Source: Salipiger bermudensis
GTDB lineage: Bacteria > Pseudomonadota > Alphaproteobacteria > Rhodobacterales > Rhodobacteraceae
Direction: 5' to 3'
Assembly (NCBI RefSeq): GCF_020171625.1
Contig: NZ_JAIUZY010000001.1
Location: 496,001-560,000 of the forward strand
Length of the DNA stretch: 64,000 nt
Shown here in pieces: positions 1 to 64,000 of the stretch. Below the pieces are notes generated by a model. It made no database searches and was not told where the DNA came from. It saw nothing but the letters and a program-made list of their open reading frames with translations. The position numbers and the translations under genes were made by a program. Each line of letters opens with the position of its first letter. Position 1 is the stretch's first letter.

Positions 1-325
1 GGCGTTCTTTGCCGGGATGCCGGCGGGCACCGTCTCGGGCGCGCCCAAGGTGCGTGCGATGGAGATCATCGACGAGCTCGAGCCCGAGAAACGCGGTGTT
101 TATGGCGGCGGCGTGGGCTATTTCAGCGCCGGCGGCGACATGGACATGTGCATCGCGCTGCGCACCGCCATCGTGAAGGACGAGAAGCTCTACATTCAGG
201 CCGGCGGCGGCGTGGTCTATGACAGCGACCCGGAAGCCGAGTACATGGAGACGGTGCACAAATCCAACGCCATCCGCCGCGCGGCGGCGGACGCGGCGCG
301 GTTCACCTCCTCCGGCAATAACTGA
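1..325 (+). CDS. trpE: Anthranilate synthase component I, C-terminal part (5' end outside window)
   Basis: The frame is open from the first base, so the gene starts upstream of the window; about 107 C-terminal residues are present. They carry the chorismate-binding-enzyme signature: AGTVSGAPK near the start, then the ELEP..RG.YGG.VGY block and an [14 protein letters not shown] segment. In TrpE these residues line the chorismate site where chorismate and an amino group give anthranilate in tryptophan synthesis. Other chorismate-binding enzymes (PabB, isochorismate synthase) share the fold, but VSGAPK with GVVYDSDPE fits TrpE best. A strong terminator follows directly, so this is the end of its transcript. 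Confidence 0.9.
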
Positions 326-328
326 GAG

Positions 329-355
329 ACGGGCCCACGTGGGCCCGTTTTCTTT
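329..355 (+). terminator. Rho-independent terminator after trpE
   Basis: A perfect GGGCCCACGTGGGCCC palindrome lies six bases after the trpE stop and is followed by a T-rich tract (GTTTTCTTTT). Confidence 0.8.
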
Positions 356-520
356 TGCTGCCCCTGACATTTTCTGCCTCCAGCATCGACGCCCGTCGTG
401 CCTCGCCGGTCCGCGGGGTGGCGACCCTTGCGCGGAATCCCTCGGTTTATCCCGGCCAGAACCGAAGACCGTCAAAGCTGGGTTCGGGCGTTGACAAATC
501 GCCGGCCCGGGGGGCGGACC

Positions 521-620
521 GGCGATGGCGCGCCTCTCGGCGTTTGCCTGCAAACGCCTGCCGGCAACACATCGCTGAACGCGATGTGTGAGAGGCGGCC
601 TGCGGCCTTAATTCCGCGCA
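521..620. repeat. Dispersed structured repeat, copy A
   Basis: About 95 bases are nearly identical to the reverse complement of 43741–43838 (copy B). Internal hairpins are GGCGTTTG..CAAACGCC and ACACATCG..CGATGTGT; the loop between the latter arms differs between copies (CTGAACG versus CAAAATG) while the arms are kept. The stretch fills the gap between the trpE terminator and the convergent nnrDE stop. No coding signal is seen; ORFs across it are chance frames. Confidence 0.75.
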
Positions 621-630
621 GAGACACCGC

Positions 631-2232
631 TCAGAGCAGGTCCGCGAGAACCCCCGGCAGCGCCTCCGGCAGATCCTCGGCGATCAGCCCCGGGCCGAAG
701 GCACGCGCGGCCTCGACATGCAGCCACGCGCCGGCGCTCGCCGCCTCGAAGGCCGCCAGACCGCGCGCCATCAGTCCGCAGATCAGCCCCGAGAGCACGT
801 CGCCCGCGCCCGCTGTCGCAAGCCATGGCGCCGCCCGCTCGCCGACACCGGCGTTCACCGCGCAGCGCCCGTCTGGCGATGCGATCACCGTGTCGGGCCC
901 CTTCAGAAGCACCACGCAGCCCGCCCGCCGCGCCGCCTCGCGGGCCGCGTCCGCGCGGCTGTAGGCCGGGCCGGCCTCGGCCACCTCGCGCAGCCGCGCC
1001 GAGAGATCCGGAAACAACCGGCCGAACTCGCCGCCATGCGGGGTCAGCACGCAGCCCTTGTGCAGCAGGCCGAACAGCTCGCCCGGCTCGTCGGCAAAGG
1101 CCGAGAGCGCGTCGGCATCGAGCAGCGTCGGGCGTTCTGCCTCGAGCGCCACGGGCACCAGCGCCTGCGCCCGCTCGAGCCCCAGCCCCGGCCCGAGGCA
1201 GAGCGCGTTGAGCCGGTCGTCCTCGAGCAGTTCCGAAAGCTCTTCGCCGCCCTCGACCCGGCGCAGCATCAGCGCGGTGATCTGCGCGGCGATCTCCATC
1301 TGGGCCGCACCGGGCGCGCCCAGAGTCACCAGCCCCGCGCCCACGCGCAGCGCCGCGCGGGCCGAGAGCCGTGCCGCGCCGGTGCGCCCGAACCCGCCCG
1401 ACAGCACCAGCGCGTGGCCATGGCTGAACTTATGACCGCCCGCCTTGGCCAGCCCCGCGGGCGCCGTCACCTCGGCGACGCGCTCGCTGCGCGGCGCGCG
1501 CGAGCGGCGCTGCTCCAGCCCGATCGGCACCACGACCACGGTGCCGCAGAGATCGGGCCCTTCGTCGAGCACATGACCCAGCTTGCGCGCGTGGAAGGTC
1601 ACGGTCAGGTCAGCCGCCGCCGAGGCGGCCTCGAGCACCTCCGGCAGGCCCACGAAATGCTCGTCGCGCAGCACCCGTCCGCTGTCGCTGCACAGCCCGC
1701 TCGGCAGGTCCACGGCGACGATCAGGGGCGTCCAGTCCGGGCGCTCGCTGGCGCTGATCGCGGCCCCCTCGCCGCGCAGCTCTGCCAGATCCAGAAGTGT
1801 CGCACCGAGATCGGCGATGGGACGGCTCAGGCCGGTGCCGAAGAGCGCATCGACCACCAGTGCCGCGCGCCGGCTCGAGGCCTCGAAGCCCGGCTCGAGC
1901 GGCAGGATCGGGCCGATCTCCTGCCAGCGTTCGGCGTTGCGCCGCGCATCCGTCGGCAGCCGCTCGAGCGCGCCGTAGAGGTAGAGCTCGACCTCCCAGC
2001 CGCGCGCCGCCAGAAGCCGTGCGATGACGAAGCCGTCGCCGCCATTGTTTCCCGGCCCGCACAGCACCACGGCCCGGTGCGCGCGACGGGAAAGCTCGGG
2101 CCAGTGCCGGAACACCGCCTCCACCACGCCTGCCCCGGCACGCTCCATCAGCTCGAGCCCGGTGGCCTCGCCCGAGTTGATCGCCGCGGTCTCGATCGCG
2201 CGCATCTGCGCCGCCGTCAGGAGATCTGCCAT
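631..2232 (-). CDS. nnr: Bifunctional NAD(P)H-hydrate epimerase / ADP-dependent dehydratase
   Basis: A two-domain repair enzyme for hydrated NAD(P)H. The N-terminal YjeF-type epimerase domain (about residues 1–225) has the GPGNNGGDG loop at 59–67. The C-terminal ribokinase-like dehydratase domain has a LLDADAL segment and an ATAGAGDVLSG anion-hole motif near the end. At 533 residues it matches the fused bacterial form. I chose the ATG at 2232 because GAGGTGG lies five bases before it; an in-frame GTG three codons upstream lacks such a site. The gene diverges from glnB, a common arrangement in Rhodobacteraceae. Confidence 0.93.
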   Translation of the reverse strand: MADLLTAAQMRAIETAAINSGEATGLELMERAGAGVVEAVFRHWPELSRRAHRAVVLCGPGNNGGDGFVIARLLAARGWEVELYLYGALERLPTDARRNAERWQEIGPILPLEPGFEASSRRAALVVDALFGTGLSRPIADLGATLLDLAELRGEGAAISASERPDWTPLIVAVDLPSGLCSDSGRVLRDEHFVGLPEVLEAASAAADLTVTFHARKLGHVLDEGPDLCGTVVVVPIGLEQRRSRAPRSERVAEVTAPAGLAKAGGHKFSHGHALVLSGGFGRTGAARLSARAALRVGAGLVTLGAPGAAQMEIAAQITALMLRRVEGGEELSELLEDDRLNALCLGPGLGLERAQALVPVALEAERPTLLDADALSAFADEPGELFGLLHKGCVLTPHGGEFGRLFPDLSARLREVAEAGPAYSRADAAREAARRAGCVVLLKGPDTVIASPDGRCAVNAGVGERAAPWLATAGAGDVLSGLICGLMARGLAAFEAASAGAWLHVEAARAFGPGLIAEDLPEALPGVLADLL

Positions 2233-2275
2233 GTGTTCCACCTCAAGTTTTCATTTCGCCCATTCTGAAGGCATG

Positions 2276-2303
2276 TTGCGTAAAATTCGCGCGCTCGTTA
2301 CAA
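2276..2303 (+). promoter_or_regulatory. Possible sigma-70 promoter for glnB-glnA
   Basis: TTGCGT and TTACAA hexamers are 16 bases apart in the nnr–glnB divergent gap, about 100 bases before glnB. The match is moderate. I found no convincing TGCACC-N5-GGTGCA NtrC dyad in this gap. Confidence 0.3.
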
Positions 2304-2402
2304 ATCGCCCTATGCACCCCCTGCCCCCTTAGGCTATCCGATTGTGGCCGCCGGGCAGAAATGATCTGGCAGGGTCCGACACGGGATTACGAGGAGAAAT
2401 AG

Positions 2403-2744
<342 letters not shown>

Positions 2745-2808
2745 GCGCGGCACGAGCGGCCGAACAATAATCATACCGGACCCAAAGTCACAGAAAGGGA
2801 AGATGGGA

Positions 2809-4215
2809 ATGAGCATCAAAGACGTTCTCAAGCTGATGAAGGACGAGGAGGTCGCTTACGTCGACATCCGCTTCACCGATCCGCGCGGCAAGCTGCAGCA
2901 CGTGACGGTGATTGCCGATGAGGTCGACGAGGATTTCCTCGAGGAAGGCTTCATGTTCGACGGTTCCTCCATCGCTGGCTGGAAGTCGATCGAAGCATCC
3001 GACATGAAGCTGATGCCCGACCCCGACAGCGTCTATATCGATCCGTTCTACGCCGAGAAGACCCTCTGCGTGCACTGCTCGGTGGTCGAACCCGACACCG
3101 GCGAAGCCTACGATCGCGACCCGCGCGGCACCGCCCAGAAGGCCGAAGCCTACCTCAAGGCATCCGGCATCGGCGACACCGCGTTCATGGGTCCGGAAGC
3201 GGAATTCTTCCTGTTCGACGACGTGAAGTTCTCGGTCTCGATGAACAAGGTCTCCTACGAGGTCGACGCGCTCGATGCCGCGTGGAACAGCGACACCGAC
3301 TACGAGATGGGCAACTCCGGTCACCGTCCGGGCATCAAGGGTGGCTACTTCCCGGTCAACCCGATCGACGATGCGCAGGACCTGCGCTCCGAGATGCTGT
3401 CGACCATGAAGCGCATCGGCATGAAGGTCGACAAGCACCACCACGAGGTGGCGTCGTGCCAGCACGAGCTTGGCCTGATCTTCGGCACCGTCACCAAGCA
3501 GGCTGACGAGCTTCAGAAGTACAAGTACATCATCCACAACGTGGCGCAGGCCTACGGCAAGTCGGCAACCTTCATGCCTAAGCCGATCGCCGGCGACAAC
3601 GGCACCGGCATGCACGTGAACATGTCGATCTGGAAGGACGGCAAGCCGCTCTTCGCAGGCGACAAGTACGCCGACCTGTCGCAGGAAGCCCTGTGGTATA
3701 TCGGTGGCCTGCTCAAGCACGCCAAGGCGCTCAACGCCTTCACCAACCCGTCGACCAACTCCTACAAGCGTCTGGTCCCGGGCTTCGAGGCCCCCGTCCT
3801 GCGCGCCTACTCGGCCCGCAACCGGTCGGGCTGCGTTCGTATCCCGTGGGCGGAATCGCCCAAGGCCAAGCGCGTGGAAGCCCGCTTCCCCGATCCGTCG
3901 TCGAACCCCTACCTGTGCTTCGCGGCGCTCCTGATGGCCGGCCTCGACGGCATCAAGAACAAGATCGATCCGGGCGAAGCCATGGACAAGAACCTCTACG
4001 ACCTGCCGCCGGAGGAGCTCGAGGGCATCCCGACCGTCTGCGGCTCGCTGCGTGAGGCTCTGGACGAGCTGAAGGCCGACATGGACTTCCTGCTGGCCGG
4101 TGACGTGTTCACCAAGGACCAGATCCAGGGCTATATCGACCTGAAGATGGAAGAGCTCGAGCAGTACGAAATGACCCCGCACCCGGTCGAGTTCAAGCTG
4201 TACTACAGCTGCTGA
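2809..4215 (+). CDS. glnA: Type I glutamine synthetase
   Basis: Catalyses glutamate + NH3 + ATP to glutamine in the cytoplasm as a dodecamer. Seen: the N-terminal [15 protein letters not shown] block, FDGSSI latch, GPEAEFF metal-binding motif, NGTGMHVN, and [10 protein letters not shown] near residue 397, whose Tyr is the adenylylation site of GSI-beta enzymes. The start at 2809 (MSIKD) gives 468 residues, the normal length, with AAGGGAAG about seven bases upstream; the ATG two codons earlier overlaps that site. Co-oriented with glnB and followed by a terminator. Regulation by GlnE adenylylation is expected from the Tyr motif. Confidence 0.96.
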
Positions 4216-4236
4216 TCTTAGCGGATCCATTCGGGA

Positions 4237-4262
4237 AAGGGCGCCTTCGGGCGCCCTTTTTC
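4237..4262 (+). terminator. Rho-independent terminator after glnA
   Basis: GGGCGCC-TTCG-GGCGCCC stem-loop followed by TTTTTCG, about 20 bases past the glnA stop. Confidence 0.9.
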
Positions 4263-4635
4263 GTTGCGCAGGAGCTGTTTCGCCGTGACGGCGCGTCGAC
4301 CTCCCCCATCAGTCGGTGTGGGCGGGCGTGAGGTGCTGCGCGGAGTACGCTGTGTGTATGCCGCCGGTCGTCTTGCGGCGCGCCTCACACGCCACAGAGG
4401 CGCAGCGCTGCGTGGCGAACGTCGCGAACGGGGGCACGGCAAACGGCGGCGCGGTCGGCGTGGGTCGCGTCCATCCTCCCTAGAGTGCGGGGAACTGCGC
4501 GCTCTCAGCCCCTTCGGACGGCGGGCACGTCGGCGGAGTTTCCACCCTCGGACGGGCGCCTCTACATTTCTATTTGCCGCCCCGCGGTGCCGAGCTACCG
4601 TGTCTGCCAACTCGAAACGAATTGGAGAACCAAGA
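4263..4635. other. Intergenic region between glnA and the transglycosylase gene
   Basis: About 370 bases without a credible gene. A long frame here is continuous with the downstream gene, but its translation is Arg/Gly/Ser-rich without domain character, and the secretion signal begins only at 4636. It probably holds the promoter of the transglycosylase gene; I could not fix one. Confidence 0.5.
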
Positions 4636-5448
4636 ATGTTCCGCCGGGTATTCAAACTTGCCGCAGCCATCAGCCTTGGGCTCGCCACGGCAGGCACCGT
4701 CCAAGCCGCCACATGTGGCAACAACGCCAGCGGCTTCGACGCGTGGAAGCAGGCCTTTGCCGCCGAGGCGCAGCGCGCCGGGGTCGGCCAGCGCGGCATT
4801 CAGGCGCTGATGAATGCGCAGTATTCCACCACCACCATTTCGGCGGACCGCAATCAGAAGGGCGTGAAATATGCGCTCAACGATTTCATCCGCATCCGTC
4901 TCGGATCGCTCGACGGGTTTGCCGCAACCGGGCGCAAACGCGTTCAGAGCAACCCGCAGTTCTATTCGTCCATTGAGCAGCGTTACGGCGTTCCGGCGGG
5001 CATTCTCGTGGCGATCCACGGCATGGAGACCGGCTTTGGCCGCACCATGGGCAGCGTGCCGGTGGTCTCCTCGATCAGCACCGTGGCCTATGATTGCCGC
5101 CGTTCGTCCTTCTTCACGCCGCACGCGCTCGCCGCGCTGCAGATGGTCGATCGCGGGATGTTGTCGCCGAGCCAGAAGGGCGCGGCCCATGGCGAGCTCG
5201 GACACACCCAGTTCCTGCCCGGCAACGCCATGCGCTACGGCGTCGACGGCAACGGCGATGGCCGCGTCGATTTCTACAACGAGTGGGACGCGCTGGCCTC
5301 GACCGCCAACTTCCTGCGCCAGAAGGGATGGCAGCCGGGTCAGCCCTATCAGGAAGGCACCGCGAACTTCCGCGTGCTGAACGAGTGGAACGCCGCCACC
5401 GTCTACCAGCAGGCCATCGCCCTCGCGGCGGAGCGCATCGACCGCTAA
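4636..5448 (+). CDS. Lytic murein transglycosylase, MltB family
   Basis: A secreted peptidoglycan lytic transglycosylase of 270 residues. Residues 1–24 form a signal peptide (basic start, hydrophobic core, VQA end). The family core follows: AIHGMETGFGRTMG, with catalytic Glu131, and GHTQFLPGNAMRYGVDGNGD preceding DFYNEWDALASTANFL. It lacks the C-terminal peptidoglycan-binding domain of some relatives. The ATG at 4636 has GGAG about ten bases upstream and coincides with the signal peptide, so the much longer upstream frame is rejected. A Cys lies at residue 27, but the preceding residues are not a convincing lipobox, so a soluble periplasmic form is favoured. Confidence 0.88.
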   Translation: MFRRVFKLAAAISLGLATAGTVQAATCGNNASGFDAWKQAFAAEAQRAGVGQRGIQALMNAQYSTTTISADRNQKGVKYALNDFIRIRLGSLDGFAATGRKRVQSNPQFYSSIEQRYGVPAGILVAIHGMETGFGRTMGSVPVVSSISTVAYDCRRSSFFTPHALAALQMVDRGMLSPSQKGAAHGELGHTQFLPGNAMRYGVDGNGDGRVDFYNEWDALASTANFLRQKGWQPGQPYQEGTANFRVLNEWNAATVYQQAIALAAERIDR

Positions 5449-5469
5449 GCCCGGTCCTAAACCGGTTCG

Positions 5470-5530
5470 GTGGACGGGGTACCATGGCTGGCGATGGTTA
5501 ATGTCGCATTAAGGCCACCACCCCGTCCAC
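5470..5530 (+). promoter_or_regulatory. CtrA-like box inside a 10-bp inverted repeat
   Basis: TTAATGTCGCATTAA at 5498–5512 matches the full CtrA consensus TTAA-N7-TTAA. It is enclosed by arms GTGGACGGGG (5470–5479) and CCCCGTCCAC (5521–5530). The box lies about 90 bases upstream of the TTG start at 5600. Confidence 0.5.
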
Positions 5531-5599
5531 TGACGGTCATAGTCTCTGAATATCTCGTTCGCATTGTAAGTGTTTAACGAGTTCAGGGAGGCCACAGCA

Positions 5600-6364
5600 T
5601 TGGGCCATACAGAGACACCGCACGCCGGCATTTTTCTCACCCATGACATTGTGCTGAGCGACAGGCAGTTGCTCAGCGACGCAGCGCAGGTGTTAAGACG
5701 CCTCGACTGCGCTTCTGGTCGGGCGATCCGCCGTTCGAGGAAACGGGCCGCACTGATGGCCGATCATCTCGGAATCGCCGTGCGCGTTCAGCGCCTTCCC
5801 GGCGAAGCGCCCTACCTCTCGGTTCGGGTTCTTAACCGCAATGACAAGCAGGCCGACGACACGCTCGCCCGCCGGATCCTGTCCCAGACCGTCCGCGGAA
5901 TGCTCTCGCATATCCCCGTCGAGACCATCGACTGGTACGACCGCGAGACACTGATTGAGCCCGACGAGTTTCGCGAGATTTTCCGCCCGGACCCGGCCGA
6001 GAGCGATTACAGACCGTCCCAGCCGCCGCATGTTGACTTCGCCGCGGCCGAGCACCTGCGCAGCATGATGACGGTCGCCAGCGCGCCGGTCCCCGCCGAG
6101 GCGCCCCGTGCAGATGCCCCGAGTGTCGATGCGCCCGCGCCCGTGGCCCAGCGGCAGGCCCCCGAGGGGGCGCTGGCGGAAGGCTCGGGCGAGAGGCGGC
6201 GTGGCTTAGTGACCGGCCTCATGCGCGCCCCGCGCCTGCTCTGGAATTTGTGCTGCGAGGTGGACGTGCGATTGATCTCTCAGATCACGGCGATCGTGGC
6301 GCTACTGGTCGCGCTGCAGAACGCACAGGTCCTGCACGACCTTCTGGCGCCCATCATGCGCTAA
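5600..6364 (+). CDS. Hypothetical protein with C-terminal membrane helix
   Basis: 254 residues; I do not recognise the family. The first ~130 residues look globular and charged. A Pro/Ala-rich low-complexity linker (about 155–200) follows, then a basic patch and one hydrophobic helix near the C-terminus (LISQITAIVALLVALQNA), suggesting a tail-anchored inner-membrane protein. The start is the TTG at 5600: AGGGAGG sits eight bases upstream, better than the GTG at 5570. A CtrA-like site precedes it, so cell-cycle or differentiation control is possible (inference). The stop overlaps the convergent downstream gene by 11 bases. Confidence 0.7.
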   Translation: MGHTETPHAGIFLTHDIVLSDRQLLSDAAQVLRRLDCASGRAIRRSRKRAALMADHLGIAVRVQRLPGEAPYLSVRVLNRNDKQADDTLARRILSQTVRGMLSHIPVETIDWYDRETLIEPDEFREIFRPDPAESDYRPSQPPHVDFAAAEHLRSMMTVASAPVPAEAPRADAPSVDAPAPVAQRQAPEGALAEGSGERRRGLVTGLMRAPRLLWNLCCEVDVRLISQITAIVALLVALQNAQVLHDLLAPIMR

Positions 6365-7100
6365 GGGCGAGCGCCCGCGCGCGGTCCATGACGTAGGTGT
6401 GGATCGAGAACACCACCGCGCGGGTCTCTGGCAAGCGGAGAAGGCACTGCCGCTCGGTGCGAAAGTACGGCGCGGTCTCCGGGTCCGAGCGATCGTCATT
6501 GTCGCGCCGGGGGCCGGGCTGGAACAGCGTCGGATCGTCGTACCAGAGCCGGTTGAACCGCATCAGCGGGCGCCCGGGCTGTACCCCGTCGAACAGCCGC
6601 TGCACGCGGGCCGCGAGAGTGGCGTCATATTCGGGGATCGGCACATGGATCTCGGTGAGCGGGCGCATCATCTTTTGCGCCAGCCGCCAGCCGGCAGGAA
6701 AGCACAGCACCGCCCCCGTGAGCACGTGCTCGGCCTCGCCGTCCGTCTTTTCGAGCAGGCAGAGGTCTTCCTGCACCAGCCGGCCCAGCGTGCCCAACGG
6801 GTCGGCCCGGTCGAGCGTGACCTGCCCGCCATCCGGGCGCACGACCCGCGCGCCATCTCGGGCAAAGCCATTCGGAAGATGCGAGAGCACCACCTCCAGC
6901 AGCTCGTCCGCCGACGGGCGGGCGCGCTCGGACAGCGCCAGCACCGCATCGCGATTGGTGTCGAGCAGATGCTCGCGAGCCGCCATCTGCCCGGCATAGG
7001 CCTCATCGACAAGCAGCCAGTCCGACATGGGAACCGGGCCGATATCGGGCAGCGGCCGCGAGACCGACAGGTCGAAGGGAAGGCGCTCTTGCAGGGGCAT
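6354..7100 (-). CDS. Heme-dependent oxidative N-demethylase family protein (DUF3445)
   Basis: 248 residues with the DUF3445 pattern: an N-terminal W-L-x-x-D segment, the LCFPAGWRLAQKM core, an IHVPIPEY block, and a C-terminal FRTERQCLLRLPETRAVVFSI run. Characterised members of this family are heme-containing oxidases that demethylate dimethylamine-type substrates; whether this one does is not shown by sequence. No methylamine genes are adjacent. Convergent with and overlapping the 3' end of the unknown gene on the plus strand. Confidence 0.8.
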   Translation of the reverse strand: MPLQERLPFDLSVSRPLPDIGPVPMSDWLLVDEAYAGQMAAREHLLDTNRDAVLALSERARPSADELLEVVLSHLPNGFARDGARVVRPDGGQVTLDRADPLGTLGRLVQEDLCLLEKTDGEAEHVLTGAVLCFPAGWRLAQKMMRPLTEIHVPIPEYDATLAARVQRLFDGVQPGRPLMRFNRLWYDDPTLFQPGPRRDNDDRSDPETAPYFRTERQCLLRLPETRAVVFSIHTYVMDRARALALSA

Positions 7101-7157
7101 GTCACAGGGCTAGCGCCACGGCGGGCGCCCTGCAAGACGCGACGGCGTGGCGCGCAA

Positions 7158-7190
7158 CGAAAAGCGGCGCGGGAAGGCCCCGCGCCGCTT
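7158..7190 (-). terminator. Rho-independent terminator after bioY
   Basis: Stem AAGCGGCGCGGG / CCCGCGCCGCTT; read on the minus strand it ends in a short T run. It lies 27 bases past the bioY stop. Confidence 0.75.
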
Positions 7191-7216
7191 GATCTGCTTT
7201 GCTCTGAGGCGACGGC

Positions 7217-7816
7217 TCAGCCGCGGGCGCGGCCCAGGGCCTTCCATGCCAGCGGCAGGGTCATCGCGGCCAGCGCCAGCTTCACCGCGTCACCGACGAG
7301 GAACGGGGTCAGGCCCCACTCGAGGATCGGCTTGTCCCAGCCATAGAGCATACCGAGCCAGATCAGGCCGGGCACGTAGATCAGGGCGTTGCCGAGCAGC
7401 ATCGCACCGGCCATCTTGGGCGCCGAGCGGTCCCAGCCGGCGCGCGCCAGCGTGCCGAGCAGCAGCACCGCCATGACCCAGCCCACGAGATAGCCGCCGG
7501 TGCCGCCCATCATGTAGGTCAGGCCGTTGGACTCGGCCGAGCTGCCGGCGAAAACGTCGTAGCCAAGCGCACCCACCAGCATGTAGCCGAGGATGGTCAC
7601 GAGGCCGAGCCGCGCGCCATAGGCGGCGCCGAGGGTCAGCACGCCGAAGGTGCCCATGGTGATCGGCACCGGCCACATCGGCACCTTGATCTTGGCCATG
7701 ATCGCCAGAAAGGCGATGCCGGCCACCACGAGGGCAGCCTGCTTGAGGCGCAGGGCGGTGCCTTCCGTGGCACCGAAGCTTTCCACCAGAACGGAGCGGT
7801 TCTGTGCGATGGTCAT
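7217..7816 (-). CDS. bioY: Biotin transporter S component BioY
   Basis: A 199-residue integral membrane protein with about six hydrophobic segments. It carries the BioY signatures PVPITMGTFGVLTLGAAYG in the first half and GGTGGYLVGW in the second, which form the biotin pocket of energy-coupling-factor transporters. No bioM/bioN (EcfA/T) genes are adjacent, so it is either a solitary BioY or shares a module encoded elsewhere. The start was set at the ATG giving MTIAQNRSVL; longer frames add charged sequence without a hydrophobic signal. Confidence 0.9.
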   Translation of the reverse strand: MTIAQNRSVLVESFGATEGTALRLKQAALVVAGIAFLAIMAKIKVPMWPVPITMGTFGVLTLGAAYGARLGLVTILGYMLVGALGYDVFAGSSAESNGLTYMMGGTGGYLVGWVMAVLLLGTLARAGWDRSAPKMAGAMLLGNALIYVPGLIWLGMLYGWDKPILEWGLTPFLVGDAVKLALAAMTLPLAWKALGRARG

Positions 7817-7855
7817 CGGGTGTCCCCCTTTTTTCATCTCCATTGCCTCAGGTTT

Positions 7856-7872
7856 TGCACCAAGGCGGTGCA
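7856..7872. promoter_or_regulatory. NtrC-type dyad upstream of bioY
   Basis: TGCACCAAGGCGGTGCA has arms TGCACC/GGTGCA with a 5-base spacer, the geometry of classical NtrC enhancer sites. It lies about 40 bases before the bioY start. A single site of unknown function. Confidence 0.3.
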
Positions 7873-8048
7873 CACCGCAAGCCGTGACAGAGCCGTCATG
7901 TGCGCTTAATTTGCAAACTCGGCCTTTGCAGGCGCAAAGTGTCGCCCTGCCCGGCCCGCGCCTTTGGGGCTCGGGTGCACGGTCATGGCTTGCCGCTGCG
8001 TACGCGCGGTGTCAGGTTCTGGGCGGTCCATTCAACCCCGAGGCGCAG

Positions 8049-8393
8049 ATGTCCACGCCGGTCTCCTCCATCCGCAATCTGGGCCCCGCCGTCGAGGCGG
8101 CCTGCGCTCGCGCCGGCATTTCTGACGCGGAGACGCTGAGAAAGATCGGCGCGCATGACGCCTATGGCCGGATGCTGCGCACCGGTACGAAACCGCATTT
8201 CATCGGGTACTACGTGCTGCACATGGCGCTTCAGGGCCGGCCATGGAACGATTGCCGGGGCAAGGAGAAGGACGACCTGCGGCTGCAGTTCGATGCGCTC
8301 TGTGCCGAGATCACGGGCCGAAGCAATGCGCCCTCGGCTCTCGAGGCGGCACTTGACGAGATCGGGGTGATCGAGCGGCGCAAAGGAGGCTGA
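8049..8393 (+). CDS. TfoX C-terminal domain-like protein
   Basis: 114 residues. The opening SSIRNLGPAVEAACARAGISDAETLRKIGAHDAYGRM follows the pattern of the TfoX/Sxy C-terminal domain (NLGP, a-x-GI, LR..GA..AY), continued by a short helical segment with the GRPWND turn. The N-terminal TfoX domain is missing, as in many stand-alone alphaproteobacterial copies, so a role in competence should not be assumed. Start ATG at 8049; a longer upstream frame is antisense to bioY and rejected. Diverges from bioY. Confidence 0.72.
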   Translation: MSTPVSSIRNLGPAVEAACARAGISDAETLRKIGAHDAYGRMLRTGTKPHFIGYYVLHMALQGRPWNDCRGKEKDDLRLQFDALCAEITGRSNAPSALEAALDEIGVIERRKGG

Positions 8394-8503
8394 CGCGCCT
8401 CCTAGATACGGGCCTGCGGGGCCGCTGTAAGGTGTCCGGGGGAACTCTGCACGGGGGGATCACGTTGATTTGCGAACGTCACACGCATCGGAGGCCCTAC
8501 CCC

Positions 8504-8674
8504 ATGGACCTTATTCGCATCATCGTCGCCATCCTGCTGCCGCCGCTCGGCGTTTTCCTGCAGGTCGGCCTAGGCAAGCATTTCTGGATCAACATCCTGC
8601 TCACGCTTCTGGGTTACATCCCCGGCATCGTCCACGCCGTTTGGATCATCGCCCGGACGCCCGAACACGCGTGA
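8504..8674 (+). CDS. YqaE/Pmp3 family small membrane protein
   Basis: 56 residues with two hydrophobic helices: MDLIRIIVAILLPPLGVFLQVG and an ILLTLLGYIPGIVHAVWII segment. The LPP.GVFLQ.G motif and the IPGI.HA turn are diagnostic of the Pmp3/YqaE proteolipid family, linked in other organisms to membrane potential under salt or cold stress. GGAGG lies nine bases before the ATG. It abuts the next gene: the stop overlaps a GTG in that frame. Confidence 0.9.
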   Translation: MDLIRIIVAILLPPLGVFLQVGLGKHFWINILLTLLGYIPGIVHAVWIIARTPEHA

Positions 8675-8679
8675 TCGCC

Positions 8680-9087
8680 ATGTCGCGTCATGAAACCTTC
8701 GAACGGATCGAGCGCGTCGAGCGCTACGCCCGCCGCATGGACCGGGCCTTCCGCCTGCCGTTCACCAATATCCGGCTGGGCTGGGATTCGATCCTGGGCC
8801 TCGTGCCGGGCGTGGGCGACACCCTAGCCCTCGCCCCGGCGGTCTGGATCGTGAACGAGGCCCGCAACCTCGGGGCGCCGAAGTCCTTGATCGTGCAGAT
8901 GGCTTGGAATGTCGGCGTGGACTGGGCGATCGGTCTCCTGCCGCTGATCGGCGACATCATGGACATCGGCTACAAGGCCAACACGCGCAACGCGGCCCTG
9001 CTGCGCAAATGGGCCGAAGAGCGCTATCGCGACGCCGGAGAAGGTTCAGGCGCGGCGCCGGACTATCAAAGCGCAAAGTTCGCCTGA
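8680..9087 (+). CDS. DUF4112 family protein
   Basis: 135 residues. Family features are a basic N-terminal helix, RLGWDSILGLVPGVGDTLALAPA and a second hydrophobic segment with GLLPLIGDIMDIGYKANTRN, the paired G.IPG.GD / P.iGD motifs of DUF4112. Probably membrane-associated; function unknown. The start is ambiguous between GTG 8671, which overlaps the preceding stop in GTGA fashion, and ATG 8680. Very likely co-transcribed with the YqaE gene. Confidence 0.78.
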   Translation: MSRHETFERIERVERYARRMDRAFRLPFTNIRLGWDSILGLVPGVGDTLALAPAVWIVNEARNLGAPKSLIVQMAWNVGVDWAIGLLPLIGDIMDIGYKANTRNAALLRKWAEERYRDAGEGSGAAPDYQSAKFA

Positions 9088-9117
9088 TGTGTCTTGCGCG
9101 TCGGCGCGACCCACCAA

Positions 9118-9150
9118 ACGAAAACGGGCGTCCCGAGGGACGCCCGTTCT
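9118..9150 (-). terminator. Terminator between DUF4112 gene and ndk
   Basis: AACGGGCGTCCC / GGGACGCCCGTT stem; on the minus strand it is followed by TTTTCG, serving ndk, and may stop the convergent transcript as well. Confidence 0.75.
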
Positions 9151-9176
9151 GCAGTCTCAGGTCCAGAGCGGACGGC

Positions 9177-9599
9177 TTAGCCGACCAGCTCGATACCTGC
9201 GAAGAAATAGGCGATCTCTTCCGCCGCGGTCTCCGGAGCGTCGGAGCCATGCACGGAGTTCTCACCGACCGACTCGGCGAACTCCGCGCGGATGGTGCCT
9301 TCGGCGGCGTCGGCCGGGTTGGTCGCGCCCATCACTTCGCGGTTCTTGGCGATGGCGCCTTCCCCTTCCAGCACCTGAACGACGACCGGCTCGGACGCCA
9401 TGAACTCGCACAGTTCGTCGTAGAACGGGCGCTCGGCGTGCACCTTGTAGAACTCGCCGGCCTGCGCCTTGGTCATGTGGATGCGCTTCTGTGCGACGAT
9501 GCGGAGGCCCGCTTCCTCGAACTTGGCGTTGATCTTGCCGGTCAGGTTGCGGCGGGTGGCATCGGGCTTGATGATCGAAAAGGTCCGTTCGAGGGCCAT
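9177..9599 (-). CDS. ndk: Nucleoside-diphosphate kinase
   Basis: 140 residues, normal length. Transfers phosphate from ATP to NDPs through a phospho-His. Seen: [11 protein letters not shown] at the N-terminus, the FYKVH/FYDEL blocks, [19 protein letters not shown], and [21 protein letters not shown] with the active-site His in NSVHGSD. The ATG at 9599 has GGAGA five bases upstream; longer frames run into an intergenic repeat. Confidence 0.96.
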
Positions 9600-9736
9600 G
9601 TCTGTCTCCATTGAAAAGCCGGGCATCTCGCCCGGCCGGTATTTGCTGGTGTGGGCGTTACCATGCACGCGCCGCCTTGGAAAGACCCGAGCCGCCCCGC
9701 TTTGCGGCGGGTTTCGGCCAGCGAGGGGTCGGCCAC

Positions 9737-9776
9737 TCGCGCTCCCCGGGATATTTCCAGCCATGAGAAGATCATG
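9737..9776. repeat. Possible half-copy of the GTATTTTTGA-type intergenic repeat
   Basis: CTCCCCGGGATATTTCC followed by AGCCATGAGAAGA resembles one arm of the repeats at 11709 and 35926 (CGGCGGGAGTATTTTTGA, then AAGAGAAG). Located in the ndk–ABC-F divergent gap. Degenerate. Confidence 0.4.
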
Positions 9777-9816
9777 GGGGATTTCCGCGGCGCGGCAGCT
9801 CTGCTAGAGCGCCCCC

Positions 9817-11676
9817 ATGCTCAGGATCGATGACATTTCCTATTCCGTCGAGGGGCGGCCCCTGTTCGAGGGCGCCTCCGCGGTGATTCCCGCCGGCCAC
9901 AAGGTCGGCCTCGTTGGCCCCAACGGTGCCGGCAAGACAACGCTGTTCCGGCTGATCCGCGGCGAGCTCACGCTCGACGGCGGCGAGATCGGCATGCCCG
10001 AGCGCGCCCGCATCGGCGGGGTGGCGCAGGAGGCGCCGGCCTCGGACGTGTCGCTGATCGAGACGGTGCTGGCCGCCGACATCGAGCGCGCGGCGCTGAT
10101 GGCCGAGGCCGAGACCGCCACCGATGCGCACCGCATCGCCGAGGTGCAGACCCGGCTGGCCGATATCGACGCGTGGTCGGCAGAGGGCCGTGCGGCCTCG
10201 ATCCTCAAGGGTCTGGGCTTTGACGAGGCGGCGCAGCAGCGGCCCTGCTCGGACTTCTCCGGCGGCTGGCGGATGCGTGTGGCGCTGGCCGGCGTGCTGT
10301 TTGCCGAGCCCGACCTGCTGCTGCTCGACGAGCCTACGAACTATCTCGATCTCGAGGGCGCGCTGTGGCTCGAGAACTATCTGACGCGCTACCCGCACAC
10401 GGTGATCGTGATCTCGCACGACCGCGGGCTGCTGAACCGGGCGGTGGGTGCGATCCTGCATCTCGAGGACCGGAAGCTGACGCTGTACCAGGGCGGTTAC
10501 GACACCTTCGCGCGCACCCGGGCCGAGCGCCGCGCGGTGCAGGCGGCGGCGGCGAAGAAGCAGGAAGAGCGCAAGGCCCATCTGCAGAGCTTCGTCGACC
10601 GGTTCCGCGCCAAGGCTTCGAAGGCCAAGCAGGCGCAGGCACGTCTCAAGATGATCGCGCGGATGGACACCATCACCGCCCCCGAGGAAGCCGCCAAGCG
10701 GGTGTTCAGTTTCCCGCAGCCGGATCAGCTATCGCCGCCCATCGTGGCGCTCGAAGGCGGGGCCACGGGCTATGGCGAGCGGCAGGTGCTGTCGCGGCTG
10801 AACCTGCGCATCGATCAGGACGACCGCATCGCGCTGCTGGGCCGCAACGGCCAGGGCAAGTCGACGCTGTCGAAGCTCCTCGCGGACCGGCTGGTGCTGA
10901 TGGACGGCAAGATGGTCCGCAGCTCGAAGCTGCGCATCGGCTATTTCGCCCAACACCAGGTCGACGAGCTGCATCTCGACGAGACGCCGCTGCAACACCT
11001 TCAGCGCGAGCGCCCCGATGCCGCGCCCCCGAAGCTTCGCGCCCAGCTGGCGGGCTTCGGCCTGATGGCGGCGCAGGCGGAGACCGAGGTCGGCCGGCTC
11101 TCGGGCGGCCAGAAGGCCCGGCTCTCGCTGCTGCTCGCGACGCTCGACGCCCCGCATATGCTGATCCTCGACGAGCCGACCAACCACCTCGACATCGAGA
11201 GCCGCGAGGCGCTGGTCGAGGCGCTGACGGAATATTCCGGCGCGGTGATCCTCGTGAGCCACGACATGCACCTGCTGAGCCTCGTGGCCGACCGGCTGTG
11301 GCTGGTGAAGGACGGCACCGTCAAGCCCTACGAGGACGATCTCGACGCCTACCGGACGCTCCTGCTGACGCAGGACAAGCCGGCGAAATCCGACAAGGCG
11401 AAGCCCGCCGCGCCCAAGGCGCCGAAGCCCACGCGCGACGAGATCCTCGCGCTGCGTTCCGAGGTGCGCAAATGCGAGGCGCGGGTCGAGAAGATCGAGG
11501 ACATGCGCGAGAAGCTCGCGAAGAAGCTCGCCGATCCGGCGCTCTACGAGGCCGCTCGTGCCGGAGAGCTCGACACCTGGAACAAGAAATACGCCGAGGT
11601 GATGGACGGGCTGCATCGCGCCGAGGCGCTCTGGGAAGCGGCGCTGCAGAAGCTCGAGACCGCCCAAAGCGCCTGA
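9817..11676 (+). CDS. ABC-F family ATP-binding protein
   Basis: 619 residues with two ABC ATPase domains and no membrane segments. The first has Walker A GPNGAGKT at 34–41, FSGGWRMR and LLLLDEPTNYLD. The second has GRNGQGKST, LSGGQKARLSL and LILDEPTNHLD. An Arg/Lys-rich linker separates them, and a charged coiled-coil-like tail follows an Ala/Pro/Lys-rich segment (about 520–610). ABC-F proteins act on ribosomes as translation factors; the layout is closest to E. coli YheS. It is followed by a repeat/terminator region and is probably monocistronic. Confidence 0.9.
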   Translation: MLRIDDISYSVEGRPLFEGASAVIPAGHKVGLVGPNGAGKTTLFRLIRGELTLDGGEIGMPERARIGGVAQEAPASDVSLIETVLAADIERAALMAEAETATDAHRIAEVQTRLADIDAWSAEGRAASILKGLGFDEAAQQRPCSDFSGGWRMRVALAGVLFAEPDLLLLDEPTNYLDLEGALWLENYLTRYPHTVIVISHDRGLLNRAVGAILHLEDRKLTLYQGGYDTFARTRAERRAVQAAAAKKQEERKAHLQSFVDRFRAKASKAKQAQARLKMIARMDTITAPEEAAKRVFSFPQPDQLSPPIVALEGGATGYGERQVLSRLNLRIDQDDRIALLGRNGQGKSTLSKLLADRLVLMDGKMVRSSKLRIGYFAQHQVDELHLDETPLQHLQRERPDAAPPKLRAQLAGFGLMAAQAETEVGRLSGGQKARLSLLLATLDAPHMLILDEPTNHLDIESREALVEALTEYSGAVILVSHDMHLLSLVADRLWLVKDGTVKPYEDDLDAYRTLLLTQDKPAKSDKAKPAAPKAPKPTRDEILALRSEVRKCEARVEKIEDMREKLAKKLADPALYEAARAGELDTWNKKYAEVMDGLHRAEALWEAALQKLETAQSA

Positions 11677-11708
11677 GCCCGCCCCCGCGCCCGGTGGTCC
11701 GCTCGGGA

Positions 11709-11840
11709 CGCCTCCGGCGGGAGTATTTTTGACGAAGAGAAGCCAGGGTCACAGCGCTCCTTGCTTCTTTGGTTCAAAAATACCTCGGGGGTGAATTGGC
11801 GCAAAGCGCCAAGAGGGGGCAGAGCCCCCTTCCTCTTTTC
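11709..11840. repeat. REP-like palindromic intergenic element, copy 1, with terminator module
   Basis: Begins CCTCCGGCGGGAGTATTTTTG and continues ACGAAGAGAAGCC. The far arm, read in reverse complement, is CCCGAGGTATTTTTGAACC, so the element is an imperfect ~85-base palindrome. It is followed by GGGGGC-AGA-GCCCCC and a T-rich run (11814–11840) that can terminate the ABC-F transcript. The same two-part arrangement recurs at 35926–36048. A second hairpin (CGGGCGGG..CCCGCCCG) lies just before the aglK stop. Confidence 0.7.
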
Positions 11841-11904
11841 TTAAAGGCGCACCGGGCGGGCGATCCTAAACCCGCCCGACGCTGGCCCGAGGACCGAAGC
11901 CGGG

Positions 11905-12996
<1,092 letters not shown>

Positions 12997-13015
12997 TTGC
13001 GTCCCCCCTCCGAGA

Positions 13016-14671
<1,656 letters not shown>

Positions 14672-14686
14672 GTGATGTGTTCGTCC

Positions 14687-15943
14687 TTATTTCACCGAGC
14701 CGGCCAGCAGGCCGCGCACGAGGTATTTCTGCATTGCGAAGAAGACCACCAGCGGCACCGCGATCGACACGAAGGCGGCGGCGGCGAGGATGCCCCAATC
14801 GCCCCCGCGCGAGCCCAGCAGGTCGTCGGCGATCTTGACGGTCATCACCCAGCTTTCGCTGTTGGAAGGAAGGAAAACCTTGGCCACGAGCAGATCGTTC
14901 CATGTCCAGAGGAACTGGAAGATGGCGAAGGAGGCAAGTGCGGGGAAGCTCAGCGGCAGCACGATCTTGGTGAAGACCTGAAAATCGGTGGCGCCGTCCA
15001 CCTTGGCGCTCTCGATGATGTCGCGCGGCAGGCCGATCATGTAGTTGCGCAGAAGGTAGACCGCGAGTGGCAGGCCAAAGCCGGTATGCGCGAGCCAGAT
15101 GCCGAGGAAGCTCTGCCCGATGCCGATCTGGTTGTGCAGCGTCAGCATCGGCACCAGCGCCAGCTGCAGCGGCACCACCAGAAGACCCACCACCGCCGCG
15201 ACCAGCCAACCGCGCCCCGGGAAATCCATCCACGCCAGCGCATAGGCCGCGAAGGCCGCGATCAGGATCGGGATGACGGTCGCGGGTACTGTCACCGTCA
15301 GCGTGTTGATGAAGGCGCGGTCCATGCCGTCGGAGGTCAGGATCTGGCGATAGTTCTGCCAGCCGAAATCGGGCGGTTGCTTGGTGACGACGTAAAGCGA
15401 GGGCGCGCGGCTGATCTCGCCGTCATTGACGTAGGTAAAATCGCCGTTCTTGGCCACGGTCAGCGAGCGTTGCAGCACCGCACTGCCCGGCATGATCGGC
15501 AGGCCGTCCTCGGTGGCCTCGGGGAATTCGGGCTCCCCGTCGGCGGGATAGGCGATCTCGATGCGCTCGTCGTCGATCTCGCCGTCCTCCTCGGTCACCT
15601 CGACCTCGAACCATGCGAAGGTCTGGCCCACTTCGGCGGCGCCGGGGTCCCGCCCGGTCAGCCCGAAATCAGATACGCTGCCCGAGCCGCCCTCGAAGAC
15701 GTTGCCCTCGAGCACGTAATAGTCCCCGTCCTGCCGCACGCTCTCGGGCTCGGGGCGCATCCGCTCGGCACTCTCGACCGGGAACATCGCCGCCCACCAG
15801 CCGGTCTCGGAGATCTGTTCGCGGTCGCGGAAGGAGGACACCAGAAGCCCCACGGTCGGGATCAGCCAGATCACCACGAGAAGCAGCACGGCGATGTTGG
15901 TAACAAGGCTGAGCGAGGATTTGTGGCCTGCAATATTGTCCAT
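14687..15943 (-). CDS. aglG: Alpha-glucoside ABC transporter permease with large periplasmic loop
   Basis: 418 residues, a MalG-type CUT1 permease. TM1 is about 12–35. The remaining helices start near residue 208 and include the EAA loop (LPRDIIESAKVDGATDFQVF) that contacts AglK. Between them is a loop of ~165 residues, strongly acidic at 65–150; typical MalG-type permeases are about 280–300 residues, though AglG homologues are already longer. The loop is predicted periplasmic and could contact the binding protein (inference). Separated from aglF by two bases. Confidence 0.9.
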   Translation of the reverse strand: MDNIAGHKSSLSLVTNIAVLLLVVIWLIPTVGLLVSSFRDREQISETGWWAAMFPVESAERMRPEPESVRQDGDYYVLEGNVFEGGSGSVSDFGLTGRDPGAAEVGQTFAWFEVEVTEEDGEIDDERIEIAYPADGEPEFPEATEDGLPIMPGSAVLQRSLTVAKNGDFTYVNDGEISRAPSLYVVTKQPPDFGWQNYRQILTSDGMDRAFINTLTVTVPATVIPILIAAFAAYALAWMDFPGRGWLVAAVVGLLVVPLQLALVPMLTLHNQIGIGQSFLGIWLAHTGFGLPLAVYLLRNYMIGLPRDIIESAKVDGATDFQVFTKIVLPLSFPALASFAIFQFLWTWNDLLVAKVFLPSNSESWVMTVKIADDLLGSRGGDWGILAAAAFVSIAVPLVVFFAMQKYLVRGLLAGSVK

Positions 15944-15945
15944 GA

Positions 15946-16920
15946 TTACAGCTCCTTGCGCGCCTGACGAATGTTGTAGATCATCACCGGCGTGACGATC
16001 AGCATGATCACGAAGGCCACCGCGGTGGCGCGTCCGTCATCGCGGAACATGTAGTTCATCATGTAGCTCGGCAGGATCTCGGTGTCGAAATTGCCCCCGG
16101 TCATCGTGTAGACGATGTCGAAAACCTTGAGCGTCAGGAAGGTAATGGTGGTCCAGACCACGGCGATGGTGCCGGCGATCTGCGGGATCTTGATGCGGAA
16201 AAAGATCTGGAACGGGTTGGCGCCGTCGAGGATGGCGGCCTCGATGGTCTCTTCCGGGATGCCGCGCAGCGCGGCCGAGAGGATCACCATGGCAAAGCCG
16301 GTCTGCATCCAGACCATGATGATCATGACGAAGAAGTTGTTCCAGAACGGGATCTGCAGCGGATCGACGGCGGCCAAGCCGAAGAAATCGCGCACCGCGT
16401 TGATGATGCCGATATCGGGATCGACCGCGTAGACGAATTTCCAGATCAGCGAGGCGCCCACGAAGCTGATCGCCATCGGCATGAAGATCAGCGACTTGGC
16501 GATGCTGCCCCATCTCAGCCGGTCGGTGAGCTGCGCCACCAGGAGGCCGAAGAAGGTCGCCGCGGCGGGCACGAAGAGCACCCAGAGGAAATTGTTGAAA
16601 AGCGCCACGCGGAAGCCGTGTTCGGAGAACATCTGGATGTAGTTGCCGAGGCCGACGAACTCGTTGCCCGAGCGGTTGTAGAGCGAGCGCAGGAAGCTGC
16701 CGAGCACCGGGTAGACGAGGTAGAGTCCCAGCGCGAGGATCGCCGGCATCAGGAACAGCCAAGGCCGCACCGCCGTGGCGCGGGCGATGTTTCGGCCCTG
16801 ATCGTCATCGCGCGGCGGAAAGACGAACCGGTCGAGAATGATGTTGGAGAGGTAGAAGTACCCCACGCATCCGCCGACCCCGATGATGATGGTCAAAATG
16901 CCCTGAAGGATCGGTGACAT
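15946..16920 (-). CDS. aglF: Alpha-glucoside ABC transporter permease
   Basis: 324 residues, a MalF/UgpA-type CUT1 permease with six to seven hydrophobic helices. The EAA loop reads IPEETIEAAILDGANPFQIFFRIKIPQIAGTI in its usual place before the last helices. A short N-terminal helix and an Arg-rich cytoplasmic stretch precede the core. Follows aglE after 86 bases containing a strong stem-loop, and is almost fused to aglG. Pairs with AglG as the membrane channel. Confidence 0.92.
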   Translation of the reverse strand: MSPILQGILTIIIGVGGCVGYFYLSNIILDRFVFPPRDDDQGRNIARATAVRPWLFLMPAILALGLYLVYPVLGSFLRSLYNRSGNEFVGLGNYIQMFSEHGFRVALFNNFLWVLFVPAAATFFGLLVAQLTDRLRWGSIAKSLIFMPMAISFVGASLIWKFVYAVDPDIGIINAVRDFFGLAAVDPLQIPFWNNFFVMIIMVWMQTGFAMVILSAALRGIPEETIEAAILDGANPFQIFFRIKIPQIAGTIAVVWTTITFLTLKVFDIVYTMTGGNFDTEILPSYMMNYMFRDDGRATAVAFVIMLIVTPVMIYNIRQARKEL

Positions 16921-16957
16921 GGCGTGTGTGCTCCCTCGCGTCTGCCCTGTGCGCGTT

Positions 16958-16984
16958 CCCCCGTGCCGACACGGGCACGGGGGA
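16958..16984 (-). other. Stem-loop between aglE and aglF
   Basis: CCCCCGTGCC / GGCACGGGGG with a short loop and no T run. Its place between the binding-protein and permease genes suggests an mRNA-stabilising or partial-termination hairpin favouring aglE expression. Confidence 0.6.
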
Positions 16985-17006
16985 GGATCGTTGCGGCCTC
17001 AGCCGG

Positions 17007-18371
17007 TCAGCGGATCGAGTCCCAGCGGCTCTGGATGGTCGCGGCCACGCTTTCGGCATCCTCGCCGCCGACGTAGTCGATCATGCCGCTCCAGAAGGCG
17101 CCGGCGCCGATCTCGGCGGGCATCAGGTCGGAGGCGTCGAAGCGGAAGGTCGTTGCGTCGGCAAGGATCTCGCCCATCGCGCGCTGCGCGTCGGTGGCGT
17201 AGACCTCCGGGTTGACCCCGGCATGGGCGGTAAGAAAGCCGTCCTGCGCCATCCACAGCTCATGCGCGATCGGCAGCTTGAGATACTCGAGCATCGCGTC
17301 CGTCGCCTCGGACGGGTTGGTGATCGAGAACAGCGTGCCGGCGCCCAGCACCGGGTTGCCGAGATCCTTCTCTTCGTAGGACGGCATGTAGAAGAAGTCG
17401 ACGTTGTCGCCAAGCTCGGCGCTTTCGGGGAAGAAGGCCGGGATGAAGCTCGCCTGACGGTGCAGGTAGCAGGTCGGCGGCACCGCGAAGAGGCCCGAGG
17501 GGCTGTCGCGGAAATCGGTGGTGGCCGCGGCCTGCGCCCCGCCGCGCACGAAATCGTCGTTGCGCACGAACCAGCCGAATTCCTCGATGCTCTCGACCAC
17601 CTGCGGATCGTCGAACGGGATCTCGTTGGTGACCCACTGGTCGTAGACCTCGGGCGTGTGCATCCGCAGCATCAGATCCTCGACCCAGTCGGTCGCGGGC
17701 CAGCCGGTGGCCGCGCCGGAGCCGAGGCCGATGCACCAGGGTGTGCCGCCATCATCGACGATCTGCTCGGTCAGCTCCTTGAGCTCTTCCATGCTCTCGG
17801 GGATCTCGTAGCCCATCTCGTCGAAGGCGATGGGCGAGTACCACACGAGGCTCTTGAGATCGACGCGGTAAAACAGGCCGTAGACATGCTCCTCCCCGTC
17901 CTCGCCCTCGTAGGTCGACAGGTCGACCCAGCTGTCACCGGCGGAGAAGTTCTCGGCCACCCAGTCGGCGGTGTCGTCGGGCAGCGGCGTCAGCAGGCCC
18001 TGGCTCGCCATGTCGGCGGCAAGGCCCGGCTGCGGGAACACCGCAAGGTTGGGCGCGGTGCCGGCGCGGGCGGAGATCACGATGTCCTGCTCGAAGCTGT
18101 CGGAGCCCGAGTAGTTGACCTCGGCGCCGGTGGCATCTTCGAAGAAGCGGAAGACGACGTCCACCTTGGCCTTCTCGTTTCCCGTCCAAGGGCCGGTGAT
18201 CTCGACGGTCTGGCCGCTGAGGTCGTACTGCTCGGCAAAGGCATCGTAGGCGTCCCACTGGAAATCGCCCTCGCCCACCTCGAAGGGCATGTCCTGGGCA
18301 AGAGCGGCACCGGCGGACAGCGCAAGAATTGCCGCACTGCCTAGAAACGAGGGTTTCGAGAGATACTTCAT
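17007..18371 (-). CDS. aglE: Alpha-glucoside-binding periplasmic protein
   Basis: 454 residues. Sec signal peptide with predicted cleavage after Ala25 (AGAALA|QD). The mature part is a cluster-D type extracellular solute-binding protein: a Trp/Tyr-rich ligand cleft, YGLFYRVDLKSLVWYSP in the hinge region, and GLGSGAATGWPATDW. It delivers alpha-glucosides to AglFG. First gene of the agl operon, divergent from aglR; a 12-base LacI-type operator lies about 68 bases upstream of its start. Confidence 0.92.
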   Translation of the reverse strand: MKYLSKPSFLGSAAILALSAGAALAQDMPFEVGEGDFQWDAYDAFAEQYDLSGQTVEITGPWTGNEKAKVDVVFRFFEDATGAEVNYSGSDSFEQDIVISARAGTAPNLAVFPQPGLAADMASQGLLTPLPDDTADWVAENFSAGDSWVDLSTYEGEDGEEHVYGLFYRVDLKSLVWYSPIAFDEMGYEIPESMEELKELTEQIVDDGGTPWCIGLGSGAATGWPATDWVEDLMLRMHTPEVYDQWVTNEIPFDDPQVVESIEEFGWFVRNDDFVRGGAQAAATTDFRDSPSGLFAVPPTCYLHRQASFIPAFFPESAELGDNVDFFYMPSYEEKDLGNPVLGAGTLFSITNPSEATDAMLEYLKLPIAHELWMAQDGFLTAHAGVNPEVYATDAQRAMGEILADATTFRFDASDLMPAEIGAGAFWSGMIDYVGGEDAESVAATIQSRWDSIR

Positions 18372-18438
18372 AGGTGATCGTCCTCCACGATTTCGCGAGA
18401 CCTAGCTCGCGCGTTCACAGTTTTGGGGCGAGTCACCC

Positions 18439-18450
18439 CAAAGCGCTTTG
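18439..18450. promoter_or_regulatory. LacI-family operator, aglE side
   Basis: CAAAGCGCTTTG is a perfect 12-base palindrome with the central CG typical of LacI/GalR operators, in the aglE–aglR divergent gap. The likely ligand is AglR. Confidence 0.7.
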
Positions 18451-18598
18451 AAGTTGGCCGAGGGTTGCGTGTTTCCTGCGGCAAGTCAATTGCCATATGA
18501 GCTATTTTCTAAGGCTTCCACGCTGCGGCGCGGTTTATCCGCGGCCGGAACAAAACCCTTTTCGTCCTCTCGAAATTGCGGCTATGGTGGCTGCGATC

Positions 18599-18611
18599 CG
18601 AAGCGCTTTGG
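18599..18611. promoter_or_regulatory. LacI-family operator adjoining aglR ribosome site
   Basis: GAAGCGCTTTGG shares the AAGCGCTTTG core with the site at 18439 and runs directly into GGAGG (18610–18614), the aglR Shine-Dalgarno, implying autorepression or roadblock control. Confidence 0.65.
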
Positions 18612-18622
18612 AGGCCTAAGCC

Positions 18623-19654
18623 ATGAATCTGAAGCAACTCGCCGCCCATCTCGGACTGTCACAGACGACCGTGAGTCGTGCCCTCAACGGGTATCCGGAG
18701 GTCAGCGAGCAGACCCGCATCCGCGTGGCCGAGGCTGCGCGGGCGCTGAACTACTCCCCCAACGCCCGCGCCAAGGGTCTGGCGACGGGGCGCGCCATGG
18801 CGATCGGCCACGTGATCCCGATCTCGACGCAGCACGAGATGGTCAATCCGGTCTTCGGAGACTTCATCGCCGGCGCGTCCGAGGCCTATCTCAAGGCGGG
18901 CTACGACATGACGCTGTCGATCTCCGGCGACGAGGACGAGGCCGACAATTACCGCCGCCTCAAAGCCAAGGGCCATGTCGACGGCATCATCGTGCACGGC
19001 CCCAAGATGGCCGACGGGCGCATCCCGTTCCTGCGCGGGCTCGACCTTCCCTTCGTGGTGCATGGCCGCGCCTCCGATCTCGACGTGCCCTATAGCTGGA
19101 TCGATATGAACAACGCCCGCGCCTTCAAGCGCGCGACCTCGTTCCTGCTCGATCTCGGCCACACGCGGATCGCGCTTCTGAACGGGCTCGAGTTCATGGA
19201 TTTCGCCTATCGTCGCCGCATCGGCTATGAAGAGGCGCTGGGCGAACGTGGCCTCGCCCCAGACCCGGCGCTGATCCGCGGCGAGGAGATGACCGAGCCC
19301 TTCGGCTACCGCGCCGCCGCCGAGCTGCTTGCCACTGACGAACCACCCACCGCCTTCCTGAGCTCGTCGCTGATCACCGCCATTGGCATCCGCCGGGCGA
19401 TCCACGAGGCCGGGCTCGAGATGGGCCGCGACGTGTCGGTGCTCACCCATGACGACGATCTGAGCTACCTCGCCAATGGCCGCGACATGCCGATCTTCAC
19501 CGCAACGCGCTCCTCGGTGCGCGAGGCCGGGCGCATCGCCGCCGAGATGCTGCTGCGCCACATCGCGGAGCCGGGGCGCGACCCCGAAACCCATCTGCTC
19601 GAAGCACAACTGATCATCGGCGGGTCCACCGGCCCTGCCCCGAAACAGACTTAG
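18623..19654 (+). CDS. aglR: LacI-family transcriptional regulator of the agl cluster
   Basis: 343 residues. The N-terminal helix-turn-helix is LKQLAAHLGLSQTTVSRALNG (residues 3–23), with hinge sequence ARALNYSPNARAKGLATGR, then a periplasmic-binding-protein-like effector domain (two alpha/beta lobes, DDDLSYLANG near the end). GGAGG is eight bases before the ATG. It diverges from aglE, and two palindromic AAGCGCTT operators lie between them, so it most likely represses both directions until an alpha-glucoside or derivative binds. Downstream GH1 and glk genes follow closely and may be co-transcribed. Confidence 0.92.
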   Translation: MNLKQLAAHLGLSQTTVSRALNGYPEVSEQTRIRVAEAARALNYSPNARAKGLATGRAMAIGHVIPISTQHEMVNPVFGDFIAGASEAYLKAGYDMTLSISGDEDEADNYRRLKAKGHVDGIIVHGPKMADGRIPFLRGLDLPFVVHGRASDLDVPYSWIDMNNARAFKRATSFLLDLGHTRIALLNGLEFMDFAYRRRIGYEEALGERGLAPDPALIRGEEMTEPFGYRAAAELLATDEPPTAFLSSSLITAIGIRRAIHEAGLEMGRDVSVLTHDDDLSYLANGRDMPIFTATRSSVREAGRIAAEMLLRHIAEPGRDPETHLLEAQLIIGGSTGPAPKQT

Positions 19655-19665
19655 GATTCACACCC

Positions 19666-20997
19666 ATGCTCCTGACCCGAAAGGACTTCCCCGAAGGCTT
19701 CACCTTCGGCACCGCCACCTCGAGCTATCAGATCGAGGGCCACAAGTTCGGCGGCGCCGGCCGCACCCACTGGGACGATTACGCCGACACGCCCGGCAAC
19801 GTGGTGCGGGCCGAGAATGGCGACGTGGCCTGCGACCACTACCACCGCTTTACCGAGGATCTCGACCTTGTCGCCGCCGCGGGGTTCGATGCCTACCGTT
19901 TCTCGATCTCGTGGGCGCGGGTGCTGCCCGAGGGCCGTGGCGCGGTGAACCCCGAGGGGCTCGACTTTTACGACCGGCTCACCGATGCGATGCTCGAGCG
20001 CGGGCTCAAGCCCTATGCCACGCTGTATCACTGGGAGCTGCCCTCGGCGCTCGCCGATCTCGGCGGCTGGCGCAACCGGGACATCGCGCAGTGGTTCGGC
20101 GACTTCACCGAAGTCGCGATGAGCAAGCTCGGCGACCGGATGGAGACCGTGGCCCCGATCAACGAGCCGTGGTGCGTGGCGTGGCTGAGCCATTTCCTCG
20201 GCGGTCAGGCACCGGGCCTGAGGGACATCCGCGCCGCCACCCGCGCGATGCACCACGTCCTTCTGGCGCATGGCCGCTCGATCGAGGTGATGCGCGGGCT
20301 TGGGATGTCGAACCTCGGCGGCGTGTTCAATCTCGAATGGTCCGAACCTGCCGATGACAGCGAGGAGGCACAGCAGGCCGCCGCGCGCTATGACGGCATC
20401 TACAACCGCTGGTTCATGGGCGGCGTGTTCAAGGGGGAGTATCCCCGGATCGTGCTCGACGGGCTCGAGCCGCACATGCCGACGAACTGGCAGGACGACA
20501 TGGCGCTGATTTCGCAGCCGCTCGACTGGTGCGGCGTCAACTACTACACCCGCAAGCTCATCGCGCCGGACACCAGCCCGTGGCCCTCGCTCAAGGAGGT
20601 CGATGGCATCCTGCCCAAGACCTACATGGGCTGGGAGATCTACCCCGAAGGCCTGCTGCGGTTCCTCGAGCGCACGGCGCAGGAATATACCGGCGACCTG
20701 CCGATCTTCGTCACCGAGAACGGCATGGCGGCGCATGACGACATCGTCGCCGGCGAGGTGCAGGACGACCACCGCATCGCCTATATCGAGGCCCATCTGG
20801 CGGATGTCCGCCGCGCCATCGCCCGCGGCGTGCCGGTGAAGGGCTATTTCTGCTGGTCGCTGCTCGACAACTACGAGTGGAGCTTCGGCTACGACAAGCG
20901 GTTTGGGCTGGTGCATGTGGATTTCGACACGCTTGCACGCCTGCCCAAAGCCTCCTACCACGCGCTTAAGGGAGCGCTAACGGAGGGCCAACCATGA
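19666..20997 (+). CDS. GH1 beta-glucosidase
   Basis: 443 residues, full-length GH1 (TIM barrel) without a signal peptide. FGTATSSYQIEG at the N-terminus is the family signature; the acid/base is Glu167 in INEPW and the nucleophile Glu351 in VTENG. GYFCWSLLDNYEWSFGY forms the aglycone-side loop. The pattern fits beta-glucosidase/beta-galactosidase activity on short oligosaccharides; absence of phosphate-binding context argues against a 6-phospho enzyme. Eleven bases after aglR and overlapping glk by four, so it supplies glucose to the kinase. A beta-glucosidase in an alpha-glucoside cluster widens the substrate range. Confidence 0.92.
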   Translation: MLLTRKDFPEGFTFGTATSSYQIEGHKFGGAGRTHWDDYADTPGNVVRAENGDVACDHYHRFTEDLDLVAAAGFDAYRFSISWARVLPEGRGAVNPEGLDFYDRLTDAMLERGLKPYATLYHWELPSALADLGGWRNRDIAQWFGDFTEVAMSKLGDRMETVAPINEPWCVAWLSHFLGGQAPGLRDIRAATRAMHHVLLAHGRSIEVMRGLGMSNLGGVFNLEWSEPADDSEEAQQAAARYDGIYNRWFMGGVFKGEYPRIVLDGLEPHMPTNWQDDMALISQPLDWCGVNYYTRKLIAPDTSPWPSLKEVDGILPKTYMGWEIYPEGLLRFLERTAQEYTGDLPIFVTENGMAAHDDIVAGEVQDDHRIAYIEAHLADVRRAIARGVPVKGYFCWSLLDNYEWSFGYDKRFGLVHVDFDTLARLPKASYHALKGALTEGQP

Positions 20998-21977
20998 GCC
21001 ACGCGATCACCGCAGTTCTCGCCGATATCGGCGGCACCAACACCCGCGTCGCGCTGGCTGCCGGCCCGACCGTGCAGGAGGCCAGCGTCAAGCGCTACCG
21101 CAATGCCGAGTGGAGCGGCATCGGCGCGGTCCTGCGCGACTATCTCGACGCCGCCGAGATCGAACCCGACGCGGCCTGCGTCGCCATGGCAGGCCCGGTG
21201 CGCGACAGCGCCGGCAAGCTGACCAACCTCGACTGGGAGGTGAACCGCGACATCCTGCACGCGGCCACCGGCGCCCGCACCCTCGCGGTGCTCAATGACA
21301 TGCAGGCGCAGGGCCACGCGCTGGGCCATATCCCGATCGAGAACCTCACCACGCTGCACAAGGGGGCCGCCGCCAGCCCGCAATCGGCGCGGCTGGTGGT
21401 GGGGGTCGGAACCGGCATGAACGCCGCGCCGGTCTATCGCCTTGGCGAGCAGACGCTCGTGCCGCCGGGTGAAGCCGGCCACGCCACGCTGGCGCTGCGC
21501 TCGGATGACGAGTTGCGGCTGTTCCAGTACGTCTCGCGCAAGCATGACGGCGCGGGGGTCGAGCATTTCCTCTCGGGGCGCGGCTTCGAGCGGATCTGGC
21601 ACTGGCTGTGCGAGGAAGACGGCGTCACCGACACCGCGCAGATCAACATCCCGGCCGCCGAGATCATGGCGCTGAAGGAGGCCGGCGATCCCCGCGCGGC
21701 GCGCGCGGTCGAGACCTTCTCGCGGCTGCTGGGGCGGGTCTGTGGCGATCTGGCGCTGATCACCCTGCCCTTCGGCGGCCTCTACCTGATCGGCGGCGTG
21801 GCGCGGCATTTCGGCCCCTACCTGCTCGACAACGGATTTACCGAAGGATTTCGCGACAAGGGGCGGTTCAGCACCTTCATGGACCAGTTCCCCGTGCATC
21901 TCGTCACCGATGACTTCGCGGCGCTTACGGGTTGTGCATGTCACCTGACGGAACAACTGCAATTGCAGACCCCGTGA
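20994..21977 (+). CDS. glk: Glucokinase
   Basis: 327 residues, bacterial Glk (Pfam Glucokinase) type rather than ROK. Seen: LADIGGTNTRVAL phosphate-binding motif at 9–21, LTNLDWEVN, LNDMQAQGHAL containing the catalytic Asp, GVGTGMNAA, and a PPGEAGHATL segment. Converts glucose released by AglA or the GH1 enzyme to glucose 6-phosphate. The ATG overlaps the GH1 stop (ATGA), pointing to translational coupling. Confidence 0.93.
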   Translation: MSHAITAVLADIGGTNTRVALAAGPTVQEASVKRYRNAEWSGIGAVLRDYLDAAEIEPDAACVAMAGPVRDSAGKLTNLDWEVNRDILHAATGARTLAVLNDMQAQGHALGHIPIENLTTLHKGAAASPQSARLVVGVGTGMNAAPVYRLGEQTLVPPGEAGHATLALRSDDELRLFQYVSRKHDGAGVEHFLSGRGFERIWHWLCEEDGVTDTAQINIPAAEIMALKEAGDPRAARAVETFSRLLGRVCGDLALITLPFGGLYLIGGVARHFGPYLLDNGFTEGFRDKGRFSTFMDQFPVHLVTDDFAALTGCACHLTEQLQLQTP

Positions 21978-22042
21978 GACGGTAACCTTGTATTCTGACC
22001 GGATGCGGTATTGATAGCAGAACACTCCGCTCAGGAGCACCT

Positions 22043-22066
22043 ATGACCCTATCGAGCGAGCGATAA
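22043..22066 (+). promoter_or_regulatory. Seven-codon leader ORF before glgP
   Basis: AGGAG (22033–22037) is five bases from an ATG that opens MTLSSER-stop. The stop ends four bases before the glgP ATG, whose own ribosome site is poor. The coding bases also contain a TATCG..CGATA dyad. Suggests coupled or controlled translation of glgP. Confidence 0.45.
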
Positions 22067-22070
22067 GACC

Positions 22071-24455
22071 ATGCTGCAACTCTCCACGCCCTCCCTGCGC
22101 GACTCGATCCTGCGCCATCTGACCTATTCCTTTGGCAAGGATCCCGAGCACGCGATGCTCGAAGACTGGCGCATGGCGCTGAGCTACGCGGTGCGCGACC
22201 GCATCGTCGACGCCTGGTTCAAGGCGACCGAGCGCACCTATGACAGCGGCGCCAAGCGGGTGTACTACCTGTCGATGGAATTCCTCATCGGGCGCCTGCT
22301 CGAGGACGGCATCGTCAATCTTGAGCTGGTCGAGGAAGCGAAAGCAGCGCTCGCCGAGTTCTCCAAGGACTATCACGAAGTGCTGGCAGACGAGCCCGAT
22401 GCCGCGCTTGGCAATGGCGGCCTTGGCCGGCTTGCCGCCTGCTTCCTCGAAAGCCTGTCGACCATCGGCTGCCCGGCGCATGGCTACGGCATCCGCTACG
22501 AGCACGGCCTGTTCCGGCAGAGCTTTGTCGGCGGTCGCCAGGTCGAGCAGCCCGAGCTCTGGCTCGGCCAGCGCCACGCCTGGGAATTCGAACGCCCCGA
22601 GGTGCGCTACCGCATCGGGTTCGGCGGCCACGTCACCAACCACGGCGAGACGGTGCGCTGGCACCCGGCCGAAGAGGTCGAGGCCGAGGCGTTCGACACC
22701 CCCGTGGTCGGTTGGAAAGGCCGCTGGGCCAACACGCTGCGCCTGTGGTCGGGGCGTGCCATCCACCCGTTCGACCTGGCCGCGTTCAACCACGGCGATT
22801 ACGCCGGCGCCGCTGCCCCCGAGGCGCTGGCGCGCACCATCAGCCGCGTGCTCTACCCCGACGACACCACCGAGCAGGGCAAGGAGCTGCGCCTCAAGCA
22901 AGAGTACTTCCTGACCGGTGCGGCGCTGCGCGACATCCTGCGCCGCTTCAACAACCAGTTCGGCGACCTGCGCAAGCTGCCCTCGAAGGTGGCGATCCAG
23001 CTCAACGACACCCACCCGGCAATCGCCGGGCCCGAGCTGATCCGCATCCTGCACGACGAGCGCGGCATCCCCTTCGACGAGGCGATGGAGATCGCGCGGA
23101 ACACGCTCAGCTACACCAACCACACGCTGCTGCCCGAGGCGCTGGAAAGCTGGGGCGAGGCGCTGTTCGGTCGCCTGCTGCCGCGCCACATCCAGATCAT
23201 CGACCAGATCGACAACGCGCACGCCACCCGCAACCCGTCGCGCACCCAGTCGATGCGCGCCGACCATCAGGTCAAGATGGGCCAGCTCTCCTTCGTCATG
23301 GCGCACAAGGTCAACGGCGTCTCGGCGCTGCACACCGAACTGATGAAGACCACCGTCTTCGAAGAGCTGCACAATCTTCATCCCGACCGCATCGTCAACC
23401 AGACCAACGGTGTCACGCCGCGGCGCTGGCTTCTGGGCTGCAACCCCGGTCTGGCCGGTCTCATCACCGAGTCGATCGGAGAGGCATGGGTCGACGATCT
23501 CGAACAGCTCGAAGCGCTCGAGCCATATATCGAGGATGCCGGCTGGCTCGACCGCTATGGCAAGATCAAGCGCGACAACAAGGTCGAGCTGTCGAACTGG
23601 ATGGGGCAGACGCACGGCTTCCATGTTGATCCCGACATGATCTTCGACGTGCAGATCAAACGCCTGCACGAATACAAGCGTCAGCACCTCAATATCCTCG
23701 AGACCATCGCCCACTGGCTTGAAATCCGCGACAACCCGGATGCCGACTGGACGCCGCGGCTCAAGCTCTTCGCCGGCAAGGCGGCGCCGGGCTATTTCTT
23801 TGCCAAGGACATTATCCGCCTGATCAACGACGCGGCGGCGGTGATCAACGCCGATCCGGTGACCAGCAAGTACCTCAAGATCGCCTTCCTGCCGAACTAC
23901 AACGTCACGCTGGCCGAGCGGCTGGTGCCGGCAGCCGACCTTTCGGAACAGATCTCGACCGCGGGCAAGGAAGCCTCGGGCACCGGCAACATGAAGTTCG
24001 CCCTGAACGGCGCGCCCACCGTCGGCACGCTTGACGGTGCCAATGTCGAGATCCGCGATCACGTGGGGGCCGAGAACTTCTTCCTCTTCGGCATGACCGC
24101 CGAGCAGGTGATGGAGCGCCGCATGGTCGAAGGCCACGCGCAGAAGGCCATCGCCGCCGACCCGCGCCTCGCCCGCGCGCTCGAGGTGATCCGCGAGGGC
24201 CGGTTCTCGCCGTCCGAGCCCGAGCGCTATCACAACATCACCGGCAATCTCGAAGGCGCGGATTATTTCCTCGTCTGCTCGGACTTTACCGATTACTGGC
24301 GCGCGCAGCGTGAGGTGGACGTGGCCTTCAAGGACCCGCAGGGCTGGGCCCGTACCGCGGCCTTCAACACGGCACGCTCCGGCTGGTTCTCGTCCGACCG
24401 GACGATCCGCGGTTACATGGCGGATATTTGGGACGCCAAGAGCCTTCTCGACTGA
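22071..24455 (+). CDS. glgP: Glycogen/alpha-glucan phosphorylase
   Basis: 794 residues (family ~800). Releases glucose 1-phosphate from glycogen ends using PLP. Seen: YYLSMEFLIGR near the N-terminus, ALGNGGLGRLAACF, the VNQTNGVTPRRWL active-site block, and STAGKEASGTGNMKFALNG with the PLP Lys642. First gene of the glg–malQ–pgm block, 93 bases behind glk. The annotated ATG has only a weak ribosome site; a short leader ORF with a good site stops four bases before it. Confidence 0.96.
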   Translation: MLQLSTPSLRDSILRHLTYSFGKDPEHAMLEDWRMALSYAVRDRIVDAWFKATERTYDSGAKRVYYLSMEFLIGRLLEDGIVNLELVEEAKAALAEFSKDYHEVLADEPDAALGNGGLGRLAACFLESLSTIGCPAHGYGIRYEHGLFRQSFVGGRQVEQPELWLGQRHAWEFERPEVRYRIGFGGHVTNHGETVRWHPAEEVEAEAFDTPVVGWKGRWANTLRLWSGRAIHPFDLAAFNHGDYAGAAAPEALARTISRVLYPDDTTEQGKELRLKQEYFLTGAALRDILRRFNNQFGDLRKLPSKVAIQLNDTHPAIAGPELIRILHDERGIPFDEAMEIARNTLSYTNHTLLPEALESWGEALFGRLLPRHIQIIDQIDNAHATRNPSRTQSMRADHQVKMGQLSFVMAHKVNGVSALHTELMKTTVFEELHNLHPDRIVNQTNGVTPRRWLLGCNPGLAGLITESIGEAWVDDLEQLEALEPYIEDAGWLDRYGKIKRDNKVELSNWMGQTHGFHVDPDMIFDVQIKRLHEYKRQHLNILETIAHWLEIRDNPDADWTPRLKLFAGKAAPGYFFAKDIIRLINDAAAVINADPVTSKYLKIAFLPNYNVTLAERLVPAADLSEQISTAGKEASGTGNMKFALNGAPTVGTLDGANVEIRDHVGAENFFLFGMTAEQVMERRMVEGHAQKAIAADPRLARALEVIREGRFSPSEPERYHNITGNLEGADYFLVCSDFTDYWRAQREVDVAFKDPQGWARTAAFNTARSGWFSSDRTIRGYMADIWDAKSLLD

Positions 24456-24468
24456 TCCGCGACAAGAG

Positions 24469-24497
24469 TTGACGCGAGACATTGCAGCTCGCGTCAA
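24469..24497 (+). other. Perfect 10-bp inverted repeat between glgP and glgB
   Basis: TTGACGCGAG and CTCGCGTCAA are separated by nine bases, directly after the glgP stop and 19 bases before the glgB start. There is no T tract, so it is not a classical terminator; RNA hairpin or operator are both possible. Confidence 0.65.
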
Positions 24498-24516
24498 TCG
24501 CACTAAGCTTCGAGGC

Positions 24517-26703
24517 ATGACTGATGCAAATCATCCTCCCGCCTCGGAATTTCATCGCCTGACCCAGGGTCAGCATGACGATCCATTCGCCCTGCTCGGG
24601 CCGCACCGGACCAAAGATGGCGACCGCCAGGTCACCGCCTTCGATCCGGGCGCCAGGCAGATGTGGGCGGTGATCGGCTCGGACACCCACCCGCTCGATC
24701 CGGTCGCAGACACGCCCGGTGTGTTCCGCGGCAAGGTCCCCGGCGACAAGCCGTATCACCTGCGCGGCAAGGCCGGCGAGGAGAGCTGGGAGTTCGAAGA
24801 TCCCTACCGGTTCGGCCCGGTGCTGGGCGAGATGGACGAGTATCTCCTCGGCGAAGGCAGCCACCTGCGGATGTGGGAAGCGCTTGGCGCGCACGTGATG
24901 ACGCACGAAGGCTGCGAGGGCACGCATTTCGCCGTCTGGGCGCCGAATGCCCGGCGCGTCTCGGTGGTTGGCGACTTCAACTGGTGGGACGGTCTGCGCC
25001 ACACCATGCGCAAGCGCGGCGCCACCGGCGTGTGGGAGATCTTCATCCCCAATGTCGGGGATGGCGCCCTCTATCGCTACGAGATCGCCGGTCCGGACGG
25101 CACCATCCAGCCGCGCAAGGCGGATCCGGTGGGCTTTGGCTCGGAGCATCCGCCCGCCAACGCCTCGATCGTGCGCGACATTCGCGAATATGGCTGGTCC
25201 GACGGCGACTGGATGACCAAGCGCGAGGCGATGCAAAGCCGCGAGGCGCCGATTTCGGTCTACGAGGTCCACCTGCCCTCCTGGCGGCGCAAGGATCGAG
25301 GCCGCCCGATATCGTATATCGAAGCCTCCGACGAGCTGATCGCCTATGTCAAAGAAATGGGCTTCACCCATATCGAGTTGATGCCGATCAGCGAATATCC
25401 GTTCGACGGCTCCTGGGGCTACCAGCCGATCGGCATGTTCGCACCGACCATCCGCTGCGGCCTTCCCAACGAGTTCCGCGACCTGATGAACGCCGCCCAC
25501 CGCGCGGGGGTTGGGGTGATCCTCGACTGGGTGCCGGGCCACTTCCCGTCCGACCCGCACGGGCTTGGCAAGTTCGACGGCACGGCGCTGTACGAACACG
25601 CCGACCCGCGCGAGGGCTTCCACAAGGACTGGAACACGCTGATCTACAATTATGGCCGCGCCGAGGTGTCGAACTTCCTCACCGCGAACGCGCTGTTCTG
25701 GCTCGAGGAGTTCCACGCCGACGGTCTGCGCGTCGATGCGGTGGCGTCGATGCTCTATCGCGACTATTCGCGCAGCCCCGGCGAATGGGTGCCCAACAAG
25801 GATGGCGGGCGCGAGAATTACGAGGCCATCGCGGTGCTTCAGCGCATGAACACCGAGGCCTATGGCGAGAACGCGGGCATCATGACCGTGGCCGAGGAAA
25901 GCACCGCCTATCCCGGCGTGTCGCAGCCGGTCGATCAGGGCGGGCTCGGCTTCGGGTTCAAGTGGAACATGGGTTGGATGAACGACACGCTCGAGTACAT
26001 CAAGAAGGACCCGATCCACCGCTCGTACCATCACCACCAGATGACCTTCGGGCTGGTCTACGCCTTCTCGGAGAACTTCATCCTGCCGATCAGCCACGAC
26101 GAGGTGGTGCACGGCAAGGGCTCGATGTTCGGCAAGATGCCGGGCAACGAATGGGAGAAGTTCGCCAACCTGCGCAGCTATTACGGCTTCATGTGGGGCC
26201 ACCCCGGCAAGAAGCTGCTGTTCATGGGCCAGGAACTGGCGCAACGCAGCGAGTGGAACCACGACGCGCAGGTAGACTGGGAGTGCTTGTCGAACCCGCA
26301 GCATGCCGGAATCCAGCGCCTCGTGCGCGATCTCAACCACCTGTACCGCGACACCCCGGCCCTGCACGCACGGGACTGCTTCGAGGACGGCTTCCAGTGG
26401 ATCAACGGCGGCGACACGCAGAACTCGGTGTTCTCGTGGGTCAGGCGCGGCGGACCGGACGACCCGGAGGTCGTGGTGATCTGCAACTTCACACCGAAGG
26501 AGCACGGCGCCTACCGTCTGGGGATGCCGGCTGCCGGCACATGGCGCGAGGCGCTCAACAGCGACGCCGAGATCTATGGCGGCAGCAATCGCGGCAACCT
26601 TGGATCGGTGGAGGCGCAGGACGGCGCGTATCACGGCCAGCCGGCCCATGCCGACGTGACCCTCCCGCCGCTCTCGACCATCTACCTGGTGCGCGACGCC
26701 TGA
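24517..26703 (+). CDS. glgB: 1,4-alpha-glucan branching enzyme
   Basis: 728 residues, the standard GlgB length. N-terminal CBM48-type domains precede the GH13 barrel (FAVWAPNARRVSVVGDFNWWDG). Catalytic residues seen: nucleophile Asp407 (GLRVDAV), acid Glu460 (TVAEES), Asp528 (ISHDEVVHGKGS). Introduces alpha-1,6 branches into glycogen. The ATG at 24517 gives the family-typical N-terminus; upstream in-frame sequence overlaps glgP and lacks homologous character. Its ribosome site is weak (GAGG almost abutting the ATG), and a stem-loop precedes it. Confidence 0.95.
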   Translation: MTDANHPPASEFHRLTQGQHDDPFALLGPHRTKDGDRQVTAFDPGARQMWAVIGSDTHPLDPVADTPGVFRGKVPGDKPYHLRGKAGEESWEFEDPYRFGPVLGEMDEYLLGEGSHLRMWEALGAHVMTHEGCEGTHFAVWAPNARRVSVVGDFNWWDGLRHTMRKRGATGVWEIFIPNVGDGALYRYEIAGPDGTIQPRKADPVGFGSEHPPANASIVRDIREYGWSDGDWMTKREAMQSREAPISVYEVHLPSWRRKDRGRPISYIEASDELIAYVKEMGFTHIELMPISEYPFDGSWGYQPIGMFAPTIRCGLPNEFRDLMNAAHRAGVGVILDWVPGHFPSDPHGLGKFDGTALYEHADPREGFHKDWNTLIYNYGRAEVSNFLTANALFWLEEFHADGLRVDAVASMLYRDYSRSPGEWVPNKDGGRENYEAIAVLQRMNTEAYGENAGIMTVAEESTAYPGVSQPVDQGGLGFGFKWNMGWMNDTLEYIKKDPIHRSYHHHQMTFGLVYAFSENFILPISHDEVVHGKGSMFGKMPGNEWEKFANLRSYYGFMWGHPGKKLLFMGQELAQRSEWNHDAQVDWECLSNPQHAGIQRLVRDLNHLYRDTPALHARDCFEDGFQWINGGDTQNSVFSWVRRGGPDDPEVVVICNFTPKEHGAYRLGMPAAGTWREALNSDAEIYGGSNRGNLGSVEAQDGAYHGQPAHADVTLPPLSTIYLVRDA

Positions 26704-26775
26704 GCGGCCTCCGGGGCATATCAAACGGTCACCACACCACGGGGGGAGGCGACCGGACAACGAGGAGGAAATGAC

Positions 26776-28041
26776 ATGTCACGGACGCACCAGAAACTGT
26801 CAGGACGAAGCATGGCCTTCGTTCTGGCCGGCGGCCGCGGATCGCGCCTGCACGAGCTGACCAACACTAGGGTGAAGCCCGCGGTCTATTTCGGCGGCAA
26901 GGCGCGGATCATCGATTTCGCGCTGTCGAACGCGCTGAACTCCGGCATCCGCAAGATCGCGCTGGCGACGCAGTACAAGGCGCACAGCCTGATCCGGCAT
27001 TGCCAGCGCGGCTGGAACTTCTTCCGCGCCGAGCGCAACGAATTCCTCGACATCCTGCCCGCCTCGCAGCGGGTCTCGGAAGGAATGTGGTATCGTGGCA
27101 CCGTCGATGCGGTGGCGCAGAACATCGACATCATCGACAGCTACGATATCGACTACATCGTCATCCTCGCCGGCGACCACATCTACAAGATGGATTACGA
27201 GGCGATGATCCGGCAGCATGTCGAGACCGATGCCGAGGTTACCGTGGGGTGTCTGACCGTCGACCGCTCCGAGGCCAGCGCCTTTGGCTGCATGGCCGTC
27301 GACGGGCGCGACCGCATCACCTCGTTCCTCGAAAAGCCCGCCGATCCGCCGGGTCTGCCCGACGATCCCGAGAAGACACTGGTCTCGATGGGCATCTACG
27401 TCTTCAACTGGCACCACCTGCGCGAGCGGCTGGTGAAGGACATGGAGAACGACGCCTCGAGCCACGATTTCGGCCATGACATGATCCCCGAGATCGTCTC
27501 CAAGGGCACCGCGCAGGCTCACCGCTTCGAGGACAGCTGCGTGCGCTCTCGCCCCGATGCGCCGGCCTACTGGCGCGATGTCGGCACCGTCGACGCGTTC
27601 TGGAAGGCCAATATCGACCTCACGGACTTCTCCCCCGATCTCGATCTGTGGGATCGCAACTGGCCGATCTGGACCTATTCCGAGCTGGTTCCGCCGGCGA
27701 AATTCATCCATGACGAGGACGACCGGCGCGGCGCCGCCGTCAGTTCGATGATCTCCGGCGGGTGCATCGTCTCGGGCACCGAGATCCGCAATTCGCTGCT
27801 CTACACCATGTGCCACACCAACTCCTATGCCTCGCTGCAGGGGGTCGTGGCGCTGCCTTATGTCAACGTCTCGCGGCACGCGCGGCTGACCAATGTCGTC
27901 ATCGACAGTGGTGTGCATATTCCCGAGGGGCTCGTCGTCGGCGAGGACCCGGAGGAAGACGCCAAGTGGTTCCGCGTCAGCCCCGGCGGCGTGACGCTCA
28001 TTACCCAGCAGATGCTGGACCGGAGGAAAGCCGAGAAATGA
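26776..28041 (+). CDS. glgC: Glucose-1-phosphate adenylyltransferase
   Basis: 421 residues. Makes ADP-glucose, the committed step of glycogen synthesis. Seen: nucleotide-binding [25 protein letters not shown] at the N-terminus, the [11 protein letters not shown] and [14 protein letters not shown] blocks, [10 protein letters not shown], a FLEKP motif, and a C-terminal left-handed beta-helix region. GAGGAGGAA precedes the ATG. The stop overlaps glgA (ATGA). Allosteric control by glycolytic intermediates is expected for the family. Confidence 0.96.
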
Positions 28042-29450
28042 CGAGAGTGCTGTCTGTCACGTCGGAATGCGTGCCACTCATCAAGACCGGAGGGCTTGCG
28101 GACGTGGCGGGCGCGCTGCCCGGCGCACTGGCCCCAAAGGGTGTCGAGATGCGCACCCTGCTGCCCGGCTACCCCAAGGTGATGTCCGAGGTCGGACGGC
28201 GCCGCAAGGTCGCCGAATGGGACGACCTCTTCGGAGGCGCCGCGCGGCTCTATCGCGGCAAGCTTGGCGAACAGGTCCTCTACGCGCTCGACGCGCCGCA
28301 TCTCTATGAACGCGACGGCGGCCCCTATATCGACAGCCACGGAAGCGACCATTCCGACAATGCCGAGCGCTTCGCAGCGCTGTCGGTCACCGCGGCCATG
28401 CTCTGCGCCGACGGTGTCGAAGGGTGGTTTCCGCAGGTCATGCACTGCCATGACTGGCAGGCCGGCTATGCACCGCTCTATCTCCGCGAGCTTGGTGCGA
28501 GCGACCGGGTGGCCTCGCTGATGACCATCCACAACATCGCCTTTCAGGGTCTGTCGCCGGCCTCGATGATCTCGCCGCTGAGCCTGCCGTCCTCGGAGTT
28601 CAACGAGCGTGGCTACGAATACTGGGGCAATATCAGCGCCTTGAAGGCCGGTCTTGTCTACGCGGATAAACTGTCGACCGTCTCGCCCACCTATGCCTCC
28701 GAACTGATGACCAGCGAATACGGCATGGGGCTCGACGGCGTGCTGCGCGAGCGGCAGGAAGATCTCGTCGGCATCCTCAACGGCATCGACGAGGATCTCT
28801 GGCGGCCGCCCTACAAGGCGCCGTCCGGCAAGGCCAAGCACCGCGCCGCCCTGCGCAATGAGTTCGGCCTCCCGGACTGGCCCGGCCCGATCTGCGTGCT
28901 GGTCTCGCGTCTGACAGAGCAGAAAGGCATCGACATCCTGCTGCAGGCCCTGCCGGCATTGCTCGACCGCGGTGGCCAGCTGATCATTCTGGGCAGCGGC
29001 GACCGCGCCTTCGAGCGGGCCTTCCAGGGCTACGCCGAAGCGCACGAGGGCGTCGCGGCCACCATCGGCTATGACGAGGCGCTGGCGCGCCGGATGATCG
29101 CCGGGGGTGATGCCATCCTCGTGCCGTCGCGCTTCGAGCCCTGCGGCCTGACCCAGCTCTATGGCTTGCGCCACGGCACAATCCCGGTGGTCGGGCTCAC
29201 CGGCGGGCTTGCAGATACGGTGGTGAACGCATCGCCTGCAGGATTGGCATCCGGTGCCGCAACCGGGCTTCAGTTCCACCCGCTGACCGCGCAGGCCCTT
29301 GCGCAGGAGTTCATGAAGCTGGTCAATCTCTACCAGGATCGTGAGACCTGGAACAGGATGATGAAGAACGCCATGGCCGCCCCCGTGGGCTGGGACCAAT
29401 CCGCCACCGCCTATGCGTCGCTCTATGCCGAGCTGGTCAGGGCGGAATGA
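28038..29450 (+). CDS. glgA: Glycogen synthase (ADP-glucose)
   Basis: 470 residues, a GT5 GT-B enzyme that elongates alpha-1,4-glucan from ADP-glucose. The ADP-binding KTGGLADV motif is at 16–23; [14 protein letters not shown] and TIHNIAFQG follow, and the C-terminal domain has the [22 protein letters not shown] block with its catalytic Glu. The start is the ATG in the ATGA overlap with glgC; longer upstream frames are shadows of glgC. Also overlaps glgX by four bases. Confidence 0.96.
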
Positions 29451-31504
29451 GCGCACCCGACATGCTGGCAGGCCGCGCCGCGCCCCTGGGCGCGAGCTTC
29501 GATGGCGACGGGGTGAACTTTGCCGTGTTCTCGGAACACGCCGAGGCCGTCCACCTGTGCCTGTTCGACGACCATGGCACCGAGACCGCGCGCCTCGCCA
29601 TGCCGGAGCGCGACGGGGACATCTGGTATGGCCGCGTACCCGGCCTGATGCCCGGCCAGCTCTATGGCTACCGCGTCGAAGGCCCGTTTGCGCCGCGTGA
29701 AGGTCACCGCTTCAACCCAGCCAAGCTGCTGCTCGATCCCTACGCGCGGCGGCTGACCGGGCATCCGACCTGGCACGCGTCGCTCTATGGCGGGGTCGAG
29801 GCGCCCGATCCGCACGACAGCGCACGCTACATGCCGAAATGCGTGGTCGAGGACACGAGCTTTGACTGGGGCAACCACAAGGCGCCCAACACGCCGCTCG
29901 AGGAAAGCATCATCTACGAGGCCCATGTGAAGGGCCTGACGAAGAAATTCCCCGATGCCGACCACCCCGGCCACTTCCTCTCGCTGGCCTCGGACCCGGT
30001 GCTCGAGCACCTGATCAAGCTCGGCGTCACCGCGGTGGAGCTGCTGCCGGTGCAAGCGTTTCTCAATGATCGCTTCCTGGTTCAAAAAGGCCTCGTAAAC
30101 TACTGGGGTTACCAGACTTTGGGCTTCTTTTCGCCCGAGCCGCGGTACTTGAGTCAGGGTCGGCTGTGGGAGTTCCAGTACACCGTGGCCCGCCTGCATT
30201 CGGTGGGCATCGAGGTCATCCTCGACGTGGTCTACAACCACACCTGTGAAGGCGACGAGAACGGCCCGACCTTCTCGTTCCGCGGTCTCGACAACCGATC
30301 CTATTACCGGCTGCACGAGGACAAGCGCTTCTATCACAACGACACCGGCACCGGGAACAGCGTCAATATCGAGCATCCCATGGTGCTCCGCATGGTGTTG
30401 GATTCGTTGCGCTATTGGTCGACCACCATGGGGGTGGACGGCTTCCGCTTCGATCTCTGCTCGACGCTCGGGCGCACCGAGACCGGGTTCGACCGCGAAA
30501 GCGCCTTCTTCAAGGCCGTCCGGCAAGATCCCGTTCTGGCGACGAAAAAGCTGATCGCAGAGCCTTGGGACATCGGCCCCGGAGGCTATCAGCTTGGCAA
30601 CTACCCGCCGCCCTTCGCCGAATGGAACGACCAGTATCGCGACGGCGTGCGGCGGTTCTGGCGCGGCGATCTCGGCCACGTGCCGGTGCTGGCCGACCGC
30701 ATCACCGGCTCGGCTGGCCTGTTCGACCATTCCGGGCGCCACGCGACCTCGTCGGTCAACCTGCTCACCGCCCATGACGGTTTCACCCTGACGGACGTCG
30801 TCAGCTACACCGAGCGTCACAACGAGGCCAATGGCGAGGACAACCGCGACGGCCATGGTGAGAACCACTCTGACAATTTCGGCGTCGAGGGCCCCACGGA
30901 CGATGCCGAGATCAACGCGCAGCGCGCGCAACGCCGGCGCAACATGATGGCCACGCTGCTGCTCAGCCAGGGCACCCCGATGATCCTCGCGGGCGACGAG
31001 GTGGGCCATTCGCAGAACGGCAACAACAATGCCTATGCGCAGGACAATGACACCACCTGGATCGACTGGGAGGCCGCAGACGAGGCGTTTCTCGCCTTCA
31101 CGCGCCTGCTCATCAGCTTTCGCAAGGCGCACCCGATCCTGCGGCAGAAGCGCTTCCTGCACTCGATCCCGCGCAAGGTCGACGGCGTGACGGACCTGTT
31201 CTGGTGGCGCCCGGACGGCACCGAGATGACCCGCGCCGACTGGACCAACGGCCATATGAAGGTGCTCTGCGCCGAGTTCCGTATGGCCAGCGGCACCCCG
31301 AAATATGCGCAGCGCGAGGACGCGATCTACCTCGCCTTCAATTCCGGCGATGCCACCGCGCTCACGCTGCCGAGCCTGCCAGAGGGCTTCTGCTGGGTGC
31401 GCCACATCGACACCTCAAGCCCCGATCTCGGCGCCGAGCGCGTCGGAACCACCATCCAGATGGCCGCCAATTCGGTGATTGCCCTCGTCGAGGAACCTGT
31501 ATGA
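29447..31504 (+). CDS. glgX: Glycogen debranching enzyme GlgX
   Basis: 685 residues, GH13_11 isoamylase type. An N-terminal CBM48 domain (LGASFDGDGVNFAVFSEHAE) leads into the barrel with DVVYNHTCEGDENGPT, nucleophile Asp336 (GFRFDLCSTLGRT), acid Glu372 (LIAEPWD) and the LTAHDGFTLTD block. Removes alpha-1,6 branches left by phosphorylase. ATGA overlaps join it to glgA upstream and malQ downstream. Confidence 0.95.
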   Translation: MSAPDMLAGRAAPLGASFDGDGVNFAVFSEHAEAVHLCLFDDHGTETARLAMPERDGDIWYGRVPGLMPGQLYGYRVEGPFAPREGHRFNPAKLLLDPYARRLTGHPTWHASLYGGVEAPDPHDSARYMPKCVVEDTSFDWGNHKAPNTPLEESIIYEAHVKGLTKKFPDADHPGHFLSLASDPVLEHLIKLGVTAVELLPVQAFLNDRFLVQKGLVNYWGYQTLGFFSPEPRYLSQGRLWEFQYTVARLHSVGIEVILDVVYNHTCEGDENGPTFSFRGLDNRSYYRLHEDKRFYHNDTGTGNSVNIEHPMVLRMVLDSLRYWSTTMGVDGFRFDLCSTLGRTETGFDRESAFFKAVRQDPVLATKKLIAEPWDIGPGGYQLGNYPPPFAEWNDQYRDGVRRFWRGDLGHVPVLADRITGSAGLFDHSGRHATSSVNLLTAHDGFTLTDVVSYTERHNEANGEDNRDGHGENHSDNFGVEGPTDDAEINAQRAQRRRNMMATLLLSQGTPMILAGDEVGHSQNGNNNAYAQDNDTTWIDWEAADEAFLAFTRLLISFRKAHPILRQKRFLHSIPRKVDGVTDLFWWRPDGTEMTRADWTNGHMKVLCAEFRMASGTPKYAQREDAIYLAFNSGDATALTLPSLPEGFCWVRHIDTSSPDLGAERVGTTIQMAANSVIALVEEPV

Positions 31505-33357
31505 GTGACAGCATCAACACCCGCGCGGAAAAAGCCGGAATCGTATCCGAATTCCGCGACTTGCACGGCGAAACTCAGGTTTCGAGCGAAGAGACCAAGA
31601 CGGCGCTTCTGGCCGCGATGGGCCTCGCCGATGCGCCCGACCGGCCCGAGACCGAGCTGCCGCGCTGGCATGTCTGCGAGCCGGGAGAGCCGGTGGGCCT
31701 CGTGCCGTCGGGCGCCTGGCAGCTGACCCGCGAGGATGGCAGCCAGACCGAGGGCCGCGGCGCGCTGCCCGAGCTGCCTCTGGGCCGGCACCGGCTCGAA
31801 AGCGGCGGCGAGCGCTGCTGGCTGCTCTGCGCGCCCGAGCGCCTGCCGCTGCCGCGCAAGCTCTGGGGCCTGATGGCGCCGCTGGCCTGCCTGCGCAGCG
31901 AGGCCGAGGGCGGGCTCGGCAGTTACGACGATCTCGCCCGGCTGGCCGAGGGCCTCGGCCCCACCGGCGCGGCCTTTCTCGGCATCAATCCGATCCATGC
32001 GGGGTTTCTGACCAACCCCGAGGGCTTCAGCCCCTACACGCCCTCGCACCGCCGCCGCGTCGCGCCGCTTTACCTGCACACCGCCACCCGCGCCGAGCCG
32101 GCAGGCCCGATCCTGATCCTGCCAGAGGAGGTGCCGGCGCGGCTGGCCGCACTCGAGGAGGAGTTCCGCGCCGCTCCGCCCGGCCCCGGCTTCGACGAAT
32201 ACCTGCGCCACGAAGGCGCCTCGCTGCATCGCTTCGCGACCCATCAGGCGCTGTCGGAGAAATTCGGCGCCTATTGGGACAGCTGGCCCGCGGCCTATCA
32301 AGACCCGGACAGCCCCGAGGTGGCCCAGGCCGCGCAGGAGCTGGCCGACCGGGTGCGCTTTCACGCCTGGCTGCAATACAGCTCCGAGGGATCGATTTCG
32401 GAAACCCAAAGACGGGCGCAGGATGCCGGGCTCGAGCTTGGGCTCTATCTCGATCTTGCCGTCGGTACCCACCCGCACGGCGCCGAGACCTGGGAGGACC
32501 GCGAGAGCTTTGCCTTCGGCGCCAGCCTCGGCGCGCCGCCCGACGCCTTCGCACCGCAAGGCCAAAACTGGCACCTCGCGCCGTTCAACCCGGTGCACCT
32601 GATCGACACCGGCTTCGAGGCGCTGGCCGCGACGCTGCGCCAGCAGTTGCGCTTCTCGGGCGCGCTGCGGATCGACCACATCCTCGGCTTCGAGCGCGCT
32701 TACTGGGTGCCGGAGGGCGACCTGCCCGGCGCCTATGTCACCATGCCCCGCGACGCGATGCTGGCGGTGGCGCGGATGGAGGCGGCGCGCGCCGGCGCGG
32801 TGATCGTCGGCGAGGATCTGGGCGTCATTCCCGACGGGTTGCAGCACGCCCTGAAAGACAGCGGCATCCTCGGCTGCCGACTGATGTGCTTCGAGCACAC
32901 CGGTGACCCGCCGTGGTACAAGGCGCCTCAGGCCTACGACGAGGGCGTCATCGCCAGCTTCTCCTCGCATGACCTGCCGACCTGGAAAGGCTGGCGCGAG
33001 GGTCGTGAAATCGCCCTGCGCCGCGACATGGGCATCATCCCCGCCGAGCGGGCCGAGGGCATGTTCGGCTTCCGCGGCCGCGAGGTCGAGGGCATCGACG
33101 GCGCCACCGCGCCCTACCGCGACGACCACGCCCCCGAGCGCCCCGAGGCGATGGCGGCGCTGCTGGCGGAAACCGCATCCTGCATGGTGGCGTTACAGGT
33201 CGAGGATATCCTCGAGATGGAAAGCCAGCCCAACATGCCGGGAACGGTATGGGAATACCCGAACTGGCGCCAGCGGCTGCCCGCCGGCGTCGACGAGATC
33301 GCGGCAAGCCCGGTGCTTGCAAACGCTGCCCGGATCATGAAACGTGCCGGGCGATAG
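31501..33357 (+). CDS. malQ: 4-alpha-glucanotransferase (amylomaltase)
   Basis: 618 residues, GH77. The N-terminal ~130 residues form the small domain found in proteobacterial MalQ. The barrel carries nucleophile Asp392 (LRIDHILGFERAYWVP), acid Glu438 (VGEDLGVIPDG) and SSHDLPT. Rearranges the maltodextrins left by GlgX and GlgP, freeing glucose for glk. Start is the ATG overlapping the glgX stop by four bases. Confidence 0.93.
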   Translation: MSDSINTRAEKAGIVSEFRDLHGETQVSSEETKTALLAAMGLADAPDRPETELPRWHVCEPGEPVGLVPSGAWQLTREDGSQTEGRGALPELPLGRHRLESGGERCWLLCAPERLPLPRKLWGLMAPLACLRSEAEGGLGSYDDLARLAEGLGPTGAAFLGINPIHAGFLTNPEGFSPYTPSHRRRVAPLYLHTATRAEPAGPILILPEEVPARLAALEEEFRAAPPGPGFDEYLRHEGASLHRFATHQALSEKFGAYWDSWPAAYQDPDSPEVAQAAQELADRVRFHAWLQYSSEGSISETQRRAQDAGLELGLYLDLAVGTHPHGAETWEDRESFAFGASLGAPPDAFAPQGQNWHLAPFNPVHLIDTGFEALAATLRQQLRFSGALRIDHILGFERAYWVPEGDLPGAYVTMPRDAMLAVARMEAARAGAVIVGEDLGVIPDGLQHALKDSGILGCRLMCFEHTGDPPWYKAPQAYDEGVIASFSSHDLPTWKGWREGREIALRRDMGIIPAERAEGMFGFRGREVEGIDGATAPYRDDHAPERPEAMAALLAETASCMVALQVEDILEMESQPNMPGTVWEYPNWRQRLPAGVDEIAASPVLANAARIMKRAGR

Positions 33358-35004
<1,647 letters not shown>

Positions 35005-35011
35005 GCCGAAG

Positions 35012-35896
35012 GTGGACACGTTACGCGCCATCGCGCTGATGGTGGCCTCGATGGCTTTGCTGGCCGCCAGCGACGCCTTTCTCAAGCTCGCCTCCCAGAC
35101 CGCCCCGGTCGGACAGGTCATGGTGATGCTGAGCGTCGGGGCCACCGCGCTGTTCTTCGCCCTCGCCGCCCTGCGCGGCGTGCGGCTGAGCCTGTCCCAA
35201 GCCTTCGAGCCGAAGGTGATGCTGCGCAATCTCTTCGAGATGATCGGCGCCCTGGGCATGATCGTCGGGCTGTCGAAGATCCCGCTGTCTCTGATGGCGG
35301 CGATCATGCAGACCGCGCCCTTGGTGGTCACGCTGGGCGCGGCGCTGTTCCTGCGCGAGCCGGTGGGTTGGCGGCGCTGGCTGGCGATCGGCGCGGGCCT
35401 CGTGGGCATGTTGATGGTGATCCGCCCCGGCGGCGCTGGGTTCACCGGGTGGGAGCTCTTCCCGGTGATTGGCGTCACCGGGCTGGCCGCACGGGATCTC
35501 GTGACACGGACCCTGCCCGCGCGCATCCCGTCGCTGGCGGTGTCGGCCTACGGTTTCGCCGCGGTGCTCCCCGTGGGGCTCGCGGTGCTCCTGATCACCG
35601 GCGCGCCGCTCTCGGGCGAGGCGCAGACCTTCGGCTACATGACCGGTGCCGTGGCGGTGACGGCGGCGGGCTATCTTGCCGTGACGATGGCCATGCGCAT
35701 GGCGCCGGTCTCATCCGTGGCGCCGTTCCGCTATACGCGGCTGGTGTTCACCGCCGGCCTCGGCATGGCGATCTTCGGAGAGCGCCCGGATGGCTGGACC
35801 TGGGCCGGCGCCGCGCTGATCCTCGCCGCCGGGCTCTACAGCTTCCTGCGCGAGCACCGGCTGGCCCGGCAGCAGGCGGCGGTGCTCCGTCCCTGA
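35012..35896 (+). CDS. EamA/DMT family transporter
   Basis: 294 residues with ten predicted transmembrane helices in two repeated EamA halves, each ending in the usual conserved pattern (LGAALFLREPVGWRRWLAIGAGL in the first, GMAIFGERPDGWTWAGAALILAAGL in the second). The substrate is unknown; relatives export amino acids, nucleosides or metabolites. It starts with GTG at 35012, seven bases after the pgm stop, so it may be read through from the glg operon. Followed by a palindromic repeat. Confidence 0.88.
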   Translation: MDTLRAIALMVASMALLAASDAFLKLASQTAPVGQVMVMLSVGATALFFALAALRGVRLSLSQAFEPKVMLRNLFEMIGALGMIVGLSKIPLSLMAAIMQTAPLVVTLGAALFLREPVGWRRWLAIGAGLVGMLMVIRPGGAGFTGWELFPVIGVTGLAARDLVTRTLPARIPSLAVSAYGFAAVLPVGLAVLLITGAPLSGEAQTFGYMTGAVAVTAAGYLAVTMAMRMAPVSSVAPFRYTRLVFTAGLGMAIFGERPDGWTWAGAALILAAGLYSFLREHRLARQQAAVLRP

Positions 35897-35925
35897 CACC
35901 GGCACCCGGTCGCACGGGTCGGCCT

Positions 35926-36048
35926 GCCTCCGGCGGGAGTATTTTTGACGAAGAGAAGCCAGGGGCGCAGCGCTCTTGGTTTCTTCTGGCGTCAAATATT
36001 CCGGGGGGAGTCCGCGCGTCCCGCGCGGGCGGGGGCAGCGCCCCCAAA
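35926..36048. repeat. REP-like palindromic intergenic element, copy 2, with terminator module
   Basis: Starts CCTCCGGCGGGAGTATTTTTG and continues ACGAAGAGAAGCC, identical over its first ~35 bases to copy 1 at 11709. The far arm in reverse complement is CTCCCCCCGGAATATTTGACG. A GGGGGC-AG-CGCCCCC hairpin at 36031–36045 matches the terminator-like module of copy 1. Both copies lie between convergent genes. Confidence 0.7.
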
Positions 36049-36053
36049 CCGGC

Positions 36054-37202
36054 CTAGCCGCCTATAACCTCGATCCCCGCCGGCATCGGACGGCCTCCGC
36101 CATCCACCGAGACCGTCTCGCGGGTGCGCGGCAGCGCCTCGGGCATCTCCTTCTGGATCCAGGTGATCAGCTCCTCGCGGATCTCGCAGCGCAGGTCGTA
36201 GGTGCGCGGGGCGTTGCGGGCCGAGGCCAGCACCCGCACTTCCATTACCCGCTCGCGGAAATCGTTGACCTGCACGTGGCAGACATTGCCATCCCAGAGC
36301 GCCGAGTTGCGGCAGACCTCCTCGGTCTTGGCGCGCAGCCGCTTGATGTCGGCGCAGTGGTCGAGATAGAGCAGCACGCCGCCGATCAGGGACGAGCTGT
36401 CGCGGGTCCAGTTCTGGAACGGCTTCTCGATGAAGTAGCTCAGTGGCACGACGAGACGGCGCCAGTCCCAGATCTTGATCACGACGTAGGTGCCGGTGAT
36501 TTCCTCGACCCAGCCCCACTCGCCCTCGACGATCACCGCGTCGTCGATGCGGATCGGCTGGGTCACCGCCAGCTGGATGCCGGCGATCAGGTTCTTCAGC
36601 ACCGGCTGAAACGCCAGACCGACCACGATCCCGGCCGCCCCGCCGGCCGCCAGCAGCGACACGCCCCATTGCCGCACCCCCTCGAAGGTCATCAGGATCG
36701 CCGCGGTAGCCACGATGACGATCACCCAGCCCGCCAGCCGCACCATGATGCGGCTCTGGGTGACGTGCTTGCGGGCAAGGTAGTTGTCCTCGCTGTCGAG
36801 GGTGAACTTGCGCAGGTGCACCGTGGTCCAGATGTGCAGCGCCGTGTGCAGCGTCCACGCCACCAGCACCATGAACGCGATGAGCAGCGCGTGCTGGCCG
36901 AGATCGGTCTGCTCGGGACCGAGCGGCGCCACCGCGACGCCGATGAACAGAGCCGCCACCACGAGCCCCAGCCGGAGCGGCCGGCGGGTGCGCGCCACGA
37001 GGCTGCGCCAGAACAGGTCCCTTCCCGCGACCGCGCGATCAAGGATGGCGTAGACCAGCCGGAACACCAGCAGCCCGAGCAGGAAGAACGCCAGCACCAC
37101 CGCCACCGGCATGACCCACTCCGGCAGGACCGGAATGACCTCCTCGATATCGGTGGTGATCTCGGCGACCTGCTGCTCGATCTGGTCGAGTTCGTTTTCC
37201 AT
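36054..37202 (-). CDS. MscS-family mechanosensitive ion channel
   Basis: 382 residues. An acidic N-terminal helix (ENELDQIEQQ) is followed by four hydrophobic segments. The last contains the pore-type Gly/Ala-rich helix GVSLLAAGGAAGIVVGLAFQPVLKNLIAG, then the MscS beta domain (IRIDDAVIVEGEWGWVEEITG, VVPLSYFIEKPFQNWTR) and an alpha/beta vestibule domain. Releases solutes on hypo-osmotic shock. The ATG at 37202 has GGAG upstream; a longer frame to 37301 adds Arg-rich sequence without a ribosome site. Diverges from eno. Confidence 0.9.
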   Translation of the reverse strand: MENELDQIEQQVAEITTDIEEVIPVLPEWVMPVAVVLAFFLLGLLVFRLVYAILDRAVAGRDLFWRSLVARTRRPLRLGLVVAALFIGVAVAPLGPEQTDLGQHALLIAFMVLVAWTLHTALHIWTTVHLRKFTLDSEDNYLARKHVTQSRIMVRLAGWVIVIVATAAILMTFEGVRQWGVSLLAAGGAAGIVVGLAFQPVLKNLIAGIQLAVTQPIRIDDAVIVEGEWGWVEEITGTYVVIKIWDWRRLVVPLSYFIEKPFQNWTRDSSSLIGGVLLYLDHCADIKRLRAKTEEVCRNSALWDGNVCHVQVNDFRERVMEVRVLASARNAPRTYDLRCEIREELITWIQKEMPEALPRTRETVSVDGGGRPMPAGIEVIGG

Positions 37203-37324
37203 GCGCGCTCCTTGCCGGTGCACGCCTCCTCTCGCGCCCGCGTCCGTTGCCTCTGGTCTCCTCGCCCTCACAGAGAATAGCTGCAGCGCGGCATTTGGCA
37301 AAACCCGCGCGCCGTCGTGAGAAA

Positions 37325-38708
<1,384 letters not shown>

Positions 38709-38750
38709 GGGTTTGGCGCTCCTGCGGGGGGCGTTGGTTGAGATTTTGGA

Positions 38751-38780
38751 GGGGCGGTGACCTGAGGTCGCCGCCCTTTT
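38751..38780 (+). terminator. Rho-independent terminator after eno
   Basis: GGGCGGTGACC-TGA-GGTCGCCGCCC stem followed by TTTT. Confidence 0.88.
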
Positions 38781-39089
38781 GCTGTGTTTCGGGGCCGGAG
38801 CTCGTTGGCCGTTAGCTCACTGTCGCTTGCGGCCCATCTGCAACATTCATGCACCTCGCAGTGTGGCGCGAAGCTCTGGTACGATCGGCGGGAGCTGACC
38901 TTCGCTTCGTCTTGGATGAACTGCGGCGATGTGCGAGTCGTAGGATGGCTATTTGAACCTCCGACACGTCGCAAAGCAGCACGTTAGACTATAAAAATAC
39001 ACAATGGCAGGTTACGCTATGCTGTGACGCGGCCTGCCCAGAAACGGCCGTTCTACGCAAGTGCAGATATGCACAGCCGGAGCGGTCAT
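38781..39089. other. Left non-coding flank of the low-GC island
   Basis: About 300 bases with no supported gene; GC content falls from left to right, ending in an AT-rich run (ACTATAAAAATACACAATGG near 38990). Small ORFs on both strands lack ribosome sites and family character. It may hold remnants of the acquired segment. Confidence 0.4.
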
Positions 39090-39473
39090 TTAGATAAAGA
39101 GGCTTTCGAGCGCCGATACAACAAATGCCTGTTCTTGCCGAGTGAGCGATCTGACTTCCTTTGCGAACGCTGCCAGCTCGCCTGCAAGGTGCGCGTCTAT
39201 AGTACCGGTTTTGGTTGCGCCCAGAACACCCAGCTTTTCTTCCTTTATCCGTATAATCTGCGAAAACGAGACTACAGACTTACCAGTGGGCGACTTAGGT
39301 AGACCCGGAATTTCTCCGTCATCCAAGACACAATCACCTTTGTATCCCGAGCCGGAGTTCAGAAAAAGAAACGCGAAAACGGTCTCGTTCTCGGTTCGTC
39401 CGAGGCAAATGTGAAATTTCTCCTTGCCGGCGATGGTCGAGTATAAGCGGATGATATCTCCCGCTTCATACAT
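39090..39473 (-). CDS. Putative toxin of a Panacea toxin-antitoxin pair (SH3-like, MazF/PemK-type candidate)
   Basis: 127 residues. The N-terminus (MYEAGDIIRLYSTIAGKEKFHICLG) has the Gly-Asp-Ile strand and lysine-flanked second strand seen in small SH3-barrel MazF/PemK-type toxins. It is followed by FAFLFLNS, a LPKSPTGKSVV loop and a C-terminal helical tail (LTRQEQAFVVSALESLF). I do not recognise the exact family; the toxin call comes mainly from context. Its ATG lies inside the last codons of the antitoxin gene (8-base overlap), implying coupled translation. Base composition is clearly lower in GC than the neighbours, suggesting acquisition. No membrane segment or signal peptide. Confidence 0.55.
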   Translation of the reverse strand: MYEAGDIIRLYSTIAGKEKFHICLGRTENETVFAFLFLNSGSGYKGDCVLDDGEIPGLPKSPTGKSVVSFSQIIRIKEEKLGVLGATKTGTIDAHLAGELAAFAKEVRSLTRQEQAFVVSALESLFI

Positions 39474-40056
39474 ACGATGAGTATTCTGCCAAGGTAGCAG
39501 CTTGCTCGAAATTTGGCTCCTCAAAAAGCAAGCCAAGCTTCATGGCATAGGCAGATCGTCCACCGTCTTCACGCCAAGCGTCGAGGTATGCGGGATCTTC
39601 ATGAGTGAGTCGCCGGATTTGGCTGAAGCCCAACGCCTGAACAACGCCAAGTGATTCAGTGAGAACCTCCATATCGCTTTCTGACAGGAATTCTTGAGGA
39701 ACCAATGCGTCATTAACGGGGAAGAAATGCTTGGTTGACCTGTTGCTAGGAACCGATTTCCAAGGCACTCCATGCAAACCATGGTCACGCATGGCCTTCG
39801 CATTCCCTTTAAGTAGGTCGTAGGCGAGCGAGGGGACAGGCCCGTGAAGCATCGCGCAGTAGTTGTCGTAGGTTACCGGCCTTCCCCATTCGTTTAGATG
39901 GTTACGATCTGCAAGGAACAACGTTTTGACTAGGTCATACTGCGACACGTTGCGCCCACGCTTCTTTGCTTCAGCCATGACGAAGTACAGAGCGGACACG
40001 ATGCGGTCCACGTTAGGCTTCATCTCAACATGTTCAGGGATAGCGTTGCTCATCAT
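39466..40056 (-). CDS. Panacea-domain (DUF4065 / SocA-like) antitoxin
   Basis: 196 residues. Helical Panacea core: KTLFLADRNHLNEWGRPVTYDNYCAMLHGPVPSLAYDLLKG (about residues 45–85) shows the diagnostic K-x-L-F-x-A-D ... G-R-P-V-x-x-D ... HGPVPS pattern. A less conserved C-terminal half (LTESLGVVQALGFSQIRRLTHEDPAYLDAW) completes it. Panacea proteins neutralise very diverse toxins by direct binding; Caulobacter SocA is a relative that also acts as a proteolytic adaptor. GAGG lies five bases before the ATG. It overlaps the downstream partner by eight bases, the typical antitoxin-first order. Confidence 0.82.
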   Translation of the reverse strand: MMSNAIPEHVEMKPNVDRIVSALYFVMAEAKKRGRNVSQYDLVKTLFLADRNHLNEWGRPVTYDNYCAMLHGPVPSLAYDLLKGNAKAMRDHGLHGVPWKSVPSNRSTKHFFPVNDALVPQEFLSESDMEVLTESLGVVQALGFSQIRRLTHEDPAYLDAWREDGGRSAYAMKLGLLFEEPNFEQAATLAEYSSYV

Positions 40057-40076
40057 TCGGACCTCATCGGTCGTTC

Positions 40077-40104
40077 CATATAGTAGAATCTAGCAGGTTT
40101 CCAA
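40077..40104 (-). promoter_or_regulatory. Promoter of the Panacea gene pair
   Basis: On the minus strand TTGGAA and TATATG are 16 bases apart, ending about 20 bases before the antitoxin start, so the leader would be very short. The surrounding DNA is AT-rich. Confidence 0.5.
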
Positions 40105-40398
40105 GATATGCGAAAAAAATTTAAGATGCTCCGTGCGCGCTGGGACAGCGTTGAGTTCTTGAGGCAAAACATAGTGCTCCTGGGGTGAATGTCCGCTCTG
40201 CAGTCGATTCCGTTCCTGCTTTGCCCATGGCGCCTAGTTCGGCTCTGGACCACAAGCGCCGACGAGCAGAGACATCTATTAAGCTGCAGCGACGAATCCG
40301 TTCTGAGAAAACCAGCCGTTGCTCCATTAGAGCTCGCACCGCTTTCAAAGTGTCTAGCAAGCTCTCCAAGCCAAGCCTCCAAACGACCGGCTCACACG
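40105..40398. other. Right non-coding flank of the low-GC island
   Basis: About 290 bases of intermediate GC between the TA promoter and the zapA terminator. A minus-strand frame across it is open but has no ribosome site or recognisable domain. No integrase, transposase or direct repeats were seen at either island edge. Confidence 0.4.
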
Positions 40399-40431
40399 AA
40401 AAAAGGCGGCGACCACCGGTCGCCGCCCCTC
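40399..40431 (-). terminator. Rho-independent terminator after zapA
   Basis: On the minus strand, GGCGGCGACC-GGT-GGTCGCCGCC is followed by TTTTTT. Nearly the same stem as the eno terminator at 38751. Confidence 0.9.
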
Positions 40432-40452
40432 CTCAACCCACACCAAAAGACC

Positions 40453-40857
40453 TCAGCCCGCCGCCTTGGCCTCGATCTCCTCGGCCACCGCCTCGGCGCG
40501 TGCGGCAAGCTCGGCGAGGGTATCCGAGACGCTCGCCGGGATCACCGGGACCTCGACCTTCTCGGGCGCGGGCAAGGGCCGCTCGCGCAGTTCGCGCAGC
40601 TCCTCGGCCATTTCGCCCAGCTTGTCCTCGGCCTCGCGCAGGCGGTCCTCGAGACCGGCGGTCTTGTCGGCCAGCATCAGGCCCGACATCAGCAGCATCC
40701 GCGCCTCGGGCATCCGGCCGATCTGCTCCACGAGCACCGAGGCCTCGGTGTCGAGCATCCGCGCGGCGGTGAGCAGGTATTGCTCCTCGCCCTCCTGGCA
40801 GGCGACGTCGAAGCTGCGGCCGCCGATGTTGATCTGAACTTCCATCTGCTGGCTCAT
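40453..40857 (-). CDS. zapA: Cell division protein ZapA
   Basis: 134 residues. The N-terminal ~70 residues match ZapA: VQINIGGRSFDVACQEGEEQYLLTAARMLD, then a long coiled coil with Leu/Glu heptads (LEDRLREAEDKLGEMAEELREL), and a Pro/Ala-rich C-terminal tail longer than in E. coli. ZapA bundles FtsZ filaments at midcell. Its ATG overlaps the stop of the preceding coiled-coil gene, so they are translationally coupled. Divided from tkt by that partner. Confidence 0.9.
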   Translation of the reverse strand: MSQQMEVQINIGGRSFDVACQEGEEQYLLTAARMLDTEASVLVEQIGRMPEARMLLMSGLMLADKTAGLEDRLREAEDKLGEMAEELRELRERPLPAPEKVEVPVIPASVSDTLAELAARAEAVAEEIEAKAAG

Positions 40858-41399
40858 TGCGCCGTCTCCTCTTCGCCTGCCGCCTGCGCCAGCACCGGCT
40901 CGAGCGCGCCGAGCACCGCCCGCGCCTCCGCCGCCTCGACCGCGCGCGCTGCGCGCAGCGCCTCGAGCTCGGCCAGCATGGCCTGGTTGATCAGGTGCGG
41001 CTCGCCGAGGTTCTCGGCCAGCGCCGCGCGCATCTCGGTGCAGCTTTTCAGCAGCGCGTCATTGGCCTGACGCAGGCGCTGCAGCTCGCCGTCGAGCGCC
41101 TGCATCCCGTCGCGCTGCGCTGCGATCTGCTCTTGCAGCGCGGCGTCGGGCTCGGCCTGCGCGGGGGCCTCGGGCTGCGCTTCGAGCTGGTCGTGCAGCG
41201 CCTTCACCCGCGCCTCGAGCTGGGCGTTGGCCATCTGCTCGTCCTCGAGCGCCGCGCTCAGGCGGGCGATCTCTTCGGCGGAGCCGTCATCGACCGGCTC
41301 GGGCGCGGCCGGCTCCCTCGCCGACAGCGTCTCGACGCCCTTTGAAATGCGGTCGAGCGCCCGCGTCATGCGTGACTGCAACTCGTCAATCTGGCTCAT
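40854..41399 (-). CDS. Coiled-coil protein upstream of zapA
   Basis: 181 residues, no signal peptide or membrane segment; almost entirely helical. It opens MSQIDELQSRMTRALDRISKGVETL, has an acidic Pro/Ala linker at ~28–40, then heptad-rich coiled coil to the end with a Gln/Pro/Ala break near 88–98. I recognise no named family. Tight coupling to ZapA suggests a division-linked scaffold, functionally like ZapB (inference only). The ATG at 41399 is preceded by GAGAGAGGG; the longer frame upstream lacks coiled-coil character. Confidence 0.75.
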   Translation of the reverse strand: MSQIDELQSRMTRALDRISKGVETLSAREPAAPEPVDDGSAEEIARLSAALEDEQMANAQLEARVKALHDQLEAQPEAPAQAEPDAALQEQIAAQRDGMQALDGELQRLRQANDALLKSCTEMRAALAENLGEPHLINQAMLAELEALRAARAVEAAEARAVLGALEPVLAQAAGEEETAQ

Positions 41400-41588
41400 C
41401 TTGCCCTCTCTCGATCTGCCTTCGGGACCTGTCGCGCCGATCGTTGCGAATCGAACCCGTCCCGTTTCGCGACAGTTTACCAAGCGCTCCCGGAAAATGC
41501 GCCCCATATGTCCCAAGTGGTTACGGGCGGCAGTTCATCCGCCGGCGGGGCGTTGCCGGTGCGAACCCTTGAACTTCGACGCCACACT

Positions 41589-41603
41589 GCTATTAGCGCG
41601 GAA
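41589..41603 (+). promoter_or_regulatory. TTAGCGC motif upstream of tkt
   Basis: CTATTAGCGCGGAAAC contains the TTAGCGC core seen before eno and gap, about 30 bases ahead of the tkt start. Weaker match than the other sites. Confidence 0.3.
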
Positions 41604-41630
41604 ACGGCTCTGGGATAGAGAGGACTTCCC

Positions 41631-43649
41631 GTGGATATCAATGCCCTTCGAGACGCACATCCCGACCACTGGATGCGTGCCACTGCCATCCGTGCACTGA
41701 CGCTGGACGCGGTCGCAGCGGCCAATTCCGGACACTCCGGTATGCCCATCGGCATGGCCGACGTGGCGACCGTCCTGTGGTCGAAGCACCTCAAGTTCGA
41801 CGCGAAGGCGCCGAACTGGCCGGATCGCGACCGTTTCATCCTGTCGGCGGGCCACGGCTCGATGCTGCTTTATGCGCTGCTCTATCTCAGCGGCGACGAG
41901 CAGATCACCCTCGACCAGGTGAAGAACTTCCGCCAGTGGGGCTCGCGCACCGCCGGCCACCCCGAGAACTTCTACGCCGACGCCATCGAGATGACCACCG
42001 GTCCGCTCGGCCAGGGCATCGCGCACTCGGTCGGCTTCGCCATGGCCGAGGAGATCCTGCGGGCGCGCTTCGGCAAGGCCGCGGTGAACCACCACACCTA
42101 CGTGATCGCCGGTGACGGCTGCCTGATGGAAGGCGTGAGCCAGGAGGCCATCGGCCTCGCGGGGCGCTATGCGCTCGGCCACCTCATCGTCATGTGGGAC
42201 AACAACGACATCACCATCGACGGCAAGGTGTCGCTGTCGGACCGCACCGACCAGGTCGCGCGCTTCAAGGCGTCGGGCTGGCACGTGCAGGAGATCGACG
42301 GCCACGACCCCGAGGCCATCGACGCCGCCATCGCCGCCGCGAAGAAGGTCACCGACCAGCCGTCGATGATCGCCTGCAAGACCCATATCGCGCTGGGTCA
42401 CGCCGCGCAGGACACCTCCAAGGGTCACGGCGCGCTCACCAATGCCGAGCAGAACGCCGACGCCAAGGCCGGCTGGGGCTGGACCACCGGCCCGTTCGAG
42501 GTGCCCGCCGAGATCAAGAGCTGGTGGGAAGAGATCGGCAGCCGCGGCGCCGCCGAGCGCGAGGCATGGGATGGCCGGATTAGCTCCATGTCTGACCGCA
42601 AGCAGGCCGAGTTCGCCCGCACTATGGCCGGCGACACGCCCAAGAAGCTGTCCTCGGTGATCCGCGCGCTGAAGAAGCAGAGCACCGAGACCGAGCCCAA
42701 GGTCGCGACCCGCAAGGCCTCGGAAATGGTGCTCGAAGTGGTCAACCCGGTGATGCCCGAGACCGTGGGCGGCTCTGCCGACCTCACCGGCTCGAACAAC
42801 ACCAAGACCGGCGACATGGGCGTGTTCGACACCGACAACCGCGGTGGCCGCTACGTCTACTGGGGCATCCGCGAGCACGGCATGTCCTCGGCGATGAACG
42901 GCATGGGCCTGCATGGCGGCATCCGCCCCTATGGCGGCACCTTCATGGCCTTCACCGACTATGCCCGCCCGGCAATGCGTCTGGCCGCGCTGCAGAAGAC
43001 CCCCACGGTCTTCGTCATGACCCATGACAGCATCGGCCTTGGCGAGGACGGCCCGACCCACCAGCCGATCGAGCATCTCGCGATCTCGCGCGCGACGCCG
43101 AACACCCTCGTGTTCCGCCCCGCCGACGTGGTCGAGACCGCCGAGGCCTGGGAAATCGCGCTGAGCCAGAAGAGCACGCCCTCGGTGATGTCGCTGACGC
43201 GCCAGAACGTGCCGACCGTGCGGACCCAGCACAAGACCAACAACCTTGTCGAAAAGGGCGCCTATGTGCTCGCCGATGCCGAGGGCAAGCGTCAGGTCAT
43301 CCTGATGGCCACTGGCTCGGAGGTCGCCATCGCGCTTGAGGCGCGCGACCTGCTGCAGGCCGAGGGCATCGGCACCCGCGTGGTCTCCATGCCGTGCCTC
43401 GAGCTCTTCGCGGCGCAGGACGAGGCCTACCGCAAGCGCGTGCTGCCGGGCGGCCCGGTGCGCGTGGCCGTGGAAGCCGCGACCCGCTTCGGCTGGGACA
43501 AGTGGCTGCTGGGTGAGCGTGGCCGCGAGGCCAAGGCCGGCTTCGTGGGCATGGACGGCTTCGGCGCGTCGGCTCCGGCCGAGGTGCTTTACGAGAAGTT
43601 CGGCATCACCGCCGAGGGCGTGGCCGAAAAGGCCAAGTCGCTGCTCTGA
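41631..43649 (+). CDS. tkt: Transketolase
   Basis: 672 residues, standard length. ThDP-dependent transfer of two-carbon units in the pentose phosphate pathway. Seen: [38 protein letters not shown], ThDP/Mg motif [13 protein letters not shown]...NN (about 160–190), [37 protein letters not shown], and a C-terminal domain. The start codon is GTG at 41631 with GAGAGGA six bases upstream. Divergent from the zapA pair, with a terminator downstream. Confidence 0.97.
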
Positions 43650-43674
43650 GCCCTGCCCTTTGTCGATAGACAGG

Positions 43675-43707
43675 AAAGCGCGCCGCATTTGCGGCGCGCT
43701 TTTTTCG
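43675..43707 (+). terminator. Rho-independent terminator after tkt
   Basis: AAGCGCGCCGC-ATTT-GCGGCGCGCTT stem followed by TTTTC. Confidence 0.92.
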
Positions 43708-43739
43708 TCTTCGGCCAACTGCAGAACGCTCCAACGTTG

Positions 43740-43895
43740 CCCGCGCGGAATTAAGGCCGCAGGCCGCCTTTCACACATCGCATTTTGCGATGTGTTGCCG
43801 GCAGGCGTTTGCAAGCAAACGCCGAGAGGCGCGCCATCGTCATGCTGAGAGCATGCCTCTGACATGACCCGCCCCCGGGCTGGCGATTTGGTGAC
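43740..43895. repeat. Dispersed structured repeat, copy B (inverted, extended)
   Basis: 43741–43838 is the reverse complement of copy A at 521–620 with a handful of changes. The homology resumes beyond a ~25-base insertion (a GCATGCTCTCAGCATG-type dyad) into the CAAATCGCC..CCCGGGGG segment that also precedes copy A. It sits between the tkt terminator and the DUF808 gene. About 150 bases between 43895 and 44015 show nothing further. Confidence 0.75.
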
Positions 43896-44014
43896 GACAG
43901 CGTTTTGTGTCGAGGGACTTCGGACGTGGCCGCCATAAATCAAGAGGCTCCACTCTCGAGACGCCACCCCGCGGTCCGGCGATCGCAAGGCTCAACCAAC
44001 GGCTATGCTGACAC

Positions 44015-44044
44015 TCAGTGCGCCTCTTTTCAGTGCGCCTCTTT
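44015..44044. repeat. 15-bp exact tandem duplication at the DUF808 stop
   Basis: TCAGTGCGCCTCTTT occurs twice without a gap. On the minus strand this duplicates the last four codons plus stop (K-E-A-H-stop), so the second copy is untranslated. Confidence 0.85.
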
Positions 44045-44998
44045 CGTGCCTCCGAAGAGCGGCATCACCAGCTTGGTGACGATCGGCACAAGGATAAGCC
44101 CCCAGGCCAGCCCGACGACGAAGTCCATGGCGGCGGTGGCCAGCCACAGCACCGCGCCCTGCCATTGCTCGCTCACGGCGTGCTCCGCGATCACAGCGTA
44201 GTGGTGGATGAACTCCTCGGGCGCGTGCCAGCCGATCTGGGCGAGCGAGTGGATGATGATCGAGCCGCCGACCCAGAGCATCGCCGCGGTGCCGACGATG
44301 GAGAGCAGTTTCATCACGTAGGGCATCCCCTTGACGATGCCCCGGCCCACGGCGCGGGTGAACGAGAGCTGGCCCACCTGCGTGAGCCACAGGCCCACGT
44401 CGTCCATCTTCACAATCAGCGCCACGGCGCCGTAAACCAGCGCCGTGATGCCAATGGCCACCAGCGCCAGAACGACCGCCTGGATCCAGACCTCGGGCGC
44501 CTCGATGGTCGAGAGCGCGAGCGTCATGATCTCGGCCGAAAGGATGAAGTCGGTCTTGATCGCGCCCTTCACCTTCTTCTCTTCGAGATGCGCCGGGTCG
44601 CCGACCTTGTGGCTGCCATCGGGTCCGCCGGACTGCTCGTCATGCGGCAACACCACATGCGCCACCTTCTCGGCCCCCTCGAAACACAGGTAGGACCCGC
44701 CCAGCAGCAGCAGGTACGGCACCAGCCATGGCGCAAAGGCGGCCATCAGCAGCGCCGCCGGCAACAGGATGATGAGCTTGTTGAAGATCGAGCCGCGGGC
44801 GATCTTCCAGATGATCGGCAATTCGCGCGCGGGGGCGAAGCCGTGCACGTATTTCGGCGTCACCGCCGCGTCGTCGATCACCACGCCGACGGCCTTCGAG
44901 CCGGCCTTGGCGGCGTTGGCCGAGATGTCGTCGACCGAAGCGGCCGCAATCTTGGCGATGCCCGCCACGTCGTCGAGTAGCGCCAGAAGCCCGCTCAT
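44030..44998 (-). CDS. DUF808 family inner-membrane protein
   Basis: 322 residues. The N-terminus MSGLLALLDDVAGIAKIAAASVDDISANAAKAGSKAVGVVIDDAAVTPKYV is the DUF808 (YedI-like) signature, followed by about six hydrophobic helices and a charged cytoplasmic loop (LPHDEQSGG..KVGDPAHLEEKKVKGAIKTDFILSAEIM). Function unknown; E. coli YedI is uncharacterised. Monocistronic. The last 15 bases are tandemly duplicated after the stop. AACGGAGACAG precedes the ATG. Confidence 0.88.
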   Translation of the reverse strand: MSGLLALLDDVAGIAKIAAASVDDISANAAKAGSKAVGVVIDDAAVTPKYVHGFAPARELPIIWKIARGSIFNKLIILLPAALLMAAFAPWLVPYLLLLGGSYLCFEGAEKVAHVVLPHDEQSGGPDGSHKVGDPAHLEEKKVKGAIKTDFILSAEIMTLALSTIEAPEVWIQAVVLALVAIGITALVYGAVALIVKMDDVGLWLTQVGQLSFTRAVGRGIVKGMPYVMKLLSIVGTAAMLWVGGSIIIHSLAQIGWHAPEEFIHHYAVIAEHAVSEQWQGAVLWLATAAMDFVVGLAWGLILVPIVTKLVMPLFGGTKEAH

Positions 44999-45105
44999 GT
45001 CTGTCTCCGTTCTTTCGTTTCGCTCAAACTAGCGGGCACCCTGCCCGGTTCAAGCGCCGACGTTTCCGGACCTGCGCCGAAGGCCTCGTCATGCCATCCG
45101 GACCG

Positions 45106-45182
45106 CGTTAGCGCAACCTTCTCCCGGCGCCCCTCGGACAAGGCGAAAATGTTAGCGCAATCCGCATGTTTATCGCTAACAT
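45106..45182 (+). promoter_or_regulatory. Three TGTTAGCGC-type motifs upstream of gap
   Basis: CGTTAGCGCAAC (45106), ATGTTAGCGCAA (45149) and ATGTTTATCGCTAACAT (45166) resemble the eno motifs; the third is close to a full palindrome. All lie 90–170 bases before the gap start in an AT-rich stretch that probably holds the promoter. Confidence 0.55.
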
Positions 45183-45274
45183 ATTGTGCTTATTTGATAA
45201 TTTTGATTGAGAGAGCAGTGTGCATCCGTATACAGGGCCGCAACATCCGAGCCACATCCAAGAGGACATCGCCC

Positions 45275-46282
45275 ATGACCGTCACTGTCGGGATCAACGG
45301 ATTCGGCCGCATCGGCCGCTGCACGCTGGCCCATATCGCCGAGAGCGCCCGCAACGACGTGCAGGTGGTCAAGATCAACGCCACCGGCCCGATCGAGACC
45401 TCCGCCCACCTGCTGCGCTATGACAGCGTGCACGGGCGCTTCGGTGGTGAGGTGAAGGTGGTGAACGGCAACGCGCTGGATCTGGGCCGCGGTCCGATCG
45501 ACGTCATGTCGACCTACGAGATGGGCGAACTCGACTGGACCGGCTGCGACGTGGTTCTCGAATGCACCGGCAAGTTCAACGACGGCAACAAGGCGGTGCA
45601 GCACATCCACCAGGGCGCCAAGTCGGTGCTGATCTCGGCCCCGGCCAAGAACGTGCAGAAGACCATCGTCTACGGCGTCAACCACCGCGATCTGGTGCAG
45701 GGCGACGTGATGATCTCGAACGGCTCGTGCACCACCAACGGTCTTGCGCCGCTGGCCAAGGTCCTTGACGAGGCCATCGGCATCGAGAGCGGCGTGATGA
45801 CCACGATCCACAGCTATACCGGCGACCAGCCGACGCTGGACCGCCGCCACAACGACCTCTACCGCGCCCGCGCGGCAGCCATGGCGATGATCCCGACCTC
45901 GACCGGCGCCGCCAAGGCGCTAGGGGAAGTGCTGCCAAATCTGAAGGGAAAGCTTGACGGATCGGCCATTCGTGTGCCAACTCCGAACGTCTCGGCCGTG
46001 GACCTGACCTTTCAGGCCTCCAAGGACGTGACCGTCGAGGATGTGAACGAGATCGTGCGCGAAGCCGCGTCTGGCCGGATGGGAATGGTCCTGTCCTACG
46101 ACCCGGAACCCAAGGTCTCGATCGATTTCAACCACACGACGGCAAGCTCGATCTTTGCACCCGAGCAGACCAAGGTTGTCGGCAAGCGCACCGTGCGCGT
46201 GCTCGCGTGGTATGACAACGAGTGGGGCTTTTCCGCCCGTATGGCGGATGTGGCCGCAGCAATGGGCCGCCTTCATCACTGA
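45275..46282 (+). CDS. gap: Type I glyceraldehyde-3-phosphate dehydrogenase
   Basis: 335 residues. NAD(P)-binding GINGFGRIGR at the N-terminus, catalytic Cys152 in SNGSCTTN, the HSYTGDQ block, RAAAMAMIPTSTGAAKA and the C-terminal WYDNEWGFS. At the end of the second beta strand, where NAD-specific enzymes carry Asn-Asp, it reads KINATGP (residues 34–38), hinting at relaxed or NADP use as in GapB-type enzymes (inference). The ATG at 45275 follows AGAGGA; a longer frame has no family sequence. Convergent with a flavin-reductase gene. Confidence 0.94.
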   Translation: MTVTVGINGFGRIGRCTLAHIAESARNDVQVVKINATGPIETSAHLLRYDSVHGRFGGEVKVVNGNALDLGRGPIDVMSTYEMGELDWTGCDVVLECTGKFNDGNKAVQHIHQGAKSVLISAPAKNVQKTIVYGVNHRDLVQGDVMISNGSCTTNGLAPLAKVLDEAIGIESGVMTTIHSYTGDQPTLDRRHNDLYRARAAAMAMIPTSTGAAKALGEVLPNLKGKLDGSAIRVPTPNVSAVDLTFQASKDVTVEDVNEIVREAASGRMGMVLSYDPEPKVSIDFNHTTASSIFAPEQTKVVGKRTVRVLAWYDNEWGFSARMADVAAAMGRLHH

Positions 46283-46312
46283 TGGAGCAGCCCCGGTCCT
46301 GACCCCACATCG

Positions 46313-46345
46313 AGGGGCGGCGGAGGGGAGACCGCCGCCCCTTTG
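46313..46345 (+). terminator. Rho-independent terminator after gap
   Basis: GGGGCGGCGG / CCGCCGCCCC stem with an 8-base loop, followed by TTTG; shared with the convergent gene ending at 46375. Confidence 0.75.
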
Positions 46346-46374
46346 TTCTTAAGGCCCTGCTCCTGCCGACGGGC

Positions 46375-46926
46375 TCAGCTCAGCTTGTCGATCCAGACCG
46401 AGAAGGCCTGCATGAACTCCGTCAGGAACTCCCGCGTCCCCGCATTGCTCAGCCGGCCCTGATCGTCGAAGAGCTTGGCGATATTGCCGATATACGCCTC
46501 GGGCTGCTGCATCGGGGCCGCGTTCAGGAATACGAGGCTCTGGCGCAGGTGGTGGTTGGCCCCAAAGCCGCCGATGCCGCCCGGAGAGCCGGTGACGATG
46601 GCCGAAGGCTTGCCGTCCCACACGCTCTCTCCCACGGGGCGCGATCCCACGTCGAGCGCGTTCTTGAGGCTGGCCGGGACCGACCGGTTGTACTCGGGCG
46701 TCACGAACAGCACCGCATCGCTGCGCCCGACGCAGCGCCGGAAGCTCTGCCACGCCTCGGGCGGCGTGCCCTCGTCGAGATCGGGGTTGTAGAGCGGCAG
46801 CGCGCCCGTGCGCGCAAAGCTGAACTCCAGCCCCTCGGGGGCGAGCTCGGTGAGCGTGCAGGCAAGCTTGCGGGTGTAAGACCCCTCGCGGAGCGATCCG
46901 ACAAGGACGGTGACGTACTTGGACAT
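46375..46926 (-). CDS. NADPH-dependent FMN reductase family oxidoreductase
   Basis: 183 residues, flavodoxin-like fold. Phosphate-binding loop VGSLREGSYTRKLA near the N-terminus, LPLYNPDLD, the TPEYNRSVPASLKNALDV signature, and GSPGGIGGFGANHHLRQ. Related proteins include chromate/quinone reductases (ChrR/YieF) and azoreductase-like enzymes; which substrate applies here cannot be told. Monocistronic between the gap terminator and the ketosynthase gene. An AAGCGCTT lies about 30 bases upstream of its start. Confidence 0.87.
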   Translation of the reverse strand: MSKYVTVLVGSLREGSYTRKLACTLTELAPEGLEFSFARTGALPLYNPDLDEGTPPEAWQSFRRCVGRSDAVLFVTPEYNRSVPASLKNALDVGSRPVGESVWDGKPSAIVTGSPGGIGGFGANHHLRQSLVFLNAAPMQQPEAYIGNIAKLFDDQGRLSNAGTREFLTEFMQAFSVWIDKLS

Positions 46927-47064
46927 GATGATCTCCGATGTTCGGTGACCAAAACGTAAGCGCTTGGGGCCGTGATGGTTAGGGGCGGTTGCGCACCATC
47001 GCTGTTCGTGGATTGACGGAACGCCTGCGCGATATCGCCAGCGGCCGCCCGGCGCGGCCCGGGA

Positions 47065-48273
47065 TCAGGCCTTGCGCAGCGCCAGAACCGCGTTCAGCCC
47101 GCCGAAGGCGAAGGCGTTCGACAGCACCACCGAGACATCCGCCTCGCGGGCCTCGTTCGGCACCACGTCGAGGGCGCATTCCGGGTCCGGCTCCTCGTAC
47201 CCGATGGTCGGGGCGACGATGCCGTCCCGCAGCGCCATGATGCAGGCCAGAAGCTCGACCGCGCCGGTGCCGCCGATGCAATGGCCGTGCATCGCCTTGG
47301 TCGACGAGATCATCACCCGGTCGGCCTGACCGCCGAGCGCGTCGGCCACGGCGGCGCATTCGGTCTTGTCATTGGCGGCGGTGCCGGTGCCATGGGCGTT
47401 GATATAGCCCACTTCGGAGGCGTTGATGCCACCGTCGCGCAGCGCGCCGGTGATCGCGCGTGCCGCGCCCTGCTTTGAGGGCATCACGATGTCGGAGGCG
47501 TCAGAGGTCATGGCAAAGCCCACCACTTCGGCGAGGATCTCGGCGCCGCGCGCCTTTGCGTGCTCGTATTCCTCGAACACGTAGACGCCAGCCCCCTCGC
47601 CCTGCACCATGCCGTTGCGGTTGGCCGAGAATGGCCGGCAGGCATCGCGCGACATCACCCGCAGCCCTTCCCACGCCTTCACCCCGCCGAAGCACAGCAT
47701 GCTCTCGGCGCCGCCGGTGAGCATCACCGAGCAGGTGCCACCGCGCACCATGTGATAGGCAAGCCCCATGGCATGGTTCGACGAAGCGCAGGCCGTGGCC
47801 ACGGTGAAGGTCGGGCCGCGCAGGTTCATCTCCATGCTGACATGGGAGGCGGCGGCGTTGTTCATCAGCTTCGGCACCACGAAGGGGTGAACGCGGTTCT
47901 TGCCTTCCTCGTAGACCGAGCGGTAGTTCTCGTCCTGCGTGGTCAGACCGCCGCCCGAAGTGCCGAGCACCACGCCCGAGCAATCCGCCAGAGCGCCGGT
48001 AAAATCGATCCCGGACTGCGCCACCGCCTGCCGCGCCGCGAGCAGCGCGAACTGGGTGAAGCGGTCATAGAGCGACATCTGCTGTCGGTTGAAGGCGTTC
48101 TCGGGCACGTAGCCCTTGATCTGGCCGCCAATGCGGATCGCCAGACGCTCGACGTCGCGGAACTCGAGCTCGGAGATGCCGCAACGACCCTCGCGCATGG
48201 CTTCGAGGGTCTCCGGCACGTCACGGCCAAGGGCATTGATCGTGCCGGCGCCGGTGATGACGACGCGTTTCAC
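47065..48273 (-). CDS. Beta-ketoacyl-ACP synthase (FabF-like), linked to ACP and LpxD
   Basis: 402 residues, thiolase fold. Cys–His–His triad visible: Cys162 in VATACASSNHA, His in NAHGTGTAANDKTE, and His in KAMHGHCIGGTGAVE. That last motif departs from the usual K-S-x-x-GH-x-x-GAAG of housekeeping FabF, indicating a specialised subfamily. Its ATG overlaps the ACP stop by four bases and lpxD lies just upstream, so it probably elongates an acyl chain on that ACP for lipid A or a related envelope lipid (inference). Not the housekeeping fabF by context. Confidence 0.85.
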   Translation of the reverse strand: MKRVVITGAGTINALGRDVPETLEAMREGRCGISELEFRDVERLAIRIGGQIKGYVPENAFNRQQMSLYDRFTQFALLAARQAVAQSGIDFTGALADCSGVVLGTSGGGLTTQDENYRSVYEEGKNRVHPFVVPKLMNNAAASHVSMEMNLRGPTFTVATACASSNHAMGLAYHMVRGGTCSVMLTGGAESMLCFGGVKAWEGLRVMSRDACRPFSANRNGMVQGEGAGVYVFEEYEHAKARGAEILAEVVGFAMTSDASDIVMPSKQGAARAITGALRDGGINASEVGYINAHGTGTAANDKTECAAVADALGGQADRVMISSTKAMHGHCIGGTGAVELLACIMALRDGIVAPTIGYEEPDPECALDVVPNEAREADVSVVLSNAFAFGGLNAVLALRKA

Positions 48274-48530
48274 TTCTTCTGCTCGGCGATCAGGGCTTCG
48301 ATCCCGGCCACGATGCTGGCGACCGACGAGATGTCGAAATCGCTTTTCTCGGGCTCGTTGGCGTTGAACGGGACGGAGATGTCGAACTCTTCCTCGATGG
48401 CGAAGATGCTCTCCACAAGGCCGAGGCTGTCGATGCCCAGATCCTCGAGCGTGCTGTCCATCGTGACGTCTGACGGCTCCAACACGGCCTGTTCGGCGAT
48501 GATCGCGATCACACGGTCCTTAACACTCAT
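48270..48530 (-). CDS. Acyl carrier protein (specialised)
   Basis: 86 residues. The phosphopantetheine site is Ser35 in LGIDSLGLVE. Helix II/III residues are acidic (SIFAIEEEFDIS). It departs from housekeeping AcpP: an AVLEPSDVTMDSTLEDL lead-in and a longer segment (NANEPEKSDFDISSVASI) after helix II. Encoded between lpxD and a ketosynthase, so it likely carries acyl chains to LpxD or a late lipid A acyltransferase, comparable in role to rhizobial AcpXL (inference). Confidence 0.85.
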   Translation of the reverse strand: MSVKDRVIAIIAEQAVLEPSDVTMDSTLEDLGIDSLGLVESIFAIEEEFDISVPFNANEPEKSDFDISSVASIVAGIEALIAEQKK

Positions 48531-48568
48531 GGGCGGCGCTCCCTATTCGTCGCAGAGTCCCGGCTCGT

Positions 48569-49663
48569 CTACTCATTCCCCGTCAGCTTGGAAACCGCTT
48601 TCTTCAGCTCTGCGACATCGCGGAACAGGCGCGGCAGGCGGCGCATCCCCTTGTAGCTCTCGACGTGCTGATCCATCTTGATCGCCGGGTAGCCGAGCAT
48701 GGCGCGCCCTGCCGGCACATTGGCCAGAACCTTGGCGCCAGCGCCGATCACCACGTTGTCGCCGACGAAGACGTTGTCGACGAGGCCGCTCTGACCGGCC
48801 ATCACCACGTTGTTGCCGACCTTGGCTGAACCGGCGATCCCCGCGAGGCCGCACAGAAGACAGTTCTCGCCCACCACCGTGTTGTGGCCCACCTGCACGA
48901 GGTTGTCGATCTTGGTGCCCGCGCCGATCATCGTGTCGCGCACCGTGCCGCGGTCGATGCAGGCATTCGCGCCGACCTCGACATCGTCTGCGATGGTGAC
49001 GCCACCGAGCGAATGGATACGCGCCCAGGCCTGCGCCTCGCCCCCGGAATCCTTGCCGAGGCTCTCGCGCACCTTCTCGACGCCCGACGGCTCGGGCGTC
49101 ACGAAGGAGAAGCCGTCGCCGCCGATCACCGCGTTGGGCTGGGCGATGAAGCGGTCCCCGATGGTGCAGCGCGCGCCGATCTTGGCGCCCGCATGGATCA
49201 GCGCGTTCGCACCGATGGTGGTGTTCCAGCCGATATTCACCTGCGGCCCGATCACCGAGCCAGCGCCGATGCTCACGCCGGCGCCGATCACCGTGAAGGG
49301 CCCGACCGAAACGCCTTCGCCAAGCCGCGCCGAGGGGTCGATCACCGCCATCGCGTGGATGCCCTCGTGATAGCCCTGCCCCGGATCCATCATCGCCGAA
49401 ACGCCCGACAGCGAATGGCGCGGGCGTTTGGGCAGCAGCACCGCGCTGAGTCCCATGGCCTCCCAGTCCGCCCCTTCCCAGAGCAGCGCTGCGCGTGCCC
49501 TGCCCTCGGAGAGCTGCTCTGCGTATTCCGGCTTCATCGCGAGCGCGAGATGCTCCTCGCCGGCCATCGCGGGCTCGGCCACGCCGCTGACGCGGATGTC
49601 GGTGTCGCCAAGCGCCTCGAGGCCGAGGGCAGCGGCAATGTCGGAAATGCTGTAGGTCGGCAT
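48569..49663 (-). CDS. lpxD: UDP-3-O-acylglucosamine N-acyltransferase (LpxD)
   Basis: 364 residues. The N-terminal ~110 residues form the uridine-binding domain, followed by a left-handed beta-helix of hexapeptide repeats (IGAGVSIGAGSVIGPQVNIGW...). The catalytic His is in NLVQVGHNTVVGEN, and a C-terminal helical tail ends the protein. Normally adds the amide-linked hydroxyacyl chain in lipid A synthesis. It stands apart from the usual lpxD-fabZ-lpxA cluster and next to a dedicated ACP and ketosynthase, so it may be a second, specialised copy. Thirty-eight bases precede the ACP gene. Confidence 0.9.
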   Translation of the reverse strand: MPTYSISDIAAALGLEALGDTDIRVSGVAEPAMAGEEHLALAMKPEYAEQLSEGRARAALLWEGADWEAMGLSAVLLPKRPRHSLSGVSAMMDPGQGYHEGIHAMAVIDPSARLGEGVSVGPFTVIGAGVSIGAGSVIGPQVNIGWNTTIGANALIHAGAKIGARCTIGDRFIAQPNAVIGGDGFSFVTPEPSGVEKVRESLGKDSGGEAQAWARIHSLGGVTIADDVEVGANACIDRGTVRDTMIGAGTKIDNLVQVGHNTVVGENCLLCGLAGIAGSAKVGNNVVMAGQSGLVDNVFVGDNVVIGAGAKVLANVPAGRAMLGYPAIKMDQHVESYKGMRRLPRLFRDVAELKKAVSKLTGNE

Positions 49664-49693
49664 CGGATCCTCCGGGATGTCTTCCCGAAGGAC

Positions 49694-51328
49694 TTAACTC
49701 TCCACGCCGCCCAGTGCCACCCCTGCCGCGGCAAGCGCGTCCCAGATCTTGGCGTCACGGCCATAGACATCGGCGCGGTAGTTCATCTTGCCCTTCGCCT
49801 GCGAGAACGCGGTGCGGTAGATCAGGTGCACCGGCACCGGCTTCTCGAGATTGACCCGGCTTTCCGAGCCACCGCGCAGGCGCGACGCGAAGAAGCCCTC
49901 GGGATCGTCGGTCTGCAGCGCCAGCAGCGCGTAGGCGAAATCCTTGGGATCGGCGAGCCGGATGCAGCCGTGCGAGAATGCCCGCTCGGTGCGCGAGAAC
50001 AGCGACTTCGACGGCGTGTCGTGCAGGTAGATGTTGTACTTGTTCGGGAACATGAACTTCACCTGCCCGAGCGCGTTTCGCGGCCCCGGCGGCTGGCGCA
50101 TCGAGAACGGGAAGCTCGCGGCGGAGTACTGCGCAAAGCCGTGGCCGCGATTGACCTGACGGCCGCGGCTGTCGGTGATCACCAGATGGCTCACCGCGCC
50201 GGGGTTGCGGCGGAGCTGCGGCAGGTACTCGTTCACCACGATCGAGCGCGGCACGTACCACGACGGGTTGATCACCATGAACTCCATCACGTCCGAGAAC
50301 TCGGGCGTGCGGCGGTCAGTGTCCTTGGCGCCCACGACAGAGCGGGTCTCGAAGGTGACCTTGCCGTCATCGATGATGCTGGCGTGGAAATCGACGATGT
50401 TCACCTTCACGTGGCGCTCGCCCAGACCTTCGGCGAAGTTGATCCAGCGCTCGCGCTCCATCGCCACGATCACCGACTTCAGGCGCTCGACCGCGGGCAC
50501 GTTCAGTGCGCTGAGCGTCGACGGTCCAGCCACCCCGTCCGCGGCGAGACCATGGTCCCGCTGAAAGTCCAGAACGGCGTTGCGCAGCGTGTCGTCGTAG
50601 CGCGGCGAGAGCGTCGGCTTGAGATACTCCATCTCGATCAGCCGGTCGCGCAGGATGACCACGCCGGGGCCGCTGTCGCCGGGCTCGAGCTTGCCCACCG
50701 TCACCGGCGCGCCCCAGCCACCGCGGGCGACGATGCGCTCGAGGCTCATCTTCTCGCGCATCAGTCGCGTGTATTCGGGCGTCGTCGGCGCCAGCTCGCG
50801 GAACACGGCGCGCGGCTCGCCTGTCGCGAGCGCCTCGAGCAGTTCCTGCGAGGGGCGGCGGACAGGCGGGCGTTTGATGCCGCTGTCAATACGGCGGCCA
50901 TCAAGAGCACCACCACTGAGATCATGGGCGAATTGCAGGTAGGCGCGCGACAACTCGACCTCGAGCTGGCCGCGGTCACGGTCGCTGCGCACGGCGCGCA
51001 TCATGGCCATCAGCGCGGTGGGATCGTAGCGACGCGCCGGCAAGCCGTGATTGCCCGCGGTCGACAGCGCCTCGATCAGAGCCGCGCGCCGCGCCGTGGC
51101 GGCGTCGTCCGCCGAGGTCCAGATCGGCTCGAACCCGCGAGCGCGGTAGAACGCCGCCATGCCTTCGTCTTCCGAGAGGGACTCGGCCACCGCCAGCTTG
51201 TATCCGGTCAGCGACAGGCTTTGCGCCTGCGCCGGCTGGGGCGCCGCGGCAAACATCCAGCCCGAGGACACCCCGATCGCCAGACCGAGCTTCAAAGCGG
51301 TGGAAAATTGCCTGCGTGACTTTGTCAT
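49694..51328 (-). CDS. L,D-transpeptidase, YcbB/LdtD type
   Basis: 544 residues. N-terminal secretion signal (TKSRRQFSTALKLGLAIG..., possibly Tat because of RR), a scaffold domain, a peptidoglycan-binding-1 domain (LRDRLIEMEYLK...DFQRDHGLAADGVAGPSTLSALN), and a YkuD catalytic domain. The catalytic site is the SHGCIRL motif preceded by YLHDTPSKSLF. Makes 3-3 (DAP-DAP) cross-links in the periplasm. The ATG at 51328 follows AGGGA by about five bases; longer frames run into the intergenic region. Divergent from a MepK-like gene, as in E. coli where ycbB and ycbK are neighbours. Confidence 0.9.
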   Translation of the reverse strand: MTKSRRQFSTALKLGLAIGVSSGWMFAAAPQPAQAQSLSLTGYKLAVAESLSEDEGMAAFYRARGFEPIWTSADDAATARRAALIEALSTAGNHGLPARRYDPTALMAMMRAVRSDRDRGQLEVELSRAYLQFAHDLSGGALDGRRIDSGIKRPPVRRPSQELLEALATGEPRAVFRELAPTTPEYTRLMREKMSLERIVARGGWGAPVTVGKLEPGDSGPGVVILRDRLIEMEYLKPTLSPRYDDTLRNAVLDFQRDHGLAADGVAGPSTLSALNVPAVERLKSVIVAMERERWINFAEGLGERHVKVNIVDFHASIIDDGKVTFETRSVVGAKDTDRRTPEFSDVMEFMVINPSWYVPRSIVVNEYLPQLRRNPGAVSHLVITDSRGRQVNRGHGFAQYSAASFPFSMRQPPGPRNALGQVKFMFPNKYNIYLHDTPSKSLFSRTERAFSHGCIRLADPKDFAYALLALQTDDPEGFFASRLRGGSESRVNLEKPVPVHLIYRTAFSQAKGKMNYRADVYGRDAKIWDALAAAGVALGGVES

Positions 51329-51662
51329 AGTGATCCCTGAAATCGAGCGGTCTTCTTTGAAACTAGTGTTGGACATCAGACGTCTACCCTGTCCATTCAC
51401 ATTTCCCGCAGTTTGAGAAATTCTCCTGCGTCGCGGCACGCGCGCACCAGCCCTGAGCGTCAGCACGATCTGGCCACAAGATCTGGTCAATTTGCGCAGG
51501 ATCTTGCCGAAATCCGGCAAATAAACTCGACGTGACCGAAACGGCCTTCTCAGAATTTTTACTCTGTGGCATATAATCCACGCATCTGGGGATAGATGGC
51601 AGGTGTCGTCCAACGAGGCGACGCAAACAGGTACAGCGACTTAACGGGACAGGCGCTTTCAC
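51329..51662. promoter_or_regulatory. Divergent control region between L,D-transpeptidase and DUF882 genes
   Basis: About 330 bases of lower GC. Contains the dyad TTGCCG-AAATC-CGGCAA (51506–51522), a direct repeat of GATCTGG near 51468 and 51482, and a consensus TATAAT at 51572–51577 pointing to the plus-strand gene with a poor -35. No gene is supported here. Confidence 0.5.
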
Positions 51663-52232
51663 ATGACAAAACCAACTTCGGGCGGCCTCACACGCCGCGG
51701 ACTTCTTGGCGCATTCGCCGCCACACTCGTCACCGCAGCCCCCACCTACGGAAACGCAGCAGGATTTCTGCGCGGGGCTGGCGACATTCGTCGGATCAAG
51801 ATGTATTCAGGGCGCACCGGTGAGAAGATCGACATGATCTACTGGATCGAGGGACAGTACATTCCTGAATCCCTCAAGCAGATCAATTACTTCATGCGCG
51901 ACTGGCGCAGCAACGATGTTACCAACATCGATCCGCGCACCATCGACATCATGACCGCGGCTCACAATCTGCTCGAGACGGATGAGCCCTACATGCTGAT
52001 CTCGGGCTATCGGTGCCCGAAAACCAACGCGATGCTGCGTGCCCGCAGCTCCGGTGTGGCAAAGAACTCCCGCCACCTTCTCGGCGAAGCAGCGGACCTT
52101 CACCTCAAATCGCGCTCGGTCAATCAGATGGCAAGCGCTGCGTCTGCCTGCAAGGCCGGCGGCGTCGGACGCTACACCAGCTCGAGCTTCGTTCACATGG
52201 ACTGCGGTCCGGTGCGCACCTGGGGAAGCTGA
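51663..52232 (+). CDS. DUF882 / MepK-like murein endopeptidase
   Basis: 189 residues. A twin-arginine signal (TRRGLLGAFAATLVTAAP) precedes an M15-like metallopeptidase domain. Zinc-site residues appear in SRHLLGEAADLHL (His and Asp) and SFVHMDCGPVRTW (His), and SGYRCPKTN begins the domain. E. coli YcbK (MepK) cuts 3-3 peptidoglycan cross-links; this protein has the same compact architecture. Divergent from an LdtD-type transpeptidase that makes those links, so the pair would balance synthesis and cleavage. A terminator follows. Confidence 0.88.
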   Translation: MTKPTSGGLTRRGLLGAFAATLVTAAPTYGNAAGFLRGAGDIRRIKMYSGRTGEKIDMIYWIEGQYIPESLKQINYFMRDWRSNDVTNIDPRTIDIMTAAHNLLETDEPYMLISGYRCPKTNAMLRARSSGVAKNSRHLLGEAADLHLKSRSVNQMASAASACKAGGVGRYTSSSFVHMDCGPVRTWGS

Positions 52233-52272
52233 GCGCCGACTTAACCGCGTGTTAAAAGTAGAACATGCTGCA

Positions 52273-52306
52273 AGGCGTCCGGTTCCGGGCGCCTTTGCTT
52301 TTTTTC
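52273..52306 (+). terminator. Rho-independent terminator after the DUF882 gene
   Basis: GGCGTCCGG-TT-CCGGGCGCC stem followed by TTTGCTTTTTTTC. A TTAA-N7-TTAA sequence lies just before it at 52241–52255. Confidence 0.85.
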
Positions 52307-52355
52307 AGGATTTCTTGCGGTTTTCCGCGATTGACCGGATGCGCGCCCTGCCCGG

Positions 52356-52392
52356 CACGAAAAAGCGCCCCGCGAGGGGGCGCTTTCGGAAC
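52356..52392 (-). terminator. Rho-independent terminator after the GNAT gene
   Basis: AGCGCCCC-GCGA-GGGGCGCT; on the minus strand followed by TTTTTCG. Confidence 0.85.
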
Positions 52393-52412
52393 GTTGGTGC
52401 AAGACCGCCGGA

Positions 52413-52979
52413 TTACGACATGCGGCGCAGGTAGGTCCAGGTCGGCACCTTGGCATTGCGCGCCACCGAAAACGCCTCTGCATCCCCGATATACTCGAAG
52501 CCGCAATTGGTCAGTACCCGCGCCGAGGCGGGGTTGTCCTGAAACACACTTGCGAACATCGTCGCCGAACCCAGCGGGTTTGCCTCGACCAGCGCGCGCA
52601 GCGCCTCAGAGGCGTGGCCCGTGCTCCAGTATGGCGGCGCCACCCAGTAGCCGATTTCGCTCTGGTTGCCCTCGAGCCGCTCGAGCGAGATCACACCCAT
52701 GACCTCCGGCCCCTCCTGCGCGGAGGCGTCGAGCACCCAGATATCCTCGGCGCGATCCTCGGCGGTGCCGCGGGCGATGAACGCCTCGGTGGCGCCGGGC
52801 GGAAGCGGGTGCGGAATCGACGTGGTCATGCGGGCGACGCGCTCATCCGAAGAATAAAGCGAGATCAGCCCGGCATCCGAGCGACGCAGCGGGCGCAGGA
52901 CAAAGCGCTCAGTCGCGATCTCGGGCTGCAGGACGACGGGCTTGGGCCGCGTCGGTGTTTTCAGTTGGTCCAGACTCAT
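52413..52979 (-). CDS. GNAT family N-acetyltransferase (RimJ/RimL-like)
   Basis: 188 residues. Acetyltransf_3 pattern: TERFVLRPLRRSDAGLISLY near the N-terminus, GVISLERLEGNQSEIGYWVAPPYWSTGHASEALRAL containing the acetyl-CoA loop, and VFQDNPASARVLTNCGFEYIG, typical of RimJ/RimL-type enzymes that acetylate protein N-termini or small amines. Substrate unknown. The ATG at 52979 is preceded by GAGGAG at seven bases. Downstream of the rplU-rpmA transcript on the same strand but separated by a terminator. Confidence 0.88.
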   Translation of the reverse strand: MSLDQLKTPTRPKPVVLQPEIATERFVLRPLRRSDAGLISLYSSDERVARMTTSIPHPLPPGATEAFIARGTAEDRAEDIWVLDASAQEGPEVMGVISLERLEGNQSEIGYWVAPPYWSTGHASEALRALVEANPLGSATMFASVFQDNPASARVLTNCGFEYIGDAEAFSVARNAKVPTWTYLRRMS

Positions 52980-53036
52980 GTGCACACTCCTCAATGCACG
53001 TTCCGGTGAATCGGCGTCCCCTCCTCATGAAACGCC

Positions 53037-53068
53037 GAAGGGGACCGGCTTTCGCCGATCCCCCTTGA
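53037..53068 (-). terminator. Rho-independent terminator after rpmA
   Basis: On the minus strand GGGGGATCGGC-GAAA-GCCGGTCCCC followed by TT; stem with one mismatch and a GNRA loop. Confidence 0.65.
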
Positions 53069-53090
53069 TTTTCACATCCTGTGGATCGGC

Positions 53091-53360
53091 TTACTCGGCA
53101 GCCTCGGCCACCGGAAGGACGGATACGAAGGTGCGGCCCTTCAGGCCCTTGCGGAAGGTCACCGAGCCGGCTTCGGTTGCAAAGATGGTGTGATCTTTGC
53201 CCATGCCCACACCGTTGCCCGGCCAGTACTTGGTGCCGCGCTGACGGATGATGATGTTGCCCGGGGTCGCATCCTGACCGCCATAGAGCTTGACGCCAAG
53301 ACGGCGGCCTGCGGAGTCGCGGCCGTTACGGGAGGAACCGCCTGCTTTTTTATGTGCCAT
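53091..53360 (-). CDS. rpmA: Ribosomal protein L27 (bL27)
   Basis: 89 residues. The N-terminus [24 protein letters not shown] is the invariant bL27 tail that reaches the peptidyl-transferase centre; [28 protein letters not shown] follows. Eighteen bases behind rplU in the usual rplU-rpmA operon. No N-terminal cleavable extension of the Firmicutes type. Confidence 0.97.
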
Positions 53361-53378
53361 GGGTTAGTCTCCTTGTTC

Positions 53379-53960
53379 TCAGGCGAGGGTCTTGGCCTGC
53401 TCGACCCACTCGGGCTTCACCTTGGTGGCCTCGAAGGTCTCGGGGTTCACTGCGGCGAGCTCGGCGTAGGTGTTGATGCCGGCCTCGTTGAGCTTCTTGG
53501 CGGCGGCGGGGCCGACACCGGTGATTGCGGTCAGGTCGTCACCTGCGGCTGCAGCCGGAGCTGCGGCTTTCTTCGGTGCGGACCCGGCTGCCGGAGCGGC
53601 CACGGAGCCTGCGCCGGCGGCGGCCTTGACGCCCGACTTCTCTGCGCCCGACGCGAGGATCTCGGTCACGCGAACGAGGGTCAGCTTCTGGCGGTGACCC
53701 TTGGTGCGCTGCGAGCTGTGCTTGCGGCGACGCTTGACGAAGTGGATGACCTTGTCACCCTTGATCTGGTCGACGACCTCGGCCTGCACGGCAGCACCAG
53801 CCACCAGCGGCGCGCCGACGGTGACGCTGTCGCCGCCCAGCATGAGGACATCGTTGAACTGCACGGTTTCACCCGCGTCTGCGGCCAGCTTTTCCACGCG
53901 GAGCACGTCGCCCGCCTGAACCTTGTATTGCTTGCCGCCGGTTTTCATCACCGCGAACAT
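53379..53960 (-). CDS. rplU: Ribosomal protein L21 (bL21) with C-terminal helix-hairpin-helix extension
   Basis: 193 residues against ~103 for E. coli L21. The first ~100 are bL21 (FAVMKTGGKQYKVQAGDVLRVEKL ... VHFVKRRRKHS type core, with KGHRQKLTLVRV). An Ala/Pro linker leads to a helix-hairpin-helix domain at ~145–193 (LTAITGVGPAAAKKLNEAGINTYAELA), an extension found in many alphaproteobacteria. I chose the ATG at 53960 since AAGGAAG is six bases upstream; the ATG two codons earlier abuts that site. First gene of the rplU-rpmA operon, with a long leader. Confidence 0.93.
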   Translation of the reverse strand: MFAVMKTGGKQYKVQAGDVLRVEKLAADAGETVQFNDVLMLGGDSVTVGAPLVAGAAVQAEVVDQIKGDKVIHFVKRRRKHSSQRTKGHRQKLTLVRVTEILASGAEKSGVKAAAGAGSVAAPAAGSAPKKAAAPAAAAGDDLTAITGVGPAAAKKLNEAGINTYAELAAVNPETFEATKVKPEWVEQAKTLA

Positions 53961-54108
53961 CTGCATCTTCCTTCGTTTCCCGCGTCCTATGGTGCCCTAT
54001 CGGGTCTTTCCCGGGCCTTAAGGCCCACCTCGAACAGCGCGCCCTCTGGGGACTGTCATTGATATAAGAATCGAAAGCGGGGCCGCAACAGCCCCGATCC
54101 GAGCCGCG

Positions 54109-54137
54109 CTTATGCGAGGATATCGCCGCTTTGTCAA
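54109..54137 (-). promoter_or_regulatory. Sigma-70 promoter of rplU-rpmA
   Basis: On the minus strand a perfect TTGACA and CATAAG are 17 bases apart. Transcription would start near 54102, leaving a ~140-base leader with a GGGGC..GCCCC hairpin and a GGGCCTTAAGGCCC palindrome. Confidence 0.7.
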
Positions 54138-54155
54138 CCCGCGCGGGGAAAAGCC

Positions 54156-54974
54156 CTAGAGCTCCTGCGCCTGCATCTGCTGCGCCGCCGCAAGACCGAG
54201 CGCGTAGGAGATATTGTCGTACATCGCATTGAAGCCCGCGAACAGTGCGCGGTTCATCGCCCTGCCCTCCGGGCTGGACGACAGATCGACATAGGCCTCC
54301 AGATCGCCGTCGGGCAAAGGCTCGTAGGCCATCAGCAAGTACCCGTAGAGCCACTCCCGGCTGTCGGCCCGGGTCGCCGGCTCCTGCGCCCAGACCTCGT
54401 CGAGGATCTCGCGCTCGGACATCTCGAGCGCGCCGCCATCCACGAGCCCGGCATAGAACTGGAAGCTCGCGTTGAGCGCGCCGGTGACGTTGGCTTCGAT
54501 CAGATCGTTGGCCTGCACGAAATCCGTCACCAGCCCAAGCCGCGCGTCCGACGAGCCGTCGAGTCCGCGAAACACCTCGCGCGCAGCGGTTTCGACACCA
54601 TCATCGATCAGCGCGCGCCGCGCCGAAAGCTCGACCTCGATCACCCGCTCGCCGGTCTCGCTGCCGAAGAAGCGCAGCAAGGGCGTCGCGTCGGTGTCGC
54701 CGAAGCTGTCCTGAAACTCGGCCCGGACCACCTCTTCCATCGCGTCGGTGTCGTAGATCCGCGCCACCGAGTCCTGCCAGCCCGGCGTCGCGCCGCCCGG
54801 AATCAGGTCGCGGGCCATGTCGGCGCCGTATGCGATGCCTTCCTCGCGCATGATCTCGACGATCTCGGGAAGGCCCAGCCGGTCGAGCAGGGCATCTGCG
54901 GGACGCGCCGGATCGGCAACCACCGGCGCGGCGAGCGTTGCGGACAGCAGGCAGGCGACGAAGCGCAGGGCCAT
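54156..54974 (-). CDS. Secreted DUF2059 family protein
   Basis: 272 residues. Signal peptide 1–21 (ALRFVACLLSATLAAPVVA). The body is helical and acidic; the C-terminal third carries the DUF2059 pattern (MAYEPLPDGDLEAYVDLSSSPEGRAMNRALFAGFNAMYDNI). Function unknown; periplasmic. The ATG at 54974 opens a clean signal peptide, so the longer frame to 55133 (which runs into the tRNA gene) is rejected. Same strand as rplU but upstream of that operon's promoter. Confidence 0.85.
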   Translation of the reverse strand: MALRFVACLLSATLAAPVVADPARPADALLDRLGLPEIVEIMREEGIAYGADMARDLIPGGATPGWQDSVARIYDTDAMEEVVRAEFQDSFGDTDATPLLRFFGSETGERVIEVELSARRALIDDGVETAAREVFRGLDGSSDARLGLVTDFVQANDLIEANVTGALNASFQFYAGLVDGGALEMSEREILDEVWAQEPATRADSREWLYGYLLMAYEPLPDGDLEAYVDLSSSPEGRAMNRALFAGFNAMYDNISYALGLAAAQQMQAQEL

Positions 54975-55095
54975 GTCAGAGATTCCTTGGGTTTCGGGTC
55001 GGGGCGAGCGTAGGCCCGGATACGGCGTTTTCCAAGGCCGCGGGGGCCGTGGGAACAACTTCGGCACGTTCTGCACGGTTCCGCAAAATTCCCTG

Positions 55096-55123
55096 TTGCA
55101 CCCCGTCGCGCATCTCGTTAAAC
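55096..55123 (+). promoter_or_regulatory. Possible promoter of tRNA-Ser
   Basis: TTGCAC and TTAAAC, 16 bases apart, about 20 bases before the mature 5' end of the tRNA. Confidence 0.4.
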
Positions 55124-55142
55124 GGCCCTCCACGACCCCCGC

Positions 55143-55232
55143 GGAGAGGTGCCGGAGTGGTCGAACGGGGCGGTCTCGAAAACCGTTGACCCTTCACGGG
55201 GTCCCAGGGTTCGAATCCCTGTCTCTCCGCCA
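55143..55232 (+). tRNA. tRNA-Ser (anticodon CGA)
   Basis: A 90-base class II tRNA. The acceptor stem GGAGAGG pairs with TCTCTCC, discriminator G, encoded CCA. The D arm contains CCGGAGTGGTCGAACGGG; the anticodon loop is CTCGAAA (CGA); a long variable arm (TTGACCCTTCACGGGGTC region) precedes the GGTTCGAAT T-loop. The long variable arm and discriminator G are serine identity features. Confidence 0.96.
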
Positions 55233-55710
55233 CTTGCCTTTGTTATCAAAGGCAAGACGGCAATCGGCGTACACTTGGATGGGCGCCGATATCAGCCAGA
55301 CCACTCATGTTTCTGTCAAGCTTCCTCCCCCGCCCGGGGAACGCTCTTCGAATGCGGAGCGGCGCCTTGCGCGGCTCCCTTCTCGGACCCGTCTGCCGGC
55401 GTCGCACGCCGCATTTTCAGGCGGACATTTCGCCGGACAGACGTCCGCCAGATGTCAGACCTTCGCGGATCATTCCTGCGCAGCTAAGCAGCCAGCGGCA
55501 AAACGGCTTTGGCACGATGAACTGTGAGGGGGGTACAGATGGGTCAGAACGCCATCGGGCCGCTCTGATATATAACCATCACGGCGTGCGTGCTGCGCGT
55601 GGTCAGCGCTGCGGGCCTCGCCATGGCGGCGGCGGGCGCTGAACGGATGCCGCGCCTCGCAAGGCGCGGCTTACAATGTCGCGACAGATCTAAAGCGATC
55701 CGATTAACGC
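55233..55710. other. Intergenic region between tRNA-Ser and dctD
   Basis: About 480 bases without a supported gene. Starts with a perfect CTTGCCTTTG-TTAT-CAAAGGCAAG hairpin (55233–55256), probably the tRNA transcript end though without a T run. A GCCGCGCCT..AGGCGCGGC hairpin at 55649–55670 may end the dctBD transcript. No integrase or attachment-site duplication of the tRNA 3' end was seen. Confidence 0.5.
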
Positions 55711-57045
55711 TCAGAGGTAATCGGCGCGCTGCAGGCCGTACTTGGCCATCTTCTCGTTCAGCGTCCGGCGCGGCAGGCACAGCTCGTCCATCACCGCCGA
55801 GATCGAGCCCTTGTGGCGGCGCATGGTGTTGTCGATCAGCATCCGCTCGAACGCCTCGACATACTCCTTGAGCGGCTTGCCCTCGGTGGTCATCACCGGC
55901 TGCATGTCCTCATGGTCGTTCATCAGCAGCGAGGCGATGGTGCCCTGCCCGCGCCGCGATTGCAGCACCGCACGCTCGGCGAGATTGATAAGCTGGCGCA
56001 CGTTGCCGGGCCACGGCGCCTGCAGCAGCTGCGCCGCCTCCTGCGCCGAGACCTTGGGTGCGTCGCAGCCGTACTCGTCGGCAAAGCCTTCGGAAAGCCG
56101 GGTGAAGAGCGTCAGGATGTCCTCGCCGCGGGCGCGTAGCGGCGGCACGGTGATTTTCAGCGCGGCAAGGCGGTAGTAGAGATCGGGGCGCAGTGCGCTC
56201 TCGCAGGTGCGGCCCTCGTCCTGCAGGTTGCAGATCGCGACGATCCGGGTCTCCGGCGGGGTGCCCTGATCGTTGATCACCGACAGCAGGCGCGCCTGTG
56301 CCGAATCCGAGAGCGACTCGACGTCCTCGAGCACCAGCGTCCCGCCGCGCGCCTCTTCCATCGCCGGAAGCCGTGTCTCGTCGGGCTGCATCGGGCCGAA
56401 CAGCCGGCGCATCAGCGCATCTTCGTCCATCGCGGCGCAGGAGAGCAGCACGAACTTCTTGCCCGCGCGCGAGCCCACCGCGTGCAGAGCATGGGCGATC
56501 AGCGTCTTGCCGGTGCCGGTCTCGCCTTCGATCAGCACATGACCGTCGGCCTGGCCGAGATCGAGCACATCCTCCCGCAGCCGCTCCATCGCCGGGCTCT
56601 GCCCGATGAGCTTGCTCATCAGCTGGCCGCCATCCGAGAGCTCGCGGCGCAGGGCGCGGTTGTCGAGGGTCAGGCGGCGCGCATTGGTCGCCTTCTTGGC
56701 CAGCTCCGACATGCGGTCGGGGTTGAACGGCTTCTCGAGGAAATCGAAGGCCCCGATGCGCATCGCCTCGACCGCCATCGGCACATCGCCATGACCGGTG
56801 ATCATGATGACCGGCAGCGCGCTGTCGGCGCCCATCAGCTTCTTGAGGAACTGGATCCCGTCCATGCCGGGCATCTTGATGTCCGAGATCACGATGCCGG
56901 GGTAATCGGTGCCGAGCGCGCCGAGCGCCTCTTCGGCGCTGGCAAAGGCTTCGGTGTCGTAGCCCGACAGCGCCAGCCACTGGCTGATCGACTGCCGCAT
57001 GTCCTTTTCGTCGTCGACGATGGCGATCTTCATGGCTTTTGTCAT
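55711..57045 (-). CDS. dctD: NtrC-family response regulator, DctD-like, lacking the GAFTGA loop
   Basis: 444 residues. Receiver domain 1–120 with phospho-acceptor Asp55 (VISDIKMPGMDG); AAA+ domain ~145–380 with Walker A GETGTGKT (174–181); C-terminal Fis-type helix-turn-helix (SISAVMDELCLPRRTLNEKMAKYGL). Where sigma-54 activators have LFGHE-x-GAFTGA, this protein reads LFGPMQPDETRLPAMEEARGG, and Walker B is LVLEDVE instead of LFLDEIE. It is therefore unlikely to activate sigma-54 holoenzyme in the usual way. 43 bases behind dctB. The name follows kinase pairing and overall similarity; no dctPQM genes are adjacent. Confidence 0.85.
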   Translation of the reverse strand: MTKAMKIAIVDDEKDMRQSISQWLALSGYDTEAFASAEEALGALGTDYPGIVISDIKMPGMDGIQFLKKLMGADSALPVIMITGHGDVPMAVEAMRIGAFDFLEKPFNPDRMSELAKKATNARRLTLDNRALRRELSDGGQLMSKLIGQSPAMERLREDVLDLGQADGHVLIEGETGTGKTLIAHALHAVGSRAGKKFVLLSCAAMDEDALMRRLFGPMQPDETRLPAMEEARGGTLVLEDVESLSDSAQARLLSVINDQGTPPETRIVAICNLQDEGRTCESALRPDLYYRLAALKITVPPLRARGEDILTLFTRLSEGFADEYGCDAPKVSAQEAAQLLQAPWPGNVRQLINLAERAVLQSRRGQGTIASLLMNDHEDMQPVMTTEGKPLKEYVEAFERMLIDNTMRRHKGSISAVMDELCLPRRTLNEKMAKYGLQRADYL

Positions 57046-57088
57046 TCTCGTCTTGCGCCTTTTCTGCCTGCGTCTTTCCCGCTGCCAA

Positions 57089-58855
57089 CTACTCGGCGGC
57101 GCGGGTGGTTTCATTCAAGATAGGAAGCTGCATCTCGAAAACAGCCCCACCGTCGACCCCGTTGCGGGCCGTCAGGCGCCCGCCGAGATCGGCCACGATG
57201 CCGGAACTGATGGCAAGGCCGAGCCCGGTGCCGTCGCCGGGCTGCTTGGTGGTGTAGAACGGCTCGAAGAGCGCATCCATGTCCTCGATGCCGTGGCCGT
57301 TGTCGCGCACCGACAGGGTCGCGGTCTCGCCACTCGCCAGGATGATCTCGAGCTCGGGCTGGGCCACGGATTTGGTCGCGTCGATGGCGTTGCGCAGCAG
57401 GTTCACCAGAACCTGCTCGATCCGCATCCGGTCGCCCATCACCCGCACCGGCTCGTCTGGCAGGATCTTGGAGATCCGCACCCGACGCGCCTTGAGCTGC
57501 GGCTCCATCATCGACAGCGACGACGCCAGCGCCTCGGCCATGTCGACCGGAGAGAGCTGCTCCTGCCCCTTGCGGGCATAGGATTTGAGCTGCCGGGTGA
57601 TGGCGCCCATGCGCTCGATCAAATCGTCGATGCGGTGAAACGCGGTCATCGCCTCGTCGGGGCGGTTGCGCCGCAGCAGCAGCCGCGCCCCAGCAAGGTA
57701 GGTCTTCATCGCCGCCAGCGGCTGATTGAGCTCGTGGCTCACGGCGGCCGACATCTCGCCAAGCGCGGCGAGCTTCGAGCTCTGCTCGAGGGTCTGCTCG
57801 GCCGAGGCGAGATCCTTCTGCACCTTCTCGCGCTCGGAAATCTCGCGCTGGAGCCGCGCATTCAGGCGGCGCAGCTCGGCGGATTCGCGTTGGAACAGGG
57901 CCATGCGCAGCGCCGTGCGGCGGCTCAGCGCGTAGAAGGCCAGTGCCGCCAGCAGCGCGAAACCCATGATCTCGAGCGCCAGCACAGCGTTCACCTTCTC
58001 GCGCACCGAGGCGTAGGTGGTGAAGGTGGCCATGGTCCAGCCGCGGAACGGGATGCGCCCATCGACCCGCATCACCGCCTCGCCCTGCAGGTAGGCGTCG
58101 GGCGGCAGCGCGGTCCAGTCGGCGGTGGCCTTGATGGCGCGCTCGATCGCGCTCTCGGGAGACTGGCGCACCAGCGCCTCGTCCATGGTGCGGCCCCGCC
58201 AGCGCGGCTCGGTGGCGAGGATGATGGTGCCTTCGGAGTTCAGCACCGCCACCGCGTCGGTGATCCCGGCCCAAGCGCGCTCGAACTTCGCCAGATCGAC
58301 CTCGACGATGATCACGCCGACCACGCTGTTCTGGCTCTCGACACGGCGCGAGTAGGTGAAGGTGTACCCCCCCGCCTCGCGCTCCTGCGAGGTGAAGACG
58401 GTGGTGTTGGAGCGCAGCGCCTCGACGAAATGCGGCGCGTTGCGGTGCTGCTCGCCCAGACGGTTGCGGTCGGTCGCCGCCACGGTGCGGCCATCGCGGT
58501 CGAGCAGCATCAGCGAGGCGGCGCCGATCTCGTCGACATAGGAGATCAGGCGTTGCGAGGACTGGCTGAAATCGCCGGAGTTGAGCGCGCCGATCAGCGC
58601 CGGGTCACGCGCAAGGAGCTGCGGCACGATGGCATTGCTGCGCAGCTCCGAGAGAATGTTGCCGGAATAAAGCGCCACACGAAGCTCGGCCCGGTTGCGG
58701 GTCGATTCCGTGAACCGGTCGGTGAGCATCATGTTGGTGACCCACACGGTCACCACGGCCAGCACGACGAGAAGGACGAGCGCGACCCGCACCCGCCATC
58801 CCAGTGGCCCCGAGCGCCTTGCGCGCCGGGTCTTTTCCTTGGCCGTCCCTGACAT
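57089..58855 (-). CDS. dctB: DctB-like sensor histidine kinase
   Basis: 588 residues. A basic cytoplasmic tail, TM1 (~20–42), a ~250-residue periplasmic sensor of double-PAS/Cache type (LMLLDRDGRTVAATDRNRLGEQH), TM2 (~288–308), a coiled coil (SAELRRLNARLQREISEREK), then HisKA with AAVSHELNQPLAAMKTYL and HATPase_c (NLLRNAIDATKS, VRDNGHGI, GTGLGLAIS). The layout is that of C4-dicarboxylate sensors DctB. The start is ATG 58855; a TTG three codons earlier is also possible. Confidence 0.88.
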   Translation of the reverse strand: MSGTAKEKTRRARRSGPLGWRVRVALVLLVVLAVVTVWVTNMMLTDRFTESTRNRAELRVALYSGNILSELRSNAIVPQLLARDPALIGALNSGDFSQSSQRLISYVDEIGAASLMLLDRDGRTVAATDRNRLGEQHRNAPHFVEALRSNTTVFTSQEREAGGYTFTYSRRVESQNSVVGVIIVEVDLAKFERAWAGITDAVAVLNSEGTIILATEPRWRGRTMDEALVRQSPESAIERAIKATADWTALPPDAYLQGEAVMRVDGRIPFRGWTMATFTTYASVREKVNAVLALEIMGFALLAALAFYALSRRTALRMALFQRESAELRRLNARLQREISEREKVQKDLASAEQTLEQSSKLAALGEMSAAVSHELNQPLAAMKTYLAGARLLLRRNRPDEAMTAFHRIDDLIERMGAITRQLKSYARKGQEQLSPVDMAEALASSLSMMEPQLKARRVRISKILPDEPVRVMGDRMRIEQVLVNLLRNAIDATKSVAQPELEIILASGETATLSVRDNGHGIEDMDALFEPFYTTKQPGDGTGLGLAISSGIVADLGGRLTARNGVDGGAVFEMQLPILNETTRAAE

Positions 58856-58892
58856 GGGCAGCAAGTTACGCGCCCACGCTCAGGCTCTCAAG

Positions 58893-59561
58893 TCAGGCTT
58901 CCGCCAGGGCGGCGGTCAGATGGGCGAAAAGACGCGCACCGTCCTCGTTGCCCTGCGCCGGATCGCAGGCCCGCTCGGGGTGCGGCATCATGCCGAGCAC
59001 CCGGCGGTTCGACGACAGGATGCCGGCAATGTCCCGGTCCGAGCCGTTGGGGTTGTCGGTGTAGCGGAACGCCACCCGGTCCTCGGCCTCGAGCTGATCC
59101 AGCGTCGCGGCATCGGCGGTGTAGTTGCCGTCATGGTGCGCGATCGGGATGCGGATGGTCTCGCCGGCCTCGTAGCCGCGCGTGAAGACCGACTGGCTCT
59201 CGGCCACGTTCAGGCCTACGGTGCGGCAGATGTACTTAAGACCCGCGTTGCGCAGCAGCGCGCCGGGAAGGATCTTGGTCTCGGTCAGCACCTGAAAGCC
59301 GTTGCAGACGCCAAAGGCATAACCGCCGCGCTCGGCATGGGTCTTGACCTCGTTGCAGATCGGCGAGTTCGCGGCGATGGCGCCGCAGCGCAGGTAATCG
59401 CCGAACGAGAAGCCGCCCGGGATGCCGACGATGTCGATGCCCGAGGGCAGCGCCGTGTCCTTGTGCCAGACCATCTGAACATCGAGCCCCGCCTTGCGGA
59501 AGCCCTCGGCAAGATCACGATCGCAGTTCGATCCGGGAAAGACGATGACGGCAGCTTTCAT
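58893..59561 (-). CDS. purQ: Phosphoribosylformylglycinamidine synthase subunit PurQ
   Basis: 222 residues, class I glutamine amidotransferase that supplies ammonia to PurL. Seen: [17 protein letters not shown] at the start, [15 protein letters not shown], nucleophile Cys86 in FGVCNGFQ, and MPHPERACD with the catalytic His/Glu near the end. A long in-frame extension upstream is a shadow of the dehydrogenase gene. The gene is separated from purS by an alcohol dehydrogenase and a terminator, so it needs its own promoter or read-through. Confidence 0.95.
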
Positions 59562-59704
59562 GGCGGGCTCGCTTGACGTTGGTAAGGTCAGGTTGGGTGA
59601 GGTCGGATTGGCCTCCGCATAGCGGCTTTTCCCGCCCGGCGCAATCGCGGGCGGGCGCCCTCCGGCGCGAGGCCGGGGCGCCCTGCCCTTCGCACTGATC
59701 CAGT

Positions 59705-60742
59705 TCAGCTCTGGAAGTCGGTGATCACCGCAACGCCCGGCGGCGTCGGCCCGTTGAAGGCGGCGAGTTCGGCGCCGGCGGCGCTGAGCGGCACCTCGCG
59801 CGCGATGAGCGGCGAGAGGTCGACCTTGTCGCGGGTGATGAGCCCCAGCAGCGACGGGTAGCGGTGCGCCGGCATCCCGCGCGTGCCATAGAGCGCGAGG
59901 TTGCCGTGGTAGACCGCCGCCATGTCGACATCCATATGCGAGGTATGGCCCACGGGCATCCCGACTTGCACGTGCCGCCCAAGGGGGCGCAGGCAGCGGA
60001 TCGAGGCGTTGACGGTCTGCGGGATCCCCAGCGCCTCGATGCTCACGTGAACGCCGCCGCCGGTGATCTCGCGGATCTGCTCGGCGGCATCGCCCTCCGC
60101 GGCGTTGACGGCCGCATCCATGCCCAGAGACATCGCGTGATCGAGCTTGTCCTGCACCACGTCCACCACGACCACATGCGCGCCAAGCGCCCGGCCCAGC
60201 AGCGCCGCCGACAGACCGACGCCCCCGGTGCCATGCACCGCCAGCCACTCGCCGCCCTGCAGCGCGGCGCGCCCGGTCAGCGCGTGCCACGCGGTGGTGA
60301 CCCGGCATCCGAGCCCCGCGGCCAGCGTCGGGGAGATTTCCTCAGGCAGGCGCGCAAGGTTGAAGTCGCGCGGCACCGCCACGTATTCGGCAAAGGCGCC
60401 CGGCTCGATGAAGCCCGGCAGGCGCTGGTCGGCGCAGACGGTCTGCTGCCCCGCACGGCAGCTCGGGCAGGTGCCGCAGGAGAGGATGAACGGCGCCACC
60501 AGCACGTCGCCCAGCTTCCATTGCGAGTTCGGCCCGGCGGCGACCACGCGGCCGCAATACTCGTGCCCCGGGATCTGGCCGGGCTTGACGCGGGGATGTT
60601 CACCCACCCAACCGTGCCAGTCCGAGCGGCAGACGCCGCAGGCCAGGACCTCGAGCACGACGCCGTCTTCCGGGCAATCCGGCTCGGGCACCGTCTCGAG
60701 CGACAGATCCTTGTTATACTCCCGCAACACCGCTGCGCGCAT
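59705..60742 (-). CDS. Zinc-dependent alcohol dehydrogenase family protein
   Basis: 345 residues, medium-chain dehydrogenase. Catalytic zinc ligands in [10 protein letters not shown] and PGHEYCGRV; the structural zinc lobe has four Cys in [16 protein letters not shown]. The Rossmann motif is [19 protein letters not shown] and the NAD-binding Asp follows at VVVVD, suggesting NAD use. Substrate unknown. It sits between purS and purQ on the same strand but has no metabolic link to purine synthesis, and is probably an insertion relative to the usual purSQ order. Confidence 0.9.
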
Positions 60743-60825
60743 GGCTTTCTCCTCTTACATTTCCCGCAGAGGTGACGCGAATTGACACCGGAACGCAAGC
60801 CGATCCCGCAGGCGGGCGGAAACGA

Positions 60826-60852
60826 AAGCGGGGCGCCGAAGCGCCCCGTCCC
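60826..60852 (-). terminator. Terminator after purS
   Basis: On the minus strand GGGGCGC-TTCG-GCGCCCC followed by GCTTTCG, between purS and the dehydrogenase gene. Confidence 0.65.
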
Positions 60853-60912
60853 GGCAGGCCAAAGCCCGCCTTGATCCTCAAGCCTTGATCGGCGCGTTGC
60901 GCCGGACCGGGC

Positions 60913-61143
60913 TCAGGCCATCTCGATCGAGTAGCTCTCGATCACGGTGTTGGCGAGCAGCTTCTCGCACATCTCGCGCACCGCGTCCTCGCCGGTGCCG
61001 TCCTCGAGATCAAGCTCGATCACCTTGCCCTGACGCACGCCATCGACGCCATCAAAGCCCATCCCGTGCAGCGCGTGCTTCACCGCTTCGCCCTGCGGGT
61101 CGAGCACGCCGTCCTTGAGCATCACATGCACCCGTGCCTTCAT
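60913..61143 (-). CDS. purS: Phosphoribosylformylglycinamidine synthase subunit PurS
   Basis: 76 residues. KARVHVMLKDGVLDPQGEAVKHALHGMGFDGVDGVRQGKVIEL is the PurS signature, and a C-terminal CEKLLANTVIESYSIE completes the fold. A small structural subunit that bridges PurL and PurQ. 88 bases behind purC. Confidence 0.95.
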   Translation of the reverse strand: MKARVHVMLKDGVLDPQGEAVKHALHGMGFDGVDGVRQGKVIELDLEDGTGEDAVREMCEKLLANTVIESYSIEMA

Positions 61144-61231
61144 GGCGTCTTCTCCGTCTGTTGCGGGAGGCGCGGCCTCCCGTTCCTGAAATCACCGCGC
61201 CGGAAGCGCGCGCCCAAGCTTAGTTGATAAG

Positions 61232-61993
61232 TCAGTTGATGAGCTTGGGCTTGGAAATATGCGTGGACTTCTTGGGCATCACGCCCAGGCGCTCGGCCAC
61301 TTCGGTATAGGCATCGGTCAGCGAGCCGAGGTCGCGGCGGAACACGTCCTTGTCGAGCTTCTGCCCGGTCTGCAGATCCCACAGGCGGCAGCTGTCCGGC
61401 GAGATCTCGTCAGCGACGACAAGGCGCTGGAAATCGCCGTCATAGACGCGGCCGATCTCGATCTTGAAGTCGACAAGGCGAATGCCGACGCCGTACATCA
61501 GGCCCGACAGGTAGTCGTTCACCCGCAGCGCGAGGCTGAGGATGTCGTCCATGTCCTGCTGGCTGGCCCAGCCGAAGGCCGCGATGTGCTCTTCGGTGAC
61601 CAGCGGATCGCCCAGCTTGTCGTCCTTGTAGCAGTACTCGACGATCGGGCGCGGCAGCGGCGTGCCTTCCTCGATCCCCAGTCGCTTTGCCAGCGATCCG
61701 GCGGCGAAGTTGCGCACGATGATCTCGAGCGGAATGATCTCGCAGGAGCGCACGAGCTGCTCGCGCATGTTCAGGCGCTTCAGGAAGTGGGTCGGAACAC
61801 CGATGTTGTTCAGACCGGTCATGAAGAACTCGGACAGGCGGTTGTTGAGCACGCCCTTGCCGTCGATCACGTCCTTCTTCTGGGCGTTGAAGGCGGTCGC
61901 GTCGTCCTTGAAGTACTGCACGATGGTCCCGGGCTCGGGGCCTTCGTAGAGAATCTTTGCCTTGCCTTCGTAGATCTTTTTGCGGCGTGCCAT
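61232..61993 (-). CDS. purC: Phosphoribosylaminoimidazole-succinocarboxamide synthase
   Basis: 253 residues, SAICAR synthetase. [35 protein letters not shown] at the N-terminus, [19 protein letters not shown], a [15 protein letters not shown] block, and DFKIEIGR...[19 protein letters not shown] precedes the ATG at 61993; a longer upstream frame overlaps the divergent ATPase zeta gene region and is rejected. Heads purC-purS. Confidence 0.96.
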
Positions 61994-62152
61994 GGGATTC
62001 CTTTCCAAGCGGGACACAGAGGGCGCTTCTGCGTCCTGCGAGGCCCTATAAATCATGCCTTCTCGCCTCGCAAGCGGGCGGTTGGGCTTGCGTGGTTCTG
62101 CAGCTGTGAAATACTCGCTCTTGCGGAGGAGACCCTCCGGGGAGCGAGAGAA

Positions 62153-62467
62153 ATGACAACGTTCGACGACCGCGAGACTGCATTCGAGAACAAGTTCGCC
62201 CACGACCAGGAGATGGCCTTTCGCGCCGAGGCCCGGTGCAACAAGCTGCTCGGGCTCTGGGCGGCCGACCTGCTGGGCAAGACCGGCGACGAAGCCGAGG
62301 CCTACGCGCGCGAGGTGATCAAGGCCGATTTCGAAGAAGCCGGCCACGAGGACGTGGTGCGCAAGGTTGCCGCCGACCTCGGCGACAAGTCCGATGCCGA
62401 TGCGATCCGGCAGAAGCGCGCCGCGCTGCTGATTGAAGCCAAGGGCCAGATCCTGCTCGAGGGTTGA
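62153..62467 (+). CDS. F1-ATPase inhibitor zeta subunit (DUF1476)
   Basis: 104 residues, all-helical. [42 protein letters not shown] is the DUF1476 signature; in Paracoccus denitrificans this family is the zeta subunit, whose N-terminal helix blocks ATP hydrolysis by F1. [24 protein letters not shown] follows. The ATG at 62153 is chosen by family start, with GGGGAGCGAGAG upstream. Divergent from purC, a common arrangement in the group. Confidence 0.9.
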
Positions 62468-62736
62468 GGCCGCCGGTAGCGGGCAAGCGACGCGGAGGCG
62501 CAGGTGACGCGCCGGACTTGTGGCGCGCCTTCGAGGCGCGCCGAATGGGCCTTTGCCTGCTCTCGGAGGGTTTGCAGGACTTCACTCCGGCACATTCTGG
62601 AAGCGCGTCTTGGAAAGACCGTGACCGCGTCGGCTTGGTGCGCAGCATCGGGGCCACGTGACGAAGGCACACAATCCCCCGCTGCCAGCCACATGCCAAG
62701 ACCAACCTGACGGCGCAGACGCACAGCGCCCCCTGC

Positions 62737-64000
62737 TCAGCGCGCGATGACGATATCCGCCCGCAACCCGCCCAGCGTCTCGCTTTCGCTAAGCCGCAAC
62801 ACCCCGCCATGCGCCCGCGCGATGTCGGCCGCGATCGCGAGCCCCAGCCCCACGCCCGGCCCCTTGTCCTGATTGCGCGCCGGGTCGAGCCGGACGAAGG
62901 GCCGCTGCGCATCCTCGCGCTGACCGGGCGGGATCCCCGGCCCGTCATCCTCGACCCGGAGCCGCAGGCTTTTGTCGCTGAGCGTGACCGACACCTCGCA
63001 GCAGCTGCCATAGCGCACGGCATTGCTGACAAGGTTCTCGAGCGCCCGCCGCATGGCAAGCGGGCGCAGCGACACCATCCCCTCGCCCTCGACCGACACC
63101 AGCGCCACGTTGCGCCCGCCACGCTGCGCATCCTCGACCACGCTCTCGGCGATATCCACCGGGTCGATCGGCTCCGCCGCCGCCGCCAGCGCGTCACCCC
63201 GCGCGAAATCGAGGAAGGCGTCGATCAGCCGCTGCATGTCCTCGACATCGCGCTCCAGCGGCTCGCGATCGGCATCGTCCAGCATCGACAGGCCAAGGCG
63301 CAGGCGGGTCAGCGGGGTCCGCAGATCGTGGCTCACGCCCGACAGCATCATGGTGCGCTGTTCGATCTGGCGCTCGATGCGGTTGCGCATGTCGAGAAAC
63401 GCGTGCCCGGCGGCCCTGACCTCGACGGCGCCCGCCGGAGAATACGGCACGTGCCGGCCCCGCCCGAAGGCCTCTGCCGCCTGCGCCAGCCGGGTGATCG
63501 GGCGCAGCTGGTTGCGCAGGTAGAGAAACGCGATCAGCGTCATCAGCACGCCGAACACCATCATGTTGACGAACAGCTGGTGCGCGTTCGTCGGCGAGGC
63601 CCGCCGGCGCGGCACCTGTACCCGCATCAGCTCGTCCTCGTGGCGAACGAAGAGCACGACCTCAGCGTCATCGGGCAGCAGGATCCGCTCGAGACCGGAC
63701 ACGTTGCGCTCCAGCGTCTGGGTCACCACCAGCCCCGAGAAATCGAACCAACGCCGCTGGCTCTGCTGCGGCAAGTCGCTCTCGTCCACCTCGCTCAGCG
63801 TCAGATCCAGCGCCGGCGCAAGCTCCGGCTGCTCGAGCACCAGATTGATCTCGCGTGCGAGGTCGCGGCTCATCTGGCTCGACACGCCCTCGAAATGGCG
63901 CTGCACGAAGACCACCGAGACCACCAGCTGCAGCGTCACCACCGGCAGGATCAGGATCAGCGCCGCCCTCCCGTAGAGACCGCGGGGCACATAGCGTTTG
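62737..64000 (-). CDS. EnvZ-like sensor histidine kinase (5' end beyond window)
   Basis: About 421 residues are present. The frame stays open to the window edge with K-R-Y-V-P-R-G-L-Y-G-R, matching the usual cytoplasmic start of EnvZ-type kinases, so the true start is outside. Seen: TM1 (AALILILPVVTLQLVVSVVF), a periplasmic loop of ~115 residues, TM2 (LFVNMMVFGVLMTLIAFLYL), HAMP (RNQLRPITRLAQAAEAFGRG), HisKA with SGVSHDLRTPLTRLR, and HATPase_c (NLVSNAVRYG, VEDDGPGIP, GVGLGLAIAADIARAHGG). Its response regulator should lie upstream, outside the window. The ~270 bases between this gene and the zeta-subunit gene hold nothing I recognise. Confidence 0.88.
   Translation of the reverse strand, partial: KRYVPRGLYGRAALILILPVVTLQLVVSVVFVQRHFEGVSSQMSRDLAREINLVLEQPELAPALDLTLSEVDESDLPQQSQRRWFDFSGLVVTQTLERNVSGLERILLPDDAEVVLFVRHEDELMRVQVPRRRASPTNAHQLFVNMMVFGVLMTLIAFLYLRNQLRPITRLAQAAEAFGRGRHVPYSPAGAVEVRAAGHAFLDMRNRIERQIEQRTMMLSGVSHDLRTPLTRLRLGLSMLDDADREPLERDVEDMQRLIDAFLDFARGDALAAAAEPIDPVDIAESVVEDAQRGGRNVALVSVEGEGMVSLRPLAMRRALENLVSNAVRYGSCCEVSVTLSDKSLRLRVEDDGPGIPPGQREDAQRPFVRLDPARNQDKGPGVGLGLAIAADIARAHGGVLRLSESETLGGLRADIVIAR

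Follow-up and report, generated by a model that had tools for sequence, protein, structure and literature searches.

A Panacea gene and an overlapping gene for a predicted MazF-fold protein form a putative mobile toxin-antitoxin operon in Salipiger bermudensis

We analyzed two overlapping genes in a 64,000-nt stretch of Salipiger bermudensis DNA (the window) and found that they probably constitute a mobile PanAT-type operon, a type II toxin-antitoxin system in which a MazF-fold toxin would be restrained by a Panacea protein. Both genes lie on the minus strand. The first (39466..40056) encodes a 196-aa Panacea (SocA-like, formerly DUF4065) protein, the putative antitoxin PanA, and the second, downstream of it (39090..39473), encodes a 127-aa MazF-fold protein, the putative toxin PanT. 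The end of the antitoxin gene and the start of the toxin gene share 8 nt (39466..39473, minus strand). The toxin is a new branch of the published Panacea/MazF-like kind, not a new type of system. A preliminary description, made from the sequence alone, had proposed two overlapping same-strand genes in a low-GC patch, and both features were present: the GC contents of the Panacea and partner genes were 51% and 50%, against 66% for the whole window. The neighboring genes, which we take from their translations to be eno and a zapA-like gene, had GC contents of 68% and 70%. In comparison with the Maritimibacter copy, dN/dS was 0.07 for the Panacea gene and 0.12 for its partner, indicating that both are under purifying selection; in comparisons with the four remaining near copies, synonymous sites were saturated.

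The identity of the 196-aa protein as Panacea, also proposed earlier, was established by a Pfam scan, in which PF13274 (SocA_Panacea) scored 60.6 bits (cut-off, 25.7). The domain spans residues 42-156, and a C-terminal tail occupies residues 173-196. The AlphaFold2 model had a mean pLDDT of 76.6, with low values in the tail. Of the 24 tail columns, 17 were invariant in the six near homologues and 3 in all eight. A PDB sequence search with this protein gave no match.

We next examined the 127-aa partner, which had no match in Pfam, NCBIfam, PADLOC, or PHROGs at E values up to 10. Its predicted model has the MazF fold, in agreement with the MazF/PemK-type SH3 barrel suggested earlier, and we regard the protein as a putative toxin whose MazF fold is confidently predicted. 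Structural alignments to MazF reached model residue 112-116 and spanned the helix at 94-106, while the last helix (112-126) lay largely outside the aligned part. The C-terminal part had been described as fitting no familiar toxin family; this holds largely for the last helix, but not for helix 94-106. The sequence profiles link the toxin to PemK only weakly. PF02452 (PemK) matched none of eight toxin rows at E values up to 10, and every match of these rows in the Pfam and PHROGs scans had an E value of at least 0.04. By hhalign, the probability of kinship with PemK was 6.6% in one alignment and varied from 2.1 to 46% with grouping and direction (13-46% with the toxin family and 2.1-35% with its two subgroups). 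In PDB sequence searches, the toxin had a single match, at chance level (E 1.1), and the toxin profile had none. Because PF02452 gave no match and the hhalign similarity was weak, the toxin was not filed as a PF02452 member.

Candidate catalytic residues were located in the family alignment. The codons of Lys17-Glu18-Lys19 (39417..39425, minus strand) mark the start of strand 2, and those of Asn39-Ser40 (39354..39359, minus strand) the end of strand 3. In the register of the 6.6% hhalign alignment, Lys19 would lie opposite the Arg in the Arg-Pro motif of PemK, and Asn39-Ser40 opposite its Thr-Ser; this assignment combines a weak alignment with a shared predicted fold rather than a residue-by-residue superposition. 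Column 40 held Ser or Thr in each of the 22 rows aligned, 11 from the toxin family and 11 from other adjacent Panacea partners. Among the latter, very divergent proteins from phages and plasmids, Lys19 was kept in 6 of 11 and His21 in none. According to the available text of PMC7354611, the catalytic pair of the Bacillus subtilis and Bacillus cereus MazF proteins is Arg25 and Thr48, and in Mycobacterium tuberculosis, MazF4 has Lys in place of the Arg and MazF7 has Ser in place of the Thr. Lys19 and Ser40 are therefore compatible with an RNase. The conserved Lys and Ser/Thr render the mechanism of the toxin directly testable.

Some toxins with the MazF fold, such as CcdB, are not RNases. The pair could accordingly be a PanAT pair whose MazF-fold partner is not an mRNA interferase and instead cuts another RNA or poisons another target, as CcdB poisons gyrase, through a K-x-K-x-H-x-C face on strand 2. 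Lys17, Lys19, His21, and Cys23 were invariant in 11/11 toxin rows and alternate along strand 2 of the predicted model, which would suit such a face, as would the lack of Arg at the MazF Arg position and the weak similarity to the PemK profile. However, the Lys of M. tuberculosis MazF4 at the Arg position, the Ser/Thr kept at column 40 in every aligned row, and the block of protein synthesis reported for the validated MazF-like PanTs in the accessible part of PMC8832971 all favor an mRNA interferase, and we consider the alternative unlikely. That the toxin forms a separate MazF-fold family, with K-x-K-x-H-x-C chemistry or a substrate unlike those of mRNA interferases, and that Panacea senses a phage component within an anti-phage module borne by prophages and by a cargo site between eno and zapA, appears quite unlikely.

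Relatives were sought by toxin sequence alone, without Panacea in the query. The toxin sequence matched in two of the 295 genomes of the window's family, the window's own and G047, and searches with two- and eight-row alignments found seven loci in the genome collection, the G047 locus among them. One viral contig carries the same Citreimonas gene with identical DNA. The class-level search gave matches in 4 of 385 genomes and the phylum-sample search in 2 of 398, with the window's own genome and G306 included in both counts. No relative was found by single-sequence toxin searches of plasmids, phages, genome contigs, or viral contigs; a two-row alignment with the Citreimonas relative found relatives where these searches did not. 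The Brevundimonas toxin as query had no match in plasmids or phages, three further viral scans returned only the Citreimonas and Brevundimonas contigs again, and the sole other genome searched of the order of G519 had no relative (1/2 positive). The ten distinct relatives were from Maritimibacter (L006, 81% identity to the window toxin), Oceaniovalibus (L007, 66%), a Pseudorhodobacter MAG (L008, 64%), a Roseovarius MAG (L009, 60%), Citreimonas (L010, 54%), a Rhizomicrobium MAG (L011, 30%), and Brevundimonas (L012, 26%), together with L016 (25%), L017 (21%), and L015, which is broken by a stop and is 34% identical over its first 72 residues.

A Panacea gene lay directly upstream on the same strand in 10/10 relatives. 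These genes were recognized by reading and by alignment with the Panacea protein of the window (eight rows) rather than each by Pfam. The possibility, raised earlier, that homologues occur mostly without Panacea was examined, and none of the ten lacked it. The identical 8-nt overlap was found in five of the ten relatives (L006 to L010), overlaps of 1-4 nt in L011, L012, and L017, abutting genes in L015, and a 30-nt gap in L016. The pair has the spacing (8-nt overlap) and conservation (10/10 relatives) by which PanAT pairs are delimited in the available text of PMC8832971, namely, same-strand neighbors that are separated by no more than 100 nt and conserved across species. Pairwise identities of the toxins mirrored those of the antitoxins (r = 0.969 for 10 pairs, the window and nine relatives without the broken L015; reached by 0 of 5,000 permutations), also among the six near pairs (r = 0.929). 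These mirrored identities show joint inheritance rather than binding, as shared descent gives the same pattern. At L015 (1501-1860), the toxin gene is broken by a TAG codon while the upstream Panacea gene is intact, as expected of a toxin, in this one case only.

These observations also bear on a reading in which Panacea is mainly a sensor or regulator in phage conflict and its partner a non-toxic SH3 accessory, with no toxin-antitoxin function in the pair. The authors of PMC10440598, in the part of their text available, prefer to see Panacea as a sensor. We find this improbable here, given the Panacea gene beside 10/10 partner homologues, the predicted toxin fold of the partner, and the single case of L015.

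SocB was also considered as the family of the toxin. The genes beside two loci over the NCBIfam SocA (NF047745) cut-off (L022 and L023) and two under it (L024 and L025), taken as SocB from their position, encode proteins of 238-249 aa. The toxin-family profile did not match them (best E 0.5), and SocB, at about 240 aa against 127 aa, was rejected. Like Caulobacter SocAB (type VI), the pair has an antitoxin with a Panacea domain, which is the domain of SocA, and unlike SocAB, it misses the SocA cut-off. A SocAB-type mechanism, in which a toxin that blocks the replication clamp is delivered to ClpXP by its antitoxin, is extremely unlikely in view of the neighbor sizes, the profile result, and the weak SocA match of only 27.3 of the required 190 bits.

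The linkage was then viewed from the side of Panacea, which is present in 44 of the 295 genomes of the family. Among the 62 matches listed, 30 loci were read. The downstream gene matched the toxin-family profile at three loci (window, Citreimonas, and L095) and a phage-type group, G2, at six (E 3e-25 or better). No Panacea frame was recovered at two loci and no downstream frame at three, and the remaining 16 had membrane-type, SocB-like (about 240 aa), or other neighbors, as judged by eye. The G2 partners were at L088, L096, L099, L100, L101, and L107, and this group was also seen in Klebsiella and Vibrio phages. At L095 (992-1375), in another genome of the family, the gene that follows Panacea is a distant toxin-family member (E 3e-9); it was found through Panacea and stands outside the ten counted relatives. 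These results indicate that each toxin relative found has Panacea, whereas Panacea has many partners, as published.

Distant Panacea partners from plasmid and phage records were aligned for a comparison of kinship. Pseudomonas phage Sirocco (L074), whose next same-strand gene begins 430 nt after Panacea, was excluded from the partner counts, and L083 (a near copy of L077) and two further Sinorhizobium matches were kept outside the alignment. Partners from Sinorhizobium, Megaera, and Serratia phage OS31 (G4) were linked by hhalign to ten intact family rows at 96-97%, a value that dropped to 40% with the six near rows only. Bacteroides, Segatella, and Porphyromonas phage partners (G3) were linked to G4 at 96-97% and to G2 at 86-92%. 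The direct links of the toxin family were 66-73% to G3, 2-8% to G2, and 0.4% to the Marinitoga virus partner. As a control, 35 comparisons with column-shuffled copies of G2 all gave 1% or less. Since PemK scored below 1% with G2, G3, and G4, the MazF kinship of these cousins rests on the hhalign chain and not on PemK profiles. The Porphyromonas phage partner was annotated as MazF-like by its annotators. Vibrio phage 10N.239.311.H11_PE001 (L076, 31-958), of the non-tailed Vinavirales, carries Panacea with a partner of the MazF-like group G2; the viral systems predicted in the available text of PMC10440598 were all in tailed phages. The cousins scanned, which did not include L075, L079, and L081, had no match at E values up to 0.1 in Pfam (0/8) or NCBIfam (0/6, L095 included). 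Because no model in the searched libraries matches the toxin branch or the scanned cousins, family searches overlook both, and a profile built from the present alignments would let them be counted.

The pair occupies the gap between eno and the zapA-like gene, which measures 1,744 nt in the window (38709..40452) and 90-348 nt in most genomes of the genus (17 of 20). In G088, the gap is 2,046 nt and holds a KAP-type NTPase gene (L072), and in G1109, it is 2,762 nt and holds an RTX/DUF4214 gene (L073). The gap is a cargo site. Its eno-side edge is marked by a terminator-like stem after eno (38747..38781, plus strand), seen by eye also in G088 and G1109, and its other edge by a stem after the zapA-like gene (40408..40427, minus strand), seen by eye also in G088. 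The insert beside the pair amounts to 381 and 396 nt, too little for a full integrase gene. A promoter-like element, TTGGAA-16-TATATG, lies upstream of the operon (40077..40104, minus strand). A consensus promoter scan found no site, and the element is called solely from its similarity to sequences at L006 and L007 and, less clearly, at L009. When a common operator was sought in seven upstream regions, this element was the sole recurrence (three regions, weaker in a fourth). In L007, it enters the GTG taken as the start, so the true start there must be a later ATG. The AT-rich stretch had been assigned to the toxin gene as its own promoter; it lies upstream of the Panacea gene and would thus drive the whole operon rather than only the toxin gene.

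Around the relatives, the scan for phage genes was made without L008, L015, L016, and L017. The Citreimonas pair adjoins a portal gene and has HNH and tail terminator genes farther away, and tail fiber and Rz-like spanin genes lie upstream of the Oceaniovalibus pair. The Brevundimonas pair shares a predicted viral contig with a repressor-like gene, and an integrase gene lies about 500 nt from the Rhizomicrobium pair. By eye, the Maritimibacter and Roseovarius pairs are among ordinary-looking chromosomal genes. The prophage and cargo-site context is circumstantial evidence for the anti-phage role suggested earlier.

For the toxin-antitoxin operon that we favor, we infer toxicity, RNA cleavage, neutralization by binding, a trigger, and a role in phage conflict as follows. 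The downstream gene would produce a MazF-fold toxin, probably an endoribonuclease, that stops translation. The Panacea protein from the upstream gene would bind the toxin directly and hold it inactive, probably assisted by its conserved C-terminal tail, which is predicted with low confidence alone and may take up its fold on the toxin. Overlapping translation would coordinate the two proteins. Loss of the antitoxin, or its sensing of a trigger (plausibly a phage), would free the toxin to cut RNA and arrest the cell.

Finally, we compared the pair with known systems. In the available text of PMC8832971 (Kurata et al. 2022), nine new Panacea pairs were validated. Other pairs among the 25 tried count against the reading that we favor: eight putative toxins had no toxicity in Escherichia coli, and the toxicity of five more was not relieved. 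The Pseudomonas moraviensis and Bifidobacterium ruminantium PanTs were EndoA/PemK/MazF-like by HHpred, without CDD hits, and were validated and shown to block protein synthesis (PMC8832971). The earlier suggestion of a new Panacea-toxin pairing is therefore not supported. Like these two systems, the window pair combines Panacea with a MazF-like toxin that escapes domain databases; unlike their validated toxins, that of the window is a putative toxin with a predicted fold. Literature searches on Panacea or SocAB gave no entry naming the toxin branch, and it may be a cluster in the datasets of PMC8832971 or PMC10440598. The window pair is antitoxin-first, the commoner arrangement in the text available of PMC8832971 (943 vs 325); by contrast, that of PMC10440598 gives 78% of Panacea nodes as toxin first. 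PMC10440598 also reports, in the same part, that stand-alone Panacea can neutralize directly and that MazF/PemK is among the commonest folds of the Panacea network. Unlike MazF/PemK/Kid (PF02452), the window toxin lacks a Pfam PemK match, has Lys in place of Arg, appears to have a shorter loop between strands 1 and 2 (from a low-probability hhalign alignment), extends with its last helix largely beyond the aligned part, and has Panacea rather than MazE as its upstream neighbor, as do all ten relatives. Like the partners from Serratia phage OS31, Sinorhizobium, Megaera, and Bacteroides, it lies directly downstream of Panacea and has Ser/Thr at column 40; the phage and plasmid partners keep its K-x-K-x-H-x-C motif in part only. 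Beside these systems, the pair is a compact addition to the Panacea network: its Panacea domain stands alone, its putative toxin has a predicted MazF fold, and the two were found together in every case.
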